34,064 bases of DNA, from NCBI GenBank assembly GCA_938005675.1, contig CALKXH010000124.1:1-34064 (forward strand). The letters run 5' to 3'. Below the pieces are notes generated by a model. That model did not search any database. It worked only from the letters and a program-made list of their open reading frames with translations, and had not been told where the DNA came from. A program made the translations under genes and the position numbers. The stretch comes from an uncultured Anaerolineae bacterium (lineage in GTDB: Bacteria; Chloroflexota; Anaerolineae; Aggregatilineales; UBA2796). Every line of letters begins with the position of its first letter. Position 1 is the first letter of the stretch. Positions 1 through 34,064 of this stretch are shown here, one piece after another.

Positions 1-278
1 AGAAAGTCGGCGATATACGCGTCTTCTTGCCCTTCACGATAAATTCGCAACCAACCGCTCACAGCTGGGGTCTCATCGTAGATCAGCAGAATGTCGCCCC
101 TAGACACCGAACCTACGCGACTGAAGTTTGTGCCGGGACCGCTTCGCAAATTAGCCGACTCAGCGGTTACAACATACTCCACAGTCTTTGGACGGGGCGT
201 TGGCGTTCGCTCTTGAGCCGAGACGTCCTGAGGGGTCAACAGTAGAAAGATAGCTAATAGCAAGAGAAAGCGAGACAT
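1..278 (-). CDS. Secreted SH3b-domain protein, N-terminal part (cut by window edge)
   Basis: The frame starts at the ATG at 278-276 and runs off the left edge, so only about 92 residues are visible. Residues 1-21 form a signal peptide (MSRF, a run of Leu/Ile/Phe, ending VSA before QE). A short Thr/Pro linker follows, then a bacterial SH3-type domain from about residue 35, with the typical NLRSGPG motif and a GWLRI strand. SH3b domains bind cell-wall or protein ligands outside the cell. The start is supported by a perfect AGGAGG (285-290) six bases upstream. The gene lies 83 bp downstream of the GT2 gene on the same strand and has its own promoter candidate. The rest of the protein is unknown. 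Confidence 0.8.
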   Translation of the reverse strand, partial: MSRFLLLLAIFLLLTPQDVSAQERTPTPRPKTVEYVVTAESANLRSGPGTNFSRVGSVSRGDILLIYDETPAVSGWLRIYREGQEDAYIADF

Positions 279-301
279 AGTGTACCTCCTGAACACTACA
301 A

Positions 302-330
302 ATTGTAAAACTTTTATAAACGAGGTGCAA
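302..330 (-). promoter_or_regulatory. Candidate promoter of the secreted SH3b gene
   Basis: On the minus strand a TTGCAC (325-330) and a TACAAT (302-307, 5 of 6 to consensus) are separated by 17 bp in an AT-rich gap. The -35 match is weak, so initiation just upstream of the AGGAGG site is an inference. Confidence 0.4.
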
Positions 331-361
331 GAGAGAAAGCCGAGAGGCAATGATGTAGCAT

Positions 362-1318
362 TCACGGCGGCGAGTCGCTCAGCAGCGCCTCAAGCGCCGA
401 GTCGCTGATGCGCCGCCCTGCCTGAATAGCGCGTCGCTTTTTGAGGGCGCGCGGCAAGCCCAAGATGCCCGCGATCATGCCGCGCAGCTTGGCGCGCGCC
501 GCCGCGCCGCGCCAAGCCCGCAACGCCTGCCACGCGATCTGCCACTGGGCGGCTAAAATCCGCCGCCAATGCTTCCGCCACAGAGAGGCGGGATAATTCT
601 TGGCGATGACCCACAGCGCGTTGCGCCCGTCGTAGAAGCTGGCGGTCGCGCCGCCGCCCGTCGCCGAGAGCTTGTGGTAGACGACCGCTTTCGGCGCATA
701 CACACAGCGCCAATCGGCGAGGTTAGCCCGCCAAGCGAGGTCGACGTCCTCCATACTGAAGAAGAAGTCGTCGTCCAGCAGACCGATCTGATCGAGCATC
801 GCCCGCCGATAAGCAGCTGCGCCGCCACAGGCGCTGAAGACGTATTCCTCGCGCTCGTACTGCCCTTCATCGCGCTGCCACACGCCCCGATTGCCCGCTT
901 TGCCATCGATGGTGTAGAAATCGCCTGCCGTGTGGAAGACGTCGCGCCGATCAAACAAGAGCATCTTCGAGGCGACGATGCCCGCCTCAGGATGCCGTCC
1001 GAAGCACGCGGCGATCTCCTCCGCCCAGCGCGGATCGGCTTCGGTATCGTTATTTAGCAAGGCGAGGAACTCTCCGCCCGCCGCGCCCAGACCCACATTG
1101 CAGGCGCCCGTGAAGCCGCGATTCTCAGGCAGCTCGATCAGGCGGACTTCGGGAAATTCGGCGCAGATGAACGCCTGCGAGCCATCGCTGCTGGCGTTAT
1201 CCACCACGATGATCTCTAGATCGGGGTAGGTCTGCGCGCGCAAGGCGGCGAGGCAGGTCGGCAAGTGCGCCACGCCGTTCCAATTCGGGATGATCACGGA
1301 TAAGCGCGAGGCGCTCAT
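362..1318 (-). CDS. Family 2 glycosyltransferase, rhamnosyltransferase (WbbL)-like
   Basis: This is a 318-residue GT-A fold glycosyltransferase that probably transfers a nucleotide-activated sugar to a cell-surface glycan. Visible motifs are VIIPNWNG (8-15), VDNASSDGS (39-47) in the nucleotide-binding half, NNDTE at 89-93 as the metal-binding DXD-like site, and FFSMEDVDLAWR near 186-197 carrying the catalytic-base ED pair typical of this subfamily. The start at 1318 is preferred over an upstream in-frame ATG at 1417, because homology begins here and its ATG overlaps the stop of the preceding gene as ATGA (translational coupling). It is the third gene of the operon metallo-hydrolase, SH3b lipoprotein, GT2. 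The acceptor and sugar cannot be read from sequence. Confidence 0.88.
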   Translation of the reverse strand: MSASRLSVIIPNWNGVAHLPTCLAALRAQTYPDLEIIVVDNASSDGSQAFICAEFPEVRLIELPENRGFTGACNVGLGAAGGEFLALLNNDTEADPRWAEEIAACFGRHPEAGIVASKMLLFDRRDVFHTAGDFYTIDGKAGNRGVWQRDEGQYEREEYVFSACGGAAAYRRAMLDQIGLLDDDFFFSMEDVDLAWRANLADWRCVYAPKAVVYHKLSATGGGATASFYDGRNALWVIAKNYPASLWRKHWRRILAAQWQIAWQALRAWRGAAARAKLRGMIAGILGLPRALKKRRAIQAGRRISDSALEALLSDSPP

Positions 1319-2001
1319 GGCTGCACAACGGGCGCGTTGGCGCAATCGCCATCTGGGATGATGTATTGCGCGCTGACCCAGCCGACCAGCCCATTGGCGC
1401 GTTGCACGCGATACCACGTGCCGCTGGCGTTCCGACCCAGCACGCTCAAGCGCTCGCCGAGCGAGAGCTTGGTGATGATCCCAGTGGCGGTGCTATCGCC
1501 GCGCCGCAAGTTCAGGTTGTTGACGTTGACTTGCGCCGTGCAGACTTGCGCCGCGCGCTGCGTGGCGCCCGCCTGCGTGACCGCTTGCAAGTTGAGTGTG
1601 GCGGGCGCGCTCGCCACGCCGCGCCGATAGACGATCACCGAGAGCGTGAGCGCGCCGCTCTGCCTTGCGATGTAGGGCAAGAGGGCTTGAAATTCGCGGA
1701 TCGGGTCGGGCGAGGGCTGAATGGCGACTACGCGCTCGCCTTCGCGCAGCTCGACGCGCGTGATGCCAACGCTATCGATGGCGCGCACGCGGATGATCAC
1801 TTGCTCGCCTACGATCACCTGCGCGCCATCGGGTGGCGCCTCGATGACCACTTGCGGGCGCGATCCGTCGTCTAGGAGGGGCGCAGCAGTCGGCATGGGC
1901 GTGGGGGCAAGCTCAGGCGCGCTCAGCAAGTTGCACGCCAGCGCCGCAGCACACAGGCTCAGGCAGACGAGAAAAGGCGCGGCGTGCCTTCGCATCTTCA
2001 C
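1315..2001 (-). CDS. Probable lipoprotein with an Ig-like and an SH3b domain
   Basis: The protein has 228 residues. An N-terminal basic-hydrophobic stretch ends in ALAC at residue 23, which can serve as a (non-ideal) lipobox, followed by a Pro/Thr/Ala-rich spacer. Residues about 48-140 resemble a bacterial Ig-like beta-sandwich domain (ADG/PPDGAQV-type start, alternating strands). Residues about 152-222 are an SH3b domain with the NLNLRRGDS motif and GLVGWVS. It is likely exported and wall-associated. The GTG start (2001-1999) overlaps the TGA of the metallo-hydrolase as GTGA; an internal ATG two codons later is an alternative. Its own TGA overlaps the GT2 start. The partial gene at 1-278 is a second SH3b protein close by. 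Confidence 0.75.
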   Translation of the reverse strand: MKMRRHAAPFLVCLSLCAAALACNLLSAPELAPTPMPTAAPLLDDGSRPQVVIEAPPDGAQVIVGEQVIIRVRAIDSVGITRVELREGERVVAIQPSPDPIREFQALLPYIARQSGALTLSVIVYRRGVASAPATLNLQAVTQAGATQRAAQVCTAQVNVNNLNLRRGDSTATGIITKLSLGERLSVLGRNASGTWYRVQRANGLVGWVSAQYIIPDGDCANAPVVQP

Positions 2002-2849
2002 TTGGTCTCCACAGGCTGAGAGGCTTGCCGAATGCGCTCGAAAAGCGCCAGCAGATTATCCCGATGCAGCTGCTGAACTGTGCCGTTGAGCAAAACGCGA
2101 CTCTTGCCGCACTGCTCGATGTCCACGTTGCGCAGATAGGCGTGCGGATCGGCTTTGCTGAGCGCGATCTCGACGTGCTTGCGCAGAGCGCGCAGGTAAG
2201 TGATATCGCTGCGCAGTTTTTCCTCGATCTCGCCGCGCAGGATCACCTCGCCATGCCCTTGCACGATGTTCTCGAAGTTGTTGTGCTGCAAGCGCTCAAG
2301 GGCGCTGAGCAGCTCATTGTAATCGCCATCCACGAAGTAGGGCAGCGCCATGACCGTATCGGCGGCGAACAGCACGCGATCCTCGCGGGCGAGGCACGTG
2401 ATCGAATCGGGGCTGTGACCGGGCGTATGCCACATCAGGATAGTTTTATTGCCCAGCGTCAGGCTGAAGGTTGTGTCTTTGATGAGTAGGGTCGGGATGA
2501 CGAGGCGTACCTCGCTCAGTTCGGGCAAGGCGGCTTGGGCTTGGGCGAGGCTCGCGCGTCCGCGCTGCTCCAGCAGCTCGGCACAGCGCTGATGGGCGAT
2601 CACAGTGGCGTTCGGGAATAGGCACGTGCCGTAGGTGTGATCGGCGTGGTAGTGCGTGTTGACCACGTAGCGGACAGGACAGCCCAGTCGGTTTTCCACG
2701 AACTGCTTGATCTGGCGCGTTTCGTCGGGGTAGAGCAACGTATCGATCAGGATGGCGCCTTCGTTGGTGATGACGGCGGCAGCAGTCACTTGAGCATAGC
2801 GTTCACTGGTGAAGATGTAGATATCATCGGCTACTCGCTCGCGCTGCAT
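1998..2849 (-). CDS. Metallo-beta-lactamase-fold hydrolase
   Basis: This is a 283-residue MBL-fold metal-dependent hydrolase. The zinc ligands are visible: HYHADH at 66-71, His145 in TPGHSPDS, Asp164 in FAADTV and His199 in QGHGE. The overall length and the GHGE ending fit the soluble, quinoprotein-relay-like MBL group rather than glyoxalase II or RNase J. The substrate is unknown, and no signal peptide is seen, so it is probably cytoplasmic. It is the first gene of a three-gene operon and overlaps the lipoprotein start by 4 bp. A strong promoter candidate lies 59-88 bp upstream of its ATG. Confidence 0.85.
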   Translation of the reverse strand: MQRERVADDIYIFTSERYAQVTAAAVITNEGAILIDTLLYPDETRQIKQFVENRLGCPVRYVVNTHYHADHTYGTCLFPNATVIAHQRCAELLEQRGRASLAQAQAALPELSEVRLVIPTLLIKDTTFSLTLGNKTILMWHTPGHSPDSITCLAREDRVLFAADTVMALPYFVDGDYNELLSALERLQHNNFENIVQGHGEVILRGEIEEKLRSDITYLRALRKHVEIALSKADPHAYLRNVDIEQCGKSRVLLNGTVQQLHRDNLLALFERIRQASQPVETK

Positions 2850-2907
2850 AGGATTTTCCGCGTTCTTCTAAGCATCGCTCGATAAGATTAGAAAAATGGC
2901 GTAGGAG

Positions 2908-2937
2908 AGTATAAGATAAGCGGCTAGGCTACGTCAA
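2908..2937 (-). promoter_or_regulatory. Promoter of the metallo-hydrolase operon
   Basis: The minus strand carries TTGACG (2932-2937, 5 of 6) and TATACT (2908-2913, 5 of 6) with an 18-bp spacer, in the divergent gap before the PHP gene. This is a good sigma-70-type promoter; the start site would be near 2901. Confidence 0.6.
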
Positions 2938-2972
2938 GCGATCAGGCGGCGAGCGCGCCAAACCTAGCCACT

Positions 2973-3002
2973 TTGGGAAAGCCCTCGCCTCTGAGGTAAG
3001 AT
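2973..3002 (+). promoter_or_regulatory. Weak candidate promoter of the PHP gene
   Basis: TTGGGA (2973-2978) and TAAGAT (2997-3002) are 18 bp apart, each 4 of 6 to consensus. The predicted leader would be short but still include the GAGGA ribosome-binding site at about 3014-3018. Confidence 0.3.
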
Positions 3003-3026
3003 TGGCTCACTCTGAGGAACTGCCTA

Positions 3027-3824
3027 ATGCGCCTGTACGATTATCACGTCCACACCGATAACAGTCTTGACTGCCAGATACCGATGATCGCCATGTGTGA
3101 ACAAGCGCTTCAGCTTGGCGTGCAGGAGATTGCCTTCACCGATCATCTCAACAGCCACCCTCTCGATCTCGATCTCGGCTTTTACGATCCTGTACGCTAC
3201 TTTGAGGATATACAGTTTTGCCGCGAGCGCTTCCCGCAGCTGAAAATCTTGGCGGCGATAGAAGTGGGCGAGCCGCATCGCTGGTGGGCGCGCGTCCGCC
3301 CAATCTTAGAGGCGTATTCTTACGATGTGGTGCTTGGCAGCCTGCACTGGGTGGGTAACGAAAACGTCTTCAATGAGAATTACTTCCGAGCGCGCACGCC
3401 GCAACGAGCCTACCATGAGTACTTTGCCGAGCTGACGCGAATGATCGCACACGGCGGCTTCGACATTCTTGCCCACGTCGATTTACCCAAGCGACTGGGG
3501 CAGAGCTACTATGGCAGTTTTAATGCGCTCGCCCATGAGGCGGATTTCCGTGCTGTGTGGCAAGCCTGCTTGGATCACCGCATCACGCCGGAGATCAACA
3601 CGAAAGGCTTGCGCGTGCCTTCTGCGCAGCTGCATCCAACGCTGGAAGCCCTGCGTTGGTACGTTGAGATGGGCGGCGAAGACATCACCATCGGCAGCGA
3701 TGCCCATCACGCTCAGAGCATTGCCCAAGACTTTCAAGCTGCTCATAACTGCGCTAGAGTAGCTGGCATTCGCTACCTGTGCCGCTACGAAAAGCGGACG
3801 ATCATCGAACGGCTGCCCCTCTAA
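3027..3824 (+). CDS. PHP-domain phosphoesterase, histidinol-phosphatase (HisJ)-like
   Basis: This 265-residue protein has the polymerase-and-histidinol-phosphatase fold. Metal-binding residues are visible in order: HVH at 7-9 and Asp11, Asp39-His40 in FTDH, Glu79 in AIEVGEPH, His107 in SLHW, His150 and Asp152 in LAHVD, and the C-terminal GSDAHH. These support a trinuclear-metal phosphatase that may make histidinol from histidinol phosphate, although many PHP proteins of this size have other phosphate-ester substrates. The start has GAGGA eight bases upstream. The GT4 gene follows after 4 bp. No other his gene is present, so the biosynthetic role is inferred from family only. Confidence 0.8.
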   Translation: MRLYDYHVHTDNSLDCQIPMIAMCEQALQLGVQEIAFTDHLNSHPLDLDLGFYDPVRYFEDIQFCRERFPQLKILAAIEVGEPHRWWARVRPILEAYSYDVVLGSLHWVGNENVFNENYFRARTPQRAYHEYFAELTRMIAHGGFDILAHVDLPKRLGQSYYGSFNALAHEADFRAVWQACLDHRITPEINTKGLRVPSAQLHPTLEALRWYVEMGGEDITIGSDAHHAQSIAQDFQAAHNCARVAGIRYLCRYEKRTIIERLPL

Positions 3825-3828
3825 GGCT

Positions 3829-5475
3829 ATGACGCGCGTCTTGCTCCTCGGTTTTGCGCCGCTGCCCTTCGAGCCATATCGCCTCGCCGGTCCGAGTCTG
3901 CGCACCTGGCATTTCGTTTCCGTGCTGCGCGCAGCAGGACATCAGGTCTGTTTGATCGGCAATCGCATGGCGGGCATCTACCCCGACGACGCGCCGACGA
4001 TCCTCAGCACGGAGATGGCGAATTTCATCTATCACAACGTACATGACGTCGTCTGGCACGATCCGCGCGCCATGCGCCCGCTGATCGAAGCCTTCGCGCC
4101 GGAGTGCGCCATTGCCGTCACTACGCCCGCTGCCAGCGTCGCCGCCGCCAACGTCGGCGCGCTGCCTTTGTGGTGCGATCTGTACGGCAGCGTGATGGCA
4201 GAGGCGCAGCTCAAAGCGCTGCTCTATGCTGACGATCAGTACCTTGCGCACTTCTGGAACTTCGAGCGCTGCGCCCTTGAGCGCGGCGATAAGTTCTCCG
4301 CCGTTTCGGAGCGGCAGCAGTGGTCGGTGGTGGGCGAGCTGGGCATGTGGGGACGGCTCAATCAGTGGACGTGCGGCTATTCTTTCGTCACGACCATCCC
4401 CATCGCCGCCGAAGAGACGCCCTTCAGGGCGACGGGGCGCTATCTGCGCGGCGCGAAAGTGCCTGAGGACGCTTTCTTGATCCTCTACAGCGGCGGCTAC
4501 AACACCTGGACGGACGTAGACACCCTTTTCAAGGCGCTAGAGCGCGTCTTCAGCCTTGAGCCAAGAGCGCACTTCGCCTCTACGGGCGGCACGATCTACG
4601 GACACGACGATTTCACCTATCGGCGCTTTGAGAGCCTGATCGCCGAGTCGACTCACCGCGCGCGCTATCACTTATGCGGCTGGCTTGAGGCGCAAGACCT
4701 AATCAACCTCTATCTTGAGAGCGACGTGGCGGTCAACGTAGATCGCTTCGCCTATGAGACTCTGCTGGGCAGCCGTACGCGCATTCTGGACTGGTTGCGA
4801 GCGGGCTTGCCGTGCGTCTCCTCCGACCTGACAGAACTAGCGCAGAGCGTCGCCGCCTACGGCGCGGGCTTCACCTATCCGCAAGGAGACGCCGAAGCGC
4901 TTGCGGAGCGGCTGCTCGCCTGCGCCCAGCCTGAGCACAACGCGCACATGCGTCAGAGGGCGCGGCGGCTGTTGGCAGAGCGCTACACTTATCAAGCCAC
5001 CAGCGCCGAGTTGCTGACTTGGGCGGCGCAACCGTGCCGCGCCCCCGACGTGGGCAAGCCGACTCTGAAGCTTGTGCGTCCCTACCGCACCCTGTGGGTG
5101 GAGCTGAGCGAGATGCTGCGCGCCCGTCGTCTGAATCTAAGCCTCGCCGTCAAGCTGTGGGCGCCCCTCTCAGCCGTCTTGCGGGCGCTGGGCATGGGCA
5201 GAGCGCTGCGCGGGCTGGCGGCACGCGGTCAGCGCGCTTTGCGCTTTGACGTCTCGCCTTATCAAGTTAGATGGCAGACTCAAGCGCCGCCACAAGCCCT
5301 CCGCGCCGATGAGCCCTTCACCCTTCGCGTCATAGCGCGGAACATCGGCACGGCGCTGTGGCTGCCCGCAGAGCAGAGCCGCTTCGGCGTGAACATCGCC
5401 TGCCGCTGGCTGAAAGACGGGCAAGCCTCCGCTTGGGAGCGCCTGCCCTTGCCGCAAACGGTCTCGCCCGCCTAG
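3829..5475 (+). CDS. GT4-type glycosyltransferase with C-terminal beta-sandwich domain cut by a TAG
   Basis: The open frame encodes 548 residues. Residues 1-180 form an N-terminal Rossmann domain that fits a GT-B acceptor domain. Residues about 210-385 are the nucleotide-sugar-binding half (YSGGYNTWTD, HLCGWL, NVDRFAYE, LDWLRAGLPCVSSDL). A linker of basic helices leads into a beta-sandwich domain from about residue 480 of the type appended to surface-polysaccharide glycosyltransferases. That domain stops abruptly at TAG 5473-5475, while the same frame continues with a convincing end of the domain to 5616. The gene follows the PHP gene by 4 bp. Either the enzyme lacks its last two or three strands, or the TAG is a recent nonsense mutation, a base error, or is read through. 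The catalytic GT-B part is intact. Confidence 0.75.
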   Translation: MTRVLLLGFAPLPFEPYRLAGPSLRTWHFVSVLRAAGHQVCLIGNRMAGIYPDDAPTILSTEMANFIYHNVHDVVWHDPRAMRPLIEAFAPECAIAVTTPAASVAAANVGALPLWCDLYGSVMAEAQLKALLYADDQYLAHFWNFERCALERGDKFSAVSERQQWSVVGELGMWGRLNQWTCGYSFVTTIPIAAEETPFRATGRYLRGAKVPEDAFLILYSGGYNTWTDVDTLFKALERVFSLEPRAHFASTGGTIYGHDDFTYRRFESLIAESTHRARYHLCGWLEAQDLINLYLESDVAVNVDRFAYETLLGSRTRILDWLRAGLPCVSSDLTELAQSVAAYGAGFTYPQGDAEALAERLLACAQPEHNAHMRQRARRLLAERYTYQATSAELLTWAAQPCRAPDVGKPTLKLVRPYRTLWVELSEMLRARRLNLSLAVKLWAPLSAVLRALGMGRALRGLAARGQRALRFDVSPYQVRWQTQAPPQALRADEPFTLRVIARNIGTALWLPAEQSRFGVNIACRWLKDGQASAWERLPLPQTVSPA

Positions 5476-5616
5476 AGCGTCGCGCTCAACCTGAGCTTTC
5501 GAGCGCCATCTGAAGCGGGCGAGTACCTGTTAGAGCTAGACCTCGTGCGTGAGGGCGTGACGTGGTTCTCTCAGAGCGGCGGCGAGGCGCTGCGCTTGCC
5601 CATCCGCGTGACCTAG
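5476..5616 (+). pseudogene. In-frame continuation of the GT4 beta-sandwich domain beyond a TAG
   Basis: After the TAG at 5473-5475 the frame stays open for 46 codons to a TAG at 5614-5616. The translation has alternating strands and ends with GEYLLELDLV, REGVTWFSQSGG and LPIRVT, which match the usual end of this domain (a Gly-Glu-Tyr-Leu strand, then Glu-Gly-Val-x-Trp-Phe). The preceding residues PA are where a Pro-Gly-Glu/Gln turn is expected, so a single change from GAG or CAG to TAG would explain the interruption. The final TAG overlaps the malG-like stop on the other strand as CTAG. Confidence 0.7.
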
Positions 5617-6545
5617 CCCTTCACAGCGCCGGCGGTCGTGCCGCTGGCGATTTGATCCTGCAATACGAGGTAGACGATCAGGGTCGGCAACATGCCGATC
5701 ACGGCGCCTGCTGCGAACAAGCCCCATTGGTTAGCGAAGTTGCTGCTGACGAAATTGACGTACAAGCCCACCATCAGCGTCCACGTCTCTTTATCGCGCA
5801 GCAGCACGCGCGCCAACACGAACTCGTTGAAGATGCCCACGAAGGATAGCACGCCGATCACGATCAGGATCGGGCGCGCCGCCGGCAAGATGATGCGGAT
5901 GTACGTCTGCACGATGGTGGCGCCATCGACGAGCGCCGCCTCATCCAGCTCGCGCGGGATGGCATCGAAGAAGCCTTTCATCAGCCAGATGTTAGTGCCC
6001 ATCGCGCCGCCGATGTAGACCAAGATCAAGCCGCCCGGCGTGTTGAAGCCGATGAAGGGCAAATACACGCCCAACTGCTGCAGCATCAAGAAGATCGAGA
6101 CCATCGCCAACAGGTTCGGGAAGACCTGCACCAAGAGCATGAACAGCAGCAGGTTACGCCGACCCTTGAAGTTGAAGCGCGAGAAGGCGTACGCCGCCGG
6201 CGCCGTGATCGAGACGATGCCAATCGCCGTCACGGAGGCGACCAGCGTCGAGTTCAGCAGCCAGCGGAAGAACGGGTAGCGATCTGGGTTGCCCAGCAGG
6301 TCGGTGTAGTTCTTGAGCAGCAGCGCGGGGTCAGAGACGTTGGGGATCAAGCGCTGACTCGCCATGCTCTGCAGCGGATTGAGTGAGGCGCTGACGATCC
6401 ACAAGACTGGGAAGATCGCAAAGATGATCAAAATGGTCAGGATGACGTAACGCACGGCGTTTTGCAGCTGACGGCGCTGTTTGAAGGTCAAGCCGCCTTG
6501 CTGAACGCGCGATACTTGCCCAATCGGTTGCGAGATGCTAGACAT
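5613..6545 (-). CDS. malG: MalG-type sugar ABC transporter permease
   Basis: This is a 310-residue inner-membrane permease of the carbohydrate uptake (CUT1) family. A cytoplasmic N-terminus of about 30 residues is followed by six predicted membrane helices (for example the segment starting AVRYVILTILIIFAIFPVLWI). The EAA loop that docks on the ATPase reads EAALVDGATIVQTYIRIILP, with the invariant Gly. Its ATG overlaps the end of malF by 8 bp. It should form the channel with MalF and receive sugar from the binding protein encoded upstream. No ATPase gene lies in the window, so a shared MsmK/MalK-type ATPase must be encoded elsewhere. Maltose/maltodextrin specificity is a family-level guess. 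Confidence 0.88.
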   Translation of the reverse strand: MSSISQPIGQVSRVQQGGLTFKQRRQLQNAVRYVILTILIIFAIFPVLWIVSASLNPLQSMASQRLIPNVSDPALLLKNYTDLLGNPDRYPFFRWLLNSTLVASVTAIGIVSITAPAAYAFSRFNFKGRRNLLLFMLLVQVFPNLLAMVSIFLMLQQLGVYLPFIGFNTPGGLILVYIGGAMGTNIWLMKGFFDAIPRELDEAALVDGATIVQTYIRIILPAARPILIVIGVLSFVGIFNEFVLARVLLRDKETWTLMVGLYVNFVSSNFANQWGLFAAGAVIGMLPTLIVYLVLQDQIASGTTAGAVKG

Positions 6546-8154
6546 TTCGAGAGACCTCCTCCCAACGCCGCGTCAAGCCCATTTGCATGATGGTGACCGT
6601 GCCGACGATGATGAAAATGATGATCGAGATGGCAGAGGCAAAGCCGAAATCGGCGCCGCCCTGCCCTGAGAAGGCGATGCGATAGGTGTAGCTGATCAAA
6701 ATGTCCGTTTGCCCGGCTGGGATGGGCGAATCAGCGATGACAGGGTTGCCGTCGTTGAAGGCAGCGATCAGCGTGTAGTTGTTGAAATTGAAGGTGAACG
6801 AGCTGATCAGCAGCGGACCGATGGAGACGAGCAAGAGCGGCAAGGTGATGAAGCGGAACGCTTGAAAACGGTTAGCGCCGTCCACTTGAGCAGCCTCGTA
6901 CAGATCAGCGGGGATGGCTGCCAGAGCGCCGCTGCAGACCAGCATGAAATACGGGTAGCCCAGCCACAAGTTCACGATCAGAATGGCGATGCGCGTCAGC
7001 GTGCCATCGGCGAAGACGTTCGGCAAGCCGGGGATGATCTGGCTGAAGACGCCGAACTGCGGCTGAAACATGCCGCGCCACGTCACAACTGAGATCAGGG
7101 CGGGGATGGCATACGGCACGATCAGCATGGTGCGGAAAAAGCGCCGCCCGAAGAACTTGCCTTGCATCAGCAGCGCCACCAGCAAGCCGAGCGCGAAAGT
7201 GCTCGCCACTGAGGAGAACGCGAAGACGACCGTCCACGTGAAAATGCTCAGCAGCGGTCCGCGCAGGGCGGGACTGTTGAAGAATCGGTCGAAGTTGGTG
7301 AAGCCGATGACCGTCCGATAGCCGACGCCGGCGGGGAAACCCTCGATCTTCATCACGAAATCGCTGGCGCGCGCTTCGGGGTTTTGGGCGCGGGCGGCTT
7401 CGAAGGCGGCGCGGTCTACGAAGAAGCCGATCTCATCATCTGCCGTGAAGACCGCGCCCGTCTGCCTGTCGGTGATGCTATCCGTCGCCCGATCATAGCT
7501 GAAGCGCTGTTCCAGCACTGCCACAAAATCGCGAGTGACGCTCAGGCGGTTATCCTCAGGTCCAAATTGCTGAGTGGCGGCTGCGGTCAGCAGGCGAGTG
7601 CGCTCTGCGCGGGTGGCGCGCCGAAAGCCTTGAAAAGTCTCCGGGATATCGCCGCTGACGGGCTGCAGCTCGCCCTGCCCGACCACGAAAAAGGCGCTGC
7701 CGTCGGGCGCGGTCAGCCAGAGGGCGTACTCGCCCGCCTCGTTGATGAACGCCTCCCAGCGATAGCGCACGCCCGTCTCTGGCACAAAGGTGCGGCTCTC
7801 CAGCAGGCGCACCACTTGTGTCTTGGTCAGCAGGTGACCGTCGCCGTAGTTGGTGAAGGCGACGTAGACGGTGTAGACAATCGGGTAGATCACGCCGAGC
7901 GCTAGGAGCGCAAAAGCGGGCGACATCCAGCGCAGCGGCTTGAGTTCTGGGCGCAGATTGATGATGTTGACAAAGAGGGTGATCAAGCCGATGGCAACGG
8001 CGAGTTCCCAAATTCCGTCGTTGATGAGCGAGAAGATCAGCCAAAGAGCGAAAGCATCCACCACCATCAAGCCGATGTAGCGCAGAACCAAAGTAACTAC
8101 GCCGGGGATGGCAGGCTGAACTGATGGCTGTCGCGTCAGCGTACCTGTGGTCAT
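6538..8154 (-). CDS. malF: MalF-type sugar ABC transporter permease
   Basis: The protein has 538 residues, close to the 514 of Escherichia coli MalF, with eight predicted membrane helices. Between the third and fourth helices lies a hydrophilic segment of about 170 residues (roughly 110-285) corresponding to the periplasmic P2 domain that contacts the binding protein. The EAA loop reads EAAQVDGANRFQAFRFITLP. These features make maltose/maltodextrin-type CUT1 transport more likely than other CUT1 sugars, which usually lack P2. No Shine-Dalgarno sequence lies close to the ATG; an AGGAG sits further upstream inside a small GAGAG/CTCTC hairpin. Translation may depend on the malE-malF intercistronic structure. 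Confidence 0.88.
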   Translation of the reverse strand: MTTGTLTRQPSVQPAIPGVVTLVLRYIGLMVVDAFALWLIFSLINDGIWELAVAIGLITLFVNIINLRPELKPLRWMSPAFALLALGVIYPIVYTVYVAFTNYGDGHLLTKTQVVRLLESRTFVPETGVRYRWEAFINEAGEYALWLTAPDGSAFFVVGQGELQPVSGDIPETFQGFRRATRAERTRLLTAAATQQFGPEDNRLSVTRDFVAVLEQRFSYDRATDSITDRQTGAVFTADDEIGFFVDRAAFEAARAQNPEARASDFVMKIEGFPAGVGYRTVIGFTNFDRFFNSPALRGPLLSIFTWTVVFAFSSVASTFALGLLVALLMQGKFFGRRFFRTMLIVPYAIPALISVVTWRGMFQPQFGVFSQIIPGLPNVFADGTLTRIAILIVNLWLGYPYFMLVCSGALAAIPADLYEAAQVDGANRFQAFRFITLPLLLVSIGPLLISSFTFNFNNYTLIAAFNDGNPVIADSPIPAGQTDILISYTYRIAFSGQGGADFGFASAISIIIFIIVGTVTIMQMGLTRRWEEVSRNV

Positions 8155-8236
8155 AAACGCGGTTGCGGCGGGTGAGAGCCGCTCTCCTTTCAGCCAATGA
8201 AGTTAAATTACGCCTCAATCAAAATTGTGCTTACAC

Positions 8237-8265
8237 ATAAGGGCGGGAAAGCCTCCCGCCCTTAT
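8237..8265 (-). terminator. Intercistronic hairpin between malE and malF
   Basis: A perfect 12-bp inverted repeat (8237-8248 and 8254-8265) encloses a 5-nt loop in the 146-bp malE-malF gap. The minus-strand 3' flank (TGTGTAAGC) lacks a U-tract, so this is better read as a partial terminator or mRNA-stabilising element. Such an element would let the binding protein outnumber the permeases, as known for the malE-malF gap of enteric bacteria. Confidence 0.55.
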
Positions 8266-8300
8266 TGCCTTCCTTCACTGGTGGGTGAAGTGCGCTGTGC

Positions 8301-9530
8301 TTACTTGAGCAAGTTACGAATCTGCTCGGCTGCGGTCTTGAAAGCTTCCTCAGCGCTGACCTGCTGATTCGCCACCGCCTCGACGGCGTTGCCCCACGCC
8401 TGCCACACCGAAGCCATCTCCGGGATCGCCGGCATTGCCAAGCCGTTCACGCCCGCCTCGCCGAAGGCGATCAGGTCGGGGTCTTCCAGCTTCTCAAGGG
8501 CGGGCAGGAAGGCGGAGGGACGGTCGAAGCCGAACAACACCATCGGGATGCCCGTGCGCTCCACGCCGTCTTTGCCAGTAGCGGTCACTTCGATGTCCTC
8601 AGCGGCGATGAAGTCGAACAGGAAGGTCTTGGCGAGTTCCTTGTTCTTGCTGAAGGCGTTGATCATGAAGCCCTGCACGCCGAGGAAGGGTCTGCCGCCG
8701 CCGGGGATCGGCGCGATCTTGTACGGGACGCCGCTCGGGCGCAGACGGTCGCCCAGCGCCCACGGACCGGTGATGATCATCGCCGCTTCCTTGTTGGTGA
8801 AGAGCGTGTGCATCACGTCGTAGTCCACGCCGGCGGGCTGCAAGCCATCCTTGACCATGCCCTCGAACCACTTCAGGGCGGCGATGCTGCCCTCGCTATC
8901 GATGCCCAAGTCCTGAGCGTTGTAGCCGACGCCTTCCTCAAAGCCGAAGACGTAGCCGCCGAACGCGGTCTGGATGGGGAAGAAGTGGTAGGGGTCGCCG
9001 CTCTGGCGCACGAAACCGTACTTGACCGTACCAGCCTTAATCAGCTCTTCGGAGAGCTTGCGGACTTCGTCGAAGTCCTTGGGCACTTCGGTCACGATCT
9101 CAGGGTTGTAGACGAAAGCGACGTTCTCGACGGCGTAGGGCATCCCGTACAGCACGCCTTCGTAGGTGAAGCCATCTAGCGACGCCTGCGTGAACTTCTC
9201 AGCCAGATCGCCCAAGTCTAGCGGCTCAAGCAGACCGTCCTTCGAGAGTTCGCCGATCCAGTCGTGGGCGCCCACGAAAATGTCCGGACCTTCGCCGGCG
9301 GGCGAGGCAGTCTTAACTTGCGAGCGGATATCGCCGAAGCCGAGCTGCTGCACCTTGACGTTTACGCCGAACTCTTCCTTGAACTTGGCGCCGAGCGCCT
9401 CGAGGATTGGGGCGCGCGTATCATCCGCCCAGATCAGCAGGGTGGCATCCTGCGCGCGGACGTTCAGCGTGCCAAGTGCGCCAAACACGACGGCAGCGAT
9501 CAAAAGAAAGGCAACCAATTTGTTACGCAT
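8301..9530 (-). CDS. malE: MalE-type sugar-binding protein
   Basis: This 409-residue extracellular solute-binding protein (family 1) captures sugar and delivers it to the MalFG channel. The N-terminus is a Sec signal peptide with an Ala-x-Ala-type end (NVRA before QD) and no lipobox Cys. The mature domain starts with [17 protein letters not shown] and carries the [15 protein letters not shown] and ITGPWAL motifs of maltose/maltodextrin binders. Two ATGs occur two codons apart. The inner one (9530) has GAGGA seven bases upstream, whereas the outer one (9536) sits directly on that site, so 9530 is chosen. It is the first gene of the mal-like operon with a promoter and palindromic element upstream. 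How a non-lipidated binder is retained outside a cell that may lack an outer membrane is unclear. Confidence 0.88.
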
Positions 9531-9573
9531 AAGCATTTCCTCATGTGGAAACTGTAGATTGTGGGTCAGCCAA

Positions 9574-9593
9574 CTTGCGCATCAGAGCGCAAG
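9574..9593 (-). promoter_or_regulatory. Palindromic operator candidate at the mal-like promoter
   Basis: CTTGCGC (9574-9580) and its exact reverse complement GCGCAAG (9587-9593) flank six bases. The element begins four bases downstream of the -10 box, covering the expected start site, where a repressor would block initiation. It could equally be a 5' hairpin in the malE mRNA. Confidence 0.45.
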
Positions 9594-9597
9594 CTTG

Positions 9598-9625
9598 AAT
9601 ATAGCGCGACCTGCCAAACTTGCAA
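9598..9625 (-). promoter_or_regulatory. Promoter of the malE-malF-malG operon
   Basis: The minus strand has TTGCAA (9620-9625, 4 of 6) and TATATT (9598-9603, 5 of 6) with a 16-bp spacer. It lies between the end of the MaoC gene's transcript and the malE start, directly upstream of the palindrome. Confidence 0.5.
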
Positions 9626-9674
9626 TAGTTCAATAAAACTCGGAAAAATGTTGCGGCTTTGCACATCTGTGAAA

Positions 9675-9694
9675 TTCCTAACAAACGTTAGGAA
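9675..9694 (-). terminator. Hairpin at the end of the MaoC transcript
   Basis: TTCCTAAC and GTTAGGAA form a perfect 8-bp stem with a 4-nt loop that includes the MaoC stop codon. Only AAUUUC follows, so termination is likely weak; it separates this transcript from the mal promoter. Confidence 0.4.
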
Positions 9695-10098
9695 GCCTCT
9701 TTGGGCGCGATGACCGTCGCTTCGCCCTCCAGCACGACCGTCCCGTCCTGATTGGTGCAGAGCGTGCGTAGCGTAGCGATGCGCTTATCCTCACGGAAAG
9801 CGGTCACCTCCACGCTGGCAGTGATCGTGTCGTCAAGGTAGACAGGCGCTTTGAAGTGCAGGGTCTGGCTCAGGTAGATGGTGCCCATGCCGGGCAGATC
9901 GTTGCCCAGCACGGCGCTGATCAAGCTGGCGGTCAGCATCCCGTGCGCGATGCGCCTGCCAAAGCGCGTGGTCTTCGCGTATTCCTCATCGAGGTGGATC
10001 GAGTTGGTATCGCCGCTGGCAGCCGCAAAAGCGCGGATATCGGCGTCGGTGATGGTTTTGGTGCGGCTGGCGCGCGCACCGACTTCAACTTTGGGCAT
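9688..10098 (-). CDS. MaoC-like (R)-specific enoyl-CoA hydratase
   Basis: The 136-residue hot-dog-fold protein matches single-domain MaoC/PhaJ hydratases in length. The catalytic motif is FAAASGDTNSIHLDEEYA, with Asp and His spaced as in PhaJ, followed by the hydratase-2 signature region RIAHGMLTASLISAVLG. It would hydrate trans-2-enoyl-CoA to (R)-3-hydroxyacyl-CoA. The start at 10098 has AAAGGA six bases upstream; a longer in-frame upstream extension overlaps the synthetase gene and shows no homology. It is 11 bp downstream of the acyl-CoA synthetase, which suggests that the pair activates and then hydrates acyl chains. Substrate chain length is unknown. Confidence 0.85.
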   Translation of the reverse strand: MPKVEVGARASRTKTITDADIRAFAAASGDTNSIHLDEEYAKTTRFGRRIAHGMLTASLISAVLGNDLPGMGTIYLSQTLHFKAPVYLDDTITASVEVTAFREDKRIATLRTLCTNQDGTVVLEGEATVIAPKEAS

Positions 10099-10109
10099 GG
10101 CGAGTCCTT

Positions 10110-11657
10110 TCAGCGTGTTTCGGCATTCTGCACAAACATGGCGCGCAGCTCGCGCTTGAGAATCTTGCCGGCGGCGGAGATGGGCAGCGCGCTCATGATC
10201 TCGACGCTCTTGGGCACTTTGTAGCGCGCTAGATGCTGGCTCATATGGGCGATCAGCTCTTCGGGCGTGGCGCTTGCATTGGGCTTCAGCACCACGCAGG
10301 CTTTGCCAACCTCGCCCCACTTGGGATCGGGGACGCCGATCACAGCGCACTGATGCACAGCCGGGTGCTTGTACAGCACCTGCTCGATCTCAGCCGGATA
10401 GACATTCTCGCCGCCGCTGATGAACATATCTTTCTTGCGGTCGACGATGTAGAAGTAGCCTTCCTCGTCGCAGCGCGCCAGATCGCCCGTGTGGAACCAG
10501 CCCTGCGCATCGAAAGCAGCCGCGCTCGCCTCAGGGTTGTTGTAATAACCGGAGAGCGCCGATTGCCCCTTCAGCACCAGCTCGCCGATCTCACCTACAG
10601 GCACGGGCTGATTGTCATCATCCACCACGCGCGCATCCACAAAGAAGTTCGGTCTGCCGATGCTGCCTGCCTTGCGGATGGCGTCTTCAGGCGCGAGGGC
10701 GAAGATGCCCGGTCCGAACTCAGTCATGCCGAAGCCCTGCTTGAAGCGCACGCCCTTCTCGCGCTGGAACTGCTCCACAAGCGTGACGGGCAGCGGCGCG
10801 CCGCCGCTGGTGCAGAAGCGCAGCTTGCTCAGGTCGGCGCTCGCCCAGTTAGGCGCTTGCGTCATCATCTGATACATGGTCGGCACGCCGGCGAAGACCG
10901 TCGCGCCGTACTGCTGGATCAAGTCCAGCACTTGGGCGGCGTCAAATTGGCGGGTCAGCACGACCGTGCCGCCCAGAATCAGCAGCGGCGTCGTGTAAAC
11001 CAGCAAGCCGCCCGTGTGGAACATCGGGAAGACGTTCACTGTGACATCGCCGTGCCGCAGGTCGTGAATGATGGTGTTGAGGGTGTTCCAGGCGATCATG
11101 CGATGGCTGATCTGCGCGGCTTTGGGCAAGCCCGTCGTGCCGCCCGTGAAGATCAGGCAGGCGATGTCCTCCGCCTCAACTGAGTCGGTCTGGACAGGCG
11201 TCTCAGGCGCGTTGGCGAGTAGCTCGAGGTAATCGTAGCTGCCCAGCACGCCGCCGCCCTCGTAATGCACCATGCTCTGCAAAAAGGGACAAGCTTGCTT
11301 CAAAAAGCGCGCCGACTCGCCGAACTCGCCGCTGAAGAAGAGCAACTTCGGCTGCGTGTTGGTCAGGACGCCCAGCAGCTCGCGCGGATGCGAGCGCCAA
11401 TTGTAGAGCGCCAAGATCGCGCCCAGCTTGCCGCAAGCGAAGAACAGATCGAGGTACTCCACGCCGTCGCGCGCCAAAATGCCGACCACATCGCCCTTGC
11501 CGATCCCTTGCACGCGCAGCCAATTCGCCAGACGATTGGCGCGCGCGTTGAGTTGGCGGTAGGTCAAGTGCAGATGGGGCGTTTTGCCGCTATCGATCAC
11601 AGCCAGCGCCTCTGGCGTGTACAGAGCGCGCCTGCCCGCAATATCTCCTACGTACAT
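10110..11657 (-). CDS. Acyl-CoA synthetase (AMP-dependent, long/medium-chain type)
   Basis: This 515-residue ANL-superfamily enzyme activates a carboxylic acid with ATP and CoA. The P-loop-like motif A3 reads LIFTGGTTGLPKAA, the A5 region has GFGMTEFGPG, and the hinge and C-terminal motifs A7-A10 read WFHTGDLARCDEEGY, DRKKDMFISGGENVYPAEIE and a C-terminal GKILKRELR with the catalytic Lys. The GGENVYP form is typical of fatty-acyl-CoA and aryl-acid ligases. The gene starts 54 bp after murB and is followed by the MaoC hydratase, so the metabolic partner is acyl-CoA conversion, not cell wall. The exact acid cannot be called. Confidence 0.87.
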   Translation of the reverse strand: MYVGDIAGRRALYTPEALAVIDSGKTPHLHLTYRQLNARANRLANWLRVQGIGKGDVVGILARDGVEYLDLFFACGKLGAILALYNWRSHPRELLGVLTNTQPKLLFFSGEFGESARFLKQACPFLQSMVHYEGGGVLGSYDYLELLANAPETPVQTDSVEAEDIACLIFTGGTTGLPKAAQISHRMIAWNTLNTIIHDLRHGDVTVNVFPMFHTGGLLVYTTPLLILGGTVVLTRQFDAAQVLDLIQQYGATVFAGVPTMYQMMTQAPNWASADLSKLRFCTSGGAPLPVTLVEQFQREKGVRFKQGFGMTEFGPGIFALAPEDAIRKAGSIGRPNFFVDARVVDDDNQPVPVGEIGELVLKGQSALSGYYNNPEASAAAFDAQGWFHTGDLARCDEEGYFYIVDRKKDMFISGGENVYPAEIEQVLYKHPAVHQCAVIGVPDPKWGEVGKACVVLKPNASATPEELIAHMSQHLARYKVPKSVEIMSALPISAAGKILKRELRAMFVQNAETR

Positions 11658-11711
11658 GGCAAAAATCCTGTCTACATAAGCATTTTACCGACCATTTTAA
11701 CGCGCTCAGCT

Positions 11712-12626
11712 CTAAAAATCACCGATCAGCTCAACTTCCAGCTCCAGCTGGACGCCAAACCGCGCCGCGACGCGCTCCTGTGCCAAGCGAATCAGGGCGA
11801 GGTAATCGGCGGCTGTGCCGTCGCCCGTGTTGATGAACCAATTGGCGTGCTGCGGCGAGATCAGCACGCCGCCGATCTGAGTCCCTTTCAAGCCCGCCGC
11901 CTCGATCAACCTGCCAGCGTAATCATTGGGCGGATTCTTGAACATGCTGCCCAGACTGGCGCCGTTGGGCTGCGTGCGCCGCCGATGCGCGCTGTGCGAC
12001 TCGGCTTGGGCGCGCAGCGCCTCAGGATCGGCGTTCGGTTGCAGCTGGAGCGCCGCTCTCAGCACGGCGAAGGGCGCTTGGCAGCGCTTCAGCGCCGATT
12101 CGCGGTAGGCGTAGGCGAGTTCGGCGGGCGCCCAGCGGCGAGTCGGTTGCTCAGGCTCAGCGATCTCCGCCCAGAGCAAGCGCTGCGCGATCTCGCCGCC
12201 GTAGGCGCCGGCGTTGTTGACGACCGCGCCGCCCAGCGTGCCCGGAATGCCAATCGCCCACGTCAAGCCATCCCAGCCGCGCTCGATGCAAGCGCGCGCC
12301 AAGCCGATCAGCGCCGCGCCGCTCTCCGCGATCAGGACGCCCGACTCCTCAAAGCTGACCTGAGCGGCGCGGTTGACGATCACCACGCCGCGCACGCCCC
12401 GATCCGCCACCAAGACGTTGGCGCCGCCGCCGAGGATGCGCACTTGCCAGCCTTGCGCCCACGCCGCGCGCGCCGCCGCCTCCAGCAGGGCGACTGAATC
12501 GGCGAGGACGAGCGCCTCGGCTGCGCCGCCCAAGCGCGCCACCGTGTAGCGCGCCATCGGCGCGTTCAAGTGCAGCGCCGCGCCCGCAATCGGGCGCAAG
12601 ACCACCTCATAGTCATTCATGGTCAT
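11712..12626 (-). CDS. murB: UDP-N-acetylenolpyruvoylglucosamine reductase
   Basis: This 304-residue flavoenzyme reduces UDP-GlcNAc-enolpyruvate to UDP-MurNAc with NADPH, the second committed step of peptidoglycan precursor synthesis in the cytoplasm. The FAD-binding PCMH domain shows ILGGGANVLVAD (64-75) and WAIGIPGTLGGAVVNNAGAY. The catalytic Ser lies in SLGSMFKNP, and the Glu proton donor is in the C-terminal ELEVELIG. The length fits the short type II MurB. The start ATG overlaps the stop of the upstream oxidoreductase as ATGA. With anmK two genes upstream, this cluster joins de novo synthesis and recycling of MurNAc. Confidence 0.93.
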   Translation of the reverse strand: MTMNDYEVVLRPIAGAALHLNAPMARYTVARLGGAAEALVLADSVALLEAAARAAWAQGWQVRILGGGANVLVADRGVRGVVIVNRAAQVSFEESGVLIAESGAALIGLARACIERGWDGLTWAIGIPGTLGGAVVNNAGAYGGEIAQRLLWAEIAEPEQPTRRWAPAELAYAYRESALKRCQAPFAVLRAALQLQPNADPEALRAQAESHSAHRRRTQPNGASLGSMFKNPPNDYAGRLIEAAGLKGTQIGGVLISPQHANWFINTGDGTAADYLALIRLAQERVAARFGVQLELEVELIGDF

Positions 12627-13597
12627 TCATTCGGATAGGTCAAGCCCCACTGCGCGCGAATGGCGTCCATCGTCTGCATGATCTGCAGCGTCTCATCCAG
12701 CGGCATGACGGGACTCTCCAGCAAGCCCTCGCGCAGGCAACGCATGACCTCCATAGCTTGAAATTGGTAGCCGTTGCCTTCGTAAGGGACGGTATAAGTT
12801 TGCGGTTCGCCCTCCACAGGCGTGATGGTGAAACGGTTGGTCTTGTAGAACGGCTCGTGTAGGGTCAAGTAACCCTCCGTGCCCGCCAGCAGCACTTCGA
12901 TGGGCATCTTCAGCCTGACCGCCGAGGTGAGCGCCGCCAGCTCGCCGCCCTCATAGACCAGCTGCATGACGGCGTGTTCATCCACGCCCGTGCTGCCCAG
13001 CCGCGCCGCGCTCTGGATGCGCACGGGCTTGCCGAACAGCCACGAGGCGAACGACAGCAAATACACGCCGACGTCCAAGAGCGAGCCGCCGCCCAGCTCA
13101 GGGGCGAAGAGCCGCCCTTTGGGATTGAAGAGCGCGCGGAAGCAAAATGCGCCGCTCATCATCCAGACCTTGCCGATGACGCCTTGGTCGATCAGGGCTT
13201 TGGCATGCTTCACGGCGGGGATGAAGCGCGTCCACATCGCCTCCATCAGGAACAGGCGCTTCTCGCGGGCGAGGTCGATCATGGCGCGCGCCTGAGTCGC
13301 GTTCATGGCAAAAGGCTTCTCGCATAGGACGTGCTTGCCCGCCTGAAGGCACATCAGCGCGTTCTCGGCGTGCAAGGGATGCGGCGTGCCGACGTAGACG
13401 ATATCTACGTCTGGATCGGCGACGAGCGCGGCGTAGCTATCGTACGCGCGCGGCAGATCGAAGTTGATGGCGAACTCGTCCGCTGTGACGCGATGGCGCG
13501 ATCCGACCGCCAAAAGCTTGGCATCGGGGATGGTCTTCAAGGCGGCGGCGAAGGCGCGCGCGATCTTGCCCGTGCTGAGGATTCCCCAACGAATCAT
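12623..13597 (-). CDS. Gfo/Idh/MocA-family NAD(P)-dependent oxidoreductase
   Basis: The protein has 324 residues. The N-terminal Rossmann fold starts WGILSTGKIARAFAAAL (a GxGxIA-like dinucleotide site with Ser/Thr substitutions), then VGTPHPLHAENA and the family signature CEKPFAMN with the substrate-binding Lys. The C-terminal alpha/beta domain carries LLDVGVYLLSFA. The family oxidises sugars, polyols or dihydrodiols. It sits between anmK (14 bp away) and murB (4-bp overlap), so an amino-sugar or cell-wall sugar substrate is plausible but unproven. Confidence 0.85.
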   Translation of the reverse strand: MIRWGILSTGKIARAFAAALKTIPDAKLLAVGSRHRVTADEFAINFDLPRAYDSYAALVADPDVDIVYVGTPHPLHAENALMCLQAGKHVLCEKPFAMNATQARAMIDLAREKRLFLMEAMWTRFIPAVKHAKALIDQGVIGKVWMMSGAFCFRALFNPKGRLFAPELGGGSLLDVGVYLLSFASWLFGKPVRIQSAARLGSTGVDEHAVMQLVYEGGELAALTSAVRLKMPIEVLLAGTEGYLTLHEPFYKTNRFTITPVEGEPQTYTVPYEGNGYQFQAMEVMRCLREGLLESPVMPLDETLQIMQTMDAIRAQWGLTYPNE

Positions 13598-13611
13598 AGG
13601 CGACTCCTGAG

Positions 13612-14787
13612 CTACTCAGTATGTGTGTGCCACAGCCTGCCGATGGCGATCTCGCCCAGCAGCACCGGATGTCTGACGCCGGTCAACGCGGGCAGGCTGC
13701 TGGCGCGTCCGTGCCACGTCTCGTAGGCGAGTAGGGCGAAGAGCATCGCCTCTTTGGCGAGGCTCGGCACGCCGAGCGCCTCGTGCGGCTGTACGCGCGC
13801 GTGCATAAAGCCCGCCTGCAGCATGGCGAGCAGCGTCGGATTTTTAGCGCCGCCGCCCGACACGTAAATTTCTTGCGGCGGGCGGGGCAACCAGTCGCGG
13901 TATGCCTGCACGATGGATTGCGCCGTGAAAGCGGTGGCGGTCGCCACGATATCTTCGGGCGGCAAGCCGAGCGCTGTAGCGCGCTCCCACAGCTGCGCAC
14001 CGAACTGGACGCCGAAGAGCTCGCGCCCGGTGGCTTTGGGCGGCGGCTGATGCAGATAGGGATGTGCCAGCAAGCTGAAGAGCAGCTCGCTGTGGACTTT
14101 GCCGCGCGCCGCTAACTGCCCGTCCACGTCGTAGTGCCAAGCGCCGTTCGTGGCGCGCTCGGCACAATAATCGATGATCATGTTGCCCGGGCCGGTATCG
14201 AAGCTCAGCGGGGCGCTGTGCGAGTCGTTCAAGGGCGGCAGAGCGGTCACGTTGCCGATGCCGCCGATGTTCTGAATGGCGCGCGGCTGGCTGGGATGCC
14301 TGAAGAGCAGCCAATCCATGTAGCTGATCAGCGGCGCGCCGCGTCCGCCCGCCGCCAGATCGCGGGCGCGAAAGTTGCCGATAGTGGTGATGCCCGTGCG
14401 CTCGGCGATGGTGGAGGGATCGCCCAGCGCCAGATAGTCGCCGCGCGCGCCGTTTTGAGGCGGATCGTACCAGATGGTCTGCCCGTGCGAGCCGATCAGG
14501 TCGACTTGCTCAGGCGTCAAGCCCGCCTCGGCGATCACTTGCAAGATGGCGGCGGCGTACGCCTCGCCCAGCGCAGCGTTCAAGCGGCAGAGCCGATCCA
14601 CGCTGCCCGACTCAGGGCGGAAGCAGGCGAAAATCTCGGCGCGCAGTTCGGGCGCGTAAGGCAGGGTTCGATGCAGGATGAGTTCGATGGCGAGGGCGGG
14701 CGGCGCGCCGCTGATGCGCGTGAGCGCCACATCGATGCCGTCGGCGGATGTGCCGGAGATCAGCCCGATAACTGTCAAAGGACGCAT
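13612..14787 (-). CDS. anmK: Anhydro-N-acetylmuramic acid kinase
   Basis: The protein has 391 residues and the ASKHA sugar-kinase fold. The N-terminal phosphate-1 motif is GLISGTSADGIDVALT, a hallmark of AnmK. Further blocks are GSHGQTIWYDPP, NIGGIGNVTALP, DTGPGNMIIDYC and the C-terminal VSGGGAKNPTL adenosine motif. The enzyme converts 1,6-anhydro-MurNAc to MurNAc-6-phosphate during cell-wall recycling. It probably leads the operon anmK, oxidoreductase, murB, acyl-CoA synthetase, MaoC. The 105-bp upstream gap contains a TTGACG but no convincing -10 box, so it may be co-transcribed with the small gene upstream. No murQ or nagZ is in view. Confidence 0.93.
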   Translation of the reverse strand: MRPLTVIGLISGTSADGIDVALTRISGAPPALAIELILHRTLPYAPELRAEIFACFRPESGSVDRLCRLNAALGEAYAAAILQVIAEAGLTPEQVDLIGSHGQTIWYDPPQNGARGDYLALGDPSTIAERTGITTIGNFRARDLAAGGRGAPLISYMDWLLFRHPSQPRAIQNIGGIGNVTALPPLNDSHSAPLSFDTGPGNMIIDYCAERATNGAWHYDVDGQLAARGKVHSELLFSLLAHPYLHQPPPKATGRELFGVQFGAQLWERATALGLPPEDIVATATAFTAQSIVQAYRDWLPRPPQEIYVSGGGAKNPTLLAMLQAGFMHARVQPHEALGVPSLAKEAMLFALLAYETWHGRASSLPALTGVRHPVLLGEIAIGRLWHTHTE

Positions 14788-14892
14788 AAAGCTGCTTCCC
14801 AGCGTGCTGTGAGGGATGCAGCTTTAACTCTGACACACTTCGGGCAGTGCGTCAAGGCGCGTTCAAGGTGTTGTCGTAGTGACTATGGACGC

Positions 14893-15144
14893 TCAGCTCT
14901 CGTCGAGCAGGCGGCTGCCCAGCTCCATCATGCGGTTGTAGGCGAGGTCGCGCAGGGCAGCCAGCTCGCGGTAGCGCACGTAAGCCTCGTCGGAGAGGTC
15001 TTCGCTACGCCCGCCTGCCGCTTGCAATAATTGGTCGATCTGCTCATCGAGCGCCTCGTAATGCAGCACGAACTCTTGATAGGCGCGCACCTGCGCCAAC
15101 TCATCAGCGGTCGGTTGGCTCTCAGACTGGCTGTTGGGCGTCAT
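14893..15144 (-). CDS. Small helical protein of unknown function
   Basis: This is an 83-residue charged protein, not recognised. Residues 1-12 are polar and probably disordered; residues about 13-80 read as two amphipathic helices with heptad-like Leu/Tyr/Ala spacing (ALDEQIDQLLQA, then AYVRYRELAALRDLAYNRMMEL). There is no Cys, signal peptide or membrane helix. The ATG has a GGGGGAGA about eight bases upstream, and a strong promoter candidate lies about 110 bp upstream, supporting a real gene. It is followed by anmK on the same strand. Confidence 0.65.
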   Translation of the reverse strand: MTPNSQSESQPTADELAQVRAYQEFVLHYEALDEQIDQLLQAAGGRSEDLSDEAYVRYRELAALRDLAYNRMMELGSRLLDES

Positions 15145-15251
15145 CGCTGCGGTCTCCCCCTCTCACGTCACGTGGCGGATGTGCTAAGCACTACAACACA
15201 CGCGCCACTCGAACGTTGCCCCTTCTACACGGAGAAAGTTGCCTTATTAGC

Positions 15252-15281
15252 ATTGTATAGCCGTATTGAAGTGCGCGTCAA
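15252..15281 (-). promoter_or_regulatory. Promoter for the small helical protein (and possibly anmK onward)
   Basis: The minus strand has TTGACG (15276-15281) and TACAAT (15252-15257), each 5 of 6, with an 18-bp spacer. This is the same TTGACG-18 arrangement as the promoter at 2908-2937. A leader of about 100 nt would result. Confidence 0.55.
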
Positions 15282-15424
15282 GCTTTTGCGCCTCAAGGAA
15301 TTGTCAAGAAAGTATCGCAACAAAATCAAAATTGCGGGCTGTTTGTCTCTATCGATCATCAAAGGCATCGTATTGTGTACAATAGGCGAAGTTATCGAGC
15401 TGATCGCTATTGGAGCAGTCATCC

Positions 15425-16066
15425 ATGTCCTTTTTCCTCTCGCTCGCCAAAGGTGATTTTGAGGCGCGCAATCTGCTGAAAGAGGCAGTTCTAGCCCGCT
15501 ATGCGACGCGCCCCTTGCCCCTCGAAGCCGTCGTGCTGACCTTGCAGCGACGTGAGCGGGCTTTTTTAGGCTTGCCGCTGACTGTCACGGTCGAAGCCGC
15601 CTACGCTGAGCCTGATCGCTGGCTATGGCAAGAGACGCGCCGCTTGCTGGGCATTCGGCTCGGTCGGCACGTCGAGAGCCTCGACGAACAAACTGAGCCG
15701 TCCCTGCGCGAGAGTCTGCGCCGCCAACAATGGGCGTTCCGCGCCTTGCTGCTCACCCCGCTGACCCGCGAAGGGATCACCCTGCGCGCCGTGGCAGAGC
15801 GCGCTTTCCAAGCCTTTGAGGAGGCTCAGCCTGAGGCTGTTGCCACGCTCTACCTCAAGCCCGATTACAGCCTTGCCGCTGTGGAAGTCGAGCGCTACCG
15901 CCCCAGCGATAAACGGCGCTTGCCCTATACGCTGCGCCCCGAAGGCGGCTATCAGAACCTCAACGGCGTCAACCTGCCGCTGCAGATCGCCGAGCAGTGG
16001 GGCAGCGAGCCGAGCCGTCTGTACACGATCAGCGCCGTGCAACCGATCAATCGCTGGCAGACGTGA
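15425..16066 (+). CDS. Protein of unknown function (213 aa)
   Basis: The family is not recognised. The translation is a soluble, Arg/Leu-rich protein starting MSFFLSLAKGDFEARNLL. It has a long helical region (residues about 5-150) and a more beta-like C-terminal third containing AVATLYLKPDYSLAAVEVERY, then RRLPYTLRPEGGYQNL. No Cys cluster, signal peptide or membrane segment is seen. The ATG at 15425 has GGAG nine bases upstream; a TTG five codons earlier lies on that site. A TACAAT at 15378-15383 could be a -10 box, but no -35 box matches. It precedes the RicT gene by 92 bp. Confidence 0.7.
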   Translation: MSFFLSLAKGDFEARNLLKEAVLARYATRPLPLEAVVLTLQRRERAFLGLPLTVTVEAAYAEPDRWLWQETRRLLGIRLGRHVESLDEQTEPSLRESLRRQQWAFRALLLTPLTREGITLRAVAERAFQAFEEAQPEAVATLYLKPDYSLAAVEVERYRPSDKRRLPYTLRPEGGYQNLNGVNLPLQIAEQWGSEPSRLYTISAVQPINRWQT

Positions 16067-16082
16067 GTCGCTCAGGCGAGTT

Positions 16083-16096
16083 TGCGCGAAAGCGCA
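16083..16096 (+). other. GAAA-tetraloop hairpin between the unknown gene and ricT
   Basis: TGCGC-GAAA-GCGCA forms a 5-bp stem closed by a GNRA tetraloop, 17 bases after the stop codon. No U-tract follows, so it may only stabilise the mRNA 3' end. Confidence 0.35.
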
Positions 16097-16158
16097 CTTG
16101 AGGGCTAGACTAAAGGCTCACAACGATAGAGGAACGCACAGAGTTGGGTTGTTAGCTT

Positions 16159-17130
16159 ATGAGTCAGACAGTTCCCGTCACGCCGACGCGCGTCGCCGCC
16201 GTGCGCTTTCAGCGCGTCGGAAAGTTGTATCACTTCGATTGTTCCGCCCTGCCCGACTTAAGAGTCGGCGATCACGTCATCGTGGAGACGGTGCGCGGCG
16301 AGCAAATGGGCGAGATCGCCGCGTTTTATCCGCCGGAGGAAGGGCATACCGACTACAAGCCAATCTTGCGCCTCGCCACGCCGCGCGACCTGCTGCTTAA
16401 GCAGACGTGGGAGGCGAAGCAGCCAGAGGCGCTGATCGAATGCCGCGCCATCGCCGCGCAGCTGGGCGGCTATGAGCAGTGCAAGTTCCTCGCCGCCCAG
16501 TATAGCTACAACGGCGAGCTCCTGACCGTCCTCTACGCCACTGAGGACAACAAACTCAACGTCAACCGCTTGAAGAACGCCCTGAGCAGTAATTTCCCCG
16601 CCCGCGTGGAGTTGCGCCAAGTCGGTCCGCGCGACGTGGCGAAACTGATCGGTGGCATGGGCGCTTGCGGCATCCCGCGCTGCTGTTCCACCTTCCTGAC
16701 CGAGTTCAGCCCGATCTCGATCAAGATGGCGAAGGTGCAAGGCATTTCGCTCAACCCGTCCGAGATCACTGGCATGTGCGGCAGGCTGCGCTGCTGCCTC
16801 GTCTACGAGTACGAACAGTACGTCGAGGCGCGCAAAGGGCTGCCCAAACGCAACAAGCGCGTCCGCACGCCGCACGGCGAGGGCAAAGTGCTGGATGTGC
16901 ATCCCTTGCAGGATGCTGTCACAGTGCTGGTCGGCGAGATTCGCCACCTCGTCAAGCGCGAAGACCTGATCCCGCTAGACGAGCTGGAGGCGCTGGAGAA
17001 AAAAGCGCAAGGCGGCTGCGCTCGCCACGAGAGCGGCGGCTGCGACTGCGGCGCCAAACGCCCCAAAGCCGCGCCAACCGTCTCCGAAGATGACGACGAC
17101 AACTTAACCGACGCCGATGCTTGGGAGTAG
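16159..17130 (+). CDS. ricT: PSP1 C-terminal domain protein, RicT (YaaT)-like
   Basis: This 323-residue cytoplasmic protein is of the RicT/PSP1 family, which in Bacillus forms a complex with RicA and RicF that stimulates mRNA maturation through RNase Y. A beta-rich N-terminal half (VGDHVIVETVRGEQMGEI) is followed by the conserved core with FLAAQYSY, GPRDVAKLIGGMGACG and two Cys groups: Cys170, Cys175-Cys176 and Cys207, Cys212-Cys213 (GMCGRLRCC). In the family such Cys residues bind an iron-sulfur cluster. An unusual C-terminal tail adds Cys residues (GGCARHESGGCDCG) and an Asp-rich end. The LmbE-type gene begins 4 bp downstream. No clear Shine-Dalgarno sequence precedes the ATG. Confidence 0.9.
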   Translation: MSQTVPVTPTRVAAVRFQRVGKLYHFDCSALPDLRVGDHVIVETVRGEQMGEIAAFYPPEEGHTDYKPILRLATPRDLLLKQTWEAKQPEALIECRAIAAQLGGYEQCKFLAAQYSYNGELLTVLYATEDNKLNVNRLKNALSSNFPARVELRQVGPRDVAKLIGGMGACGIPRCCSTFLTEFSPISIKMAKVQGISLNPSEITGMCGRLRCCLVYEYEQYVEARKGLPKRNKRVRTPHGEGKVLDVHPLQDAVTVLVGEIRHLVKREDLIPLDELEALEKKAQGGCARHESGGCDCGAKRPKAAPTVSEDDDDNLTDADAWE

Positions 17131-17134
17131 CTGA

Positions 17135-17856
17135 ATGTCCGACGTATCCAATGCTGATGCGCCTCCAGAGCGCGTCATGGCGATCTACGCCCACCCGGAC
17201 GACCCTGAGTTCTTCAGCGGCGGCTTGCTCGCCAAATGGGCGGCGGCGGGCAAGCAGATCGTCTACGTCCTAGCGACCAGCGGCGATAAAGGCAGCGACG
17301 ATCCAGAGATGACCTCAGAGGCGCTGAGCGCCATCCGCGAGGCGGAGCAGCGCGCCGCCGCCGCCTGCTTGGGCGTGCAGCAAGTCATCTTTCTGCGCTA
17401 CCCCGATGGCGAGCTGGAACACACCCTGCGCTTGCGCCGCGACCTCACGCGCCTGATCCGCCAAATCCGCCCCGATATCGTCATCACCAACGATCCACAG
17501 ACGGTCTGGACGCTCAGCGGCGGCATCAATCACCCCGATCATCGCGCCATCGGCGAGGCGGCGCTCGCGGCGGTCTACCCCTCCGCGCGCGACCGCCTGA
17601 CTTTCATCGAGCTGTGGCGCGACGAAGGGCTGCAACCGCACAAAGTCCGCCAAGTTTACCTAGCTGGCACGCTCGCCCCGAACTGCAAGGTCGATATCAC
17701 CGCCCACCTCGACCGCAAGATCGAGGCGATCAGCCAGCATCGCAGCCAAGTCAAAGACCTCGAAGCGCTAGCTCGCCGCCTGCGCGCCAACAGCGACCCC
17801 GACTTCGACGCCGACGCGCCGCTCTACACGGAGAGCTATCGCGTCTTGACGCTGCG

Positions 17857-17860
<4 letters not shown>
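17135..17860 (+). CDS. PIG-L/LmbE-family deacetylase
   Basis: The protein has 241 residues. Zinc-binding motifs are visible: AHPDDPEFFSGG near residues 20-31 (the AHPDDE-type site, with Pro replacing the usual Glu position before Glu) and NHPDHRAIGEAA, which supplies the third His. The family removes acetyl groups from N-acetylglucosaminyl lipids, thiol precursors (MshB/BshB) or other GlcNAc compounds. No partner glycosyltransferase or ligase for thiol synthesis is nearby, so the substrate is open. It probably shares a transcript with ricT. Its TAG stop overlaps the cimA stop on the opposite strand as CTAG. Confidence 0.87.
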
Positions 17861-19437
<1,577 letters not shown>

Positions 19438-19478
19438 GATCGAGCCTTTCTAGCGAGATGGGAGAGATAGAAAGCGAA

Positions 19479-20042
19479 TTATTCCACGAGATCGGCGAAG
19501 AGCGTGCGCAGCGGCAAGCGAAAGCTCGGCAGGACGTCGCCGCCTTCCAAAGCGTCATCGACTGTCAAGCTCTGGACGCCCGCTGGGCTGTAGCAATCGA
19601 CTGTCTGCAGCTCAGGGTAGACGATCCAGACCATGCGCACGCCGCAGTTCAGGTAATCTTGAACTCTGTGGCGCATTTCAAGGGCGCTATCGCTTGGCGA
19701 GACGATCTCGACCGCCAAGTCAGGCGCGAGCGGCAGATATTTCTGCGGGATCGGCTTGGGCATTCGCGCCTTGCTGATGAAGGCAACGTCTGGGATGCGC
19801 ACCACATCGGGATTGCGCGCCAAGATGAAAGCGCCGCTAGCGCCCGTCACGCAGCCCAGACGATTGTCCTCAACAAAATTTGCCAGATGGCGCGCTGTAC
19901 GCGCCTCAAGCATGCCGCGCAAGCCGCCCGTGCCGCTCACCACCTCGATCAACGCCCCTTTCACCAGCTCGTAGCGCACCCCTTCAGAGGGCGGCAACGC
20001 CCATAGGTCTTCAGCCGTCATCAGCTTGGCTTGAACGTCCAT
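19479..20042 (-). CDS. Uma2-family PD-(D/E)XK nuclease-like protein (second copy)
   Basis: The 187-residue protein carries the Uma2 fold, a restriction-endonuclease-like domain common in Cyanobacteria and Chloroflexota. Conserved blocks are MTAEDLWALPPSEGVRYELVKG (residues 8-29; the Glu is a core residue), RIPDVAFIS, PDLAVEIVSPSD with Asp and Glu of the nuclease motif, and MVWIVYPELQTVDCY. The biological role of the family is unknown. It is embedded between leuA (54 bp) and cimA (41 bp) with AAGGAG eight bases before the ATG, so it is co-expressed with BCAA enzymes. It is only distantly similar to the other Uma2 gene in this operon. Confidence 0.87.
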   Translation of the reverse strand: MDVQAKLMTAEDLWALPPSEGVRYELVKGALIEVVSGTGGLRGMLEARTARHLANFVEDNRLGCVTGASGAFILARNPDVVRIPDVAFISKARMPKPIPQKYLPLAPDLAVEIVSPSDSALEMRHRVQDYLNCGVRMVWIVYPELQTVDCYSPAGVQSLTVDDALEGGDVLPSFRLPLRTLFADLVE

Positions 20043-20096
20043 CGCGCGAGCTCCTTGCGGCGCGCCGCCGCGCCCGAACGGTCGATCAGGGCGCGC

Positions 20097-21707
<1,611 letters not shown>

Positions 21708-21733
21708 AGGGCGATATCCTTTCAGACACTCAG

Positions 21734-22756
21734 TCAGGCACTTGGATCGTAATCCTGCAGGCGTTTAGGCTTGAGGAACTGCATCATCTCGCGCAGGCGC
21801 GCGCCGACGTCCTCAACGGGGTGGGCACGCTCGGCGCGGCGGCGCGCCAAAAAGTTGGGCAGACCGTTGGCGTTCTCCTCGATCCACTGTTCGGCGAACG
21901 AGCCATCTCGAATCTCGGCGAGAATCTGGCGCATGGCGCGGCGCGTCTCGTCGGTCACCACGCGGTCGCCGCTCAGATAGCCGCCGTACTCAGCCGTATC
22001 GCTGACTGAATACCACATATAGCTCATGCCGCCTTGATAGAGCAGATCGACGATCAGCTTGAGTTCATGCAGGCACTCAAAGTAGGCGACCTCAGGCTGA
22101 TAGCCCGCCTCGACGAGCGTCTCGAAGGCGGCTTTGATCAGCGCCGTGACGCCGCCGCACAAGATGGTCTGCTCGCCGAATAGATCGGTCTCGGTCTCTT
22201 CGGCGAAGGTGGTCTCCAAGACGCCGGCGCGCGTGCCGCCGATGGCTTTGGCGTAGGCGAGGGCGTTCGCTTTCGCCTTGCCGCTGGCATCTTGCTGCAC
22301 AGCCAGCAAGCACGGGATGCCGACGCCCTCTACAAAGGTCTCGCGCAGGCGATGACCGGGTCCTTTCGGCGCCACCATCGAGACATCCACGCCCTGCGGC
22401 GGCACGATCTGCCCGTAACGGATGTTGAAGCCGTGCGCGAACATGAGCGTATCGCCCGCCTGCAAGTGCGGCGCGATCTCGGCGCGGTAGACGGCGGCTT
22501 GCTTGGTATCCGGGATCAGCAGCATGATGAACTGCGCCCGTTCAGCCGCCTCCGCCACGGGGAGCACCGTCAAGCCCTCCGCCTCCGCTTTCGGGCGCGA
22601 TTTGCTCTCGGCGTGCAAGCCGACCACCACATTCACGCCGCTATCGCGCAGGTTGAGCGCGTGGGCGTGACCTTGACTGCCATAGCCGATGATCGCCACG
22701 GTCTTGCCGTCCAGCAGGCTGAGATCGGCGTCTTGATCGTAGTAAAGCGTAGCCAT
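21734..22756 (-). CDS. ilvC: Ketol-acid reductoisomerase, class I
   Basis: This 340-residue enzyme isomerises and reduces acetolactate or acetohydroxybutyrate to the dihydroxy acids. The Rossmann motif is [19 protein letters not shown], followed by [12 protein letters not shown] and the Mg-binding [12 protein letters not shown] with Glu residues in the knotted C-terminal domain ([15 protein letters not shown]). The length matches class I. The cofactor loop at residues 48-54 reads HAESKSR, whereas NADPH enzymes usually have Arg-x-Gly-Ser at its start, so cofactor preference is uncertain. The spacing is 30 bp from ilvN and 26 bp to leuA. Only a distant AAGGG is seen upstream. Confidence 0.95.
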
Positions 22757-22786
22757 TGCGGAAATGTGTCCCTTCTGTGAAGCCCG

Positions 22787-23278
22787 TCAAGCCAGTTGTG
22801 GGGCTTGCACGACGTGATTGCCGCGCCCCATCGCCACCACGCCCGTGCGCACTAGCTCGATGATGCCGTGCGGACGGAGCGCCTCGATGAACTGTTCAAC
22901 GCGATCCTCTTCATCGCTCAGATCGAGGATCATCGCGCCGTCTCTGTAGTCGATGATGCGCGCGCCGAACTGGCTGGCAAGGACAGCCACCTCAGCCGAG
23001 GCGCGCACCTTGATCAGCGCTAGATCGCGGCTGACCGATGGCTGCTCAGTGATTTCGTAGACCTGAATCACGTTGACCAGCTTGTAGAGGTTCTTTTGCA
23101 CCTGATCGACGCGCGTCACGTCGCTATCCAGCACGATGGTCATGCGCGAGATGTTGGGGTCTTCGGTGCGCCCGACGGTCAGGCTATCGATGTTGAAGTT
23201 GCGGCGGCGGAATAGGCTGGCGACGCGGTTCAGCACGCCGGGTTCGTTCTCCACCAGTGCCACGAGGGTATGTTTCAT
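22787..23278 (-). CDS. ilvN: Acetolactate synthase small (regulatory) subunit
   Basis: The 163-residue protein matches the usual IlvN/IlvH length. The N-terminal ACT domain reads HTLVALVENEPGVLNRVASL, then FNIDSLTVGRTEDPNISRMTIV; the second half is the ACT-like C-terminal domain that activates the catalytic subunit. Valine binding at the ACT interface would give feedback inhibition. Its ATG overlaps the stop of a Uma2 gene as ATGA, so its translation is probably coupled to that gene rather than directly to ilvB. Such an insertion between ilvB and ilvN is unusual. Confidence 0.95.
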   Translation of the reverse strand: MKHTLVALVENEPGVLNRVASLFRRRNFNIDSLTVGRTEDPNISRMTIVLDSDVTRVDQVQKNLYKLVNVIQVYEITEQPSVSRDLALIKVRASAEVAVLASQFGARIIDYRDGAMILDLSDEEDRVEQFIEALRPHGIIELVRTGVVAMGRGNHVVQAPQLA

Positions 23279-23844
23279 GGTTGTGCCTCCACTCCTTTGA
23301 AAAAGTCGGCAAGGGCGAGACTGAAATCAGGCAGGACTTCCCCGCCTGTGAGCGTGCCTTCAACGGGCACGATTTGCACGCGATTTGGGTCGCTGTAGGC
23401 ATAGACCTTGCGCCGTTCAGGGTAAATGATCCACACGGCGCGAGCGCCCGCGCTGAAGTGTTCCTCGATCTTGCAGAGCACCTCATCGGTCGTCTCGTTG
23501 GCAGAGACGATCTCGATAGCTAGATCGGGCGCGCCGACGAAGTACTCATTCAGATTGCGATCCACCAGGCGCGCCGCCGCAACGAAGGCAATATCGGGCG
23601 CGCGCAACGTATCAGGCTCGCGCCGCAGCACAAAACCAACGTCGCTAAAAACCTTCCCTAAGCGACGCGGCATCACATGGCTGACCAAGTCAGCCACCAG
23701 CAGCGCTTGCAACAAACCGTGAATCGGCTTTGAGCGGCTCACTTCGATCAAAACGCCTTTCACCAGTTCGTAGCGCTTGCCATCATCAGGTAAGTTTGCG
23801 AATGCCTCAACAGTCAGTGGGCGCGTCTGCGATTGCGTAGTCAT
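23275..23844 (-). CDS. Uma2-family PD-(D/E)XK nuclease-like protein (first copy)
   Basis: This is a 189-residue Uma2 protein. Blocks seen are LTVEAFANLPDDGKRYELVKG (10-30), APDIAFVAA, PDLAIEIVSANE (nuclease-type Asp and Glu) and AVWIIYPERRKVYAY. Active-site residues look intact, but the family's substrate is not established. The start has GAGG six bases upstream. It lies 54 bp after ilvB and overlaps ilvN by 4 bp, so its translation controls the ilvN start. The ilvB-Uma2 gap contains an 8-bp hairpin (23862-23869 with 23881-23888). Similarity to the second Uma2 of the operon is low, arguing against a recent duplication. Confidence 0.87.
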   Translation of the reverse strand: MTTQSQTRPLTVEAFANLPDDGKRYELVKGVLIEVSRSKPIHGLLQALLVADLVSHVMPRRLGKVFSDVGFVLRREPDTLRAPDIAFVAAARLVDRNLNEYFVGAPDLAIEIVSANETTDEVLCKIEEHFSAGARAVWIIYPERRKVYAYSDPNRVQIVPVEGTLTGGEVLPDFSLALADFFKGVEAQP

Positions 23845-23861
23845 CTATCGCCTCGTTTGGC

Positions 23862-23888
23862 GCGTGAGCAGGCGCTGCCCGCTCACGC
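23862..23888 (-). other. Hairpin between ilvB and the first Uma2 gene
   Basis: GCGTGAGC and GCTCACGC form a perfect 8-bp stem with an 11-nt loop in the 54-bp gap. There is no U-tract, so it may be an mRNA processing or stabilising element. Confidence 0.35.
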
Positions 23889-23898
23889 CGTGAATAAC

Positions 23899-25626
23899 TT
23901 AGTGATTCTCCGACCAGTCGGGCAGGTTGCGCGGCGGCGCTGGACGGCGGATCATCTTATCCAGGTCAGCGCCGGCTGGCACCATCGGATAGACGATGTC
24001 CTCTTTTTCGACCTGAAACTCGACGACGGTCGGCGCGTTGATGCTGTGCGCCCACGCCACTGTCTCAGGGATTTCGGCGCGCGTGCGCACGCGGCGCGCC
24101 GCGATGCCGTACGCCTCCGCCAACTTGACGAAGTCGGGGTTGTGCATGGGCGTGGCGTTGTAGCGCTCGCCATGGAAGAACTCCTGCCATTGGCGCACCA
24201 TGCCCAGATAGGCGTTGTTGATGATGGCGACGTTCACATTGACGTTCTCCTGAGCCGCCGTCGCCAGCTCGCACAGGGTCATCTGGAAGCCGCCATCGCC
24301 CACAATCGCCCAGACGGTCTCCTGAGGCGCGCCCAGCTTGACGCCAATCGCCGCTGGGAAGCCGAAGCCCATCGTGCCGAGCCCGCCGCTGGTGATCAAG
24401 GTGCGCGGGCGCTGATTCAGGTAGTATTGCGCCGTCCACATCTGGTGCTGACCGACATCGGTGACCACGATGGCGTCGCCGTTGGTGGCTGCCCACAGGT
24501 CGTGGATGGCGTGCGCGGCGTAGAGCTTATCGCTCGGAGCGACGTGATGGACGATGTCGCGCTCGTCGGTCTCCTCCTGCCAGTTGCGAATCTCGCCCAG
24601 CCACGCGGCGTGGCTCAGGCTCGGCACGTGCGGCAGGAGTTGCTCCAGCACGGTGCGCAGGTCGCCAGCGATGCCGACGTCGACCTTGACGTTCTTGTTC
24701 AGCTCGCTGGCGTCGATATCGATGTGAATCTTGCGCGAATTGGGCGAGTAGGTGCGCAAATTGCCCGTGACGCGATCGTCGAAGCGCATTCCGAAGGCGA
24801 GCAGCAGGTCGGCGCTTTGAATCGCTTGATTGACGGCTGCCGCGCCGTGCATTCCCATCATGCCCAAGCACAGCGGATGCGCCTCTGGCATGGCGCCCTT
24901 GCCCAGGAGCGTCAGCGCGACGGGAATCTGCGCCCGTTCAGCCAGCTCCAGCAGTTGGCGCTCAGCGCCGCTCATCATCACGCCGTGACCAGCTAGGATC
25001 AGCGGGCGCTCGGCGCTCTTGATCAGGGCGAGGGCGCGCTCGATCTGATCGGGCGTGGCAGCTGAGGGCGGCACGTAGCCGGGCAGGCGCAGCGGCTCGG
25101 TTGGATAGGTGAAGTCGAGCTTCTGATTTTGAGCGTCTTTGGTGATATCGACCAGAACCGGTCCCGGGCGCCCTGTGCGCGCGATGTGAAAAGCTTTGCG
25201 CAGGGCGGGCGCGATCTGCTTGACGTTGGTGACGAGGAAGTTGTGCTTGGTGATCGGCAAGGTGATGCCAGTGATATCCGTCTCTTGGAAGGCATCCGAG
25301 CCGAGCACAGTGCTTGGCACCTGCCCGGTGATGCAGACCAGCGGCACGGAGTCCATCATGGCGGTGGCGATGCCGGTGACCATGTTGGTGGCGCCGGGTC
25401 CGCTGGTTGCCATTGCCACGCCGACCTTGCCGGTGATGCGTGCGTAGCCATCCGCCATGTGGGTGGCGCCCTGCTCGTGGCGCACAAGGACGTGCCGCAC
25501 CCGATCTTGATATTTGCTGAGCGCGTCGTAAGTGGGCAGGATAGCTCCGCCCGGATAGCCGAAGACGATCTCGACGCCCTCGCGCAGCAGGCATTCCCAG
25601 ATGATTTCTGCGCCCGTCAGTTCCAT
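23899..25626 (-). CDS. ilvB: Acetolactate synthase large (catalytic) subunit
   Basis: This 575-residue thiamine-diphosphate enzyme joins two pyruvates to acetolactate, or pyruvate and 2-oxobutanoate to acetohydroxybutyrate. The catalytic Glu51 lies in VRHEQGATHMADGYAR, and VFGYPGGAILPTYDAL precedes it. The central domain carries the FAD-associated LLAFGMRFDDRVTG, and the C-terminal ThDP/Mg motif reads GDGGFQMTLCELATA through NNAYLGMVRQWQ. The length is standard. It is the first large gene after the attenuator and the 62-residue acidic ORF, with an imperfect AAGGCGG before the ATG. It pairs with IlvN, which is encoded after an inserted Uma2 gene. Confidence 0.95.
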   Translation of the reverse strand: MELTGAEIIWECLLREGVEIVFGYPGGAILPTYDALSKYQDRVRHVLVRHEQGATHMADGYARITGKVGVAMATSGPGATNMVTGIATAMMDSVPLVCITGQVPSTVLGSDAFQETDITGITLPITKHNFLVTNVKQIAPALRKAFHIARTGRPGPVLVDITKDAQNQKLDFTYPTEPLRLPGYVPPSAATPDQIERALALIKSAERPLILAGHGVMMSGAERQLLELAERAQIPVALTLLGKGAMPEAHPLCLGMMGMHGAAAVNQAIQSADLLLAFGMRFDDRVTGNLRTYSPNSRKIHIDIDASELNKNVKVDVGIAGDLRTVLEQLLPHVPSLSHAAWLGEIRNWQEETDERDIVHHVAPSDKLYAAHAIHDLWAATNGDAIVVTDVGQHQMWTAQYYLNQRPRTLITSGGLGTMGFGFPAAIGVKLGAPQETVWAIVGDGGFQMTLCELATAAQENVNVNVAIINNAYLGMVRQWQEFFHGERYNATPMHNPDFVKLAEAYGIAARRVRTRAEIPETVAWAHSINAPTVVEFQVEKEDIVYPMVPAGADLDKMIRRPAPPRNLPDWSENH

Positions 25627-25677
25627 AGAAGTCCGCCTTTGTTACAGATTTTCCCCACTAGCCGAAAAAACGCGCCT

Positions 25678-25866
25678 TCAGCCCTCAAAGATGGCGGAAA
25701 GCGCGTCGTGCGTCGGACTCTCATCCTCAGCCGATTGCCACAGGGCTGCCGCTTGTGACTCGGATGCTTCAGCCTCAGCTTCCTCTTGGAACAGCTCAGT
25801 CCACGGGCTGGTGTGGCTGTGCATCTCCAGCAGTGCCTCATCTTGGGGCATATCAGGATACAACAT
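25678..25866 (-). CDS. Very acidic small protein heading the BCAA operon
   Basis: The frame encodes 62 residues with 15 Asp/Glu and no Lys or Arg, which is unlike random GC-rich translation and gives a very low isoelectric point. No known domain is recognised; it begins MLYPDMPQDEALLEM and has an EEAEAEASES run, so it is probably disordered or helical. AAGGAG lies ten bases before the ATG. It sits between the attenuator terminator (25911-25943) and ilvB (51 bp further), so it should be made only when the terminator is read through. It could be a regulatory or partner protein of acetolactate synthase, or a translated spacer ORF. Confidence 0.55.
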   Translation of the reverse strand: MLYPDMPQDEALLEMHSHTSPWTELFQEEAEAEASESQAAALWQSAEDESPTHDALSAIFEG

Positions 25867-25910
25867 GATGACTTCACTCCTTCAGCTTGTGTTGATGCGA
25901 AAACTTGGCA

Positions 25911-25943
25911 CAAAAAAACCGCCCGTCGGTCGGGCGGCTTTTT
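25911..25943 (-). terminator. Intrinsic terminator of the BCAA leader (attenuator)
   Basis: On the minus strand CCGCCCG-ACCGA-CGGGCGG forms a 7-bp GC stem, extended by one G-U pair and A-U pairs, followed by seven U. The same hairpin also has a short U-tract on the plus strand, but no plus-strand gene ends here. It lies 18 bases after the leader ORF stop and upstream of all operon genes. Confidence 0.8.
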
Positions 25944-25961
25944 GCTCAAACTAGCGAATGT

Positions 25962-26123
25962 TCAGGAGGCTCTCCCATACACGCGCCAAGCAGCCCAACC
26001 GTTCAGCTCGCAGCGAATAATCGCTACGAGGTCGGTAAGGTTGATAAGGCTAAGCGCAGTGCGTAGGCTGACCGTTGACATAAGACGTTCTTGTGCTTCC
26101 TTGAACAATCTGGCTTTAAGCAT
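25962..26123 (-). CDS. BCAA-rich leader peptide of the ilv-leu operon
   Basis: The leader ORF has 53 codons from an ATG at 26123-26121, with CAGGT about five bases upstream. Residues 24-36 contain eight Leu/Ile/Val out of 13 (codons at 26054-26016), the density expected of a regulatory leader peptide. The end (GWAAWRVYGRAS) encodes antiterminator segment 2. A ribosome stalled near codons 32-36 would cover the segment-1 region and leave segment 2 free; one that reaches the stop would let 1:2 and the terminator form. A second ATG at codon 15 (26081) is an alternative start. No known protein domain is seen, and no T-box consensus occurs in the leader. Confidence 0.65.
   Translation of the reverse strand: MLKARLFKEAQERLMSTVSLRTALSLINLTDLVAIIRCELNGWAAWRVYGRAS
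25988..26051 (-). promoter_or_regulatory. Antiterminator and anti-antiterminator segments of the leader
   Basis: In the minus-strand RNA, segment 2 (26001-25988) can pair with the terminator 5' arm and loop (25940-25927) over 14 positions: 12 Watson-Crick, one G-U and one C-U mismatch. Forming this helix excludes the terminator. Segment 1 (26051-26039, codons 25-29 of the leader ORF) can pair with 26000-25992 of segment 2: five plus four base pairs around a 4-nt bulge. An AGCGA/TCGCT hairpin (26012-26025) sits between. This gives the alternative 1:2, 2:3 and 3:4 structures expected of a ribosome-controlled attenuator. The pairing was found by eye; folding energies were not computed. Confidence 0.7.
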
Positions 26124-26208
26124 AGGCGACCTGCCCTCAGCGCGCAACTAGCATTTTGCACAAGGGAAAACGGCTTTTTTGAGGCAAAATGACCAAAGCG
26201 CCCCCACA
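26124..26208 (-). other. Upstream part of the BCAA leader; promoter not resolved
   Basis: The BCAA operon promoter must lie here or slightly further upstream, but no minus-strand -35/-10 pair is convincing. An AT-rich patch at 26151-26190 with TTGCCT and CAAAAT on the minus strand is the best region, with poor spacing. The divergent promoter of the DUF4231 gene adjoins it. Confidence 0.3.
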
Positions 26209-26237
26209 TTGCCCATCTGCGGCACATCTTGTATAGT
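26209..26237 (+). promoter_or_regulatory. Promoter of the DUF4231/SLATT-like pair
   Basis: TTGCCC (26209-26214, 4 of 6) and TATAGT (26232-26237, 5 of 6) are 17 bp apart. Initiation near 26244 would leave a leader of about 40 nt including AAAGGA before the start codon. Confidence 0.5.
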
Positions 26238-26284
26238 GAACAGGACGTCATCACTGCATTTTAAGAGCGTTTAGAAAGGATTGG

Positions 26285-27058
26285 ATGCCGATGGCGAATC
26301 CCGATGCCCCTGAAGCGCCCCGCCCGCGTTCGCAGCAGAAAGGCGATCCGCGCCGCCGATGGCCCGCTTGGGCGAAGCAGCTGCCGCACTTCAAGCTGCC
26401 GCCCGCCGACCCAAACTTCTCCCTCGTGCCAAAGCAAGAAGCTCTCGATCTGCTGCGCCCCGATCCCAGCAAGGTCACCGATAGCACGAGCGCCTCTGCC
26501 TATCCGCCTTTCCGCGCCACCGATAAAACAATCCGCGCCATCGAGAGCGATCTCGACCTGCTGGAGCGCGAAGTGGTCAAGCTTTTCCGCGAGCGCGACC
26601 TTGAGGCGAAATTGCAACAGAATCGCTATCGTTTGTATCAAATCAGCTTCATCGCGCTCTCGGCTGTAGCGACCGCCATCGGCTCGCTCTTGGCGTTGGC
26701 ACTGACTCAGCAACCGCCCGTCTGGGTGCCCGTGCTGGGCTTCGCCGAGACCGTCGTGGCGCTCTTGGCGACTTTTCTGGCTCAGATCAGCGGGCGCGAG
26801 TCGCCCTTCATGCTGTGGCTGGAGAATCGACGGGCGGCGGAGAGTCTGCGCCGCGAGTATTTCCGTTACCTCGTGCGCCTGCCGCCTTACGATAACGAGT
26901 CGATGCCCCCTTATGAGCGCCGCTTATTGCTGGCGGAGCGCGCCGCGCTGATCAACCGCGGCAGCTCGCCCGATGATCGCGCCACCACCACGCTGAGTGG
27001 TGCATTGACCGCCGAGAGCGTCCCCACTCGCCCGCAAGGAGGTAGCAGCAATGGATGA
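26285..27058 (+). CDS. DUF4231/SLATT-like 2-TM membrane protein, first of pair
   Basis: The protein has 257 residues. Residues 1-80 are polar and Pro-rich; 80-112 form a charged helix (ESDLDLLEREVVKLFRERD); membrane helices lie at about 119-140 and 148-167; a cytoplasmic helix with NRRAAESLRREYFRY (181-195) and LPPYDN follows. This layout, with the R-x-x-A-E-x-L-x-x-E-x-x-x-Y signature after TM2, fits DUF4231 of the SLATT superfamily. Some members are proposed pore-forming effectors of nucleotide-signal defence systems. No sensor or nucleotide cyclase is nearby. Its end overlaps the second gene by 8 bp. AAAGGA lies four bases before this ATG and ten before the next in-frame ATG (26291), so either may be used. 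Confidence 0.7.
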   Translation: MPMANPDAPEAPRPRSQQKGDPRRRWPAWAKQLPHFKLPPADPNFSLVPKQEALDLLRPDPSKVTDSTSASAYPPFRATDKTIRAIESDLDLLEREVVKLFRERDLEAKLQQNRYRLYQISFIALSAVATAIGSLLALALTQQPPVWVPVLGFAETVVALLATFLAQISGRESPFMLWLENRRAAESLRREYFRYLVRLPPYDNESMPPYERRLLLAERAALINRGSSPDDRATTTLSGALTAESVPTRPQGGSSNG

Positions 27059-27710
27059 GCTAGACCGCAACCGTATGGAAGCCATCTACCGCATCTTCGA
27101 TAAATTCGCCCTTGAGGATACGCGCGTCTTCTACAAAGATACCATTCAAAAGCATCGGCGGGCGGCGGCGCAAGTCAATTTCATCCGCGCCTTCGCCGCT
27201 TTTCTAGCTGGTTTCTCTGCTGCGCTGGTCGGTCTGATCGTGCAGTCGGTCTATGTGAGCGGCAGCGCTTGCCTCGCGCCTGTAGCGACCGATCAGCTCG
27301 GCTTCTGCCAGTTCATCAACATTGTGGTGATCATTTTGATGGTGCTGGCGGTCGTCTCGCCCGCCATTGGCGGCGCGTTCTCCACCCTCGCCGACTTGTA
27401 CCAGTGGGATCGGCAAATTCTGCTGTACGATGAGTCGCTGAAGAACCTCGCCGTCGCCGACGCGCGCTCGCCCGACCCCGAAATGGATGATGCGACCTAT
27501 CGCTCAGCGCTCAAAGCGTACTCGCTCGGCTCACTGACCGTGATGTACGATGAAGCGGCGCAGTGGGGGCAGATGATCCGCACGCCCGTGCAGATCGAGG
27601 AGTTCATCCGCCGCTCACAAGAGCGCGCCCAGAGCGTTCAGTTGCCGATCTTCAAGGCGCCCGATGTAACGCCGCCGCGCCCGTTGGGCGACGACGATGC
27701 GGTCGGCTGA
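27051..27710 (+). CDS. SLATT-like 2-TM membrane protein, second of pair
   Basis: This is a 219-residue protein with an N-terminal helical region (RIFDKFALEDTRVFYKDTIQKHRR, residues 14-37; the R-x-x-x-Y pattern before TM1 recalls SLATT domains), membrane helices at about 44-66 and 88-110, and a long C-terminal helical, soluble part ending in a Pro/Asp-rich tail. The extracytoplasmic loop between helices has two Cys. Its ATG lies within the last codons of the first gene, with AGGAGG eight to ten bases upstream inside that gene, so the two are probably made in a fixed ratio and may form one complex. Assignment to SLATT is by architecture and short motifs only. Confidence 0.65.
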   Translation: MDELDRNRMEAIYRIFDKFALEDTRVFYKDTIQKHRRAAAQVNFIRAFAAFLAGFSAALVGLIVQSVYVSGSACLAPVATDQLGFCQFINIVVIILMVLAVVSPAIGGAFSTLADLYQWDRQILLYDESLKNLAVADARSPDPEMDDATYRSALKAYSLGSLTVMYDEAAQWGQMIRTPVQIEEFIRRSQERAQSVQLPIFKAPDVTPPRPLGDDDAVG

Positions 27711-27718
27711 GCTGAGGG

Positions 27719-28741
27719 CTAATCCGCCGAAGGCATATGGTCGAGCGCTGTGTGAGGCTCAGGGCGCTCAAGCGCATGAGAGGACTCGCGTAGGAGCAAT
27801 CCGCGCGCTGCCCACGCCACCACAGCGCCGACTAACACGCCGAACCACAGCTGCACAAAGCGCGCCACCAGCGTCACGAAGCCGGCTTGGGGCAAGCTCA
27901 GCCCGATCAAGTGCTGCAAGGTGCCTGTGATCGTCAAATCCGAGGCGCCGATGCTGCCCGGCATCCCGCTCAGCGCGCCCGCCACCACCGAGAGGCTGAT
28001 CACCAGCAAGGCTTGAAAGAACGTCTCAGCGGTGGGCGGCAAGCCGACGCCGATCAGGATCAAGTAGACGCCTAGCCCGTCCAACAAATTGGCGAGCGTG
28101 CCGAGTCCGACGGCGAAGACGAGGTTCGGCAGCTGCACGATGCGATAGCTGCTCTCGTAAAAGACTCTGAAACTGCGCGCCGCCCGTCCGATCAGCGGCA
28201 AGCGGCTGAGCCAGCGCAGCAGCGCCAAGCACAACGGGCGATTCTGCAGGATCACGATGCCCAGCAACAACGCGCCCAGCGCCATGAACACCACCGACCA
28301 GTACTCATGCGCTGCGAGGCTCAAAATTGACCACGCGATCAGCAGCAAGACCGCCATGCCGTCTGAGAGGCGCTCGGAGGCGACTACGGGCAAGGTCTGG
28401 GCGATGGGCGCGCCCGTCAAGCGCTGCAACAGCACGCTCTTGAGCGCCTCGGCAACTTTACCGGGACTGATCGCCAACGGAAAGCCCATCAGGAAGACTG
28501 CCCCGCTCGCCTTGAGCGAGATGTTCCGCACGCCCACCACGCCCAAGTAAAAGTGCCACTTGGCGAAGCGCAACGCCCAGTTCGCTGCGCGCAACGCCAA
28601 GATCGGCAGCATCAGCCACCACGCAAAAGCGGTCGCGTAGCCCAGCAACGCCGAAAGATCGCTGAGCAGCGCCACGCTCACAAAGGCGAGGAAGCCCAAA
28701 GCCAAGCCAAGCAGCAACAATCGCAGCGTCTTACCTTTCAA
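27719..28741 (-). CDS. Flippase-like integral membrane protein (LPG synthase TM / UPF0104 family)
   Basis: The 340-residue protein has about eight predicted membrane helices. Family motifs are visible: LRAANWALRFAKWHFYL near residue 50, the MGFPLAISPGKVAEALKSVLL block (the conserved Pro-Gly-Lys-x-x-Glu), ASERLSDGMAVLLLI, and GALSGMPGSIGASDLTI near residue 255. The family corresponds to the flippase half of MprF/AglD and includes many stand-alone proteins that may move lipids or lipid-linked sugars. No synthase domain is attached. It lies 10 bp downstream of the small Cys-rich protein gene and converges with the SLATT-like pair (8 bp between stops). Confidence 0.85.
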   Translation of the reverse strand: MKGKTLRLLLLGLALGFLAFVSVALLSDLSALLGYATAFAWWLMLPILALRAANWALRFAKWHFYLGVVGVRNISLKASGAVFLMGFPLAISPGKVAEALKSVLLQRLTGAPIAQTLPVVASERLSDGMAVLLLIAWSILSLAAHEYWSVVFMALGALLLGIVILQNRPLCLALLRWLSRLPLIGRAARSFRVFYESSYRIVQLPNLVFAVGLGTLANLLDGLGVYLILIGVGLPPTAETFFQALLVISLSVVAGALSGMPGSIGASDLTITGTLQHLIGLSLPQAGFVTLVARFVQLWFGVLVGAVVAWAARGLLLRESSHALERPEPHTALDHMPSAD

Positions 28742-28751
28742 AAGCCGTTCC

Positions 28752-29000
28752 TCAGCTGATCCAATCGCGATTGGCGGAATCCCAGTTGCGATGCAGGTAA
28801 GCGCGCTTACACTCGATGCAGACGCGGGCGCTCGCCAGCTCGCGGGAGCTGCGCCAGCGCCAGCGCACCACGCCGCTGTGATGCCTGCAAAAGGGACGGT
28901 AGCAGATCGGGCAGTAGTCGCCTTCGCTCAGTCCGCTCTCGCCGTATTTAGCCTTCTCTTGGGGATTGCTCTCGCAGATATGGCAATATGGGACGGGCAT
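28752..29000 (-). CDS. Small Cys-rich, probable zinc-binding protein
   Basis: The protein has 82 residues from MPVPYCHIC. Paired Cys motifs are C-x2-C near the start (YCHIC), C-x2-C then C-x2-H-H (YCPICYRPFCRHHSG), and a final C-x2-C (VCIECKRAYL), enough for two zinc sites in a treble-clef or ribbon fold. The remainder is basic and Trp/Arg-rich (VRWRWRSSRE), which may bind nucleic acid or membrane. An upstream in-frame ATG at 29054 overlaps a perfect TATAAT on this strand and has no ribosome-binding site, so the shorter start is chosen. It precedes the flippase-like gene by 10 bp. Function unknown. Confidence 0.65.
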   Translation of the reverse strand: MPVPYCHICESNPQEKAKYGESGLSEGDYCPICYRPFCRHHSGVVRWRWRSSRELASARVCIECKRAYLHRNWDSANRDWIS

Positions 29001-29052
29001 TCTATGCTCAGCTTGACTTCGGGTCGCAGACGCGGCAGGCTTGCCGACGTCC

Positions 29053-29058
29053 ATTATA
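29053..29058 (-). promoter_or_regulatory. TATAAT -10 box for the Cys-rich protein gene
   Basis: A perfect TATAAT occurs on the minus strand 52 bp before the chosen ATG. No good -35 hexamer lies 16-18 bp upstream, so the call is tentative. Confidence 0.35.
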
Positions 29059-29096
29059 AACGAGACTGCGTCTAGAGCGTAGGGAAAAGATGAGCG

Positions 29097-29125
29097 TTTT
29101 CAGCGGCGCGCAAATGCGCTATGAT
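29097..29125 (+). promoter_or_regulatory. Promoter of the amidase operon
   Basis: TTTTCA (29097-29102, 4 of 6) and TATGAT (29120-29125, 5 of 6) are separated by 17 bp. Transcription would start near 29132, just ahead of the TTGGAG site that serves the GTG start at 29161. Confidence 0.5.
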
Positions 29126-29160
29126 CGGCGGGCAATGCTGACCAACTTGGAGCGCCTCAA

Positions 29161-30135
29161 GTGACCGAGCCTGATAAGCGCGCCGCCACCGAGCCCGAAG
29201 CAATCCCGACCGTCGTGCCTGAGCGCCACCTGCTGCCAGAGTTCCCCGACGCGCCACATGGCGTCGCCTTTGTGGATGACGCGCCGCCTCAGCCCGCCCG
29301 TCCCAAGCGCCACAAGCCCAGCCGCGCCGAGCTGCCGCTGCCCAAGCCCCAAGTCAGGCAGACTTTCCCGCTGCTCACCTTTGTCAGCGCTTTGCGAACG
29401 ATCAGCATCACGTTTGCGGCGGCGGTCATGGCGGCGACCATCTTCATGTGGTGGACTTCGCCGGACTTTTTGCCCGCCCAAGCCCGCCGCGACCTCGCGC
29501 CCGTGCAAGCGACCGCGCGCTTGCTCGTCCTCGCCACCCCGACGCCCCTGCCCACCCCGATCTGGTACAATCGGGTCGGGATTTTGGCGGGTCACAGCGG
29601 CATGACCGCGCCCGACGGCGGGCGGCGCGCCCAGCCCGATCCCGGCGCCATCTGTCCGGATGGCTTCTACGAGCGCGCCGTGACTGAAGCCGTCGCCGAC
29701 CGCGCCGCCGCGATCCTGCGCGCGCGCGGCTATACAGTCGACGTGCTTGAAGAGTTCGATCCGCGCCTGAACGGCTACGAAGCGGCGGCTTTCGTCTCGC
29801 TGCACGCCGATTCGTGCGAGAATTACGGCTACGGCGGCTACAAGTCGACTTATCCCGCCGCGCGCACCCTGATTCGCGATCAGGATATCCGCCTGAACGA
29901 GTGCATCCGCCTGAACTACGAGAGCATCACCGGCTTGCCTTTCCAGCCGGGCAGCATCACCGATAATATGTTGCTCTACCACGCTTTCCGCAAGATCGGC
30001 GTGCGCACGCCCGCCAACATCCTAGAGCTGGGCTTCCTGAGCTACGACCGCGATCTGCTGCAGAATCAGCCGGATCGCCTCGCTTTAGCAGTCGCCAACG
30101 GAATTTTGTGCTTCCTAGAGTCGCAAGAGCCTTAA
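29161..30135 (+). CDS. Membrane-anchored N-acetylmuramoyl-L-alanine amidase (Amidase_3)
   Basis: The protein has 324 residues with a GTG start and GGAG eight bases upstream. A Pro-rich, charged cytoplasmic region (1-75) precedes one membrane helix (about 77-98, ISITFAAAVMAATIFMWW). A Thr/Pro linker leads to the Amidase_3 domain from 139. Zinc ligands are His145 (GILAGHSG), Glu171 (CPDGFYERAV) and His215 (VSLHAD); the catalytic Glu289 is in ILELGFLSYDRD. It should cleave the amide bond between MurNAc and L-Ala outside the membrane. The long cytoplasmic extension is unusual for the family. It heads a plus-strand cluster. Confidence 0.87.
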   Translation: MTEPDKRAATEPEAIPTVVPERHLLPEFPDAPHGVAFVDDAPPQPARPKRHKPSRAELPLPKPQVRQTFPLLTFVSALRTISITFAAAVMAATIFMWWTSPDFLPAQARRDLAPVQATARLLVLATPTPLPTPIWYNRVGILAGHSGMTAPDGGRRAQPDPGAICPDGFYERAVTEAVADRAAAILRARGYTVDVLEEFDPRLNGYEAAAFVSLHADSCENYGYGGYKSTYPAARTLIRDQDIRLNECIRLNYESITGLPFQPGSITDNMLLYHAFRKIGVRTPANILELGFLSYDRDLLQNQPDRLALAVANGILCFLESQEP

Positions 30136-30149
30136 AGAGGAGATTTTCT

Positions 30150-30488
30150 ATGCCGCCAACCGATAAAGAGTTGGTGATGTACAGTCGCAGCACGCCTTGC
30201 CCTTTCGTGAGCGTGGCGCGGCGCGTCTTGGAGCGCGAAGGCGTGCCTTACCGCGAGCTGCTGATCGACCGCAACAAGCTCTACGAGGCGCGCGTGCTAG
30301 AATGGACGGGCTTCCTCTCCGTGCCGACCCTCGTGGTGGCGTGGCGCGGCGAGGAATTGCCCTTCGAGCCACCCGCGCCCTTGCCGCGCGGCGAATCGCC
30401 ACGCGGAATCGATCGCGGCAGTATGCTGACTGAGGCGACCGAAGAGGAGCTTCTGGCTTGGTTGCGCAAACATGCTTTTCTGCCTTAA
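30150..30488 (+). CDS. Glutaredoxin-family protein
   Basis: The protein has 112 residues from an ATG with GAGGAG seven bases upstream; a longer upstream in-frame start overlaps the amidase end and is rejected. The thioredoxin-fold N-terminal half reads VMYSRSTPCPFVSVARRVLE, with a single active-site Cys17 (CPFV, monothiol type), then LIDRNKL and SVPTLVVAWRGEE with the cis-Pro. The C-terminal part is extended and Pro/Arg/Glu-rich (SPRGIDRGSMLTEAT), beyond the usual 80-90 residues. It could handle glutathione-like or iron-sulfur redox chemistry. It sits between the amidase and glpK. Confidence 0.8.
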   Translation: MPPTDKELVMYSRSTPCPFVSVARRVLEREGVPYRELLIDRNKLYEARVLEWTGFLSVPTLVVAWRGEELPFEPPAPLPRGESPRGIDRGSMLTEATEEELLAWLRKHAFLP

Positions 30489-30508
30489 AACACTTTTAGG
30501 AGCGCTTT

Positions 30509-31999
30509 ATGTACATCCTTGCTCTCGATCAAGGCACGACCAGCTCGCGTGCCATCGTCTTCGATCACAGCGGCAAAGTCCTGAGCGTGGCGCAGAAGGA
30601 ATTCCCGCAAATTTATCCGCAAGGCGGCTGGGTTGAGCACAACCCGTCCGATATCTGGAGTACGCAGCTGGGCGTGGCGAGCGAAGCCCTCGCCGCCGCT
30701 AACATCACGCCGCTTCAGGTCGCCGCCATCGGCATCACCAATCAGCGCGAGACCACCATCCTCTGGGAGCGCGCCACGGGCAAGCCGATCTACAACGCCA
30801 TTGTCTGGCAGTGCCGCCGCACGGCGCAGCGCTGCGAGCAGTTGCGCGCCGAGGGCTTCGCCGAGACTGTGCGCGCCAAGACCGGTCTCGTTTTAGACGC
30901 TTATTTCAGCGGCACCAAAGTGGAGTGGCTGCTCGATAACGTGCCGAGCGCCCGTCAGCGCGCCGCCGCGGGCGAGCTGGCTTTCGGCACGGTCGATACG
31001 TGGCTGCTGTGGAATCTGAGCGGCGGCGAGCTTCACGCCACGGATGTCAGCAATGCCAGCCGCACGATGCTCTACAACATCCACACGCAGGATTGGGACG
31101 ATGAACTCTTGGCGCGCCTGAACATCCCGCGCGCGATCTTGCCGCAGGTCTTGCCCTCCAGCGCGCTCTACGGCGAGACGGCGGCGGGAGTCTTCGGCGC
31201 AGCCGTGCCCATCGGCGGCGTGGCGGGCGATCAGCAAGCGGCGACCTTCGGGCAGGCTTGCTATCAGGTCGGCAGCGTGAAGAATACCTACGGCACGGGC
31301 TGCTTCATGCTGATGAACACGGGCGAGCGCGCCGTAGAGTCGGGCGGCGGCTTGCTCACCACCGTAGCCTGGCGTCTGGGCGATCAGCCGACGGTCTACG
31401 CCCTCGAAGGGAGCGTTTTCGTGGCGGGCGCAGCGATTCAATGGCTGCGCGATGAGCTGCAACTGATCCGCACAGCGGCTGAGTCCGAGTCGGTGGCGGC
31501 GAGCGTGTCGGATACGGGCGGGGTATACGTGGTGCCTGCTTTTGTGGGCTTGGGCGCGCCCTATTGGGATAGCTTCGCGCGCGGCACCATCGTCGGGCTG
31601 ACGCGCGGCAGCAATCGGGCGCACATCGTGCGCGCCACGCTCGAATCCATCGCTTTCCAGACGCGCGACGTGGTCGAGGTCATGATCCGCGACGCGGGCT
31701 TGCAGCTTGAGGCGCTGCGCGTGGACGGCGGCGCTGTGGCAAACGACTGGCTGATGCAATTTCAGGCGGACATCCTAGGCGTGCCGGTGGTGCGTCCCGC
31801 TGTGACGGAGACCACTGCGCTGGGCGCGGCGTACCTAGCGGGCTTAGCCGTGCGCTATTGGGAGTCGCCTCAGCAGATCGCGGCGCAGTGGGCAGCCGAA
31901 AAGACGTTCGAGCCGCGCATGTCCGCCGATGAGCGCGAGAGCCGCTATCAAGGTTGGCGACGCGCCGTCGAGCGCGCTAGAGCGTGGCTCAGCGCGTAG
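30509..31999 (+). CDS. glpK: Glycerol kinase
   Basis: This 496-residue FGGY kinase converts glycerol and ATP to sn-glycerol-3-phosphate. Motifs are [36 protein letters not shown] (glycerol contacts), [35 protein letters not shown], and the C-terminal [17 protein letters not shown] with [15 protein letters not shown]. The length and motif order match GlpK precisely. The ATG has AGGAG six bases upstream. No glpF or glpD is in the window; the product may feed membrane phospholipid synthesis. Spacing is 20 bp from the glutaredoxin gene and 3 bp to the next GT4. Confidence 0.95.
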
Positions 32000-32002
32000 G
32001 CA

Positions 32003-33079
32003 GTGCGCGTCCTGATCTTAGGCGATAGATTAGCCGATCCAAAACTGCGCGAGACGCTCACTCTGCTGCTGGCGCAGTTAGATGCGCGGCGGATTCAGGC
32101 GGCGGTGGCAGCTTTGCGCGCTGAGCGCGACGAGCTGATCGACTCAGCGCTCGGCAGCCGTCGCGCGCTCAGTTTGGGCGCGTTGCGGCGTTTGATCAGC
32201 TTGCTGCGCAAGCTGCAGATCGAGCTGCTGCACATCGCCGAGCGGAGCGCCATCTGGACGGGCATTCTCGCAGCGCGCTACGCTGATGTACCCGTCTCGG
32301 TCGTCTGCGATCAGGCGCCCGCTCCAAGCGAATTGTCATCTTTGGCGCGCGGACTGCACAGAGTGCGTTGGCGGCTCATAGCGCGGGCGGCGCAGCGCAT
32401 CCTTGTGCCATCGGAGCTGATCAGTCGCCACCTGAGCGCGTTGGCGGGCATGTCATCGGAACAGATCGGCGTGGTCTACCCCGTTCACCCTTTTCGAGCG
32501 GTCGAGTCGGTAGATCGGGCGGCATTCGGCTTGGCGCACGGCAAAAACGTCGCCCTGATCGCGCCGCCCGATTACGACGCGGGCTATTTGCAAGCGGTTG
32601 AGGTCTTGGAGCGCCTGCGCAAGCGTAGCCTCGACGTCCACTTGGTCGTGATCGGCGAGGGGGCGACCTTCCAAGCGTTGCACAAGGCTGTGGCGGGGCT
32701 CAGCCTGCCGATTCGTTGGTTTCCTGATCGGGCTGAGCTGCCTGAGCTGCTGGCTGCTTGTGACGCCGTGCTGGATTGCACCACTCAGGAGGAATTGCCC
32801 GACGGGCTGGTCGCGGCGATGTTGGCGGGCAAGCCGATTGTAGCGCCGCGGCAGGCGGGCATCACTGAGGTGTTGGAGCCGAACATCTCAGCGCTGATCG
32901 TGACGCCCGCCGATGTGAGCGATATGGCATTGCAAGTCAACCGCGTGTTACAATATGCTCAGTTAGCGGAGCGCTTAGGGCGCTCTGCGCATAGGCGCGC
33001 CGCAGAGCGCTTCACGCCTGAGGCGTACGGGCGCGCTATGACCGAATTTTTTGAGACAGCCATCTACAGCACGCGATGA
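32003..33079 (+). CDS. GT4-family (GT-B) glycosyltransferase
   Basis: The protein has 358 residues with a GTG start 3 bp after glpK. An N-terminal acceptor domain (Rossmann; LLHIAERSAIWTGILAARYA) is followed by a nucleotide-sugar domain: VHLVVIGEGATF, IRWFPDRAELPELLAACDAVLDCTT, and the GT4 E-x7-E-like block EELPDGLVAAMLAGKPIVAPRQAGITEVL, which holds the donor sugar. It is probably cytoplasmic and membrane-peripheral; the acceptor is unknown. Its TGA overlaps the menA-like ATG as ATGA, coupling the two, so a lipid acceptor is possible. Confidence 0.85.
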   Translation: MRVLILGDRLADPKLRETLTLLLAQLDARRIQAAVAALRAERDELIDSALGSRRALSLGALRRLISLLRKLQIELLHIAERSAIWTGILAARYADVPVSVVCDQAPAPSELSSLARGLHRVRWRLIARAAQRILVPSELISRHLSALAGMSSEQIGVVYPVHPFRAVESVDRAAFGLAHGKNVALIAPPDYDAGYLQAVEVLERLRKRSLDVHLVVIGEGATFQALHKAVAGLSLPIRWFPDRAELPELLAACDAVLDCTTQEELPDGLVAAMLAGKPIVAPRQAGITEVLEPNISALIVTPADVSDMALQVNRVLQYAQLAERLGRSAHRRAAERFTPEAYGRAMTEFFETAIYSTR

Positions 33080-34038
33080 ACAAGCAAACTGCCCGCCAGC
33101 GCGCTAAGCGCGCCACGCCTCGTCCGTTGGTTGAGCGCTTGCCCGAGCCGTTGCGCCCTTGGTATCAGGCGGCGCGCCCGCGTAGCCTGCCCGCCACTTA
33201 CGCCGCGCTGCTGACGGGCGGCGCGGTCGCCCTTGAGGCGGGCGTCTTTGAGCCGATACGCTTCCTCCTCGCGCTGATCGGCGCGCTCCTGCTGCAGATC
33301 GCCTCCAATTTGGTCAACGAATACGTCGATTATCAGCGCGGCACGGATGCGCTGAAGGTGGCGGGCATGGGCATGGTGCTGAGCGAGGGCAAGCTGAGCG
33401 CGCGGCAAGTCCTGATCGGCGCGGTCGTCACGACGGTCGGCGGGGCGCTGATCGGCTTGGTCTTGGTGGCGCTCTCTGGGACGACGTTGCTGTGGATCGG
33501 CATGTTCGGCGTGGCGGCGTTGGTGCTGTACACGGCAGGACCGTTGCCGCTCTCGCATCTGGGCTTGGGCGAGCTGACCGCCTTCCTGTGTTTTGGTCCG
33601 CTGATGACCTTTGGCACGTATTACGCCGTGAGCGGGCAGGAGAGCGTGCCATCTGCGTTGGCGGGCATCCCGCTGGGCTTCACGGTCGCGGCGATCCTGC
33701 ACGCCAACAACATGCGCGATATCGAGGCGGATCGGGCGGCGAACAAGCGCACTTTGGCGGTGCGTTTCGGACTGCGTGGCGCGTTCGTTGAATATAACAT
33801 CCTTATCTACGGCGCGTACGTAGCGCTAGTAGGATTGATTCTAGCAGGCGTCGCGCCCCCTACAACCGCAATAGCGCTCCTGACGCTGTGGGAGGCGGCG
33901 TGGCTCGTGCGCGTCACCACGCGCAGCAAGGACGCTCAAGCCCTCCATCGCGCGCAGGGGCGCACAGCTCGCTTGCACTGGTGGTTCGGTCTGGCGTTGG
34001 CATTCGGTTGGCTGTTGGCGACCCTTTTCAGGGGCTGA
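33076..34038 (+). CDS. menA: UbiA-family prenyltransferase, MenA-like
   Basis: This 320-residue membrane enzyme is likely to attach a polyprenyl chain to 1,4-dihydroxy-2-naphthoate in menaquinone synthesis. The first Asp-rich motif is NLVNEYVDYQRGTD (78-91), and the second is NNMRDIEADRAANKRTLAVRFG near 210-230, which is the MenA form rather than that of UbiA or heme A synthase. Seven to nine membrane helices are predicted. The start overlaps the GT4 stop. No other men gene is in the window, and the symbol rests on motifs alone, so another prenyl acceptor is possible. Confidence 0.82.
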   Translation: MNKQTARQRAKRATPRPLVERLPEPLRPWYQAARPRSLPATYAALLTGGAVALEAGVFEPIRFLLALIGALLLQIASNLVNEYVDYQRGTDALKVAGMGMVLSEGKLSARQVLIGAVVTTVGGALIGLVLVALSGTTLLWIGMFGVAALVLYTAGPLPLSHLGLGELTAFLCFGPLMTFGTYYAVSGQESVPSALAGIPLGFTVAAILHANNMRDIEADRAANKRTLAVRFGLRGAFVEYNILIYGAYVALVGLILAGVAPPTTAIALLTLWEAAWLVRVTTRSKDAQALHRAQGRTARLHWWFGLALAFGWLLATLFRG

Positions 34039-34041
34039 GGC

Positions 34042-34064
34042 ATGGCGACACCCATCAAGCAGGA
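34042..34064 (+). CDS. Start of a further gene cut by the window edge
   Basis: An ATG at 34042 follows the menA-like stop by 3 bp with AGGGG seven bases upstream, then MATPIKQ before the edge. Position and ribosome-binding site suggest the next operon gene; too little is visible for a function. Confidence 0.5.

Follow-up and report, generated by a model that had tools for sequence, protein, structure and literature searches.

What decides whether the genes for leucine, isoleucine and valine synthesis are transcribed at this locus? The window (the whole stretch of DNA analysed, 34,064 nucleotides) carries on its minus strand an operon for these branched-chain amino acids (BCAA), and in front of it lies a predicted RNA switch that probably permits expression only if a ribosome stalls for want of the same amino acids. 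We read this element as a predicted ribosome-mediated transcription attenuator of the BCAA operon, with a probability of roughly 0.92. The reading is built on computation: on the parts of the element and how they are conserved, on antiterminator covariation in family f2, on the distance from the regulatory codons to the antiterminator, and on the BCAA genes downstream. The operon, into which two Uma2-type genes have been inserted according to Pfam, has the order ilvB-ilvN-ilvC-leuA followed by a second LeuA-type gene:

23899 to 25626, minus strand: ilvB, acetolactate synthase large subunit (Pfam TPP_enzyme N/M/C).
22787 to 23278, minus strand: ilvN, acetolactate synthase small subunit (Pfam ACT_AHAS_ss, ALS_ss_C).
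21734 to 22756, minus strand: ilvC, ketol-acid reductoisomerase (Pfam KARI_N, KARI_C).
20097 to 21707, minus strand: leuA, 2-isopropylmalate synthase (Pfam HMGL-like and LeuA_dimer).
17857 to 19437, minus strand: cimA-like gene, putative citramalate synthase or second LeuA-type enzyme (Pfam HMGL-like and LeuA_dimer).

The inserted genes belong to the Uma2 family of putative endonucleases; one (23275-23844, minus strand) lies between ilvB and ilvN, and the other (19479-20042, minus strand) between leuA and the cimA-like gene. The initial annotation had guessed a Chloroflexota genome, and this agrees with the 16S gene of the source genome (L298, 109-1604), which contains the exact targets of both Chloroflexi FISH probes, CFX1223 and GNSB941 (probe sequences from PMC7387413). 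Phylum assignment by an IlvB tree was not decisive, as the IlvB clade of the order adjoins IlvB of Fidelibacterota (Marinimicrobia), apart from most named Chloroflexota, and the 16S probe sites were used instead. This grouping of IlvB sequences suggests that ilvB may have been transferred between lineages. Two tandem ilvB genes are found in one relative of family f3 (G044:C158:4553-8623).

The frame 26123-25962 is open and encodes MLKARLFKEAQERLMSTVSLRTALSLINLTDLVAIIRCELNGWAAWRVYGRAS up to its stop codon, and recomputation of the minus strand returned the leader rich in Leu, Ile and Val described earlier, with 8 such residues in 13. The terminator with seven U after the leader stop was found at 25941-25912. 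The 14-position antiterminator was also recomputed as first proposed: segment 2 CGGUUGGGCUGCUU (26001-25988) and segment 3 AAGCCGCCCGACCG (25940-25927) form 12 Watson-Crick pairs, one G-U pair and one mismatch, and their duplex in the window has an energy of -24.1 kcal/mol. The parts of the element are listed below, with the leader ORF at its revised length.

25962 to 26081, minus strand: leader ORF of 39 codons, MSTVSLRTALSLINLTDLVAIIRCELNGWAAWRVYGRAS and stop; frame and start kept in congeners.
26016 to 26054, minus strand: regulatory codons CUU AGC CUU AUC AAC CUU ACC GAC CUC GUA GCG AUU AUU.
26039 to 26051, minus strand: segment 1 (AGCC..AACC), able to pair with segment 2 in the minimum free energy (MFE) fold.
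26007 to 26030, minus strand: protector hairpin CUCGUAGCG-AUUAUU-CGCUGCGAG, which holds the last BCAA codons.
25988 to 26001, minus strand: segment 2, the 5' strand of the antiterminator, within the leader ORF; kept in the genus.
25962 to 25964, minus strand: UGA stop codon of the leader, within the spacer that separates segment 2 from segment 3.
25927 to 25940, minus strand: segment 3, both the 5' arm of the terminator and the 3' strand of the antiterminator.
25912 to 25941, minus strand: intrinsic terminator GCCGCCCG..CGGGCGG with U7; conserved.

The leader had first been given 53 codons from a start at 26123. An ATG start codon at that position is very unlikely, because it belongs to the conserved -10 element of a predicted promoter and two congeners, G002 and G004, have an interrupted frame upstream of 26081; the leader is therefore placed at 26081-25962. 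No clear Shine-Dalgarno sequence was found at the start 26081. Two features lie upstream of it:

26119 to 26147, minus strand: predicted sigma-70-type promoter; TTG-N20-TANNNT at the homologous place in relatives.
26143 to 26163, minus strand: conserved block TTGTGCA-N3-TGCTAGTTGCG, overlapping the -35 element; near-invariant in 5 congeners.

The predicted promoter consists of a -35 element TTGCGC (26147-26142), a 17-nt spacer and a -10 element TATGCT (26124-26119). It would start transcription at about 26112-26110, some 30 nt before the 39-codon ORF. A consensus scanner left it unflagged because its -35 element is weak; with its constant 17-nt spacer it is kept in all seven family genomes that have the element upstream of ilvB, namely the window, four congeners and two genomes of the sister genus. 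The surroundings of block 26143-26163 are otherwise variable in the congeners, and the block is possibly an operator or an upstream promoter element. A second block near the promoter (TTGTTCA..GCACAA, 26091-26108, minus strand) is also kept in the genus, and the two blocks flanking the promoter may be an operator or a 5' stem.

The protective pairing of segment 1 with segment 2 was proposed initially, and it does appear in the MFE fold, where AGCC and AACC (within 26051-26039) form pairs with segment 2 that enclose the hairpin 26030-26007. The pairing is weaker than first stated. Across the genus, 95% and 85% (AACC/GGUU) of cells are paired in the segment 1 helices, which show no two-sided changes; the value for the protector hairpin is 97.8% in 5 congeners. 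The 1:2 pairing is thus kept in the genus almost without covariation, and in folding it competes only partly.

For 63 attenuators of the order, the best segment 2 was located solely by complementarity to the terminator arm. The resulting 2:3 duplexes average -20.2 kcal/mol (54 distinct), compared with -17.3 kcal/mol for swapped partners, and none of 2000 permutations was as good; with shuffled upstream sequence the mean is -11.8 kcal/mol. Covariation, proposed earlier as a check on the helices, was found for the antiterminator in f2: in 46 sequences outside f1 (44 from f2, one from f3 and one from f8), two-sided changes occur at 6 of 11 antiterminator pairs, a level reached in none of 500 shuffles, and the RNAalifold consensus of this alignment is the antiterminator itself. 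The genus of the window is too uniform for the same check, as segments 2 and 3 hardly vary there. All 63 elements fold into the antiterminator if the RNA ends at segment 3. The MFE of the complete leader is the terminator, even with the upstream sequence removed, and the switch therefore has to be judged co-transcriptionally.

The position of the regulatory codons relative to segment 2 is strongly constrained. Segment 2 positions were set without regard to codons, and still the last pair of adjacent BCAA codons stops 12-17 nt short of that segment in 53 of the 63 elements, in both stop-codon layouts. In the window, the last Ile-Ile pair ends 14 nt before it. The interval of 12-17 nt is close to the downstream reach of a stalled ribosome, counted from its A site. 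A wider sample of 28 attenuators from the class and from named loci (23 matches to the covariance model R1, described below, less one whose leader could not be scored, together with six attenuators from five named loci reached via IlvB) gave a codon-to-segment-2 distance of 11-20 nt in 23 cases. The Leu codons of the leaders are CUU or CUC in 230 of 253 instances; the operon of the window uses mostly CUG.

The stop codon follows a different pattern. In the trp leader it lies between segments 1 and 2. Unlike trp, the window has segment 2 within the ORF; its stop codon (25964-25962) falls in the spacer that precedes segment 3, 24 nt beyond segment 2, and the trp-type placement is therefore absent. 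Segment 2 likewise lies within the ORF in seven of seven genomes of genera g1 and g2 of family f1, where the ORF ends 34-40 nt after the start of segment 2. Elsewhere in the order, family f2 shows the classical trp-type placement: its stop codon directly adjoins segment 2, and a ribosome at the stop would therefore cover segment 2. The departure from trp had been pointed out from the start; since segment 2 lies inside the ORF in 23 of the 28 sampled attenuators, the layout of the window is the common one in the class sample. When a ribosome footprint at the stop codon was masked in folding, f2 lost the antiterminator; most f1 genomes kept it, with segment 2 free. The replete state in f1 must therefore rest on timing, or on a ribosome sitting between segments 2 and 3.

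Could the element be a plain terminator preceded by a chance ORF? The hairpin would then end another transcript or cap a constitutive leader, and the ORF would have no role. Each piece alone may arise by chance, as seen from the 2-3 of 99 reverse-strand regions that are positive in the scans below. The leader terminator cannot serve the neighbouring upstream gene (26285-27058), which is encoded on the other strand. In 99 homologous upstream regions of the order, a short ORF with at least 7 Leu, Ile or Val in 13 residues followed by a terminator was found 62 times, compared with 2 of 99 on the reverse strand and 0-1 of 99 in shuffles. With longer upstream regions, leader and terminator were found in 74 of the 99 genomes, compared with 3 of 99 on the reverse strand, at either the ilvE or the ilvB operon; in some genomes of the order the operon starts with ilvE, and the leader then precedes ilvE. 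MTLVLSLVTLVLNLVVLIIKDITKGGLTLLGEAG is a typical leader peptide of the sister genus, and MRSNRSNAIIILLLVIVLGIISGL of family f2. In three f1 genomes (G007, G008 and G010), no leader was found in the region examined. Because BCAA codons, antiterminator and the 12-17 nt distance are kept together across the order and the class, we consider the plain terminator a highly improbable explanation. The initial annotation had named conservation of the leader and its pairing as a check, and leader, terminator and antiterminator are indeed kept at the level of genus and family, in most of the order and in many families of the class. These comparative tests support the reading of the element as a ribosome-mediated attenuator.

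The reach beyond the order was assessed with R1, a gene-blind covariance model built from the 46 mostly f2 sequences used for covariation. Among 249 genomes of the class, 69 had R1 matches (E <= 0.01), as did 22 of 301 genomes in a phylum sample (E <= 0.001); both are lower bounds, as R1 missed the window's own copy, and they should be read with the caveats that R1 E-values are rough, many genomes are drafts and the sequences are related. In 41 of 44 checked loci, ilvB, ilvD or ilvE lies directly downstream. This count combines 25 of 28 loci (including the five named loci found by IlvB) with all 16 of 16 further R1 matches, seven of which belong to other classes. Families f4 and f5 seemed negative near ilvB, and R1 places the attenuator upstream of ilvD there (G013 and G014). 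No attenuator was found at the source genome's own ilvD. Chloroflexi bin_128 (L113) carries two BCAA leader peptides in tandem, 2.1-1.7 kb before ilvB and ahead of ilvD; both come with a terminator and a segment 2/3 pair of their own.

A stalling upstream ORF could also sense something other than the charging of BCAA tRNAs, such as a general slowdown of translation, an antibiotic or a ligand of the nascent chain. Antibiotic-linked ribosome-stalling leaders with hydrophobic peptides exist, and the regulatory stretch here is hydrophobic. The leader peptides are alike only in their richness in BCAA, and Leu, Ile and Val interchange at the same codon in congeners: one leader position reads CUU, AUU, GUC, AUU and AUU across the genus, and despite codon differences all five genus leaders keep 8 BCAA per 13-residue window. 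The downstream genes are, moreover, BCAA enzymes nearly everywhere. We therefore give another signal only a very slight chance.

The remaining alternative is that a tRNA- or metabolite-binding RNA (a T-box, a ppGpp riboswitch or another riboswitch) governs termination and the ORF plays no part in it. In Firmicutes, ilv operons are regulated by RNAs of this sort, and PMC10272879 cites a ppGpp riboswitch at ilvB. No Rfam family, T-box included, reached its gathering score in the window or in 32 related loci; one match to Phe_leader was far below the cut-off and was set aside as chance. What is conserved is codons and pairing rather than a folded core, and there is no room for an aptamer, as only about 30 nt of 5' leader precede the ORF. 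A ligand-binding RNA is thus most improbable here.

We therefore return to ribosome-mediated attenuation and describe how the element would work. Transcription would begin about 30 nt before the 39-codon leader ORF. Under a shortage of charged Leu, Ile or Val tRNA, the ribosome would stall on codons 26054-26016, opening the protector hairpin and ending about 14 nt short of segment 2. The free segment 2 could then pair with segment 3 as it emerges, which would block the terminator and allow read-through into a small ORF and ilvB. If amino acids are plentiful, the ribosome would run over segment 2 and halt at the stop codon in the spacer beyond it. During synthesis of segments 3 and 4 it would thus first cover segment 2 and then occupy the gap between 2 and 3. 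The terminator would form in this replete state, and transcription would end near 25912. We infer the stalling, the termination, the response to amino acids and the action of the replete-state ribosome with this stop position from the arrangement of the parts.

The small ORF named above is the first cistron behind the attenuator, between its terminator and ilvB, and ends in a second hairpin.

25678 to 25866, minus strand: small ORF of 62 aa, MLYPDMPQDE..TSPWTELFQ..PTHDALSAIFEG, with a good Shine-Dalgarno sequence, GAAGGAG.
25665 to 25706, minus strand: second intrinsic terminator (-24.0 kcal/mol), which overlaps the small ORF at its end, stop codon included.

Its motifs SPWTE-x-[YF]Q and PTHDALS-x-I[YF] recur at the equivalent position in 21 of 99 genomes, which belong to three families. 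The small ORF had no match in Pfam or NCBIfam, and in a class-wide HMM search all eight matches fell within this order. Its sequence pattern (SPWTE..PTHDALSxIY) thus points to a candidate family of acidic small proteins before ilvB or ilvE that appears undescribed and restricted to the order. The stop codon of the small ORF falls at the beginning of the 3' arm of the second terminator. A ribosome finishing the small ORF would cover this hairpin, and translation may therefore gate entry into ilvB. Under such two-stage control, ribosomes on the small ORF would open the second terminator (25706-25665), and ilvB would be reached only if the small ORF is translated. The hairpin is kept by compensatory changes in g1 and G005, and its arms change together in most relatives; it has decayed (-9.9 kcal/mol) in G002 (L251), the sole congener with an in-frame stop (TAG) in the small ORF, which suggests that the two changes are linked. 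However, this in-frame stop comes from one draft genome and may be a sequencing error, no strong hairpin was seen in family f2, and the second terminator may merely set the mRNA level of the small ORF. We regard two-stage control as possible but doubtful; it adds to leader attenuation and does not compete with it. A broader proposal, which we advance tentatively and consider rather unlikely, is that Chloroflexota use their own widespread BCAA attenuator. Its antiterminator strand would lie in the 3' part of the leader ORF (often coding for Val-Gly-Arg, GUUGGGAGG), and the ribosome, terminating at a stop codon placed between segments 2 and 3, would be a wedge and not a cover; in this order, a second terminator gated by translation and a new small protein would follow.

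Most descriptions of leader-peptide attenuation come from Proteobacteria, Actinobacteria and some Firmicutes. The window shares with the enteric trp, his, leu, ilvGMEDA and ilvBN leaders a short leader with regulatory codons, an intrinsic terminator, an operon for the cognate amino acid and a mutually exclusive antiterminator that uses the 5' arm of the terminator; the enteric leader sequences are unrelated to that of the window. Actinobacterial ilvB leaders, as far as the accessible parts of PMC1262725, PMC10272879 and PMC11857589 describe them, also place a BCAA-rich leader peptide, a terminator and an antiterminator before ilvB. The Corynebacterium leader, experimentally supported according to the same parts, differs in having 15-17 codons and another hairpin layout, with the ilvB-II motif compared by description only; these parts do not mention Chloroflexi. 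The ilvB-OMG motif is said in the accessible text of PMC10272879 to span 'various bacterial phyla' and, by description only, may overlap the Chloroflexota elements. Terminator analysis of Firmicutes (PMC2965389) revealed the same general mechanism outside Proteobacteria and Actinobacteria, with histidine leaders before hisS/hisZ in bacilli, and the survey text names no Chloroflexi. We found no account of leader-peptide attenuation in Chloroflexota in the open-access literature. The mechanism is of a known kind, and as far as the open literature shows, its host lineage, its breadth and its stop layout appear to be undescribed.

These observations place a predicted BCAA attenuator in many Chloroflexota families, at ilvB, ilvD or ilvE operons. 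Between lineages the stop codon has moved, while the distance from the BCAA codons to segment 2 has stayed at about one ribosome footprint, which amounts to a large natural comparison. In the trp/his model (PMC1183508), basal read-through is set by early release at the stop codon; a longer ORF is expected to alter it by that model, and the effect of the stop codon's position on basal read-through becomes directly testable. Such an attenuator also implies tight coupling of transcription and translation in Chloroflexota.
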